The notes under the pieces are model-generated. The model ran no database searches. It had not been told where the DNA came from and worked only from the letters and a program-made list of their open reading frames with translations. The position numbers were made by a program, and so were the translations under genes. This document shows positions 1 to 40,291 of a DNA stretch of 40,291 nt, in pieces (the first letter of the stretch is position 1; each line of letters starts with the position of its first letter). The DNA comes from Alphaproteobacteria bacterium (GTDB taxonomy: Bacteria; Pseudomonadota; Alphaproteobacteria; Reyranellales; JAQSWP01): assembly GCA_029266575.1 (NCBI GenBank), contig JAQSWP010000015.1, positions 1-40,291 on the forward strand. Direction: 5' to 3'.

Positions 1-79
1 CTCGTCCTTGTTCCTTTGGCGTTCGTCCGCCTACAGTGGCGCCCGCTTCGTTTCCCCGCCTCCCGCTTTCGAGCCGCCA

Positions 80-1012
80 ATGTCGCTTCGCACCGAACAA
101 TCCCAGGAAATCGCCGACCAGCGCGCCGAGCAGACGCCAACAAGGCGCGTCACAGCACCGGCGCTGGAGGAAATCCTCTATCAGGCGCTGCCGGTGCTCG
201 ATCACGGCTTCGTCCGCGTCGTCGACTACATGGGCGACGATGCCGCCGTGGTGCAGGCCGCCCGCGTCTCCTACGGGCGCGGCACCAAGAAGGTCAGCGA
301 AGACAAGGGGCTGATCAACTATCTGATCCGCCATCGCCACACCACGCCGTTCGAGATGTGCGAGATCAAATATCACGTCAAATTGCCGATCTTCGTGGCG
401 CGGCAGTGGATCCGCCATCGCACCGCCAACGTCAACGAATATTCGGCGCGCTATTCCATTCTCGACAACGAATATTACGTGCCGCGGCCGGAGCATCTGG
501 CGGCGCAGTCGGCCGTCAACCGCCAGGGCCGCGGCGACACGCTGGCCGGCGAGGATGCGCGCCGCGTGTTCGATTTGTTGAAGAAGGACAGCGAGCAGGT
601 CTACGAGCATTACATGGAAATGCTCAACGAGAACGACAAAGGCGAGGTGCTGGATGCCGAGCGCACCGGCCTGGCGCGCGAGCTTGCCCGCATGAACCTG
701 TCGCTGAATTTCTATACCCAATGGTACTGGAAGACGGATCTGCACAATTTGATGAATTTCCTGTCGCTGCGCGCCGATGCGCATGCGCAGTACGAGATCC
801 GCGCCTATGCCGACGTGATGATCGATACGCTGAAGCGCTGGACGCCTATGGCGTACGAGGCGTTCCTGGAATATCGCATGGGCGGGGCGCAGCTCTCGCG
901 CACCGGGCTGGAGATCGTCAAGCGCATGCTGGCGGGCGAAGCCGTCGACCGGAAGGGCCGCGGGCTGTCGCTGCGCGAATGGCGTGAATTGATGGCGGCG
1001 CTGGGACGCTGA
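80..1012 (+). CDS. thyX: FAD-dependent thymidylate synthase ThyX
   Basis: Flavin-dependent thymidylate synthase makes dTMP from dUMP, using methylene-tetrahydrofolate as carbon donor and reduced FAD as hydride source. The 310-residue protein carries the family signature RHR-x7-S at residues 112-122 ([11 protein letters not shown]), followed by SARYS, and later blocks such as [15 protein letters not shown] that match the nucleotide-binding part of the fold. The ATG at 80 is preferred because the reading frame upstream of it (from position 8) encodes a Pro/Ser-rich stretch unlike the family. Length is slightly above the usual 220-300 residues because of a roughly 40-residue N-terminal extension, common in alphaproteobacteria. 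It is convergent with the solute-binding protein gene, with a gap of only 25 bp. Identification is secure; the exact start is less so. Confidence 0.95.
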
Positions 1013-1037
1013 TCCCAGACACCGCCACCGATCTCAT

Positions 1038-2600
1038 CTACTTGAACTGGATGTTGTTGAAGTTGAGGTGATAGGGCGTGCCCGTCGCCGGCTTCCACGA
1101 CTTGATGCGGTCGGTGGCGGCGAAGGAGGCATCGCACCAGATCAACGGCAGCGCCATCTTGTTGTGATCCTCGAGCGCGGCGAACTTGGCCAGCATCTTC
1201 TCGCGTTCCTTGCCGCTGGCGGTCTCGAGCTGCGCTTTGTAGAGGCTGTCGTATTCGGGAACCTTGATCTGGCCCGCCGTCCACACCGCGTTGGAAACGT
1301 ACCAGCCGCCCAGCAATTCGCCGGCATCGTCTGACATTGACGCGCCGCCCCAGTAGATGCCGGGCTGCTTGCCGCCGCGCATCATGCCGAACCAGGCTTG
1401 CGTGTCGTGCGGGATGCGCTTGATCTTAAAGCCGACCGCTTCCAGATCGCCCGCGATCGCTTCCAGCACCTGCGGCGCGTTGGGCACCGGCGCCAGCGAT
1501 TCGGTCGACAGCACGAAATCGACTTCCTTGCCCGGCGCCACGCCCGCTTCCTTCAGCAGCGCCTTGGCTTTCGCCGGATCGTACGGGATGACTTTGTATT
1601 TGGCTTCATAGCCGAAGGTGGCCGGCGTCAGGATGGTGCTGGCCGGCTCGCAAGTGCCGTTCAGAATCTTCTTGGTGATCTGCGGCAGGTTGATCGCGTA
1701 CCCGATCGCCTGCCGCACCCGCCTGTCGGCGGCTTCCGGGAACTTGGCGGTGTTGAAATAGAGCCCGGCCGTGCTGGCGTATTTCGAGGAGAACAGGCGG
1801 ATGTTCTTGTTGCTGGAGATTTTCTCCAGCAGCGGCCCGGTCAGGCCGGAGACGATGTCGGCCTCGCCCTTCTCGAGCATGGCGTAGCGGGTGAAGGGTT
1901 CGGCCACCAGCCGCTGCATCAGGAATTTGAAATGCGCGACCTCGCCCCAGTATTTGTCGTTGGTCTCGAAGCGGTTCCACTCGCCGGCCTTGGCTTCGAC
2001 CAGTTTGAACGGACCGGTGCCAACCGGCTTTTCCTGGAAGCCCTTGGCGCCGACCTTCTCGTAGTAATTCTTGGGAACGATCGACTGCAGGCCGAAGCGG
2101 GCGGTGGTGAAAAAGGCCGGCCACGGGTTCTTCAGGATCAGCCGCGCATGATGCGGGCCGATGACGTCGACCCGCTCCAGCGCGCCGGTGAAGCCGTTGC
2201 GGTAGGAGTGGTTGTTGTCGGGGCGCAGGATCTTCTCGAAGGTGAACTTCACGTCCTCGGCGGTGAACGGATCGCCGTTATGGAACACCACGTTCTTGCG
2301 CAGCTCGAAATCGACTTGCTTGCCGTCGGGACTGACGGTCCAGGACGTCGCCAAAGCCGGCTTCTTGCCGTCGACGGTCAGGTTCAGCAGCCCGTCGAAT
2401 ACCACGTCGTTGATGAGATAATCGGTGGTCGCCACCATCAGGGTCGGATCGAAGTGCTGGCGCAGGATGGGGCTGGCGAATACCAGTTCGCTCTTGCCAG
2501 CGTTTTGCGCCAAAGCCGGTCCAGCCAAAGCCGTAATCAGGAGTGCCGGCGCCAGAAGGCGCTTTGTCAGGGAAAATGAGGACGGTCTGGCTTTGAACAT
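1038..2600 (-). CDS. ABC transporter substrate-binding protein, family 5 (peptide/nickel type)
   Basis: This is a periplasmic binding protein of the DppA/OppA family (SBP_bac_5), 520 residues, the usual length. A signal peptide is visible: basic start, hydrophobic LLAPALLITALAGPALA, then a likely cleavage after ALA before QNAG. Family blocks follow, including GLLNLTVDGKKPALATSW, FRLR-like ELRKNVVFHNGDPFTAEDVKFTFEKI and RRVRQAIGYAINL. It should bind an oligopeptide, opine or similar solute in the periplasm. No permease or ATPase genes lie beside it, so it is an orphan here and either shares a transporter encoded elsewhere or has lost its partners. The substrate cannot be predicted. Confidence 0.9.
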   Translation of the reverse strand: MFKARPSSFSLTKRLLAPALLITALAGPALAQNAGKSELVFASPILRQHFDPTLMVATTDYLINDVVFDGLLNLTVDGKKPALATSWTVSPDGKQVDFELRKNVVFHNGDPFTAEDVKFTFEKILRPDNNHSYRNGFTGALERVDVIGPHHARLILKNPWPAFFTTARFGLQSIVPKNYYEKVGAKGFQEKPVGTGPFKLVEAKAGEWNRFETNDKYWGEVAHFKFLMQRLVAEPFTRYAMLEKGEADIVSGLTGPLLEKISSNKNIRLFSSKYASTAGLYFNTAKFPEAADRRVRQAIGYAINLPQITKKILNGTCEPASTILTPATFGYEAKYKVIPYDPAKAKALLKEAGVAPGKEVDFVLSTESLAPVPNAPQVLEAIAGDLEAVGFKIKRIPHDTQAWFGMMRGGKQPGIYWGGASMSDDAGELLGGWYVSNAVWTAGQIKVPEYDSLYKAQLETASGKEREKMLAKFAALEDHNKMALPLIWCDASFAATDRIKSWKPATGTPYHLNFNNIQFK

Positions 2601-2678
2601 GGCGAAGACTCCTGCTGCGAATATCCGCCACTATCCGGCGCAGGACGGCCGGCACAAACCGGCGGTGTCGCAACGGTC

Positions 2679-4325
2679 CTATTCAAAAGCGGGCAGCAGT
2701 TTCGTCTTGACGCTGAACCTTCCGGAGGGATCGGTCTTGCGCAAATTCTCCGCCAGGATCCGCCCTTCCGCCTGGTCGCGCGCATAAAGGGACAGCGTCA
2801 GGCTGCGCCGGCCAATCGTGGTTTCGAGTGTCACAACCTTGACCCAGGGCGGCGGACCGCCGACCCATTGCGCGAACCAGTCGTCGAATATGGCGAAGAC
2901 GCGCACGTTGCGCTCGCGCGCCAGCGCCGCCAGGGTTTCGACCGTCAGACGCCGCTCGAAGATCATTGGCATGATCGCTGGGGTGCCCAGCGCCACCGGA
3001 TCGAGCAGATGCGGCTCGCCCGCCCACACCACGGCGCCGATATTCATCGCCATGATGCTCTCGCGCGGATAGGCCATGGCCAGAAAGCGCGCGGCGTAGA
3101 AATCGCGGTTCAGCACCTCGGCGCTGGCGTTCTGGGCGTTGACGTAGGTCGCCTGTGCCCGGCCCAGCGCGGTGTAGAGCGTCAGCGCCGCCGCGAACCC
3201 TGCCAGCACGCCCGCCGCCTGGTGCAAGCCTCGCTTGGCATCGAGCAGACGCGGCAGGCGCAGCGCGATGGCGCCCAATGCGCAGAGACCGAGCACGATG
3301 AGATAGGCCTCGTAGCGGCTGCCCCAGCCGAAAGTGGCGAAGGTGGCGTGCAGCCAGGTGCCGGCCACGAACAGCGCCACCAGCACGATGGCGGCCTGTT
3401 GCAGCGCCGCCAGGCGCAGCCGCCACAGCATGATCCCGAGATAGACGCCGCCGCTTATGAAGAGCAGCGCCAGCAATGGCTGCTGCCCCAGCCGCCAGAT
3501 CGGATGCCACACCAGCTTGGCGCCGAGGCGCACGATGCTGTTCTCCGACAGCAGCATCGGCGCCACCGACTTGGCGAGGATCGGCACGGGCAGGAAGGTC
3601 AGCCCTTTGCCCATGGCCCAAAAGCCGATGACGCAGACTGAGAGCGCACTGGCGGCGATCAGGCCGGCCGCCATCAGGTAACGCCGGCGCCACACCATCC
3701 CCGCCGCCAGCAGCGCGGTCAGCCACAGGCTCTCGTAACGCAGCGCCGGCAGGGCGCAGCACAGCAGCATCAGCGCAATATCGCGCCAACGCTCGGGCCT
3801 GCCCTGCGCGACCGCGTTGGCGCCAAGCCAGGCGGCCAGCAACAGCAGCGCTGCATGCAGCGGATGCTCCATCGCCTGCCAGGTCAGCGGCGGCAGCGAG
3901 GCACCGGCTACGATCAGGCACAGCACGAAGCCGCGGCCCGCCAGATCGCCGAAGCCCGCACCTGCATCGGCGCGCAAGATGCGGTTGGCGATGAGCAGGA
4001 CGGCGATGCAAGAGACCGCCGCCAGCACGCCGGGCAGCAGATACCAGGGGCCGACCAGCGCAAAGCCCAGCGCCAGCAGCAGCACCCACAGCGGCGAGGA
4101 GGACGCGTGCGTGGTTTCCCACGGCGTGACGCCATAGACCCCATGCAGCGCCAGATTGCGCGCTATCGCCATATGGATGTGAACGTCGTCGATGGCGTAG
4201 ATCGGCTCGCCCAGCGCCTGCCAAACCTGGATGGCGCCGATCGCGGTCAGCGCCCCATAAAGCGCGACCGCCGCGGCAAGCGGTAGATGTCGGACGGCAA
4301 GGGGGGCAAAATTGCGGGCGATCAT
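2679..4325 (-). CDS. Polytopic membrane protein, glycosyltransferase family 39/83-like
   Basis: A 548-residue integral membrane protein with about ten hydrophobic segments. After the first membrane helix, a short loop reads YAIDDVHIHMAIARNLALHG, then HASSSPLWVLLL. An acidic Asp-Asp pair in the first large periplasmic loop is the arrangement seen in GT-C glycosyltransferases that use polyprenyl-phosphate sugars, so transfer of a sugar to an envelope acceptor is the likely role. This is family inference, and no substrate is evident. The C-terminal soluble part (last ~100 residues) contains VRVFAIFDDWFAQW. The ATG at 4325 starts just before the first hydrophobic helix; an in-frame start at 4391 would add 22 arginine-rich residues. 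It is divergent from the small exported protein at 4414. Confidence 0.6.
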   Translation of the reverse strand: MIARNFAPLAVRHLPLAAAVALYGALTAIGAIQVWQALGEPIYAIDDVHIHMAIARNLALHGVYGVTPWETTHASSSPLWVLLLALGFALVGPWYLLPGVLAAVSCIAVLLIANRILRADAGAGFGDLAGRGFVLCLIVAGASLPPLTWQAMEHPLHAALLLLAAWLGANAVAQGRPERWRDIALMLLCCALPALRYESLWLTALLAAGMVWRRRYLMAAGLIAASALSVCVIGFWAMGKGLTFLPVPILAKSVAPMLLSENSIVRLGAKLVWHPIWRLGQQPLLALLFISGGVYLGIMLWRLRLAALQQAAIVLVALFVAGTWLHATFATFGWGSRYEAYLIVLGLCALGAIALRLPRLLDAKRGLHQAAGVLAGFAAALTLYTALGRAQATYVNAQNASAEVLNRDFYAARFLAMAYPRESIMAMNIGAVVWAGEPHLLDPVALGTPAIMPMIFERRLTVETLAALARERNVRVFAIFDDWFAQWVGGPPPWVKVVTLETTIGRRSLTLSLYARDQAEGRILAENLRKTDPSGRFSVKTKLLPAFE

Positions 4326-4413
4326 GATGGCGAGCGCAAGCTTGCGGCAAAGCGCTGCAGCGCGCAAACGGCAGCGTCTTGCCAATGACATATTGGCGCG
4401 CTAAGGCGGTTGC

Positions 4414-4989
4414 ATGTGGTGCCGGACAATTCTCCTCGCTGCGCTGCTCTTCGTACTGGCGCTGCCTGTCGCCCAGGCGCAAACGCCCCGGCCGCTGGGC
4501 GCAGAAGATGCGGTGCGCGCCTACGACATCGCGCAGATCAGCCGTTCGGCGGTGCGCGATCAGCTCGCGCTGTGCGTCGACGATGGGGAAAAGCTCGAAC
4601 AGGTGTACACGCGGCTGCGCCCCTCGCGCGCTTCGGACCGCGGCGACTGGGGCGACTGGGGGGAGCTGCTCGCGCGTGTCGGCGGCGAGTTGAAAACCTG
4701 CCTGCGCGGCTACGTCAAGCAGCTGGCGCTGCACCGGCGCGATCTTGCGCTGTTCGAGGATCGTCTGCCGCTGCTGAAGGAGCCCAAGCGGCTGACCATC
4801 AGTCCCAAGCTTGTGATCGAGATCAACGCCTACGCAGCAGGGTTGGAAAAGGAGCTGAGCGGCTACGCCAGCCAGGCGCGCACGCTCGCCAACGCGGCGG
4901 AACTTTCCAGCGGCCGCGCCGACGCACTGCTGCGCGAGGCGGGGGTGCTGAAATTCGAATTGCCGCAAGGATTCGGCGATGGAATTTGA
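4414..4989 (+). CDS. Hypothetical exported protein
   Basis: A 191-residue protein of unrecognised family. Residues 1-23 form a clear Sec signal peptide (short basic start, then LLAALLFVLALPVAQAQ), with likely cleavage after AQA, so the mature protein is probably periplasmic. The mature part is rich in Ala, Leu, Arg and Glu and looks helical. It contains two cysteines (near residues 50 and 90, in ALCVDD and LKTCLRG) that could form a disulfide, and a GDWGDWGELL repeat-like turn. There are no membrane segments after the signal. It is divergent from the glycosyltransferase-like gene, with a start-to-start gap of under 100 bp, so the two may share a control region. No function is proposed. Confidence 0.7.
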   Translation: MWCRTILLAALLFVLALPVAQAQTPRPLGAEDAVRAYDIAQISRSAVRDQLALCVDDGEKLEQVYTRLRPSRASDRGDWGDWGELLARVGGELKTCLRGYVKQLALHRRDLALFEDRLPLLKEPKRLTISPKLVIEINAYAAGLEKELSGYASQARTLANAAELSSGRADALLREAGVLKFELPQGFGDGI

Positions 4990-5000
4990 CCAAAGACCCC

Positions 5001-5028
5001 TTGAAACGCGGGGGGATGATGTTATCTT
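5001..5028 (+). promoter_or_regulatory. Candidate sigma-70-type promoter for structured RNA
   Basis: TTGAAA at 5001-5006 and TATCTT at 5023-5028 are separated by 16 bp. The -35 matches the consensus in 5 of 6 positions; the -10 is only fair. It would start transcription at about 5034-5036, exactly at the foot of a 10-bp hairpin, which strengthens the call. The -10 lies in the local A+T-rich patch just after the end of the exported-protein gene. Confidence 0.45.
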
Positions 5029-5033
5029 ATTGC

Positions 5034-5227
5034 GCCTGATCGATTGTCGGTCAGGCGAGCGAGAGTTTGGCCATGCAGAGCGTCATCATTATGCGACGAC
5101 GTACGAGCCGCCCGGGAATCCGGGCGCTGCTGCTGTGCCATATTTGTCCCGGCTGAGGGGCGGTCCGGAAGTGGACTCGCCTCCGACTTGGGCGGCGCAG
5201 CGGCACCTTTGGATGCCGCTTTTTTTC
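5034..5227 (+). ncRNA. Candidate structured small RNA or leader RNA ending in an intrinsic terminator
   Basis: This is a gene-free stretch with dense secondary structure. Hairpin 1 is GCCTGATCGA/TCGGTCAGGC at 5034-5056, 10 bp with one G-U pair and a 3-nt loop. Hairpin 2 is CGCCCGG/CCGGGCG at 5109-5126, a perfect 7 bp with loop GAAT. Hairpin 3 spans about 5157-5183 (GGCGGTCC pairing with GGAC-T-CGCC, one bulge). The last is a terminator hairpin with seven T residues at 5199-5226. A promoter-like sequence sits directly upstream. The length of about 190 nt suits a 6S-like RNA, a trans-acting sRNA or a terminator-controlled leader of the acetyltransferase gene 40 bp downstream. I do not recognise a known family; a CCTCC sequence at 5180-5184 could pair with ribosome binding sites. 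The structure is seen in the sequence, the function is unknown. Confidence 0.5.
5199..5226 (+). terminator. Intrinsic terminator
   Basis: The stem AGCGGCA/TGCCGCT (5199-5205 with 5214-5220) can be extended inward by CC/GG and is followed by a run of seven T (5220-5226). This is a textbook Rho-independent terminator. It ends 39 bp before the acetyltransferase start, so it stops an upstream transcript rather than that gene's own. Confidence 0.85.
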
Positions 5228-5265
5228 TGCCTGCGCATCGGGCCACGGGCCCTGAGGACCTCGCG

Positions 5266-5799
5266 ATGAAGATCATGGTTGAACGGCCGCAGGATGCGGC
5301 GCCGGTCGAAAAGCTGAACGACGTTGCCTTCGGTTCCGACCGCTACGGCAAGACGGTCTATCGCCTGCGCGACGGCGTGGCGCCCGAGGCCAGGCTGTGC
5401 TTTGTGGCGCTGGGCGAGAAGGGCGAGTTGCTGGCGTCTCTGCGCTTCTGGCCGATCGCCATCGGCGAGACCAAGAGTCCGGCCGTTCTGCTGGGTCCGC
5501 TTGCCGTGCAGCCTGAATTGCGTGGCATGGGCTATGGCAAGGCGCTGATGCGTCATGGCATCGAGCAGGCGCGCCTGCAGGGTCACAAGATGATCGTGCT
5601 GGTGGGTGATCCCGAATACTACAACCCCTTCGGCTTCACCCGCGAGCAGGCGCTCGCGCTCAAGCTGCCCGGCCCGGTCGAAGAGCGCCGCTTCCTGGCG
5701 CTGGGCCTGACGCCCGACGCACTTGATGGCGTTGCCGGCATGATCGGCAAGCCACCCGGCTTGGCCAAGGCCGCGCAAAAGCGGCGCAAGCGCGCCTGA
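5266..5799 (+). CDS. GNAT family N-acetyltransferase
   Basis: A 177-residue acetyltransferase of the GNAT fold, close in style to the YhbS-like group. The acetyl-CoA binding motif A is visible as LGPLAVQPELRGMGYGKALM (R/Q-x-x-G-x-G/A type, RGMGYGKAL), followed by the conserved GDPEYYNPFGF block. The substrate is unknown; relatives acetylate amines of small molecules, tRNA or proteins. The ATG at 5266 is chosen because upstream in-frame codons run through the structured RNA and terminator. The start ATGAAGATCATGG has a second in-frame ATG at 5275. The gene ends in a bidirectional terminator shared with the convergent Mrp gene. Its expression might depend on read-through of the terminator just upstream, but this is only positional inference. 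Confidence 0.88.
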   Translation: MKIMVERPQDAAPVEKLNDVAFGSDRYGKTVYRLRDGVAPEARLCFVALGEKGELLASLRFWPIAIGETKSPAVLLGPLAVQPELRGMGYGKALMRHGIEQARLQGHKMIVLVGDPEYYNPFGFTREQALALKLPGPVEERRFLALGLTPDALDGVAGMIGKPPGLAKAAQKRRKRA

Positions 5800-5812
5800 C
5801 GCCACTCCAAGT

Positions 5813-5844
5813 AAAAACGGCGCCTTAACTCAGGCGCCGTTTTT
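5813..5844. terminator. Bidirectional intrinsic terminator
   Basis: AAAAACGGCGCC (5813-5824) and GGCGCCGTTTTT (5833-5844) form a perfect 12-base inverted repeat with an 8-nt loop. It has A-run and T-run on opposite sides, serving both the acetyltransferase (plus strand) and the convergent Mrp-family ATPase gene (minus strand). Confidence 0.9.
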
Positions 5845-6953
5845 CATTGCACCACGATGCGCGGCTTGGGCCGCTGCGCGCCGTCCAGCTCGGCCCAGAC
5901 GCGCTCGGCGATCTGGCGGTAGATCTGCGATTGGGGCGCCTCGGGCCTGGTGGCGACGATCGGCGTGCCCTCGTCGGAGGTGGTGCGGATATCGAGATGC
6001 AGTGGCACTTCGCCCAGGAACGGCACGCCCAGCTTGCCCGCTTCCTCGCGCGCGCCGCCATGGCCGAAAATCTCGGAGCGCTCGCCGCAATGCGGGCAGA
6101 GGAAGAAGCTCATGTTCTCGACAATGCCCAGCACTGGCACCGAGACCTTGCGGAACATGTTGAGCCCCTTGCGCGCATCGATCAGCGCGATGTCCTGTGG
6201 CGTCGAGACGATCACCGCGCCGGCCAGCGGCACGCGCTGCGCCATGGTGAGCTGCGCATCGCCCGTGCCTGGCGGCAGGTCGACCACCAGCACGTCGCGC
6301 TGGCCCCAGTCGACGTCGTAGAGCATCTGCTGCAAGGCCGACATCACCATCGGCCCGCGCCAGATCATCGGCGTGTCCTCGCCGATCATGAAGCCGATCG
6401 ACATGCAGGCGATGCCAAAGTTGACCGGCGGGATCAGCGTCTTGCCGTCCTTGCTTTCGGGGCGCCGGTTGATGCCCATCATGCGCGGCACCGAAGGTCC
6501 GTAAATGTCGGCGTCGAGCAGTCCGACTTTGCGGCCGGCGGCGGCGAAGGCCAGAGCCAAGTTGACTGCCGTAGTCGATTTGCCGACGCCGCCCTTGCCC
6601 GAGGCAACGGCGATGATGTGCTTGACGCCCGGCACGGTCTTGCGCCCTTCGCCGGTCGGCGCTTCCGGCCGGGCCTGAGGCTTGGGCGCCGCCTGTTTGG
6701 CCTGCATGGCGCGCTCGGCCGTCAGGACTGCCGTGACCGACAGCACGCCGGGCAGGGCGCCGACAACGCGTTCCGCCATCTGTCGCAGCGGTTCCAGCGC
6801 CGCGCCGCGGGCGGGATCGACCTCGATAGCGAAGCGCACATGGCCGCCGCGAACGGCCAGGCCGCTCACCATGTTGCGGCTTATGATGTCGCTGTCGCCA
6901 TCGCGCACCGCATGCAGGGCCTCGAGAATGCTTTGTTCGGTCGGCTCGGCCAT
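5844..6953 (-). CDS. Mrp/ApbC/NBP35-family iron-sulfur carrier P-loop ATPase
   Basis: A 369-residue cytosolic ATPase that carries Fe-S clusters to target apoproteins. The N-terminal ~85 residues are the MIP18/DUF59-like domain (SILEALHAVRDGDSDIISRNMVSGL). A Gly/Ala/Pro-rich linker leads to the deviant Walker A motif GKGGVGKST near residue 118, the Mrp-specific block PPGTGDAQLTMAQ, and the cluster-binding CPHC motif in ENMSFFLCPHCGER. All key residues are intact and the length is normal for alphaproteobacteria. The ATG at 6953 begins with MAEPTEQSIL, which fits family starts; a start at 7025 would add 24 unrelated residues. It is divergent from hflK and convergent with the acetyltransferase. 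Confidence 0.95.
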   Translation of the reverse strand: MAEPTEQSILEALHAVRDGDSDIISRNMVSGLAVRGGHVRFAIEVDPARGAALEPLRQMAERVVGALPGVLSVTAVLTAERAMQAKQAAPKPQARPEAPTGEGRKTVPGVKHIIAVASGKGGVGKSTTAVNLALAFAAAGRKVGLLDADIYGPSVPRMMGINRRPESKDGKTLIPPVNFGIACMSIGFMIGEDTPMIWRGPMVMSALQQMLYDVDWGQRDVLVVDLPPGTGDAQLTMAQRVPLAGAVIVSTPQDIALIDARKGLNMFRKVSVPVLGIVENMSFFLCPHCGERSEIFGHGGAREEAGKLGVPFLGEVPLHLDIRTTSDEGTPIVATRPEAPQSQIYRQIAERVWAELDGAQRPKPRIVVQ

Positions 6954-7123
6954 CGTCGCTCGCTGCAATAGCTTGAAATCTCTGGATTTGCGTACGATAT
7001 GGCCTGTGGAACGGGCGATGCGCAAGGGGGATGCAGCGTTTGCGCCCCGGCTGCATCTGCCCTATATCCCTGCGGACCGTTTCTGACGGTCGGTGGCGGA
7101 AAAACAGGAACGGGAAGAGGCTT

Positions 7124-8302
7124 ATGCCCTGGAACGACAAGTCAGGCGGCGGCGGGCCCTGGGGCTCGGGCGGCGGCAATAGCGGCGGCCCTTGGGGCGG
7201 CGGCAATAATTCCGGCGGCGGAGGCGGCGGCAATCGCGGCGGCGGCTTTGGCCCGCGACCGCCCGATCTGGAGGAATTGCTGCGCAAAGGCCAGGACCGC
7301 ATGCGCAACATCCTGCCCGGCGGCTTCCTGTCCAAACGCGGCGTCATCCTGGTGGTACTGGTGCTGGTGATCGCGTGGCTGGCTTCCGGCCTCTATCGCG
7401 TGCAGACCAACGAGCAGGGCCTCGAAGTGGTGCTCGGCAAATACTCCTCGACCACCGGTGAAGGCCTGAACTTCAACTGGCCGGCGCCGATCGGCGACGT
7501 CGAGGTGGTCAACGTCACCACCCAGCGCACTTTGTCGCTTGGTTACGAGCCTTCGACCATGTCGGCGCGCAACATCAACGTCACGGTGCAGCGCGAGCGC
7601 GGCAGCCTGATGCTGACGGCCGACGAGAACATCATCGACATCCAGTTCAACGTCGTGTGGCTGGTGAAGAACGCCTTCGATTTCGCCTTCACCATCCGCA
7701 ACCCGGAAGAGGCCGTACGCAGCGCTGCCGAAGCGGCCATGCGCGAAGTCGTTGGCAAGACCGAATTGCAGGTGGCGCTGACGCAAGGCCGCGCTGCGAT
7801 CGAGAACGAAACGGCGCAGCAGATCCAGCGCATTCTCGATTCCTACAAGTCGGGCATCCAGGTGCTGAACATCCAGTTGCTGCCGGTCAATCCGCCGGCC
7901 TCGGTCATCGCCTCCTTCAACGATGTGCAGGCGGCGCGCCAGGACAAGGAGCGCGCCATCAACGAGGCGCAGGCCTATCGCAACGAAGTGATCCCCCGCG
8001 CCAAGGGCGAATCGGAGCGGCTGGTGCAGCAGGGCGAGGCCTATCGCGCCGAGGTGGTCAATCGCGCCCAGGGCGACGCCCAGCGCTTCATCTCGGTCTA
8101 CAACCAGTACAGCCAGGCCAAGGACGTCACCATGGAGCGCATCTATATCGAGACCATGGAAGAGGTTCTGCGCAACGTGAACAAGGTCTTGATCGACCGG
8201 TCGGCCGGCGGCTCTGGTGTCGTGCCGTATCTGCCATTGCCTGCCTTGCGCAATCCGCCGGCTGCCACGCCGCAGGCTCCGGCTCCGGGAGGCACGCGAT
8301 GA
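7124..8302 (+). CDS. hflK: Membrane protease-modulator subunit HflK
   Basis: HflK (392 residues) pairs with HflC to form a large periplasmic assembly that encloses and regulates the membrane protease FtsH. The first ~45 residues are extremely rich in Gly, Asn, Pro and Trp (low complexity, a normal HflK feature). A single transmembrane helix follows near residues 72-90 (GVILVVLVLVIAWLASGL), then the SPFH/band-7 domain beginning YRVQTNEQGLEVVLGKY and a coiled-coil region rich in Glu/Arg/Gln. The tail is Pro/Ala-rich. A good ribosome binding site (GAAGAGG) precedes the ATG at 7124. The stop codon overlaps the hflC start as ATGA, showing translational coupling. Confidence 0.96.
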   Translation: MPWNDKSGGGGPWGSGGGNSGGPWGGGNNSGGGGGGNRGGGFGPRPPDLEELLRKGQDRMRNILPGGFLSKRGVILVVLVLVIAWLASGLYRVQTNEQGLEVVLGKYSSTTGEGLNFNWPAPIGDVEVVNVTTQRTLSLGYEPSTMSARNINVTVQRERGSLMLTADENIIDIQFNVVWLVKNAFDFAFTIRNPEEAVRSAAEAAMREVVGKTELQVALTQGRAAIENETAQQIQRILDSYKSGIQVLNIQLLPVNPPASVIASFNDVQAARQDKERAINEAQAYRNEVIPRAKGESERLVQQGEAYRAEVVNRAQGDAQRFISVYNQYSQAKDVTMERIYIETMEEVLRNVNKVLIDRSAGGSGVVPYLPLPALRNPPAATPQAPAPGGTR

Positions 8303-9195
8303 GAAACCCCGTCACAACCGCGCTGCTCATTATCGTCGGCGTACTGGTGCTGATCGCCTACAGCTCCTTCTACATCGTCGACCCGCGCCAGCAGGCGATC
8401 GTGCGTCAGTTCGGCGAGATCAAGCGGGTCGAGACCACGCCCGGGCTGAAATTCAAGATCCCGCTGATGCAGGACGTGGTCTATTTCGACCGCCGGGTGC
8501 TGGAATTCGACGTGCCCAAGGAAAGCTTCATCCTCAGCGACCAGAAGCGGCTCGAGGTCGATGCCTATGCGCGCGTGCGCATCATCGACCCGCTGCGCTT
8601 CTTCCAGTCGGTGCAAAACGAGACCGGCTTGCGCAACCGTCTGGGGCCGGTGATCCAGTCGGCCATTCGCCGGGCGCTAGGCGAGGCGACCTTGCAGCAG
8701 GTGCTGAGTGCCCAGCGCGTCACCTTGATGCAGGAGATCACCGCCTCGGTCGACAAAGAAGGCCGCTCGTTCGGCGTCGAGGTGCTCGACGTGCGTCTGA
8801 AGCGCGGCGATCTGCCGGTCGAGAACTCCGAGGCCGTCTATCGCCGCATGCAGACCCAGCGCGAGCAGGAAGCCCGCCAGATCCGCGCCGAAGGTGGCGA
8901 GGAAAGCCAGCGCATCCGCGCCAACGCCGATCGTGAAGTCATCGTGGTCCAGTCCGAGGCGCGCAAGCAGGCGGAAGTGGCGCGCGGCGAGGGCGACGGC
9001 CAGGCGATCAAGATCTATGCCGATGCCTTCGGCCGCGATCCCAAGTTCTTCGCCTTCTATCGCTCCATGGAAGCGTATCGCCAGGCCCTGGGCCGCAACG
9101 ATACGACCATGGTGCTGTCGCCGGAAAACAGCGAATTCTTCCGCTTCTTCGGCACCCAGGACAATGGCCAGCCGGGCGCGCCGTCACGCCGCTAA
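8299..9195 (+). CDS. hflC: Membrane protease-modulator subunit HflC
   Basis: HflC (298 residues) is the partner of HflK in the FtsH-regulating complex. An N-terminal transmembrane helix (TTALLIIVGVLVLIAYSSFYIV) is followed by the SPFH domain (DPRQQAIVRQFGEIKRVETTPGLKFKIP). Then come a charged coiled-coil (RRMQTQREQEARQIRAEGGEE) and the characteristic FFAFYRSMEAYRQAL block with NSEFFRFF near the C-terminus. The ATG at 8299 overlaps the hflK stop by 4 bp. All recognisable regions are intact. Confidence 0.96.
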   Translation: MRNPVTTALLIIVGVLVLIAYSSFYIVDPRQQAIVRQFGEIKRVETTPGLKFKIPLMQDVVYFDRRVLEFDVPKESFILSDQKRLEVDAYARVRIIDPLRFFQSVQNETGLRNRLGPVIQSAIRRALGEATLQQVLSAQRVTLMQEITASVDKEGRSFGVEVLDVRLKRGDLPVENSEAVYRRMQTQREQEARQIRAEGGEESQRIRANADREVIVVQSEARKQAEVARGEGDGQAIKIYADAFGRDPKFFAFYRSMEAYRQALGRNDTTMVLSPENSEFFRFFGTQDNGQPGAPSRR

Positions 9196-9223
9196 ATCGG
9201 CTGCAACGACTCCGGAAAAATCC

Positions 9224-9254
9224 GAGACCGCCGCAGACCCCTGCCGGCGGTCTC
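9224..9254 (+). terminator. Strong hairpin after hflC, without a T-run
   Basis: GAGACCGCCG (9224-9233) pairs perfectly with CGGCGGTCTC (9245-9254) around an 11-nt loop. No poly-T tract follows, so it may slow transcription or stabilise the hflKC mRNA 3' end rather than terminate efficiently. Confidence 0.4.
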
Positions 9255-9356
9255 GCCATATTTGGACCATATTTCCCGGATCATTTATCCTGATCGGAAA
9301 CCGGTTGCCTGTTGGGGGAAAACGCCAGGCCAAACGGATGGGGCGCCGATTCATTC

Positions 9357-9370
9357 GGAGGTATTCAGTG
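9357..9370 (+). promoter_or_regulatory. Ribosome binding site and GTG start of degP-like gene
   Basis: GGAGG at 9357-9361 lies 6 nt before GTG at 9368, which starts the frame encoding the signal peptide of the Do-like protease. This supports GTG over the downstream ATG at 9383 and shows the upstream frame is a true beginning of the gene. Confidence 0.7.
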
Positions 9371-10830
9371 GGCATTGCGTTGATGCGCGTATTGACGACT
9401 TCTACCGCCTCGGGGGAGAGCGGCAGGACCAGCCACCGCCTGCTCCGCCTCGCTGCGGTCGGCGGTTTCATCGTCAGCTTTTTCTCTGGCGCGGCGCTTG
9501 CCCGCGAAACGCCAACCAGTTTCGCCGATCTGGCCGAGCGCCTGTCGCCGGCGGTGGTGAACGTTTCCACCACCCAGGCCAAGGGCGGCCAGCAAAACGG
9601 GCCCGACCGCAACCGTCCGCGCACCCCGCCGGGCGGCTCGCTCGAAGACCTGTTCCGCGATGTTTCATCATCGACGCTACCGGCTACGTGGTCACCAACA
9701 ACCACGTCATCGCCGAGGCCGACGAGATCAGCGTCACCTTGAGCGACGATTCGACATTCAAGGCAACGGTCGTCGGCAAGGATCAGAAAACCGATCTGGC
9801 GTTGCTCAAGCTCGACCTCGGCAGCCGCAAGGCGCCGCTGCCGACCGTGAAGTTCGGCGATTCCGACAAGAGCCGGGTCGGCGACTGGGTAATGGCGATC
9901 GGCAACCCGTTCGGGCTGGGCGGTAGCGTCAGCGTCGGCATCATCTCCGCCCGCGCCCGTTCGCTGCAGGGGCCCTATGACGATTTCCTGCAGACCGATG
10001 CGGCCATCAACAAGGGCAATTCCGGCGGTCCCATGTTCAACATGGACGGCGAGGTGATCGGCATCAATACGGCGATCTATTCGCCCTCCGGCGGCAGCGT
10101 CGGCATCGGCTTCGCCATTCCCTCCAACCTCGCCAGTTCCGTAGTCGATCAGCTGCGCGAGTTCGGCCGCACCAAGCGCGGCTGGCTGGGCGTGCGCATC
10201 CAGACCGTGGACGAGGATCTGGCCAAGACGCTGGCGCTCGACAAGCCGCGCGGCGCGCTGGTCGCCGACATCACCCCGGGCGGGCCGGCCGAGAAGGCCG
10301 ACATCAAGCCGCGCGACGTGATCCTGAGCTTCGACGGCAAGGAGATCACCGAGATGCGCAAGCTCTCGCGCGTGGTCGCCGAAGCCAAGGTAGGCGCCGA
10401 GGTCGATGTCGTGATCTGGCGCGACGGCAAGCGGCGCACGGTCAAGGCCAAGGTCGGCGAGCTCGAGGAGGCGGAGAAGCTGCAGTCGGCCGCCGCGACC
10501 AGCGACAACTCGGCCGCGCCCAAGGGCCAGACGCTCGACACGTTCGGCCTGACGCTGACGGAAATGAGCGCCGAATTGCGCGACCGCTACGACATTCCGG
10601 CCGCCACCAAAGGCGTGGTGGTGACCAAGGTGCAGGAAAACAGCACCGCTGCCGAGAAAGGCATTCGCGCCGGCGATGTCATCGTCGACATCAACCAGCA
10701 CGAGGTGAAGACGCCCAACGAGGTCGCCACGCGCGTCAAGGAGGCGCGCGACGCCAAACGCAAATCCGTACTCCTGCTGATCGATCGCCAGGGCGACCTG
10801 CGCTTCGTGGGATTGCGGATCGACTCTTAG
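9368..10830 (+). pseudogene. degP: Do-family (DegP/DegQ) periplasmic serine protease, disrupted by internal deletion and frameshift
   Basis: The gene begins at GTG 9368 with a signal peptide (AAVGGFIVSFFSGAALARE) and the conserved start of the mature enzyme (FADLAERLSPAVVNVSTTQ), reading to SLEDLFRD at about 9661. The rest of the enzyme lies in a different frame from about 9664 (FIIDATGYVVTNNHVI). In relatives roughly 25-35 residues, ending in a Gly-Ser-Gly before FIID, lie between these blocks; here they are absent, so a deletion of roughly 80-100 bp has also shifted the frame. Downstream, the catalytic His (codon 9703), Asp (9793) and Ser (10021, GNSGGP) and two PDZ domains are intact. Translation from the real start would stop within 30 codons of the joint. 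It may be a true mutation or a sequence/assembly error. Confidence 0.85.
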
Positions 10831-10855
10831 ACGCTGCTGGAACGCATGGCGTCAG

Positions 10856-10885
10856 CGGCGCTGGGTCCATCCCAGCGCCGTTTTT
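10856..10885 (+). terminator. Intrinsic terminator after degP-like gene
   Basis: CGGCGCTGGG (10856-10865) pairs with CCCAGCGCCG (10871-10880), a perfect 10-bp stem, followed by TTTTT (10881-10885). It closes the hflK-hflC-degP group. Confidence 0.9.
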
Positions 10886-10997
10886 CTTTGTGCTTCACCC
10901 AAATTGCACCGCGCCGATGCCGATTTGATGCCTGTGGCGGTGCCAATCGCCTCATGGCTAGAATGCGCGAAACAATCCGTGTTTCGGGGGTAACGCC

Positions 10998-11768
10998 ATG
11001 CGGGTCGAGTTCGAACATGCGCTGGTCGAGCGTCAGGGCAAGCTGGCGCGCGTCACTTTCCGCCGGCCTGAGCGGCTGAATGCCTTCCACTACCCCGCGG
11101 TGCGCGATCTCGACGCCATCGGCCGCATGTTGATGGCCGACGCAGAGGTGCGGGTGGTGGCGCTGCAGGGCGAGGGCCGCGCCTTTTCCACCGGCATCGA
11201 TCTCAAGGACCTGGCCGACGGGCATATCGATGAGCGCTATTTCAGCCTATGGGACACCGCCGTCCGCCATTTCGAGGTAATGGACAAGCTGGTGATCTGC
11301 CTGATGCACGGTTTCGCCGTCGGCGGCGGCCTGCAGCTTGGCCTGGGCTGCGACATCCGCATTTCGACGCCCACGTCCAAATTCTCCCTGCCGGCGGTCA
11401 AGGAAGGCCTGATCCCGGGCCTCGGCACTTTGCGGCTGGCGCGCTATATCGGTTTGGGCCGCGCCAAGTCCTTTACCTTGTGGGGCGATTTCATGGAGGC
11501 CGACGAGGCGCTGCGCATCGGCCTGGTCGATCGCCTGGTGTCGGACGCCAACATGCAGGCGGAGTTCGACCAATACGTCGACAAGACCCTGGCCGTGGCT
11601 TCGCAGGGCGCGCGCTTCACCAAGCAGTGCCTGTCGCTGATGCCGGACATGGACTGGCAGGAAGCCTTCGATCTCTACATGGACCTGCAGCGCAAAGGCC
11701 TCGCCTCGGACGATTTCCGCGAGGCCATGACCGCCTACAAGGCCAATCGTCCGCCCCAATGGAACTGA
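10998..11768 (+). CDS. Enoyl-CoA hydratase/isomerase family protein
   Basis: A 256-residue crotonase-fold protein acting on acyl-CoA thioesters. Oxyanion-hole segments are visible as GEGRAFSTGIDLKDLADG and GFAVGGGLQLGLGCDIRI. The region AVKEGLIPGLGTLRLARYIG carries the Glu and Gly-Leu-Gly typical of the active-site loop. Length matches the family. The exact reaction (hydration, isomerisation, dehalogenation or hydrolysis) cannot be told from sequence. It is 16 bp upstream of the Gfo/Idh/MocA oxidoreductase, so the two are likely co-transcribed. The ATG at 10998 follows GGGGGTAAC, a usable ribosome binding site. Confidence 0.9.
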   Translation: MRVEFEHALVERQGKLARVTFRRPERLNAFHYPAVRDLDAIGRMLMADAEVRVVALQGEGRAFSTGIDLKDLADGHIDERYFSLWDTAVRHFEVMDKLVICLMHGFAVGGGLQLGLGCDIRISTPTSKFSLPAVKEGLIPGLGTLRLARYIGLGRAKSFTLWGDFMEADEALRIGLVDRLVSDANMQAEFDQYVDKTLAVASQGARFTKQCLSLMPDMDWQEAFDLYMDLQRKGLASDDFREAMTAYKANRPPQWN

Positions 11769-11784
11769 TACTCGTGGAGCTGAC

Positions 11785-12762
11785 ATGCTCAACTTCGCCA
11801 TAGCCGGGCTTGGCATCTGGGGCCGCACGCTGGTCGAGGCGCTGCAGGGCAAGTCGGACAAGGCCCGCTTCACCCTCGCTGTCGTACGCAATCCCGAAGC
11901 CCGCGTCGAGTTCGCCCGCAAGCACGGGTTGAAGCTGGTGGCGGGTCTGGAAGAGGCGCTGGTCGATCACGATGTCGCCGGCGTGGTGCTGGCGACGCCG
12001 CATTCGCTCCATGTGCCGCAGGCGCTGACCGTAGCGCGCGGCAACAAGGCGGTGTTCGTCGACAAGCCCTTCGCGCTCGATCGCGCCGGCGCGCTCGCCG
12101 TCGTGCAGGCCTGCCGCTCCTCCGACGTGCCGCTGGCGATCGGCTTCAATCGCCGCCTGCTGCCCGCCTATCGCGAGCTGCACCGGCAGGTGACCAGCGG
12201 CGCGTTGGGCACGGTGCTGCATGTCGACGGCAATTTTTCCGCGCCCGCGGGCCTGCGCTACGATCCCACCATGTGGCGCGCCTCGGGCGATGAATCGCCG
12301 GTCGGCGGCCTGGCCGGGCTTGCCATCCATCAGATCGACATGCTGGTCGACCTGTTCGGCGCTGTGGAGGCGGTCTCGGTGCGCAGCGAACGGCGGCATC
12401 TGTCGGTCGATATCGACGACACCACCTCCATGCAGATCACCATGCGCAACGGCGTCTCGGCCTCGCTGACCACCTTGACCGCCACCGCCTATCGCTGGCG
12501 CTTCTGCATCATGGGCAGCGGCGGCTGGAGCGATATGCTGGGCGAGAACCGGCTGTTGAGTTGCGCGGTGGGCGGGGAGCCGCAGGAAAGCCGTTTCGAG
12601 GAGTTCAGCACCGAGCGGGCCGAGCTCGAAGCCTTCGCCGCCCAGATCGCCACCGGCGCCGCGCCGATCGTGCCACACGAGCAGGCGATCCATGGCGCGG
12701 CGGTGTTCGAGGCCATCGTGCAGGCGGCCAAGACCGGCCGCGAGCAGAGAGTCACGGCCTAG
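11785..12762 (+). CDS. Gfo/Idh/MocA family NAD(P)-dependent oxidoreductase
   Basis: A 325-residue dehydrogenase with an N-terminal Rossmann fold (AGLGIWGRTLVEAL, the G-x-G-x-x-G loop) and the family motif DKPFALD near residue 93, where relatives have E/DKPF. An alpha/beta substrate domain follows, including the conserved HQIDMLVDLFG helix. Family members oxidise or reduce sugars, inositols or related polyols. The pairing with an enoyl-CoA hydratase homologue is unusual and gives no clear pathway. It ends tail-to-tail with the next gene, the stop codons overlapping by 4 bp, with no terminator between them. Confidence 0.9.
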   Translation: MLNFAIAGLGIWGRTLVEALQGKSDKARFTLAVVRNPEARVEFARKHGLKLVAGLEEALVDHDVAGVVLATPHSLHVPQALTVARGNKAVFVDKPFALDRAGALAVVQACRSSDVPLAIGFNRRLLPAYRELHRQVTSGALGTVLHVDGNFSAPAGLRYDPTMWRASGDESPVGGLAGLAIHQIDMLVDLFGAVEAVSVRSERRHLSVDIDDTTSMQITMRNGVSASLTTLTATAYRWRFCIMGSGGWSDMLGENRLLSCAVGGEPQESRFEEFSTERAELEAFAAQIATGAAPIVPHEQAIHGAAVFEAIVQAAKTGREQRVTA

Positions 12763-13778
12763 AGCTTCGGCTCATCGCCGATCTTCACCACCAGCTTGCC
12801 GAAATTCTCGCCCTTCAGCAGGCCCATGAAGGCTTTCGGCGCATTGTCGAGACCTTCGACCACGGTCTCGCGATAGCGGATCTTGCCTTCCTTGATCCAG
12901 CCGCCGACATCGCGCACGAATTCGCCCATGCTCTGCATGTGATCGGAGACGATGAAGCCTTTGATCTCCAGCCGGCGCTGGATGATGGTGAACATCTTGT
13001 CCGGGCCCGGCCGCGGCGTCGTGTCCTGGTATTCCGAGATGGCGCCGCACATCGCCATGCGGCCGAAATTGTTCATCGCCTTGAACACGGCATGGAAGAT
13101 CGGCCCGCCGACATTCTCGAAATTGACGTCGATGCCCTTGGGGCACAGCTTCTTCAGCACCGCATCGTAGTCGCGCTCTTTGGTGTGGTTGAAGCAGGCA
13201 TCGTAGCCCAGCTCCTTGACCGCGAACTCGCATTTGGCATCGCTGCCGGCGCAGCCGACCACGCGCGCACCTTTGATCTTGGCCAACTGCCCGGCAACCG
13301 CGCCGACCGCGCCGGTGGCGGCAGAGACGAACACGGTTTCACCCGGCTTCGGCTGGCCGATGCGCAGCATGCCGTGATAGGCGGTGTAGCCCGGCATGCC
13401 GAGCACGCCGAGATTGGCGATCAAGGGCGCTGCCTTGGCGTCGATCTTGCGCAGCAGGCGGGCATCGGCGATCGAGTATTGCTCCCAGCCGAACATGCCC
13501 ATGACGATGTCGCCGGCGCGGAACCGGTCGCTTTTCGATTCGATCACCTCGGCGACGGCGCCGCCGGTCAGCGGCTGGTTCAGCTCGAAAGGCGGGGTGT
13601 AGGAATTCATCTCCGTCATGCGCGGGCGCATATAGGGATCGAGCGACAGATAGATCACCCGCACCAGCACCTGCCCGTCGCCCGGTGCCGCACTGGCGAC
13701 GCTGTCGCGGCGGAAATTCTCCGGCTTTACGTCGCCTTGCGGCCGGCTCGCCAGCACGATGCGATTGTTCTGCGGCAT
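12759..13778 (-). CDS. NADP-dependent oxidoreductase, CurA/prostaglandin-reductase-like MDR family
   Basis: A 339-residue zinc-independent medium-chain reductase that reduces alpha,beta-unsaturated carbonyl compounds with NADPH. The N-terminal catalytic domain contains IYLSLDPYMRPRM, typical of the leukotriene/prostaglandin reductase branch. The cofactor domain has SAATGAVGAVAGQLAK (A-A-x-G-x-V-G motif), followed by the GVDVNFENVGG-type block, here GIDVNFENVGGPIF. No catalytic zinc cysteines are seen, as expected. It lies 13 bp upstream of serB on the same strand and could be co-transcribed with it, although there is no obvious functional link. Confidence 0.92.
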   Translation of the reverse strand: MPQNNRIVLASRPQGDVKPENFRRDSVASAAPGDGQVLVRVIYLSLDPYMRPRMTEMNSYTPPFELNQPLTGGAVAEVIESKSDRFRAGDIVMGMFGWEQYSIADARLLRKIDAKAAPLIANLGVLGMPGYTAYHGMLRIGQPKPGETVFVSAATGAVGAVAGQLAKIKGARVVGCAGSDAKCEFAVKELGYDACFNHTKERDYDAVLKKLCPKGIDVNFENVGGPIFHAVFKAMNNFGRMAMCGAISEYQDTTPRPGPDKMFTIIQRRLEIKGFIVSDHMQSMGEFVRDVGGWIKEGKIRYRETVVEGLDNAPKAFMGLLKGENFGKLVVKIGDEPKL

Positions 13779-13791
13779 TGTTTTCCCCCGT

Positions 13792-14706
13792 TCAGATGAG
13801 TTTGTCGGGCCGTACCACGAAATCGGTGCGGCGATAGCCCTGCAAGTAAAGCAGCGCTGTCAGATCGCCATGCTCGACTCGCACGCGGCTGGCGGCAGCG
13901 ACGGTTGGCTTGGCGCGGAACGCCACGCCCAGCCCGGCGGCCTGCAGCATCGGCAGATCGTTGGCGCCATCGCCCACGGCGATGGTCTTGGTCAGCGGCA
14001 ATTGCCGTTCAGCCGCCAGCCGGATCAAGGTTTCGAGCTTGGCCTCGCGGCCGAGGATCGGTTCGGCCACCGTGCCGGCAAGTTTGTCGCGGTTGATCTC
14101 AAGCTTGTTGGCGTGATCGGCATCGAAGCCCAGTGAAATGCGCACCATGGCGGTGAAATAGGTGAAGCCGCCCGACACCAGCGCGCAATAGGCGCCGGCC
14201 TGTTTCATGGTCGCCACCAATGTCGCCGCGCCCGGCACCACCTGGATGCTTTTGGACGCGTCGTCGAGTTTTTTGGCCGGCAGATCCTTCAGCAGCGCCA
14301 CGCGCTCGCGCAAGGCTTCGGGGAAATCGATTTCGCCATTCATGGCGCGGGCGGTGATGGCGGCGATACGCTCGCGCAGGCCCAGGAACTCAGCCAGCTC
14401 GTCCAGCATCTCATTCTCGATGATGGTCGATTCCATGTCGGCGACCAGCAGGGCCTTGCGCCGGTCCAAGGTCGGCTGGGCAGCGATGTCGAGCGTGGCG
14501 TTGCCCAGCGCCTTGCGCGCGGCGGCTTCGGCCTGGTCGGGCACGATCATCTCGAAGCCGATGTCGCACGCCTGGCCCGGCGCCAGCCACTCGATGGCGC
14601 CGGCATCGCCGCCTAAAGACACCAGCGCCTCGCGCACGCGCCGCGCCATGCTATCGTCAAGCGTGGCGCGGGCAGGATTGGCGATGAGAGTGAGGACGTA
14701 TTCCAT
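13792..14706 (-). CDS. serB: Phosphoserine phosphatase SerB
   Basis: SerB performs the last step of serine biosynthesis, hydrolysing O-phosphoserine. The 304-residue protein has an N-terminal ACT-like regulatory half (about residues 1-80) and a HAD phosphatase domain. HAD motif I reads DMEST, with nucleophile Asp90. The second position, normally Asp in E. coli-type SerB, is Glu92 here. Motif II is in LVSGGFTYF and motif IV is GDGANDLPML. The ATG at 14706 gives MEYVLTLIANP, a typical family start. It is divergent from miaA with under 60 bp between the starts, an arrangement frequent in alphaproteobacteria. Confidence 0.95.
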   Translation of the reverse strand: MEYVLTLIANPARATLDDSMARRVREALVSLGGDAGAIEWLAPGQACDIGFEMIVPDQAEAAARKALGNATLDIAAQPTLDRRKALLVADMESTIIENEMLDELAEFLGLRERIAAITARAMNGEIDFPEALRERVALLKDLPAKKLDDASKSIQVVPGAATLVATMKQAGAYCALVSGGFTYFTAMVRISLGFDADHANKLEINRDKLAGTVAEPILGREAKLETLIRLAAERQLPLTKTIAVGDGANDLPMLQAAGLGVAFRAKPTVAAASRVRVEHGDLTALLYLQGYRRTDFVVRPDKLI

Positions 14707-14739
14707 CGGGCGGGCGCATCTTGGCTGCGGCTCCTGCCA

Positions 14740-15711
14740 GTGGCAAGCGACGCGCCGCTGATGGTCTGGCAGACCGAAAACCCCGTCATCGTCATCGGCG
14801 GGCCGACCGCCAGCGGCAAATCCGGATTGGCGCTGGCGCTGGCGCACGAACTAGGCGGCACCGTCATCAATGCCGATTCCATGCAGCTCTACGACGCGCT
14901 GCCGGTCCTGACGGCGCAGCCATCGGCCGCCGACAAGGCACTGGCGCCGCATCTGCTTTATGGCGTGCTGCCGGCCGAACAGCTTGGCACGGCGCAGCTC
15001 TGGCGCCAGATGGCGCTCGACGCCATCGCGCAAAGCCGCGACACCGGCCGCGTGCCGATCGTGGTCGGCGGCACCGGGCTTTATCTGCGCACCCTGATGC
15101 AGGGCCTCTCGCCGATCCCCGACATTCCCGCCGACGTGCGCCAGCGCGTGCGGGCGCTGTGGGAGGAGCAAGGACCGCAAGCGGTGCGCCAAATGCTCGC
15201 GGAGCGCGATCCGCAAATCGCCGCCCGCTTGAAACCGGGCGACAGGCAACGCCAGTTGCGGGCGCTGGAAGTTGTCGAAGCCACCGGCCGACCGCTCTCC
15301 GAGTGGCAGCAATCGGAAGGGGCGCCGCCCGATTTTCGCTTCCTCACATTGCTGCTGCAGCCTGATCGGGAGGCCTTGCGTAAAGCCATTGCCACCAGAC
15401 TGCAGGCGATGGTGGCCGAGGGCGCGCTGGACGAGGTCCGGGCGCTGCTGGCGCGGCATTTGCCGGCCGACCGGCCGGTCCTGCGGGCCTTGGGCATGCC
15501 GGAACTGGCGCAGCACGTGCAGGGGAAATTGTCGCTGGATCAAGCGCTTAGCGCAGCGACCACGGCCACACGCCAGTATGCCAAGCGGCAGGATACCTGG
15601 TTTAGGCATCAATTCATTGCCGACTACGGGTTGAAATCGCAATTTTCAGAAAAATTTCTGCCCGAAATCTTGTCGTTTATTCGCCAGAACGGGTTGACCC
15701 CTCAGTCTTGA
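14740..15711 (+). CDS. miaA: tRNA dimethylallyltransferase MiaA
   Basis: MiaA transfers a dimethylallyl group to A37 of tRNAs that read codons starting with U. The 323-residue protein has the P-loop GGPTASGKSG, the conserved NADSMQLYDALPVLTAQPS block, VVGGTGLYLRTLMQGLS, and the C-terminal RQYAKRQDTWFR segment that contacts tRNA. All are intact and the length is standard. The start is uncertain: GTG at 14740 or ATG at 14761 (MVWQTENPVIVIGG), the latter closer to usual MiaA starts. The very short divergent gap to serB means the two promoters must overlap the 5' ends. Confidence 0.96.
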   Translation: MASDAPLMVWQTENPVIVIGGPTASGKSGLALALAHELGGTVINADSMQLYDALPVLTAQPSAADKALAPHLLYGVLPAEQLGTAQLWRQMALDAIAQSRDTGRVPIVVGGTGLYLRTLMQGLSPIPDIPADVRQRVRALWEEQGPQAVRQMLAERDPQIAARLKPGDRQRQLRALEVVEATGRPLSEWQQSEGAPPDFRFLTLLLQPDREALRKAIATRLQAMVAEGALDEVRALLARHLPADRPVLRALGMPELAQHVQGKLSLDQALSAATTATRQYAKRQDTWFRHQFIADYGLKSQFSEKFLPEILSFIRQNGLTPQS

Positions 15712-15807
15712 GCGTCTAAGGTCCGCGCCTTCGCGGCAAAATTGGGCGAAACGGCGCGGGTTTCCCGTGCTTCTCGGCGCGCCAGCCGCTTTTGGAGGAG
15801 AGGTGTC

Positions 15808-17568
15808 ATGTCGGAGGAGTCGCTGACGGGTGCGGATCTGGTGATCAAATGCTTGATCGACCAGGACGTAGACGTCGTCTTCGGCTATCCCGGCGGCGCC
15901 GTCCTGCCGATCTACGATTCGCTGTTCAAGCAGAACCATCTGCGCCACATCCTGGTGCGCCACGAGCAGGCGGCGGTGCATTCGGCCGAAGGCTATGCCC
16001 GTTCCACCGGCAAGGTCGGCGTGGTGCTGGTGACGTCGGGTCCCGGCGCCACCAATGCGGTGACGGGCCTGACCGACGCGCTGATGGACAGCATTCCGGT
16101 GGTCTGCCTGACCGGCCAGGTGGCGACGCATCTGATCGGCAACGATGCCTTCCAGGAAGCGGACACCACCGGCATCACCCGTCCCTGCACCAAGCACAAT
16201 TACCTGGTGAAGAATATCGCGGACCTGCCGCGCATCCTGCACGAGGCGTTCTACGTCGCGCGCTCGGGCCGTCCGGGTCCGGTGGTGGTCGATCTGCCCA
16301 AGGACATCCTGATGGCGCCGGGCACCTACAACGCCACGCCGAAGATGCAGCACAAATCCTATCGCCCGCAGATGAAGGGCGATCTGAAGAAGATCGAGCA
16401 GGCGATCGACATGATCGCCAAGGCCAGGCGGCCGATCTTCTACACCGGCGGCGGCGTCATCAATTCCGGTCCGAAAGCGGCGCAGCTGCTGGCGCAGTTC
16501 GTCAAGCTGACCGGTTTTCCCATCACCAACACGCTGATGGGCCTGGGCGCCTACCCGGCCTCGGACCGGCAATTCCTCGGCATGCTGGGCATGCACGGCA
16601 CCTACGAAGCCAACATGTCGATGCACGCCTCCGACCTGCTGATCAATATCGGCGCGCGCTTCGACGATCGCGTCACCGGCCGGCTCAACGCCTTTTCGCC
16701 CGACTCCAAGAAGATCCATGTCGATATCGACGCCTCGTCGATCAATAAAAACGTGCATGTCGATCTCGGCATCGTGGGCGACGTGGCGCACGTGCTGGAG
16801 GACATGATCAAGGTCTGGAAAGCGCGCCAGGTTCGGGTCGACCAGAAGCATCTGAAATCCTGGTGGGGCCAGATCGAGGAATGGCGTAAGCGCGAGTGCC
16901 TGCGCTATGCCGGTTCCGACACGATCATCAAACCGCAATACGCGCTGGAGCGGCTTTACGCGCTGACCAAGGATCGCGAGACCATCATCACCACCGAAGT
17001 GGGCCAGCACCAGATGTGGGCGGCCCAATTCATGAAGTTCGAGAAGCCCAATCGCTGGCTGACTTCGGGCGGTCTGGGCACGATGGGTTATGGCCTGCCC
17101 GCCGCCATCGGCGCGCAGATCGCGCATCCCGATGCGCTGGTGATCGATGTCGCGGGCGAAGCTTCGATCCTGATGAACATCCAGGAGATGGCGACCGCCT
17201 GCCAGTACCGGCTGCCGGTCAAAGTCTTCATCCTGAACAACGAATACATGGGCATGGTGCGCCAGTGGCAGGAATTGCTGCATGGCGGGCGCTATTCCGA
17301 ATCCTATTCGGCGGCGCTGCCCGATTTCGTCAAGCTGGCGGATGCGTTCGGCGGCGTTGGCCTGCGGGCAACCAAGCCCAGCGAAGTCGACGACGTCATC
17401 AAGGAGATGATCGCCACACCCAAGGCGGTGATCGTCGATGTCTGCGTCGATCCCAAGGAAAATTGCTTCCCGATGATCCCTTCCGGCGCGGCGCATAACG
17501 AGATGCTGCTTGGTCCGGGGGATGTCGCCAAGAAGCCGATTTCCGACGCAGGTTTGGCTCTGGTATAG
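15808..17568 (+). CDS. ilvB: Acetolactate synthase, large (catalytic) subunit
   Basis: A thiamine-diphosphate enzyme of 586 residues that condenses pyruvate with pyruvate or 2-oxobutyrate, the first common step to valine, leucine and isoleucine. The cofactor-activating glutamate is in VRHEQAAVHSAEGYAR (Glu53). The FAD-binding middle domain is present, and the C-terminal segment ends NNEYMGMVRQWQELLHGGRYS as expected. In the Mg/ThDP motif the usual Asp after Gly appears as Glu451 (AGEASILMN). The ATG at 15808 follows a strong ribosome binding site, GGAGGAGAGG. The 96-bp space after miaA holds no obvious leader peptide or attenuator. ilvN follows after 75 bp. Confidence 0.96.
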   Translation: MSEESLTGADLVIKCLIDQDVDVVFGYPGGAVLPIYDSLFKQNHLRHILVRHEQAAVHSAEGYARSTGKVGVVLVTSGPGATNAVTGLTDALMDSIPVVCLTGQVATHLIGNDAFQEADTTGITRPCTKHNYLVKNIADLPRILHEAFYVARSGRPGPVVVDLPKDILMAPGTYNATPKMQHKSYRPQMKGDLKKIEQAIDMIAKARRPIFYTGGGVINSGPKAAQLLAQFVKLTGFPITNTLMGLGAYPASDRQFLGMLGMHGTYEANMSMHASDLLINIGARFDDRVTGRLNAFSPDSKKIHVDIDASSINKNVHVDLGIVGDVAHVLEDMIKVWKARQVRVDQKHLKSWWGQIEEWRKRECLRYAGSDTIIKPQYALERLYALTKDRETIITTEVGQHQMWAAQFMKFEKPNRWLTSGGLGTMGYGLPAAIGAQIAHPDALVIDVAGEASILMNIQEMATACQYRLPVKVFILNNEYMGMVRQWQELLHGGRYSESYSAALPDFVKLADAFGGVGLRATKPSEVDDVIKEMIATPKAVIVDVCVDPKENCFPMIPSGAAHNEMLLGPGDVAKKPISDAGLALV

Positions 17569-17643
17569 CGTCGGCCGGCTGCAGGGCCGGCCAAGTTGCC
17601 GTTGCCGCCGTCTTGCTGACGGCTGGCGGGGGGAGGATTGGTC

Positions 17644-18153
17644 GTGAGCGAACAGAAGAGCGAACGGCACACGATTGCGGTGCTGGTGGACAACGAGGCG
17701 GGCATTCTCGCCCGCGTCACCGGCCTGTTCTCGGGCCGCGGCTACAACATCGAGAGCCTCACCGTCGCCGAGGTCGATGCCAAGCAGGCGCTGTCGCGCA
17801 TCACCGTCGTCACCTCGGGCACGCCGATGGTGATCGAGCAGATCAAGGCGCAGATGGACCGGCTGGTGCCGGTGCACAAGACCAGCGACCTGACGGTCGA
17901 AGGCCCCCATATCGAGCGCGAGCTGGCGCTGATCAAGGTGCAGGGCACTGGCGAGAAGCGCGTCGAATCGCTGCGCATCGCCGACATCTTCCGCGCCAAG
18001 GTGGTCGACAGCACCAACACCTCCTTCGTGTTCGAGACCACGGGTTCGACCGCGAAGATCAATGCCTTCATCAAGCTGATGGAGCCGCTCGGGCTGGCCG
18101 ATGTCTGCCGCACGGGCGTCGTCGCCATCTCGCGCGGGCCCGCGGGGCTTTAG
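17644..18153 (+). CDS. ilvN: Acetolactate synthase, small (regulatory) subunit
   Basis: A 169-residue regulatory subunit that activates IlvB and mediates valine feedback inhibition. The N-terminal ACT domain reads HTIAVLVDNEAGILARVTGLFSGRGYNIESLTV, the most conserved region of the family. The C-terminal domain includes LRIADIFRAKVVD and ends GVVAISRGPAGL. GTG at 17644 is preferred over TTG at 17638 because GGGAGG (17631-17636) is 7 nt from the GTG but only 1 nt from the TTG. It is part of the ilvB-ilvN-lysE-like-ilvC group. Confidence 0.96.
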   Translation: MSEQKSERHTIAVLVDNEAGILARVTGLFSGRGYNIESLTVAEVDAKQALSRITVVTSGTPMVIEQIKAQMDRLVPVHKTSDLTVEGPHIERELALIKVQGTGEKRVESLRIADIFRAKVVDSTNTSFVFETTGSTAKINAFIKLMEPLGLADVCRTGVVAISRGPAGL

Positions 18154-18164
18154 GGTCGACAGCG

Positions 18165-19860
<1,696 letters not shown>

Positions 19861-19879
19861 TCGCTGCCATCGAACGCAG

Positions 19880-19914
19880 ACGGCGTCCGTTTTCGACGGG
19901 CGCCGTTTTCTTTT
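19880..19914 (+). terminator. Intrinsic terminator after ilvC
   Basis: ACGGCGTCCGT (19880-19890) pairs with ACGGGCGCCGT (19896-19906), 11 bp including one G-T pair, with a 5-nt loop, followed by TTTTCTTTT. It closes the ilv group. Confidence 0.9.
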
Positions 19915-19924
19915 GAGACACAGT

Positions 19925-20000
19925 CCCTGCCGGGTCGGTCGACCACTATCCGTTGTGGCCAAAAGGCCACTACTCGCAACAAAATGATTGCTTGGCAGGG
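19925..20000 (+). other. Foldable intergenic segment between ilvC and mreB
   Basis: The 550-bp gap before mreB contains nested inverted repeats. CCCTGCC (19925-19931) pairs with GGCAGGG (19994-20000) as a closing stem. Inside it are GGTC/GACC (19933-19944) and GTTG/CAAC (19952-19980), the latter enclosing the perfect hairpin GTGGCC-AAAA-GGCCAC (19955-19970). The shape is a branched element of about 76 nt. The remaining 20001-20410 has high G+C, no convincing reading frame or clear promoter, and leads to mreB, so it may be that gene's long 5' leader. No known RNA family is recognised. Confidence 0.35.
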
Positions 20001-20332
20001 GGCAAAACGTTAGAAATGACCGATGGTTAGGCGATTTCGTTGCGGCAGGGAGCCGGTGACGGGGCGCCGGCCTCATTGCCTGTCGCAAGGTCGCCCAGCA
20101 GCGCCTTGAGGGCTTGCGCAATGTTACCGACTAGGGCGACCGGGACGAGGGAGCGGCGTGGTCGACGCCGGTCGGAAGGCCTGATCGTCATGGCGGCGGA
20201 AGCGGAATTCGGCCGCGCGCAACGGCCGAGCCGGAATTGGTCGGGCGTGCTCGAGCAAAGTGTCGTGCCGGACACGATGCCGCGTTTGCAAACGCGCCAC
20301 GCATCGGCATTGAGAAGTTTGAGAGGCCTTAA

Positions 20333-21454
<1,122 letters not shown>

Positions 21455-21495
21455 GGCAGGGCGCGGCGAAACGATTTTAGGGGAGCGGGCGCAAC

Positions 21496-22392
21496 GTGGC
21501 TGACCGGATGAAAGTCGGTCAATTGGCGGTGTCCCTCAAGGGGCTGGCCCAGCGCTTTGCCTTCGGCCTGCTGGTGCTGACCGCCTTCGCCGTCATGGTG
21601 ATCGGCAAGGCCGACACCGTGATCATCGAGCGCGTGCGCTCCGCCGTTGTCGACATTGCCGCTCCCGTGCTTGCCGTCGTCTCCCGCCCGGTGCAAACCG
21701 TCAACGACGCGGTGGCCGAAGTCGAAGACCTCATCGCCATGCGCGAGGAACTGACGCGGCTGCGCGAGGAGAACGCGCGGCTGCTGTCGTGGCAGAACGT
21801 GGCGCAACGGCTGGAAGCCGAGAACAAGGCGTTGCGCTCCTTCTTCGCCTTCTCCTCCGGCCCGCAAGCCACCTTCATCACCGCCCGCGTCGTCGGCGAC
21901 GCCGGCTCAGCCTTCGTGCGTTCGATGCTGCTCAATGCCGGCGCCCGCCAGGGCGTCCGCAACGGTCAGGCGGTGATGACCGCCGATGGGCTGGCCGGCC
22001 GCATCACCGAAGTGGGCGAAACCTCGGCTCGGGTGCTGCTGATCAACGACATCAATTCGCGCATTCCGGTGCTGGTCGAGCGCACGCGCGAGCGCGCGGT
22101 GCTGGCGGGCGACAATTCACGCCAGGCGCGGCTGACCCTGATGCCGCCCGGCATGACGGTCGAAGCGGGCGACAGAGTCGTCACCTCGGGCCATGGCGGC
22201 ACTTACCCGGCCGGCTTGCCGGTGGGCGTGGTCGCCTCGGTCAGCGAGAAGGCGGTTCGTATCGAGCCGCTGGTCGACTGGAACCGGCTGGAATTCGTGC
22301 GCGTGGTCGATTTCGGCATTGCCGGCATTCTGCCGCCGCAGCCATCCCTGGTGCCGCTGCCCCGCCGCGGCGCCCAGGCGCCCCTGCCATGA
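21496..22392 (+). CDS. mreC: Rod shape-determining protein MreC
   Basis: MreC (298 residues) links the MreB cytoskeleton to the periplasmic cell-wall enzymes. It has one N-terminal membrane helix (FAFGLLVLTAFAVMVIG), a coiled-coil (EELTRLREENARLLSWQ, RLEAENKALRSFF) and a beta-rich periplasmic domain with VVGDAGSAFVRSMLLNAGARQGV and AGDRVVTSGHGGTYPAGLPVGVV. The start is GTG at 21496; an in-frame ATG lies at 21508. The tail is Pro-rich. Its stop overlaps the mreD start by 4 bp. Confidence 0.96.
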   Translation: MADRMKVGQLAVSLKGLAQRFAFGLLVLTAFAVMVIGKADTVIIERVRSAVVDIAAPVLAVVSRPVQTVNDAVAEVEDLIAMREELTRLREENARLLSWQNVAQRLEAENKALRSFFAFSSGPQATFITARVVGDAGSAFVRSMLLNAGARQGVRNGQAVMTADGLAGRITEVGETSARVLLINDINSRIPVLVERTRERAVLAGDNSRQARLTLMPPGMTVEAGDRVVTSGHGGTYPAGLPVGVVASVSEKAVRIEPLVDWNRLEFVRVVDFGIAGILPPQPSLVPLPRRGAQAPLP

Positions 22393-22901
22393 CGCCGAGC
22401 CTGATCCAGCGGCTGGATGGCTGGGGCCGCACTTTCTCGCCCTTCGCCATTTGCCTGCTGCTGATCCTGATCTCGCTCGCGCCGCTGCGCGTGCCGATCC
22501 TGACCACCGCCTCGCCGCTGTTGCCGTTGATGGCGGTGTACCATTTCGGCCTGTTCCGCCCGACCCTGCTGCCGCACTGGCTGGTGCTGCTGTTGGGCCT
22601 GCTGATCGATCTGCTGGCCGGCAGCCCGGTCGGCGTCAATGCGGTGGTGCTGCTGATGGTGCGCCATTTCGTCGAGGCCAACCAACGCTTCCTGGTCGAC
22701 AAGCCGTTCATGGTGATCTGGTTCGGCTATGCGCTGGCCTCGGCCGGGGCGGTGGCCGGCACCTGGGCGCTGATCTGCTTTCTGTTGTGGGCGCCGATCG
22801 ATCCGCGTCCGGCGATCTTCCAGTATCTGATCGCGTTGGCGTTCTATCCGCTGGCCGGCTGGGTGTTCGGCCGCTCGCAGGCGAAAACGCGGGCGGCCTG
22901 A
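22389..22901 (+). CDS. mreD: Rod shape-determining protein MreD
   Basis: A 170-residue protein with about five membrane helices, matching MreD in size, position and topology. MreD works with MreC, RodA and PBP2 in the elongation complex. Typical features include the LLPLMAVYHFGLFRP helix and LLLGLLIDLLAGSPVGVNAVVLLMV, where the D-x-x-x-G-x-P-x-G pattern of the family is seen. The ATG at 22389 lies within the mreC stop (ATGA-type overlap), and pbp2 starts 3 bp after its stop. Confidence 0.93.
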   Translation: MTPSLIQRLDGWGRTFSPFAICLLLILISLAPLRVPILTTASPLLPLMAVYHFGLFRPTLLPHWLVLLLGLLIDLLAGSPVGVNAVVLLMVRHFVEANQRFLVDKPFMVIWFGYALASAGAVAGTWALICFLLWAPIDPRPAIFQYLIALAFYPLAGWVFGRSQAKTRAA

Positions 22902-22904
22902 GCC

Positions 22905-24791
22905 ATGCAGAAGCGCGACACCGACCGCTACAAGCTCTTCACCCGCCGCGTGGCGCTGGTGGCGGGCGGCAAGGTGCTGCTGCTCTCGGCGCTGGCCGGC
23001 CGGCTCTATCAGCTGCAGGTGCTGGAATCGTCGAAATACGCCACCCTGGCCGAAGACAACCGCATCAACATGCGCCTGCTGCCGCCGACGCGCGGGCTGA
23101 TCTTCGACCGCAACGGCGAAGCGCTGGCGGTCAACCGGCAGAATTATCGCGTGCTGCTGGTGTCCGAGCGCAGCGGCAATACCGAGGCAGCGCTCGACCG
23201 GCTCGACCACATCCTTGGCCTGACCGAAGCCGAGCGCAAGCGCGTGGCGCGCGAGGTGCAGCGCAACCGTTCCTTCGTGCCGGTGGTGGTGCGGGAGAAC
23301 CTGGCTTGGGACGAGGTGGCGCAGATCGAGTTCAACGCGCCCGACCTGCCCGGCATCAGCATCGATGTCGGCGAATCGCGCGACTATCCCGGCGGCGAGC
23401 CGATGTCGCATGTGCTGGGCTACGTCGCTGCCGTCACCGAGCGCGAGCAGCAGGAGAGCAGCGATCCGGTCCTGACCCTGCCCGGCTTCCGCACCGGCAA
23501 GAAGGGCATTGAAAAGGCGCTCGACATGCCGCTGCGCGGGCGCGCCGGCAATCTGCAGCTCGAAGTCAATTCGGTCGGCAGGGTCATTCGCGAATTGGCG
23601 CGCGACGAAGGCCAGCCCGGCACCAACCACGTTCTGACCATCGATGCCGGATTGCAGCGCTTCGCCTATGAACGTCTGCAGGGCGAATCGGGCGCCGTCG
23701 CGGTCATGGACATCCATAACGGCGACGTTCTGGCGCTGGCCTCGACGCCGGGTTTCGATCCCACCGCCTTCGCGCGCGGCCTGACCCAGGCGGAATGGGA
23801 AAACCTGCGCGACAATCCGCTGGGACCGCTCAACAACAAAGCGATCAGCGGCCAGTATCCGCCCGGCTCGACCTTCAAGATGATCACCGCCCTCGCCGGG
23901 TTGGAAGCGGGCGTGATCACGCCGGCCACCCGCTTGCCCTGCGCCGGCAGCGTCACCCTGGGCGACACCAAGTTCCATTGCTGGCTGCGCGGCGGCCATG
24001 GCTCAGTCGATCTAAATCTGGCGCTGGCGCAATCCTGCGACTGCTATTTCTACGAAGTCGCCCGCCGCGCCGGCATGGACAAGGTCGCCGAGATCGCGCT
24101 GCGCTATGGCATCGGGGCCGAACTCGGCGTCGGCATTCCCGGCGAGAAAACCGGACTGGTGCCGACGCGGCAGTGGAAACAGGCCACGTTCGGCCAGGGC
24201 TGGCAGCAGGGCGAAACGCTGATCCTCGGCATTGGCCAGGGCTACATCCTGGCAACGCCGTTGCAGCTCGCCGTCATGGCGGCGCGTCTCAGCAACGGCG
24301 GCTTCGCCGTCGTGCCGCGGCTGCTGCGCGAAGCCAACGCGCCCGACGGCAAGAGCAAACCCTATCCCAAGCTGAAGACCTCGCCCGAGCACATCCGCCA
24401 TGTGCTGGCCGGCATGGATGCGGTCACCAATTCGCAGCGCGGCACCGGCTACGGCGCCCGCATCGTCGATCCGGAGATGGCGATGGCCGGCAAGACCGGA
24501 ACCTCGCAGGTCAAGCGCATCACCCAGGCCGAGCGCGATGCCGGCAACAAGCGCGCCGAGCTGCCCTGGCATTTGCGCCATCATGCGCTGTTCGTCGCCT
24601 TCGCGCCGGTCGGCAATCCGCGCTACGCCTGCGCCGTCATCGTCGAGCATGGCGGCGGCGGCGCCAAGGCCGCGGCGCCGGTGGCGCGCGACGTGCTGGT
24701 CGAAACGCAAAAGCGCGATCCCTCGGCCACGCCGCCGCGCCAGGTCGCCGGGATGGGCTCCGGCACCCTGCCGGCGCGGGAGCCGCGCTGA
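22905..24791 (+). CDS. mrdA: Penicillin-binding protein 2 (cell-elongation transpeptidase)
   Basis: The 628-residue class B penicillin-binding protein that cross-links peptidoglycan during elongation. An N-terminal membrane anchor (VALVAGGKVLLLSALAGRLYQLQ) is followed by the dimerisation domain with PPTRGLIFDRNGEALAVNR and DYPGGEPMSHVLGYV. The transpeptidase domain has the active-site STFK (Ser322, Lys325), the second motif in AQSCDCYFYEVA (S-C-D type, usual for PBP2) and KTGT (Lys530). All catalytic elements are present. It overlaps rodA by one base (TGATG), showing tight coupling of transpeptidase and polymerase. Confidence 0.97.
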   Translation: MQKRDTDRYKLFTRRVALVAGGKVLLLSALAGRLYQLQVLESSKYATLAEDNRINMRLLPPTRGLIFDRNGEALAVNRQNYRVLLVSERSGNTEAALDRLDHILGLTEAERKRVAREVQRNRSFVPVVVRENLAWDEVAQIEFNAPDLPGISIDVGESRDYPGGEPMSHVLGYVAAVTEREQQESSDPVLTLPGFRTGKKGIEKALDMPLRGRAGNLQLEVNSVGRVIRELARDEGQPGTNHVLTIDAGLQRFAYERLQGESGAVAVMDIHNGDVLALASTPGFDPTAFARGLTQAEWENLRDNPLGPLNNKAISGQYPPGSTFKMITALAGLEAGVITPATRLPCAGSVTLGDTKFHCWLRGGHGSVDLNLALAQSCDCYFYEVARRAGMDKVAEIALRYGIGAELGVGIPGEKTGLVPTRQWKQATFGQGWQQGETLILGIGQGYILATPLQLAVMAARLSNGGFAVVPRLLREANAPDGKSKPYPKLKTSPEHIRHVLAGMDAVTNSQRGTGYGARIVDPEMAMAGKTGTSQVKRITQAERDAGNKRAELPWHLRHHALFVAFAPVGNPRYACAVIVEHGGGGAKAAAPVARDVLVETQKRDPSATPPRQVAGMGSGTLPAREPR

Positions 24792-25921
24792 TGCGGACGC
24801 CGGAAATGTCGCTGGCCGAGAAGCTGTGGCAGGTCAATTGGGGCTTGCTGCTGCTGCTGGCCCTGATCGGCATGGTGGGTTTCGCCCTGCTCTATTCCGC
24901 CGCCGGCGGCCGGATGGAGCCCTGGGCCATGCGCCATGCGGTGCGCTTCGGCATTTTCGTCGGCGTGCTGCTGGTCATCGCGCTGGTCGACATCCGCATC
25001 TGGATGCAACTGGCCTATCCGATTTATGGGCTGGCCTTCGTCATGCTGGTGGCGGTCGACGTGCTGGGCGTCATCGGCATGGGCGCGCAGCGCTGGCTCG
25101 ATCTCTATTTCATCCAGCTGCAGCCGTCGGAACTGATGAAGATCGGCCTGGTGCTGGCGCTGGCGCGCTACTACCACCATGTCAGCGCCGAGAATATCGG
25201 CCGCATCACCCATCTCTTCGTGCCGCTGGGCCTGATCGTGGCGCCGGTGGCGCTGGTCATGGTGCAACCCGATCTCGGCACCGCCATGATGCTGATCCTG
25301 TCCGGCATCGGCATCATGTTCATCGCCGGCGTCCGGCTGTGGAAGTTCCTGCTGGCGGGGCTGGCCGTGGCGGGCGCAGCACCAGTGGCCTGGAGCATGC
25401 TGCGCGAATACCAGCAGAACCGCATTCTCACTTTCCTCGATCCCGAGCGCGATCCGCTCGGCGCCGGCTACCACATCACCCAGTCGAAGATCGCGTTGGG
25501 CTCGGGCGGGTTGTTCGGCAAGGGCTTCATGCAGGGCAGCCAGGCGCATCTGAATTTCCTGCCCGAGAAGCAGACCGACTTCATCTTCACCATGCTGGCG
25601 GAGGAATTCGGCATGGTCGGCGGGCTGGTGGTGATCGGCCTGTTCGTCTGCGTGCTGCTTTACGGCTTCGCCATCGCCTTGCGCTCGCGCAACCATTTCG
25701 GCCGCCTGGTGGCGATGGGCATCACGCTCACCCTGTTCCTCTACATTTTCATCAATATCGGCATGGTGATGGGCCTGCTGCCGGTGGTCGGCATTCCCCT
25801 GCCGCTGGTCTCCTATGGCGGTACCGCGATGCTGACGGTGCTGGCGGCATGCGGGCTTCTGATCAGCGTCTACATCCACCGCGACGTCACCACCAACCGC
25901 TCCGGCAGCCCGTTTAGCTGA
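24791..25921 (+). CDS. rodA: Rod shape-determining protein RodA (SEDS peptidoglycan polymerase)
   Basis: The 376-residue SEDS-family glycosyltransferase that polymerises lipid II together with PBP2. It has about ten membrane helices. Signature segments are LQPSELMKIGLVLALARYYH, MVQPDLGTAMMLILSGIGIMFIAG (with the family Q-P-D-L-G-T), GSGGLFGKGFMQGSQAHLNFLPEKQTDFIFTMLAEEFGM and PLPLVSYGGTAML. All are canonical. The ATG at 24791 overlaps the pbp2 stop. This is the last gene of the rod-shape operon; no T-run terminator follows, only overlapping inverted repeats at 25921-25956. Confidence 0.97.
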   Translation: MRTPEMSLAEKLWQVNWGLLLLLALIGMVGFALLYSAAGGRMEPWAMRHAVRFGIFVGVLLVIALVDIRIWMQLAYPIYGLAFVMLVAVDVLGVIGMGAQRWLDLYFIQLQPSELMKIGLVLALARYYHHVSAENIGRITHLFVPLGLIVAPVALVMVQPDLGTAMMLILSGIGIMFIAGVRLWKFLLAGLAVAGAAPVAWSMLREYQQNRILTFLDPERDPLGAGYHITQSKIALGSGGLFGKGFMQGSQAHLNFLPEKQTDFIFTMLAEEFGMVGGLVVIGLFVCVLLYGFAIALRSRNHFGRLVAMGITLTLFLYIFINIGMVMGLLPVVGIPLPLVSYGGTAMLTVLAACGLLISVYIHRDVTTNRSGSPFS

Positions 25922-25957
25922 ACCGGAGAGCGGCGGAATTATCCCGGTTTGCCGCTA

Positions 25958-25986
25958 TCGACAAGCCTGACCCCCTTTGCTATATG
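25958..25986 (+). promoter_or_regulatory. Candidate promoter of tRNA-Lys
   Basis: TCGACA (25958-25963, one mismatch to TTGACA) and TATATG (25981-25986) are separated by exactly 17 bp, about 34 bp before the mature tRNA 5' end. The short leader contains a perfect hairpin, TTCGCC-TGC-GGCGAA (25996-26010). Confidence 0.55.
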
Positions 25987-26019
25987 CGGGTCCGCTTCGC
26001 CTGCGGCGAAGGACGAATT

Positions 26020-26095
<76 letters not shown>

Positions 26096-26118
26096 ATTCG
26101 TCGATGTGGCACAGAGTA

Positions 26119-26802
26119 TTAGCGACGAGGTCGTAAAACCGTTTCCAACGCCTTTCCTTCTGCCTCGTTTGAATTTCCAACTTTTGTACTGATCCTGTTC
26201 CTGTACTCTTCCAGCTTGGCGATGGCATTCGCTGCCACCGCGCCGGTGCGCGGCAGGTAAACTTCAAGGATCTGCGCGGTGCGCTCGATTGTGTGACCGC
26301 TGATGGCGGATATCTCCGGCACGGTGCAGCCAGCTTCAGCCAGGCGAACGACTGCGGTGCGGCGCAGGTCGCGGAACTGCGTTTCGTTCGGTAGGCCAGC
26401 CAGCCTTCGCAAGCGTGCAAATTGGTGGCGGAAATGATCCTCGCGATAGGGCAGTCCGGTCGCTTCTGAAATGACGATCGTTGCTGCGGCACGCGGCGTC
26501 TGTGCTAGCTCTTCCAGCAAGTCGACCACGGCCGGCATCTCGACCAGCGCGGCGGTCTTGCGCTGCCTGATGGTGAAGCGCGCGCCATCGAAATTCGACC
26601 AAGCAAGCGTAAGGATGTCGCCCTCGCGCTATGCCAGGCTGGCGCCCAACAGTAGCGCCAACGCCCTAGATGGCAGTCCCTCGGCCTGGGCAGCCGCCAG
26701 GAAAGTTTGCAGTTGGTCGGCGTCCCAAATCTGACGACGACAAAACTCTGGTTCTTGCTTTACGAAGATGAAGCCAAGAATATTTACGTAGAGGGCAGGC
26801 AA
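26119..26802 (-). pseudogene. Decayed tyrosine recombinase (island/phage integrase) remnant
   Basis: The C-terminal catalytic domain of a tyrosine recombinase is readable on the minus strand. It covers box I (REGDILTLAWS), box II as FRDLRRTAVVRLAEAG (Arg present, the usual His replaced by Asp), box III SGHTIERTAQIL with His, and the tyrosine in ILEVYLPRT. An in-frame TAG at 26629-26631 lies immediately before the box I arginine. Upstream, the same frame reads on (QLQTFLAAAQAEGLPSRALALLLGASLA) until a stop at 26803-26805. The N-terminal DNA-binding part is missing and no start is evident. The longest uninterrupted stretch from an ATG begins at 26538. Its position just past the 3' end of tRNA-Lys, pointing toward it, is the classic layout of an integrated element. 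Confidence 0.85.
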
Positions 26803-27456
26803 CTATTCACCTTTTTAGGTCTACAGATGAAATTCGTAGATTGCGCGGCTTTTCACTAAGGCACACTTTCATAATTAGATTTTTGCATAAGGGGAGGACG
26901 GGAGATTTCATTTCTTTCAACGTCCGTTGCAAGCAATGTTCGGGAGTCGTCGGAGGATACAATCGTGGTAGCCGACGCCACTATCGCGTTTCAACCAGCG
27001 CCAGGGACAATTGGGGCTTGGTCTGGCGATGCCTAACGAAACGGTCCAGCAGGTTGTTAAGAGGCTGCAACTGGCACCGACAGGGCGAATTCGATGAAGT
27101 CGAGAGTGGCAAGCGTGCCGACCGGTCGAGCTAGCGCCTGCAATGGCAGCTGCCGGGTTTACGAAGACCGTCTAGGGATCGCCAAGCTGGATCGGCTATC
27201 CCCCGGGAGCCTATTTCCTTCTAGCGCTCCAAATAGCCCGGAATTCGCTTCGTAGCGGCAGACATACCCGATGGAGATGGTGCATATGATCGGAATGGAG
27301 CCAGCGACACTGTGGCGTTCATACAGCACTTCCAGCGGCTCCGGATAGAAAATAATCCGGTCCGGCACGCCGCGCTGCGCCATTAGTCCTTTGAGCACGG
27401 ACAGCACGCGGAAGATCAACGTTAGCCGTGTTGCGAGGCCCTCGGTGCAGCGGAAT
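26803..27456. other. Gene-free, lower-G+C decayed segment
   Basis: About 650 bp with no supported gene. The first part (26760-26930) is clearly A+T-richer than the surroundings. Reading frames here are short and composition-driven. On the minus strand near 27340-27400, the peptide VLKGLMAQRGVPDRI faintly recalls IS3-type transposases. On the plus strand near 27224-27250, APNSPEFAS faintly recalls the DNGPEF motif of the same family, so remnants of an insertion sequence are possible but unproven. No terminal inverted repeats or tRNA-end repeat were found. Confidence 0.5.
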
Positions 27457-28695
27457 TTAGGCGGCCGCGATGATGGCCTTATTCACCGCCGCCTTCACCA
27501 CCGGAATTTCATGATCATGCAGCGGTTTCATGCGCTTCTTGCGCTGCAATGCCGCCTCAATGAAGGGCGCGAGTTCTTCCGCCTTGCGCTGCTCACGCTG
27601 CGCCAGTTCCGCCTTGAACTCGGGCATTACTTCTTGGGCGAATAGCTCCAGCGAGGCGCAAATATGCTCGTGCTTGTTGCGTCCGGCCTGCTGCATGAAG
27701 ATCACTTGATCGACACCGGTATCCTGAATGATGCGAAGATGCGTGCGCATGTCCTCGGGCGTACCGATGCCGCCTGCCGCCACGAAGCCCTGCTCGGAAG
27801 CGGCGGCCATCAGCTTGTCGCTCTTGTCGCCACGCTTGGCGATAAAGTCCTGCCAGATATGAGTGCGGCCGGGAATGGCGTCCTGCGCGACAAGCGCGTT
27901 GAGCGCATAGGCGAAGAATTCGAAGCCTTCCTGGCCGCGTTTGATCGCCTCGTTGCGGTCGTTATGCACGGAAAAGGCCGAGACCAGCGCAATGTTGGGA
28001 TTAACCACATGGCTGATCGGCACGCATTCTTCGCTCTTGATAATGTCGTAGTAAATCTTGCTCCACGCCCGCGCCTCTTCGGGATCGACGAAGGAGAAGC
28101 CCAACGCGCCCAAGCCTAGCTTCGCCGCGATCTTGATCGTGTCGCGGTTGGTGCAGGCCATCCACATCGGCGGGTGCGGCTTCTGCACCGGCTTGGGCAA
28201 TACGTTGCGACAGGGCAGGGAGAAGGATTTACCCTCGAAGCCGGGATAGGGCTCCATAACCATCATGTTGGCGATCTGCTCGGCCGCCTCCAGCGCCCAG
28301 GCGCGTTTTTCCTTTGCATTGATGCCGAAGCCCGCCACTTCCAGTCGCGTCGCGCCTTCGCCGATGCCGAATTCGGCCCGTCCGTCCGACATGATGTCGA
28401 GCGTCGAGATGCACTCGGCCGTGCGCGCCGGGTGATTATAGTTGGCGATAACCTGACGGATACCGTGGCCGAGCCGGATGTTCCTGGTGCGGGCTGCAGC
28501 GGCGGCCAGGAAGATCTCCGGGCACGAGGAGTGGGAGTATTCCTCAAGAAAATGGTGTTCAACCTCCCACGCATAGTCGTAGCCCAGCTGATCGGCCAGA
28601 ACCACCTGATCCAGCGCTTCCTTGAATAGCCGGTGTTCGTCGCCGGGATTCCAAGGTTTTGGCAACTGCAATTCGTAGAAAACGCCAAAGCGCAT
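27457..28695 (-). CDS. LLM-class flavin-dependent oxidoreductase (luciferase-like monooxygenase)
   Basis: A 412-residue bacterial-luciferase-like protein that should use reduced FMN, or coenzyme F420 in some relatives, to oxidise a small substrate. The start MRFGVFYELQLPKPW and the block YDYAWEVEHHFLEEYSHSSCPEIFLAAAAART are typical, as are RLGHGIRQV and the substrate/flavin loop GRAEFGIGEGATRLEVAGFG. The ATG at 28695 has GGGAGG 6 nt upstream; an ATG at 28710 would include that ribosome binding site. The gene is divergent from the acyl-CoA ligase, sharing a 170-bp control region with two copies of a 9-bp motif. The substrate is unknown. Confidence 0.92.
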   Translation of the reverse strand: MRFGVFYELQLPKPWNPGDEHRLFKEALDQVVLADQLGYDYAWEVEHHFLEEYSHSSCPEIFLAAAAARTRNIRLGHGIRQVIANYNHPARTAECISTLDIMSDGRAEFGIGEGATRLEVAGFGINAKEKRAWALEAAEQIANMMVMEPYPGFEGKSFSLPCRNVLPKPVQKPHPPMWMACTNRDTIKIAAKLGLGALGFSFVDPEEARAWSKIYYDIIKSEECVPISHVVNPNIALVSAFSVHNDRNEAIKRGQEGFEFFAYALNALVAQDAIPGRTHIWQDFIAKRGDKSDKLMAAASEQGFVAAGGIGTPEDMRTHLRIIQDTGVDQVIFMQQAGRNKHEHICASLELFAQEVMPEFKAELAQREQRKAEELAPFIEAALQRKKRMKPLHDHEIPVVKAAVNKAIIAAA

Positions 28696-28758
28696 TTCGG
28701 CCTCCCGCACAACGAAATCAAGACGCGCCGTACAATCGACGGCCCCTAATCTGTTGAA

Positions 28759-28821
28759 CGTTCGTTCGATTTATGCAAGCATTATTTATCGGACAACGTA
28801 TTGGTACTGCCGGAACGAACG
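28759..28821. promoter_or_regulatory. Candidate operator pair (inverted GAACGAACG repeats)
   Basis: CGTTCGTTC at 28759-28767 and GAACGAACG at 28813-28821 are perfect 9-bp inverted copies spaced 45 bp apart in the divergent region between the monooxygenase and the CoA ligase. The same 9-mer occurs at 35810-35818, inside a promoter-like sequence before the TRAP transporter. The likely regulator is the TetR protein at 35108; this is inference. Confidence 0.45.
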
Positions 28822-28865
28822 TCCTCGCGCGCGGCAACGATGACGGACGAAAGGGAGAGACGCGA

Positions 28866-30449
28866 ATGAACATAGAGATGAAGAACCGGTCGGTCGGATT
28901 GATGCTGCGTGAGCGCGCCGAGCAGATGCCGGACAAGCTGTTCGCCCGCTCCAACAACGTCGATCTCAGCTACGGCGCTTTCAACGAGCGCGCCAATCAG
29001 TTCGCAGCCTACCTCTACAGCCTGGGCATGAAGCCCGGCGACAAGGTCGGCATCATGCTGCCCAATTCACCGGAATTCCTGGTGGCGTGGCTGGGCGCCG
29101 CCAAGGCCAACATCGTCTATGTGCCGATCAACACCGAATATCGCGGCCAGATACTCTCGCACCAGCTCGACCTCGCCGACGTCTCGACCATGGTGATCGG
29201 TGCGGAATATCTCGACCGCCTGGTCACGGTCGACGACAAGCTGCCCAAGCTCAAGCGCGTCATCGTCTTTGGCGCGTCACAGACCGCAGTGCCCAAGCGC
29301 CTAACACGGCTTGACTGGGCCGAGGCCGGTTCGATGAAGGCAAGCGAGCCGGCCGCCCTGGCGCGCTACACCGATCCTTTCGCCATCTCCTACACCTCGG
29401 GCACCACCGGCCCGTCCAAGGGCGCACTGACAACCAACTGCCATGTCGTGACGTTCGCGCAGGACTTCATCACGCTGATGGAATACAGGCCCGAGGACAA
29501 GCTTTACACCTGCATGCCGCTGTTCCACGCGCTGGGCTCGTGGCTGGGCGTGCTGACGACCTTGATGGCCGGCGGCTCATGCCTGGTCGGCGCCCGCTTC
29601 TCGGCCAGCGGCTTCTGGGACGACGTGCGCAGTTTCGACGCCACGCTGGGCCACATGATCTTCTCCATGCCGCACATCCTGCTGAAGAACCCGCCGCGGC
29701 ATGACGACAAGACCACCTTGCGCCGCGTCTACGTCGCCCAGCGGAACAAGGAATTCGAGGATCGCTTCAACTGCCGCATCCACGAAATCTACGGCCAGTC
29801 CGAAACCGGCATCGTCACCGGCTGCTGGCCGGGTACGCCGACCAAGCCGGGCTCGGCCGGCAAGGCAAATCCCAACACCTACGACGTGAAGATCGTCGAT
29901 GACGACGACAACGAAGTGCCGCCTGGCACAGTCGGCGAGTTCGTGGTGCGGCCGAAGAACCCCTACGGCATGATGAACGAGTACTACAACATGCCGCGCG
30001 AGACGATCGCCGCCTTCCGCAATTTCTGGTTCCACACCGGCGACAGCGGCACCATGGACGCCGACGGCTATTTCTATTTCACCGACCGCAAGAAAGACGC
30101 CCTGCGCCGGCGCGGCCAGAACATCTCCTCCTTCGAGCTCGAGACGGTGGTGATGAGCCACCCCAAGGTGCTCGATTGCGCCGCCGTCGCCGTACCCAGC
30201 CCGCTGACCGAGGACGACGTCAAGGTCGTGGCCGTAGTGCGGCCGAACGAAAAGCTGACGGCCGAAGAGCTTTGGGCCTATTGCGACGAAAACATGCCGC
30301 GCTTCTGGGTGCCGCGTTACATCGAGTTCCGCGACATCCTGCCCCGCACGCCGACCCAGAAGGTTGAGAAGTACAAGCTGCGTGCGAGTGAAAACGCCGG
30401 CGTCGTGTTCGATCGCGAAACCCTGCAGAAGCAGGCCAAGGCCAGCTGA
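28866..30449 (+). CDS. AMP-forming acyl-CoA ligase (CaiC-like)
   Basis: A 527-residue member of the AMP-binding superfamily that activates a carboxylic acid to its CoA thioester at the cost of ATP to AMP. The P-loop motif is SYTSGTTGPSKGA around residues 175-186. Further motifs are EIYGQSETG, TGDSGTMDADGYFYFTDRKKD and RRRGQNISSFELE, and the catalytic lysine region is TPTQKVEKYKLR near the C-terminus. The overall style resembles crotonobetaine/carnitine-CoA ligases. The ATG at 28866 follows GGGAGA. It leads a same-strand run with the ABC transporter (binding-protein gene 45 bp downstream), suggesting the imported compound is the acid that is activated. Confidence 0.92.
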   Translation: MNIEMKNRSVGLMLRERAEQMPDKLFARSNNVDLSYGAFNERANQFAAYLYSLGMKPGDKVGIMLPNSPEFLVAWLGAAKANIVYVPINTEYRGQILSHQLDLADVSTMVIGAEYLDRLVTVDDKLPKLKRVIVFGASQTAVPKRLTRLDWAEAGSMKASEPAALARYTDPFAISYTSGTTGPSKGALTTNCHVVTFAQDFITLMEYRPEDKLYTCMPLFHALGSWLGVLTTLMAGGSCLVGARFSASGFWDDVRSFDATLGHMIFSMPHILLKNPPRHDDKTTLRRVYVAQRNKEFEDRFNCRIHEIYGQSETGIVTGCWPGTPTKPGSAGKANPNTYDVKIVDDDDNEVPPGTVGEFVVRPKNPYGMMNEYYNMPRETIAAFRNFWFHTGDSGTMDADGYFYFTDRKKDALRRRGQNISSFELETVVMSHPKVLDCAAVAVPSPLTEDDVKVVAVVRPNEKLTAEELWAYCDENMPRFWVPRYIEFRDILPRTPTQKVEKYKLRASENAGVVFDRETLQKQAKAS

Positions 30450-30494
30450 CGAAGTCCAGACAACCCGAAACAACGAACCTCCAGGAGAAAACGC

Positions 30495-31751
30495 ATGTCC
30501 AAGAAAACCATGGCGATTAAACGCAGAACCTTCCTGGGCAGCGCCATGGGTGCTGCCTCGATGGTGGCGCTGGGCGCGCCGGCCATTGCCCAGCGCAAGA
30601 CGGTGCATTTCGGCGCCTCGCTGCCGCTGACCGGTCCGTACGAGAAGGTCTCGAAGGTCTACAAGGACGCCTACGACCTGTGGACCCAAACGGTGGGCGG
30701 CAAGGTCAGCGTCGGCGGCCAGGATGCCGACGTGAAATGGACCATTTACGACGACGAGAACAAAGCGGCGCGCACGGCGGAACTGACAGAACGGCTGATC
30801 AGCTCTGACAAGGTCGACTGCATCGTCGGCACTTACGGCACCGACACGGTGCTGGCCCAGGGAGCAATTGCGCGAAAGTACGAGCGCATCACCATGCAGG
30901 CAGGTGCCGCGTCCGCGCGCGTCGACGAGCAGATTGGCGGCCACACGACCTTCACGCTAATCGGCCCCTCGCGCAACTACCCGACGTTGGCCATCGACCA
31001 TTTGGCCAAGCAGAATCCCAAGCCCAAAACCATGGCGATCATCACCATGGACGATCCCGTTTACCAGGAGTTCGCCGCCGGAGCGATCGCCGATGCCGAG
31101 CGCCACGGCATCAAGATCGTGCTAAACGAAGTGCTGCCGATGAACACCCAGGATCTGCGTCCCACCGTGTTGAAAATCAAGCGGGCGGGGGATGTCGACA
31201 TTATCTACAACACCGGCTGGGATCTAATCTGCATCAAGCTGATCCAGGAATGTGTCGCGCTCGACGTCAATCCCAAGGCGATAGTCGGCGGCCATCTCAC
31301 CACCAACCCGGTGGTCAAGGAGACGCTAAAGGGCCAACTGCAGTACATCTACGGCATCACCAACTGGCTGCCACAGATGGCGTACAAGGACAAGTACTAC
31401 GCCAACTGCCAGGCCTTCGCTGACAAGTTCCAGGCAACGTACAACTATGCACCGACCTATCATGCGGCGATGGCCTATGCGATTCCCTACATCTACCAGC
31501 ACGTCATCGCCGACGGCTCGGAAGGCGATCCGCTCGACAGCAAGATCATGCGCAAGCGCATTGCCGCGTTGAACAACCTGGAATCGGTGTGGGGACCGAT
31601 CAAGTTCAACGACAAGGGCCGCATCCTGACGCCGGGCGTGCCGGTACTGCAATGGCAGGGCACCGATCCCAAGGTGGTAGTGCTGGCTCCCGACGCGTTG
31701 GCAAATGGCAAGGACCTGTACCCGATGCCCGCCTTCAACAAGCGCGGTTAG
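30495..31751 (+). CDS. ABC transporter substrate-binding protein, branched-chain amino acid type
   Basis: A 418-residue periplasmic binding protein of the LivJ-like family (type 1 fold). It begins with a twin-arginine-type signal (IKRRTFLGSAMGAASMVALGAPAIAQ) and then VHFGASLPLTGPYEKVSKVY, the family's ligand-site start. Later segments include CIVGTYGTDTVLAQGAIARKY and the hinge region YPTLAIDHL. Many members of this family bind aromatic or aliphatic carboxylates and amides rather than amino acids, which would fit the adjacent CoA ligase. An AGGAG ribosome binding site precedes the ATG. Leucine CTA codons appear repeatedly, unlike the core genes. Confidence 0.93.
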   Translation: MSKKTMAIKRRTFLGSAMGAASMVALGAPAIAQRKTVHFGASLPLTGPYEKVSKVYKDAYDLWTQTVGGKVSVGGQDADVKWTIYDDENKAARTAELTERLISSDKVDCIVGTYGTDTVLAQGAIARKYERITMQAGAASARVDEQIGGHTTFTLIGPSRNYPTLAIDHLAKQNPKPKTMAIITMDDPVYQEFAAGAIADAERHGIKIVLNEVLPMNTQDLRPTVLKIKRAGDVDIIYNTGWDLICIKLIQECVALDVNPKAIVGGHLTTNPVVKETLKGQLQYIYGITNWLPQMAYKDKYYANCQAFADKFQATYNYAPTYHAAMAYAIPYIYQHVIADGSEGDPLDSKIMRKRIAALNNLESVWGPIKFNDKGRILTPGVPVLQWQGTDPKVVVLAPDALANGKDLYPMPAFNKRG

Positions 31752-31790
31752 GAAAAAGTCTTGGCAAGCTCGCACCGGAGAGAAGCCTAA

Positions 31791-32666
31791 TTGTCCGAAA
31801 TAATCGAGATCATTATCTTCGGCACCCTGCGCGGGGCGATCTTCGCCCTCGCGGCTTTTGGCTTCTCGCTGGTGCTGGGCGTGCTGGGGATCGTCAACTT
31901 CGCCCATGGCGTGTTCGTCGTCCTTGGCGCGCTAATCACTTGGAGCCTAACGGCGCAGATCGGCATCAACATCGTCGTCGCCAGCCTGATTGCGGCGGGG
32001 TCGATGGGCGTGCTGGGCGTGTTCATTCAAAAGGTTTTCATTGACCGGGTGTTCAAGCTCCACCCGCTGATGATCCTGGTGCAGACTTTCGGCGTCGCGG
32101 TGGTGGCGACGCAGCTGGCGGAACTGGCCTGGGGCGGCGGCGAGCGCTCGCTGAAAGTCGAATTCCCCGGCCCCGCGCTGCTAACCATCGGCGACATCTA
32201 CATCCCGACTTGGGACATCGTCATTTTCGTCATCAGCCTGATCGCGGCCGGCGTGCTGGTCATGATCATGCAGATGACGCCTCTAGGCCGTGCCGTGCGC
32301 GCCTGCCGCGACAACATCGATTCGGCGTCGCTGGTCGGTGTCGATGTGGGCCGCGTCTTCCTCATCACCATGGGGATTTGCGGAATCTGGTCGGGCTTGG
32401 CCGGCGCACTGGTCATCACCTTGAAGCCGACCGGCCCCTACATGCATTTCTTCTGGACGCTCGACGCCTTCCTGGTCGTGGTGATTGGCGGCATGGGCAG
32501 CATCTCGGGCGCGCTGATCGGCGGCTTCCTATATGGCATCATAAATTTCGCCGCCTACTACTATTTGCCCAACCAGGCGCCGGCCATCATCTTCGCCACT
32601 CTTATCGCGCTGCTGATGATCAGGCCGCAGGGATTGTTCGGGCTGGGCACGACGGTGCGCAAATGA
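31791..32666 (+). CDS. livH: Branched-chain amino acid-type ABC transporter permease LivH
   Basis: A 291-residue inner-membrane permease with about eight helices. Family blocks are FGFSLVLGVLGIVNFAHGVFVVLGAL near the start, the cytoplasmic coupling helix region TPLGRAVRACRDNIDSASLVGVDV, and VIGGMGSISGALIGGFLYG near the end. The start is TTG at 31791 with GGAG about 10 nt upstream; no better start is seen. Its stop overlaps the livM start (ATGA). The symbol indicates family, not leucine specificity. Confidence 0.93.
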   Translation: MSEIIEIIIFGTLRGAIFALAAFGFSLVLGVLGIVNFAHGVFVVLGALITWSLTAQIGINIVVASLIAAGSMGVLGVFIQKVFIDRVFKLHPLMILVQTFGVAVVATQLAELAWGGGERSLKVEFPGPALLTIGDIYIPTWDIVIFVISLIAAGVLVMIMQMTPLGRAVRACRDNIDSASLVGVDVGRVFLITMGICGIWSGLAGALVITLKPTGPYMHFFWTLDAFLVVVIGGMGSISGALIGGFLYGIINFAAYYYLPNQAPAIIFATLIALLMIRPQGLFGLGTTVRK

Positions 32667-33604
32667 GCGCCGCTATCGCGAGTATGCGAACACTGATCGA
32701 GAACGACCGCATCCGACTGGCGCTGCTGGCGCTATCGCTGGTGCTGGTGGCGCTAGGGCCGTTCTATCTCAGCGCCTATTGGGAACGCGTGCTGATCTTC
32801 GTGTTCTTCAACATAGCCCTTGCCAGCTCGTGGAACGTGATCGGCGGTATCGCCGGCTACCCCAGCTTCGGCCATGGCGTGTTCTTCGGCATGGGAGCCT
32901 ATACCTGCGCCATCCTGATCGTGCGCGGCGGCGTGCCGTTTCCGCTCGCCATACTGGGGGGCGGCGCGGTGGCGGGCGCCTTCGCCCTGCTCTTCATTCC
33001 GCTGTTCCGTCAGCGCGGCTTCTATTTCGCACTCTCCACCCTGGCGGCACAATTCGCCATCGAGACCGTGGTGCGCACCTGGTCCTTCACGCGTGGACTG
33101 CAGTCCTTCGATCAGGGCTGGAACCTGCCCGACCTCGGCTCGCTCGATTTCTTCTATTGGCTGACCCTTGGCCTGCTGGTGGCCTGCATCGGCTCGATCA
33201 TACTGATGCTGCGCACGCGGGTGGGGCTGGCGCTGCGCGCCATCCACAAGGACGAGGTGGTGGCGGCTTCCGTCGGCATTCCCTGCACCCGCTACAAGGC
33301 CATCGCCTTCGTCTTCTCCGCCGTGTGGCCGGGGGTCATGGGGGCGGCCTATGCGCCGTTCCTGGTGTTCATCTCCAGCGACAACGTCTTCAACATCTCG
33401 ATCACGCTCAACATGATCCTGATCGCGATCTTCGGCGGCATCGGCACCATCATCGGCCCGATCATCGGCGGCTTGCTGCTCAGCATCATCGATCGCTTGA
33501 GCTGGGCCTATCTGCTGCAGTACCACACGCTGATCTACGGGTTGATGATCATCGCGGTGATCTCCTTCCGCCCAGCCGGCATCGCCAGCTGGTTCAAGAA
33601 ATGA
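32663..33604 (+). CDS. livM: Branched-chain amino acid-type ABC transporter permease LivM
   Basis: The second permease of the transporter, 313 residues with eight to ten helices. Characteristic segments are NIALASSWNVIGGIAGYPSFGHGVFFGMGAY, the coupling region TRVGLALRAIHKDEVVAASVGIP and FGGIGTIIGPIIGG. The ATG at 32663 overlaps the livH stop by 4 bp, and the stop overlaps livG's ATG at 33601. Several CTA leucine codons occur near its start, as in livH. Confidence 0.93.
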   Translation: MSAAIASMRTLIENDRIRLALLALSLVLVALGPFYLSAYWERVLIFVFFNIALASSWNVIGGIAGYPSFGHGVFFGMGAYTCAILIVRGGVPFPLAILGGGAVAGAFALLFIPLFRQRGFYFALSTLAAQFAIETVVRTWSFTRGLQSFDQGWNLPDLGSLDFFYWLTLGLLVACIGSIILMLRTRVGLALRAIHKDEVVAASVGIPCTRYKAIAFVFSAVWPGVMGAAYAPFLVFISSDNVFNISITLNMILIAIFGGIGTIIGPIIGGLLLSIIDRLSWAYLLQYHTLIYGLMIIAVISFRPAGIASWFKK

Positions 33605-34335
33605 GCGCCATACTCGAAGTAACGAAAGTCGGCAAACGCTTTGGCGGCGTCGAAGCCGTGCGCGATTTGAGCTTCTCCGTCGCGCAAGGCGAGATCCTGG
33701 GCATGATCGGCCCCAACGGCGCCGGCAAGACCACCGTGTTCAACCTCATCTCCGGCGTGGTCGAGCCAACCAACGGCCGCATCGTCTTCGACGGCAAGGA
33801 TATCCAGGGCAAGCGGCCCGACCAGATCTGCACCGCGGGCATTGCGCGCACTTTTCAGACCTCCTCGCTGCTGTCGGGCATGTCGGCGCGCGAGAACGTG
33901 CACGTCGCCTCGCTGTTTCGCCGTGAGAAGGGCGGTCGCACCGCCGACCAGATCACCGACCAGGCGTTGGCGTTGTGCGGTCTCACGGGCATCGCCGCCA
34001 AGCAGACTGACCAGCTCACCACGTCGGAGCAGAAGCGCGTCGAAGTCGCCCGCGCCTATGCCACCGGCGCGCGGCTGATCATGACCGACGAGGTGGTGGC
34101 GGGCCTCAATGGCGTCGAGACCGACCAGATCCTCGACATCTTGCAAGGCATCAATCGCGAGGGCATCACCCTGATCTTCGTGGAGCACGACGTGCGGGCG
34201 GTGATGCGCGTGTCGCATCGGCTGGTGGTACTGGCGGAAGGCACCTTGCTGGCCGAGGGCGATCCGCAGGTGGTCGCGCGTTCGGCCGACGTCATCAGAG
34301 TCTATTTAGGAAGCCGGTATGCTGACGCTCGCTGA
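33601..34335 (+). CDS. livG: Branched-chain amino acid-type ABC transporter ATPase LivG
   Basis: A 244-residue ATPase subunit. Walker A is GPNGAGKTTVFN and the region RTFQTSSLLSGMSARENV is typical of LivG. The signature segment reads LTTSEQKRVEVARAYATGARLI instead of the usual L-x-x-G-x-Q-R form, and Walker B is MTDEVVAGLN rather than LDEPAAGLN. The His switch (FVEHDVRAVM) is present. It should still bind and hydrolyse ATP, but the altered signature is worth noting. It overlaps livM by 4 bp and livF by 17 bp. Confidence 0.93.
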   Translation: MSAILEVTKVGKRFGGVEAVRDLSFSVAQGEILGMIGPNGAGKTTVFNLISGVVEPTNGRIVFDGKDIQGKRPDQICTAGIARTFQTSSLLSGMSARENVHVASLFRREKGGRTADQITDQALALCGLTGIAAKQTDQLTTSEQKRVEVARAYATGARLIMTDEVVAGLNGVETDQILDILQGINREGITLIFVEHDVRAVMRVSHRLVVLAEGTLLAEGDPQVVARSADVIRVYLGSRYADAR

Positions 34336-35023
34336 CTTCTCTTCAGGCTATCGCAAAGGCCTGATGGTGCTGAATCACCTTTCGCTGGAGGTGGCGTCAA
34401 ATCAGATTGGCTGCATCGTGGGCTCCAATGGCGCGGGCAAGACCACCTTGCTGCGCTCGATCCTCAACCAGATCCCGTTCTCCTCCGGCGACATCGAATT
34501 CAACGGTGCCTCCCTGCGCGGCCAGCCGACGCACCGCATCTCCCGCCAAGGCGTGGCGCTGGTGCCGGAAGGGCGCGGCACATTCCCCAGCCTGACGGTG
34601 CGCGAAAATCTGCAAATGGGCGGCTACGCTTCAAAGGGCGACATCTCCGCCACCTTGGACCGCGAGCTCGACCGCTTCCCCATCCTGCGAGAGCGCGCAA
34701 ACCAGCGCGCCGGCATGCTCTCGGGCGGCCAGCAGCAGATGCTGGCTATCGCGCGCGCCATGATGAGCAACCCGAAACTGCTGCTGCTTGATGAGCCGTC
34801 ACAAGGTCTGGCGCCGATCATCATGGATCAGATCTTCGCGTTGATCGCCAACCTCAAAGGCCCTGACGTTACCATCCTGCTGGTCGAGCAGGATGTCGGC
34901 CGGGCGCTGGAAATCGCCGATCGCGGCTTCGTGCTGGAGAAGGGCTCGATCACCCGCGCCGAGCAGGCCTCGGTGCTGCTGGCCGATCCTTATGTGCGCG
35001 AAGCATTTCTTGGAATGCAGTGA
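34319..35023 (+). CDS. livF: Branched-chain amino acid-type ABC transporter ATPase LivF
   Basis: The second ATPase subunit, 234 residues. It has Walker A GSNGAGKTTLL, the LivF-typical block VALVPEGRGTFPSLTVRENL, a canonical signature LSGGQQQMLAIARAM, Walker B LLLLDEPSQGLAP and the switch His replaced by Gln in LLVEQDVGRAL, as usual for LivF. The ATG at 34319 lies 17 bp inside livG, with AGGAAG as ribosome binding site. It ends the ABC operon; the TetR gene follows after 84 bp. Confidence 0.95.
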   Translation: MLTLADFSSGYRKGLMVLNHLSLEVASNQIGCIVGSNGAGKTTLLRSILNQIPFSSGDIEFNGASLRGQPTHRISRQGVALVPEGRGTFPSLTVRENLQMGGYASKGDISATLDRELDRFPILRERANQRAGMLSGGQQQMLAIARAMMSNPKLLLLDEPSQGLAPIIMDQIFALIANLKGPDVTILLVEQDVGRALEIADRGFVLEKGSITRAEQASVLLADPYVREAFLGMQ

Positions 35024-35107
35024 CGTCGCGCATCATTTTATGCTACTTGCTCGGCTCCATCCCTTGCAACGCTCGCTTGCCTAGTCATTCTCCGGAACAT
35101 CCTGCCC

Positions 35108-35719
35108 ATGCCCAAAAGCGCTTCTACTCTTTCCGTTCCTCCGCCGCGGGCAAAATTCGATAAGCGGCGCGACAAGCTGCTGGTCATCGCAGCGCGCTGT
35201 TTCAACGAGCAAGGCTACGATGCGGCTTCCATGCGCGATATCGCGCGCGAGATGGCGATCCTGCCCGGCACGATTTATTACTATTTCCCCTCCAAGGAGA
35301 GCCTGCTGGTCGCCGTGCACCAGGAAGGCGTACGTCGTATTCTCGCGAAGATCGAAGCAGCACTTGCGAAATCTTCCGCCGACCCCTGGGAGCGGCTGAG
35401 CAACGCCTCCGCTGCCTATCTGGAATCCATGTTGGGTGTTGACCGCGACCTTTGCGCTGTTATCATTTCCGAGTTTCCGCGCCGCCATTCCAAGGATCTG
35501 CGCGCCGAGCTTCTGGCCGCGCGCCAAATCGTCGATGACCGTTTCCGCAATCTAGTTGCCGACTTGCCGCTGCGCCGCGGCGTCAGCCGCAGCCTTTGGC
35601 GGCTGGCCCTGATGGGCCAGCTGGCCTGGACGCATGCCTGGTACCAGAAGGGCAAGCAAACGCCGGGTGAAATCGGCCGCCGCCTGGTCGATTTCTTGCG
35701 CCGCGACTCGGAGAACTAG
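35108..35719 (+). CDS. TetR/AcrR family transcriptional regulator
   Basis: A 203-residue repressor-type regulator. The N-terminal helix-turn-helix domain (about residues 20-65) reads DKLLVIAARCFNEQGYDAASMRDIAREMAILPGTIYYYFPSKESLL, matching the TetR consensus. The C-terminal ligand-binding half is variable; it contains EFPRRHSKDLRAELLAARQIVDDRF, found in several fatty-acid or acyl-CoA-responsive members. Placed between two transport operons of the same cluster, it probably controls them in response to the substrate or its CoA ester. The repeated motif GAACGAACG before the CoA ligase and the TRAP operon is its best candidate site. Confidence 0.93.
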   Translation: MPKSASTLSVPPPRAKFDKRRDKLLVIAARCFNEQGYDAASMRDIAREMAILPGTIYYYFPSKESLLVAVHQEGVRRILAKIEAALAKSSADPWERLSNASAAYLESMLGVDRDLCAVIISEFPRRHSKDLRAELLAARQIVDDRFRNLVADLPLRRGVSRSLWRLALMGQLAWTHAWYQKGKQTPGEIGRRLVDFLRRDSEN

Positions 35720-35804
35720 TCGCCTCCAGCTCCTCCTTTGCTTTCGTCTTGCAACGTTGGGTCGCGGGAAAACCCTGTTCCGGCTGGCATTTTCTCGGGC
35801 TTGC

Positions 35805-35833
35805 TTGACGAACGAACGACCGTTTGGTTAATG
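35805..35833 (+). promoter_or_regulatory. Candidate promoter with embedded TetR-type operator
   Basis: TTGACG (35805-35810) and TTAATG (35828-35833) are 17 bp apart. The spacer is filled by GAACGAACG (35810-35818) followed by ACCGTTTGGTT, giving an imperfect palindrome (AACGAACG-AC-CGTTTGGTT). A repressor bound here would block polymerase. The rest of the 315-bp gap (35720-36034) holds no supported gene and would form a ~190-nt leader to the TRAP genes. Confidence 0.5.
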
Positions 35834-36034
35834 TTTGCCTAACAAAATGGTTCCGCCTCGAAGCGGTGGCCGTCGGGAGCGGAACATGTTCGGAAGTTAG
35901 CAGTCGCTTAAGCGTCTCGCGCCTGCATCCGGACCGGTCGCAATGCTTTCCCGCACTGATCATCGAGGTTCCTCTCCTGCGCCTTTAGCGCCCGAGAGCG
36001 TTTCAACACGATAGCTCCATCGGAAAGGCACACC

Positions 36035-37048
36035 ATGCAGAAAATCTCTCGTCGCACCTCGCTCAAGACTATCGCCGCCGGCTTTGCCGGGGCGGGCGCC
36101 GCCTCGCTCGGCCTGCCGCGCCTGGCGCAGGCCCAAACCGCCTGGAACTGGTACACCTATTATCCGGTCTCGACCGGCTCGCCGGCGCGCGGCATCACGC
36201 AGGCGGCCGAAGCCATTGACAAGGCGACCAACGGCCAGCTCAAGATCCGCGTGCATCTGGGCGGTTCGCTGCCGATCCAGGCCTCGACCATCACGCCGGC
36301 CGTCACCAGCAACGTGGTGCAGATGGCGTCCGACATCTTCTCAACCGGCAACATGCCGATCGTCGGCGTTCTGCGCCTGCCGATGCTGGTTCACAGCGTT
36401 GAGGAATACGAAAAGGTGCATGCCATCATGATGCCGCTTTTCGAAGCGGCGCATGAAAAAAAGGGCCTGACGATCGTCGGCCGCTACCTGTATCCGGTGC
36501 AGTCGATCTGGTCGCGCAAGAAGCTGACGTCGCTGGCCGATCTTAAGGATCAGAAGATCCGTGTGGTTTCGCCTGAACAGGGCGAGTTCATCCGCGCTTT
36601 TGGAGGCGCCGCAATCACCATGGGCACACCGGAAGTCAGCGCCGCGCTTGATCGTGGTGTGGTCGACGGCGTCTGCACCGCAGCTTCAGGCGGCGGCTAT
36701 GTCTGGCGCGACCTGCTCAAGTACAATCTGATTCTTCCACTGAACTATCTCGAAACGCTGATCATCGTGAACAAGGAATCGCTGGCCAAGCTGCCAGCCG
36801 ATCAGCAGGCGGCCTTGCGAAAAGGCGCTTCCGAAGGCGGCATATGGACGGTGAAGACGCTGGCCGACGAAGAACAGGATCTGCGCAGCAAGATGCAGGC
36901 CGCCGGGCTGGTGGTAACGCAGGCGACGGCCGCTGAAATCGAGCAGGGTCAGACCAAGATGAAGTCCTATTGGGACGAATGGGCCAAGAAGCAGCCGGCC
37001 GAAGTTGCCGAGGCATTGGTCAAGGTCCGCGCCGCCCTCGGCCGCTGA
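36035..37048 (+). CDS. dctP: TRAP transporter substrate-binding protein (DctP family)
   Basis: A 337-residue periplasmic binding protein of tripartite ATP-independent transporters, which drive uptake of carboxylates with an ion gradient. It has a twin-arginine-like signal (ISRRTSLKTIAAGFAGAGAASLGLPRLAQAQ). The DctP fold follows, with LADLKDQKIRVVSPEQGEFIRAFGGAAITMGTPEVSAALDRGVVDGV, where the conserved Arg that binds a carboxylate is expected. The ligand is unknown. dctQ begins 6 bp after the stop. Confidence 0.92.
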   Translation: MQKISRRTSLKTIAAGFAGAGAASLGLPRLAQAQTAWNWYTYYPVSTGSPARGITQAAEAIDKATNGQLKIRVHLGGSLPIQASTITPAVTSNVVQMASDIFSTGNMPIVGVLRLPMLVHSVEEYEKVHAIMMPLFEAAHEKKGLTIVGRYLYPVQSIWSRKKLTSLADLKDQKIRVVSPEQGEFIRAFGGAAITMGTPEVSAALDRGVVDGVCTAASGGGYVWRDLLKYNLILPLNYLETLIIVNKESLAKLPADQQAALRKGASEGGIWTVKTLADEEQDLRSKMQAAGLVVTQATAAEIEQGQTKMKSYWDEWAKKQPAEVAEALVKVRAALGR

Positions 37049-37053
37049 CTTTG

Positions 37054-37575
37054 ATGAGCGACGAGGAAATCAAAAGCGAGGTCGGACCTGGCGTTCCGAC
37101 CTCGCCGCTCGAAGGCTGGATGGAAACCGCTTGCGCCTGGGTCTGCGGCCTGGCGCTGGTCGTCACTTTGATCATCACGAGCTTCGAGGTGGTGGGGCGC
37201 GCGTTGTTCCATTTCTCGCTGCAGATCAGCGACGATTTCGGCGGCTATCTGCTGGTCGCCATGACGTTCATCAGCCTGTGCTACTGCCAGGTCACCAATG
37301 CCTTTCATAAAATCGAGCTGGTGCAAGGCCGGTTGCAACCGCGTGGGCGCGCTTTGCTAAGCCTGTTCTTCCTCTTTGTCTCCATCGTCTTTGTCGCCCT
37401 GGTGACCTGGTATCTGGCGATCTTCGCTCTGGACGCCATCAAATCGGGCGACACAGCGCCGTCCTTTATCGAAACACCGATGTGGATTCCGCAGATCACC
37501 ATGCCCATCGGCATGGGATTGCTGCTGATTTCGCTGATCAAGACGGCGATCTGGTGTTGCTGGCAGCGGGCATGA
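37054..37575 (+). CDS. dctQ: TRAP transporter small permease subunit (DctQ family)
   Basis: A 173-residue protein with four hydrophobic segments, the DctQ layout. They include WVCGLALVVTLIITSFEVVGRALFHFSLQISDDFGGYLLVAMTFISL, which carries the family pattern around E-V-x-x-R and DD-x-x-x-YLL. It bridges the binding protein and the large permease. ATG at 37054 gives MSDEEIKSEVG; a longer frame upstream overlaps dctP and is unlikely. It overlaps dctM by 4 bp (ATGA). Confidence 0.9.
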   Translation: MSDEEIKSEVGPGVPTSPLEGWMETACAWVCGLALVVTLIITSFEVVGRALFHFSLQISDDFGGYLLVAMTFISLCYCQVTNAFHKIELVQGRLQPRGRALLSLFFLFVSIVFVALVTWYLAIFALDAIKSGDTAPSFIETPMWIPQITMPIGMGLLLISLIKTAIWCCWQRA

Positions 37576-38813
37576 GCGTGCCCTTTGCCATCGCGTTGCC
37601 CGGAACCGCCTACATCATCATCCAGGGCGGCTTGCCGGCGATGAAGGGGCTGGGCTTTGTCAGCTGGGGGAGCATGAACAGCTTCACCCTGACCGCCATC
37701 CCGATGTTCATCTTCATGGCTGAGATCATGCAGCGCAGCGATCTCAGCTCGCGCATCTATCGAGGTTTGTCGCAGCTTGTGTCGCGAATTCCCGGCGGGC
37801 TGCTGCAGACCAACATCGCCGGCTGCGCCGCTTTTGCTGCCATTAGCGGCTCCAGTGTCGCCTGCGCCGCCTCGATCGGCAGCGTTGCCCTGCCGCAGCT
37901 TCTGGAGCGCGGCTACAGCCGAACACTGTCGGCCGGTTCGATCTGCGCCGGCGGCACGTTGGGCATCCTGATTCCGCCCAGCCTGGCAATGATCATCTAC
38001 GGCACCTTCACCGACACCTCGGTAGCCAAGCTGTTCATGGCCGGCGTTGTTCCTGGCCTGATGCTGACGGCGATGTTCATGCTCTATATCGCCATCCATG
38101 CCATGGCAAAGCCCAGCGTTGCGCCGCGCGAGCAGGCCAATCTGACCTTGGCCAAGATCATGATGGCCTTTGCCGACGTCTTTCCGTTCTTCATCCTGGT
38201 CACGGCCGTGCTGGGCACCATGTATGCCGGTCTGGTGACGCCGACGGAAGCGGCTGCCATCGGCTCGGTGTTCGCGATCGTGATCGCCATGGTCTGGGGC
38301 CGCATGTCGTTCCGCATTCTCCTGGATTCGGTCAAAGGGACGATCCAGCTGGTCGGCAATCTGCTGTTCATCATCTATGCCGCCTATATTTTCTCCTACG
38401 GCATCAGCCTTGGCGGCGTCGGCGAAGCGCTGACCAGCTACATGGTCGGACTCAATCTCGAGCGCTGGAGCTTCTTCCTGGCTCTGTTCGTGCTCTACAC
38501 GATACTGGGCTGCCTGGTCGAAAGCGTCGGCATGATCGTCATCACCGTGCCGCTGCTTTATCCGGTGCTGCTGAAATACGGCATCGATCCGGTGTGGTTC
38601 GGCATCGTGCTCGTGATGTTCATTGAACTGGGCGCGATCTCACCGCCGATCGGCATCAATCTTTTCGTGGTGCAGAGCATCTGGACCGGGACGATGAAAG
38701 AGGTCGTGCTGGGCACAATCCCTTTCCATCTCATCATGTTCCTGATGCTGGCCTTCCTGGTGTTTTGGCCTGAGATAGCGCTGTGGCTACCGCATCACAT
38801 GTCAGGCAGGTAG
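37572..38813 (+). CDS. dctM: TRAP transporter large permease subunit (DctM family)
   Basis: The 413-residue ion-coupled translocator of the TRAP system, with about twelve membrane segments. Characteristic regions are FTLTAIPMFIFMAEIMQRS, AISGSSVACAASIGSVALP, SAGSICAGGTLGILIPPSLAMIIYG, TPTEAAAIGSVFAIVIAM and ELGAISPPIGINLFVVQ. The start ATG at 37572 gives MSVPFAIALPG, slightly shorter at the N-terminus than many DctM proteins, which carry an extra half helix. It completes dctP-dctQ-dctM; the alpha/beta hydrolase follows 45 bp later. Confidence 0.95.
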   Translation: MSVPFAIALPGTAYIIIQGGLPAMKGLGFVSWGSMNSFTLTAIPMFIFMAEIMQRSDLSSRIYRGLSQLVSRIPGGLLQTNIAGCAAFAAISGSSVACAASIGSVALPQLLERGYSRTLSAGSICAGGTLGILIPPSLAMIIYGTFTDTSVAKLFMAGVVPGLMLTAMFMLYIAIHAMAKPSVAPREQANLTLAKIMMAFADVFPFFILVTAVLGTMYAGLVTPTEAAAIGSVFAIVIAMVWGRMSFRILLDSVKGTIQLVGNLLFIIYAAYIFSYGISLGGVGEALTSYMVGLNLERWSFFLALFVLYTILGCLVESVGMIVITVPLLYPVLLKYGIDPVWFGIVLVMFIELGAISPPIGINLFVVQSIWTGTMKEVVLGTIPFHLIMFLMLAFLVFWPEIALWLPHHMSGR

Positions 38814-38858
38814 CGGAAAGACGACCGGAAGATTTCAGCAAGATCTGAGGAGAGTAAA

Positions 38859-39668
38859 ATGGCGTACGCAACGGTTTCCGGTGGCAAGCTGCATTATGAA
38901 GTCGTCGATTTCGTGGCGCCCTGGCACAAGAATCCAGAGACCATCATCTTCCATCATGGCGCCGGCTCGATAAGCGGTATGTGGTCGCAATGGATCGGCG
39001 TGCTGGGCGACAAATATCGCATAATCACCTTCGACTTCCGCGGCATGGGAAAATCGAGCGAGGCCAAATACGACAAGGGCTGGAGCTTCGAGGTCTCGGC
39101 CGACGACGTGGTCGCAGTGGCCGACGCTGCGGGTGTCGATAAATTTCACTTCGTAGGCGAATCCTACGGCGGCACGGTCGGGCTGATGCTTGGCCTGCGC
39201 CACAAGAAGCGCGTGCGCACGCTGACCATCAGCAACGCCGCTCATATCGGTTCGCGCATCGGCAATATCGCGGAATGGGAACGCACGTTACGCAAGCCCG
39301 GCGGCGCGTTAGAATGGTCCAAGGGCATGATGAAGGACCGCTTCTATCCCGGCCAGATCTCGCCCGAGCTATGGGCCTGGTACGAAGAGCAGCAGGCCAG
39401 CCACCCGATCGATTCGCTTATCGACGCACGCAAGACGCTGGTCGATGCCGATCTGTCGGAGCGGTTGAAGGAGATCGATACGCCGACACTGCTGCTGCAC
39501 GGCGATTCCAGTCCGTTCGTCTCGGTAGCCCTGATGACCGATATGAAGAGCCGATTGCCGAATGCCGAGCTGCAGCTCTTTGCGCACGCCAAGCACGGCG
39601 TGCCAGTAGCCTATGCCAGGGAATGCGCCAAGACGCTGCGCGCCTTCTTAAAGCGCAATAAAACGTAA
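38859..39668 (+). CDS. Alpha/beta hydrolase
   Basis: A 269-residue alpha/beta-hydrolase-fold enzyme. The nucleophile elbow is GESYGG (Ser102), the oxyanion region is FHHGAGSISGMWSQW, the acid is probably Asp216 in LLHGDSSPF and the histidine is His246 in AKHGVP. The size and FDFRGMGKSS block resemble 3-oxoadipate enol-lactonase-like and carboxylesterase-like members. It could hydrolyse an ester, lactone or thioester of the imported compound. A good ribosome binding site (GAGGAGAG) precedes the ATG. The substrate is not predictable. Confidence 0.92.
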   Translation: MAYATVSGGKLHYEVVDFVAPWHKNPETIIFHHGAGSISGMWSQWIGVLGDKYRIITFDFRGMGKSSEAKYDKGWSFEVSADDVVAVADAAGVDKFHFVGESYGGTVGLMLGLRHKKRVRTLTISNAAHIGSRIGNIAEWERTLRKPGGALEWSKGMMKDRFYPGQISPELWAWYEEQQASHPIDSLIDARKTLVDADLSERLKEIDTPTLLLHGDSSPFVSVALMTDMKSRLPNAELQLFAHAKHGVPVAYARECAKTLRAFLKRNKT

Positions 39669-39678
39669 AGTCTCGACG

Positions 39679-40291
39679 ATGGCCAAAGGTCTCGAAGGCG
39701 TACGCGTCATCGAAGTAAACGGCAGCGGTATCGCTGCCGCCGTTGCCGGCAAGCTGCTGGGCGATCTTGGGGCCACTGTGGTCAAGATCGAGCATGGATC
39801 GGCTGAACCTGAGCTATGAGCGCCTAGCGTGCGACAATCCGCGTCTAGTGATGGTGTCGATGACTCCGTTTGGTCTGACGGGGCCTTATCGCAACTTTGC
39901 GGCATCGGATTTGACGGTGTTTCACGCTTCGGGCAGCGGCTGGATCTTTGCCGATCCGCGCGATCCCAAGGCCCGAGCCCCGGTGAAGTTTTTCGGCCGT
40001 CACTCGGAAATTCAGGCAGCGATCACCGCTGCAGGCGTGGCCTTAAGCTGTCATTACGCAGCATTGGAGAGCGGCGTCGGCGAACACGTCGATCTGTCGA
40101 TGCAGGAAGTCAGCGCCACGCAGCACGGCCCCAACGCGATGGAGTATTCCTACGCCAAGCGCACCATCGGCCGCTTCATGCCCCGCAAGTTCGGACCATC
40201 GGACTACTACCGCTGCCGCGATGGTTACATCCTGATTTTCTGTCCAGAAGAATCGCAATGGGACCATTTCGTCAAGGTCATGGGCAATCCG
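39679..40291 (+). pseudogene. Family III CoA-transferase (CaiB/BaiF), internal deletion with frameshift, cut by window end
   Basis: The family start MAKGLEGVRVIEVNGSGIAAAVAGKLLGDLGATVVKIEH is clear, but the frame stops at 39817-39819. The homology continues in another frame from the ATG at 39794: MDRLNLSYERLACDNPRLVMVSMTPFGLTGPY, then SDLTVFHASGSGW, GVGEHVDLSMQE and onward to the window end. Intact relatives have about 60-65 residues between VVKIE and the MDRL block, including the segment around the R-N-K-R-S-V-x-L-D-L motif. These are missing, so about 190 bp have been lost and the frame has changed. Intact relatives move CoA between organic acids. The remaining C-terminal part lies outside the window. 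Confidence 0.85.

Follow-up and report, generated by a model that had tools for sequence, protein, structure and literature searches.

One of the closest described systems is the speF leader of Salmonella, in which consecutive Arg codons of a short ORF sense arginine and ribosome pausing at these codons reportedly decides what becomes of the mRNA (PMC6386406). This ORF, ORF34/SpeFL (DUF2618, PF10940), is found in Salmonella and other gammaproteobacteria. It encodes a conserved 34-aa peptide with the core HIRRT...HIMM and controls the ornithine decarboxylase gene speF. The hisL, trpL, ilv, leu and thr leaders of Proteobacteria have an early run of regulatory codons followed by alternative folds, and their targets are biosynthetic operons. 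To our knowledge, the classical proteobacterial leader peptides (His, Thr, Ilv, Leu, Trp, Phe) include no arginine-codon attenuator. Within the Alphaproteobacteria, rnTrpL/peTrpL of Sinorhizobium meliloti is an attenuator with a (nearly) leaderless short ORF, Trp codons, a trpE target and reported roles in trans. The alphaproteobacterial speF leader (RF00518) heads an odc-GNAT operon in Sinorhizobium, Neorhizobium and Thalassospira, and the acetyltransferase of that operon belongs to the same family as the GNAT gene described below.

The window analysed here is a stretch of 40,291 nucleotides from an assembly of the Reyranella order; the sampled genomes include no other member of its family. 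The gap in front of the acetyltransferase gene is the 5′ leader of that gene and not an isolated structured RNA. We consider it a likely ribosome-mediated attenuator with an arginine-codon leader ORF, the GNAT gene probably being switched by how well ribosomes read arginine codons. The features of the region, all on the + strand, are as follows.

5001 to 5028, + strand: promoter-like pair TTGAAA-16-TATCTT with an extended -10 TG (consensus match only).
5034 to 5056, + strand: 10-bp hairpin with a loop of 3 at the 5′ end of the predicted transcript (fold).
5073 to 5156, + strand: leader peptide ORF, 27 aa, MQSVIIMRRRTSRPGIRALLLCHICPG*, like the ORFs before orthologous GNAT genes in 26 families.
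5094 to 5102, + strand: core RRR codons CGA CGA CGT, putative ribosome stalling site (codon comparison with relatives).
5106 to 5128, + strand: hairpin within the leader ORF, downstream of the RRR codons (fold).
5129 to 5139, + strand: 5′ strand of the putative antiterminator, GCUGCUGUGCC, forming 11 bp with 5194 to 5204.
5157 to 5183, + strand: hairpin enclosed by the putative antiterminator (fold).
5194 to 5204, + strand: 3′ strand of the putative antiterminator, overlapping the 5′ arm of the terminator (fold).
5199 to 5226, + strand: intrinsic terminator, hairpin 5199 to 5220 and T run 5221 to 5226 (sequence scan, fold).
5266 to 5799, + strand: GNAT-family N-acetyltransferase gene, YhbS-like, 177 aa, the presumed regulated gene (PF00583).

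Most of the layout given in a preliminary description of this DNA was recovered. The promoter-like pair was present at 5001-5028 with TG ahead of the -10, and it was the sole match within 2.4 kb (0.3 expected). Folding reproduced the hairpins at 5034-5056 and 5157-5183, and a third one, placed before at 5109-5126, corresponded to 5106-5128. The distance of 39 bases from the T run to the acetyltransferase start was correct as well. The stretch 5034-5228 folded at -100.7 kcal/mol (z = -4.56; equalled in 0 of 200 shuffles). The region had been called a gene-free gap, which was wrong: the short ORF 5073-5156 lies inside it. The dyad GCCTGATCGA-TTG-TCGGTCAGGC that makes up the hairpin 5034-5056 sits at the expected transcription start, and this hairpin was not found in the leaders of relatives; the dyad could be an operator instead of an RNA element.

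The leader ORF of the window and the GNAT gene are in different reading frames. The peptide has the layout MQSVIIM-RRR-TSRPGIRALLLCHICPG*, and a second ATG at 5091, immediately 5′ of the RRR codons, is an alternative start. As in ORF34/SpeFL, Arg codons follow one another in a short ORF of a structured leader, and like the classical leaders it has an early codon run and predicted alternative folds, here with a putative intrinsic terminator. It differs from ORF34/SpeFL in preceding a GNAT gene and in a peptide that is unconserved outside RRR among GNAT leaders, from the classical leaders in reading the Arg codon CGA ahead of a stand-alone acetyltransferase, and from rnTrpL/peTrpL in having Arg codons and a GNAT target. 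The core HIRRT...HIMM was not found among 55 leaders, and consecutive arginines alone are in common. Identity of the window leader with SpeFL/ORF34 (PF10940) was rejected, given the missing core and the GNAT gene downstream. By analogy, the GNAT leader would work like the classical leader-peptide attenuators and ORF34, yet it lacks the features that define speF.

Relatives of the leader were collected by way of the protein. A profile of the GNAT protein was searched in 337 alphaproteobacterial genomes, and the regions upstream of 86 matches were scored for a short ORF with RRR in its first 17 residues, located at -260 to -50 from the GNAT start; an 8-species alignment (A1) served for protein searches only. 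Such an ORF was present in 54 of the 86 upstream regions, as against a mean of 11.9 and a maximum of 17 in dinucleotide shuffles (30 rounds) and 17 on the reverse strand. The next-best homo-tripeptide, TTT, reached 10/86, and no homo-tripeptide other than RRR exceeded 10. When at least two CGA codons were required, 52/86 regions (26 families) retained the RRR ORF, compared with 1 of 178 control starts, which were the upstream regions of other long ORFs at the same loci; with three CGA codons the numbers were 46/86 and 0/178. The 34 upstream regions without a CGA-rich leader included several in operons behind thyX or odc. In a later sample of one family (f35), 4 of whose 21 genomes had already been seen, the leader was found in 21/21 with three CGA codons throughout.

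The peptides of the relatives include MTADLLRRRMTC... in Oceanibaculum pacificum, MSRSHALRIRRRSH... in Azospirillum cavernae, MTVDLRRRTTC... in a marine alphaproteobacterial MAG and MKQKLRRR* in a Rhodobiaceae MAG. CGACGACGT is common to the window and Oceanibaculum leaders, and the core CGA CGA CGT to these two and the marine alphaproteobacterial MAG. Outside RRR the peptides diverge, with MRRR* and MTIIRRRR* as extremes. The median codon index of RRR was 7 in the 55 leaders. A conserved short upstream frame and a regulatory codon run near its start, two marks of an attenuator, were both present. CGACGACG occurred in 49 upstream regions, and the arginine frame had an in-frame start and stop in 49/49 (48 ATG); the remaining two frames were open in just 11 and 7. 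In the compared relatives the CGA-CGA-CGA ORF lay invariably upstream of the same GNAT gene. What sequence comparison establishes is the leader ORF together with its reading frame, the CGA codons and the association with the GNAT gene.

The core RRR codons were CGA in 157/165 cases (95%; 55 non-identical leaders), a count limited to leaders with two or more CGA codons, each scored by its best triple; without the two-CGA requirement it was 164/180. The remaining arginines of the same leaders were CGA in 16/129 (12%), and the arginine immediately after the core in 9/25. CGA accounted for 12% of the arginines of neighbouring genes and for 6/227 in the genes of the window. Rare and frequent Arg codons worked alike in ORF34 of speF, whereas CGA is nearly invariant in the GNAT leaders. 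The open arginine frame in 49/49 regions and the core CGA bias together indicate that the leader is very probably translated and that the codon identity of the RRR core is under selection, a case of direct selection on a synonymous codon.

The codon bias also bears on a nascent-peptide arrest, in which RRR would stall the ribosome from within the exit tunnel, either alone or together with a ligand (polyamine, ornithine or an antibiotic), and amino acids rather than codons would be sensed. RRR is the only peptide feature in common and often follows L or I (L in 24 and I in 5 of 55 leaders), the GNAT gene of one clade sits behind ornithine decarboxylase, and the SpeFL/ORF34 leader shows ligand and arginine-codon effects both (PMC6386406). 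However, the peptide alone leaves the 95% of core CGA unexplained, CGC and CGG being the common codons and CGA making up the 12% given above at the other leader arginines. RRR also lacks conserved flanking residues, and MRRR* puts no nascent chain in the tunnel. We therefore regard peptide arrest as unlikely.

A codon-reading attenuator would work as follows. On entering the leader ORF 5073-5156, the first ribosome would meet three consecutive Arg codons, ideally CGA CGA CGA. Since tRNA-Arg-ICG decodes CGA by a poor I-A wobble, slow decoding or a shortage of the charged tRNA would make the ribosome pause at CGA, and the position of the pause would set the fold of the leader RNA. CGU, CGC and CGA are all decoded by tRNA-Arg-ICG (PMC3711424), and in a his-leader assay in Salmonella, Arg-Arg pairs with CGA ranked with the slow pairs (PMC4046918). 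In the window, stalling on the first CGA would let 5129-5139 pair with 5194-5204, and GNAT would be transcribed; a ribosome reaching the tail of the ORF would cover 5129-5139, the terminator 5199-5226 would form and transcription would stop. We infer that ribosomes pause, that the signal is arginine or CGA decoding, that an antiterminator switch operates in the window and that regulation runs in the direction in which stalling turns GNAT on. The simplest signal would be charged tRNA-Arg-ICG. It is possible, and we put it forward tentatively, that what the leader specifically monitors is CGA decoding, through the amount, charging or inosine-34 editing of tRNA-Arg-ICG, and not arginine as such; the acetyltransferase would then restore or protect arginine/polyamine metabolism or translation upon failure of this tRNA. 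If so, a codon-specific, and not merely amino-acid-specific, attenuator would have been kept across Alphaproteobacteria.

The hairpin and the TTTTTT of the terminator at 5199-5226 described before were both present, but the hairpin was unformed in the predicted free transcript because its 5′ arm is held by the duplex 5129-5139/5194-5204. Two terminator-like matches were found in 2.4 kb as against 1.7 expected, and the terminator alone is therefore not beyond chance; it counts through its context. The duplex between the tail of the leader ORF (5129-5139) and 5194-5204 has no mismatch, G-U pairs being allowed, and amounts to -25.0 kcal/mol, which was equalled in 6 of 2000 shuffles. This putative antiterminator and the terminator hairpin 5199-5220 are mutually exclusive. 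The switch was modelled by equilibrium folding with the ribosome footprint blocked. With the ribosome on the first CGA, the predicted probability was 0.001 for the terminator and 0.99 for the antiterminator, while with the ribosome on 5109-5153 that of the terminator rose to 0.95. On the second or third Arg codon the two were at about 0.5 each, and the outcome for a ribosome on the stop codon hinged on the assumed footprint. Free (unoccupied) RNA favoured the antiterminator at 0.997. Given this preference of the free RNA and the even values at the second and third Arg codons, the switch of the window is not a clean one.

A clear intrinsic terminator was detected behind 18/57 leaders in a crude scan, and a stalled ribosome hardly altered the mean accessibility of the GNAT start (0.42 to 0.45). 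These values indicate that no single output mechanism is common to the leaders. Opening of the GNAT start by the stalled ribosome was rejected as a general output, since the prediction holds for some leaders only. In a subgroup of family f35, CGUC-AUG at the GNAT start is complementary to the CGA tract and to an intervening AUGACGG element, and three pairs of the consensus fold are changed on both sides, which in the folding model suggests start-site control in place of termination. The input (CGA codons) is conserved among relatives, and the output would be variable; a conserved input with a variable output is also known in other leader-peptide systems.

Such pairing raises the alternative that CGACGACGA is kept as RNA, pairing with the GNAT start region (e.g. 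CGUC-AUG) to hide the start, while translation of the leader merely opens the helix. The consensus fold of one subgroup pairs GACG of the tract with CGUC ahead of the GNAT start codon, and the tract pairs near the GNAT start in further leaders (L076, L103, L107, L108, L122). In many leaders, the window included, it pairs elsewhere or scarcely, and the open arginine frame in 49/49 regions is left unexplained, which makes this alternative very unlikely. In some lineages, the pairing of tract and start may simply be how this attenuator produces its output, in which case it would be no true rival.

Also in family f35 (e.g. L254, L267, L271), a conserved TGTGATAGATC-like stretch ends 4-8 bases 5′ of the leader ATG, with TTTATTT farther upstream. 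A promoter-like stretch directly 5′ of the ATG is a likeness to rnTrpL/peTrpL, and the leader mRNA of this family may be leaderless, as reported for rnTrpL.

The functional RNA proposed in the preliminary description stands insofar as the region is structured, very probably regulates the acetyltransferase as its leader and belongs to no described Rfam family; a trans-acting sRNA, a 6S-like RNA or an RNA that binds a metabolite or a protein was unsupported, the relatives sharing the ORF and not the four stems. A structured RNA without a peptide, be it a riboswitch, a leader that binds a protein, or an sRNA (6S-like or trans-acting) terminated at 5226, would account for the strong fold, the promoter-like site of its own and the terminator. 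An Infernal search against Rfam, which had been suggested for this stretch, assigned it to no family: with Rfam 15 at gathering and relaxed thresholds the gap was unmatched, the best E-value there being 2, and the sole match at the gathering threshold in the window was a tRNA-Lys located elsewhere. The leader was also unmatched in 20 related loci. A DNA similarity search of the gap in 40 genomes of the same order gave merely chance-level pieces of 24-36 bases. A fold common to all leaders was searched for and not found; what the leaders have in common is the ORF. We consider a peptide-free RNA extremely improbable. The terminated transcript of an attenuator could itself act in trans, like rnTrpL of Sinorhizobium (cited in PMC10117765).

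Two individual families were rejected. 6S RNA is a long rod with a central bubble, and the Rfam 6S model had no match in the window. RF00518 stayed below the gathering threshold in the window and in the 20 related loci. The RRR ORF was absent from the odc leaders in 3/3 examined, in which speF and ar45 were found instead. Upstream of odc, ar45 (listed as an sRNA) and the speF leader lay in tandem with the same orientation and a spacing of 8 bases in 3/3 (Sinorhizobium, L183:2707-3016; Neorhizobium, L185:1213-1535; Thalassospira, L184:1829-2044). Both elements may thus belong to a single long odc leader, in which case ar45 would be no independent sRNA.

The gene downstream of the leader showed the GNAT fold profile and the acetyl-CoA loop. 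Acetyltransferase profiles PF00583 (E = 8e-10), PF13508 and PF13527 scored above the cut-off, and the nearest solved structures were 4zbg and 4rs2 (profile matches, 2e-23). The genes beside the leader and GNAT vary: Mrp/ApbC in the window, miaB-like in Azospirillum, CCA-transferase-like in Rhodobiaceae and further genes in other lineages, as identified by eye from translations with profile support for part only. As the neighbours differ, the leader and GNAT travel as one unit. In a tree of 72 GNAT sequences, many forks of which were weakly supported, leader-bearing genes were scattered across the family and leaderless genes clustered where GNAT had joined an operon, behind thyX in Reyranella or behind ornithine decarboxylase in rhizobia and others. 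The simplest reading would be an ancestral leader that was lost several times.

In Sinorhizobium, Neorhizobium and Thalassospira, ornithine decarboxylase is immediately followed by a GNAT gene of the same family, which makes a function close to arginine, ornithine or polyamine metabolism plausible. In Reyranella, GNAT follows thyX immediately and no comparable gap was found. The window carries, within 8-4986, a thyX-like gene about 4 kb upstream of GNAT. The two are separated by genes resembling those of an ABC-transporter-binding protein and a large membrane protein and by a 191-aa ORF (4414-4986) that begins like a signal peptide and was unmatched in Pfam and NCBIfam. Either GNAT acquired its own promoter and leader by an insertion or rearrangement, or Reyranella lost the leader; the arrangements in the two genomes are compatible with both.

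No description of an arginine-codon GNAT leader was found in the literature searched, which covered few subscription journals. With 26 families in one sample, the leader is unusually widespread. It gives a first hint at the function of a common acetyltransferase, whose expression would be tied to the reading of arginine codons and whose relatives are paired with ornithine decarboxylase. A second clear RRR leader, as expected of a regulon, was not found in five low-GC genomes, and a comparable scan of 14 genomes was too noisy to draw on; a regulon may nonetheless exist. The in-frame ATG...CGACGACGA matches in the five low-GC genomes lay within or opposite coding sequences with one doubtful exception. 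This was MRRRRRK* before an enoyl-CoA hydratase-like ORF (L229, genome G197), the only candidate for a second leader in the scan.
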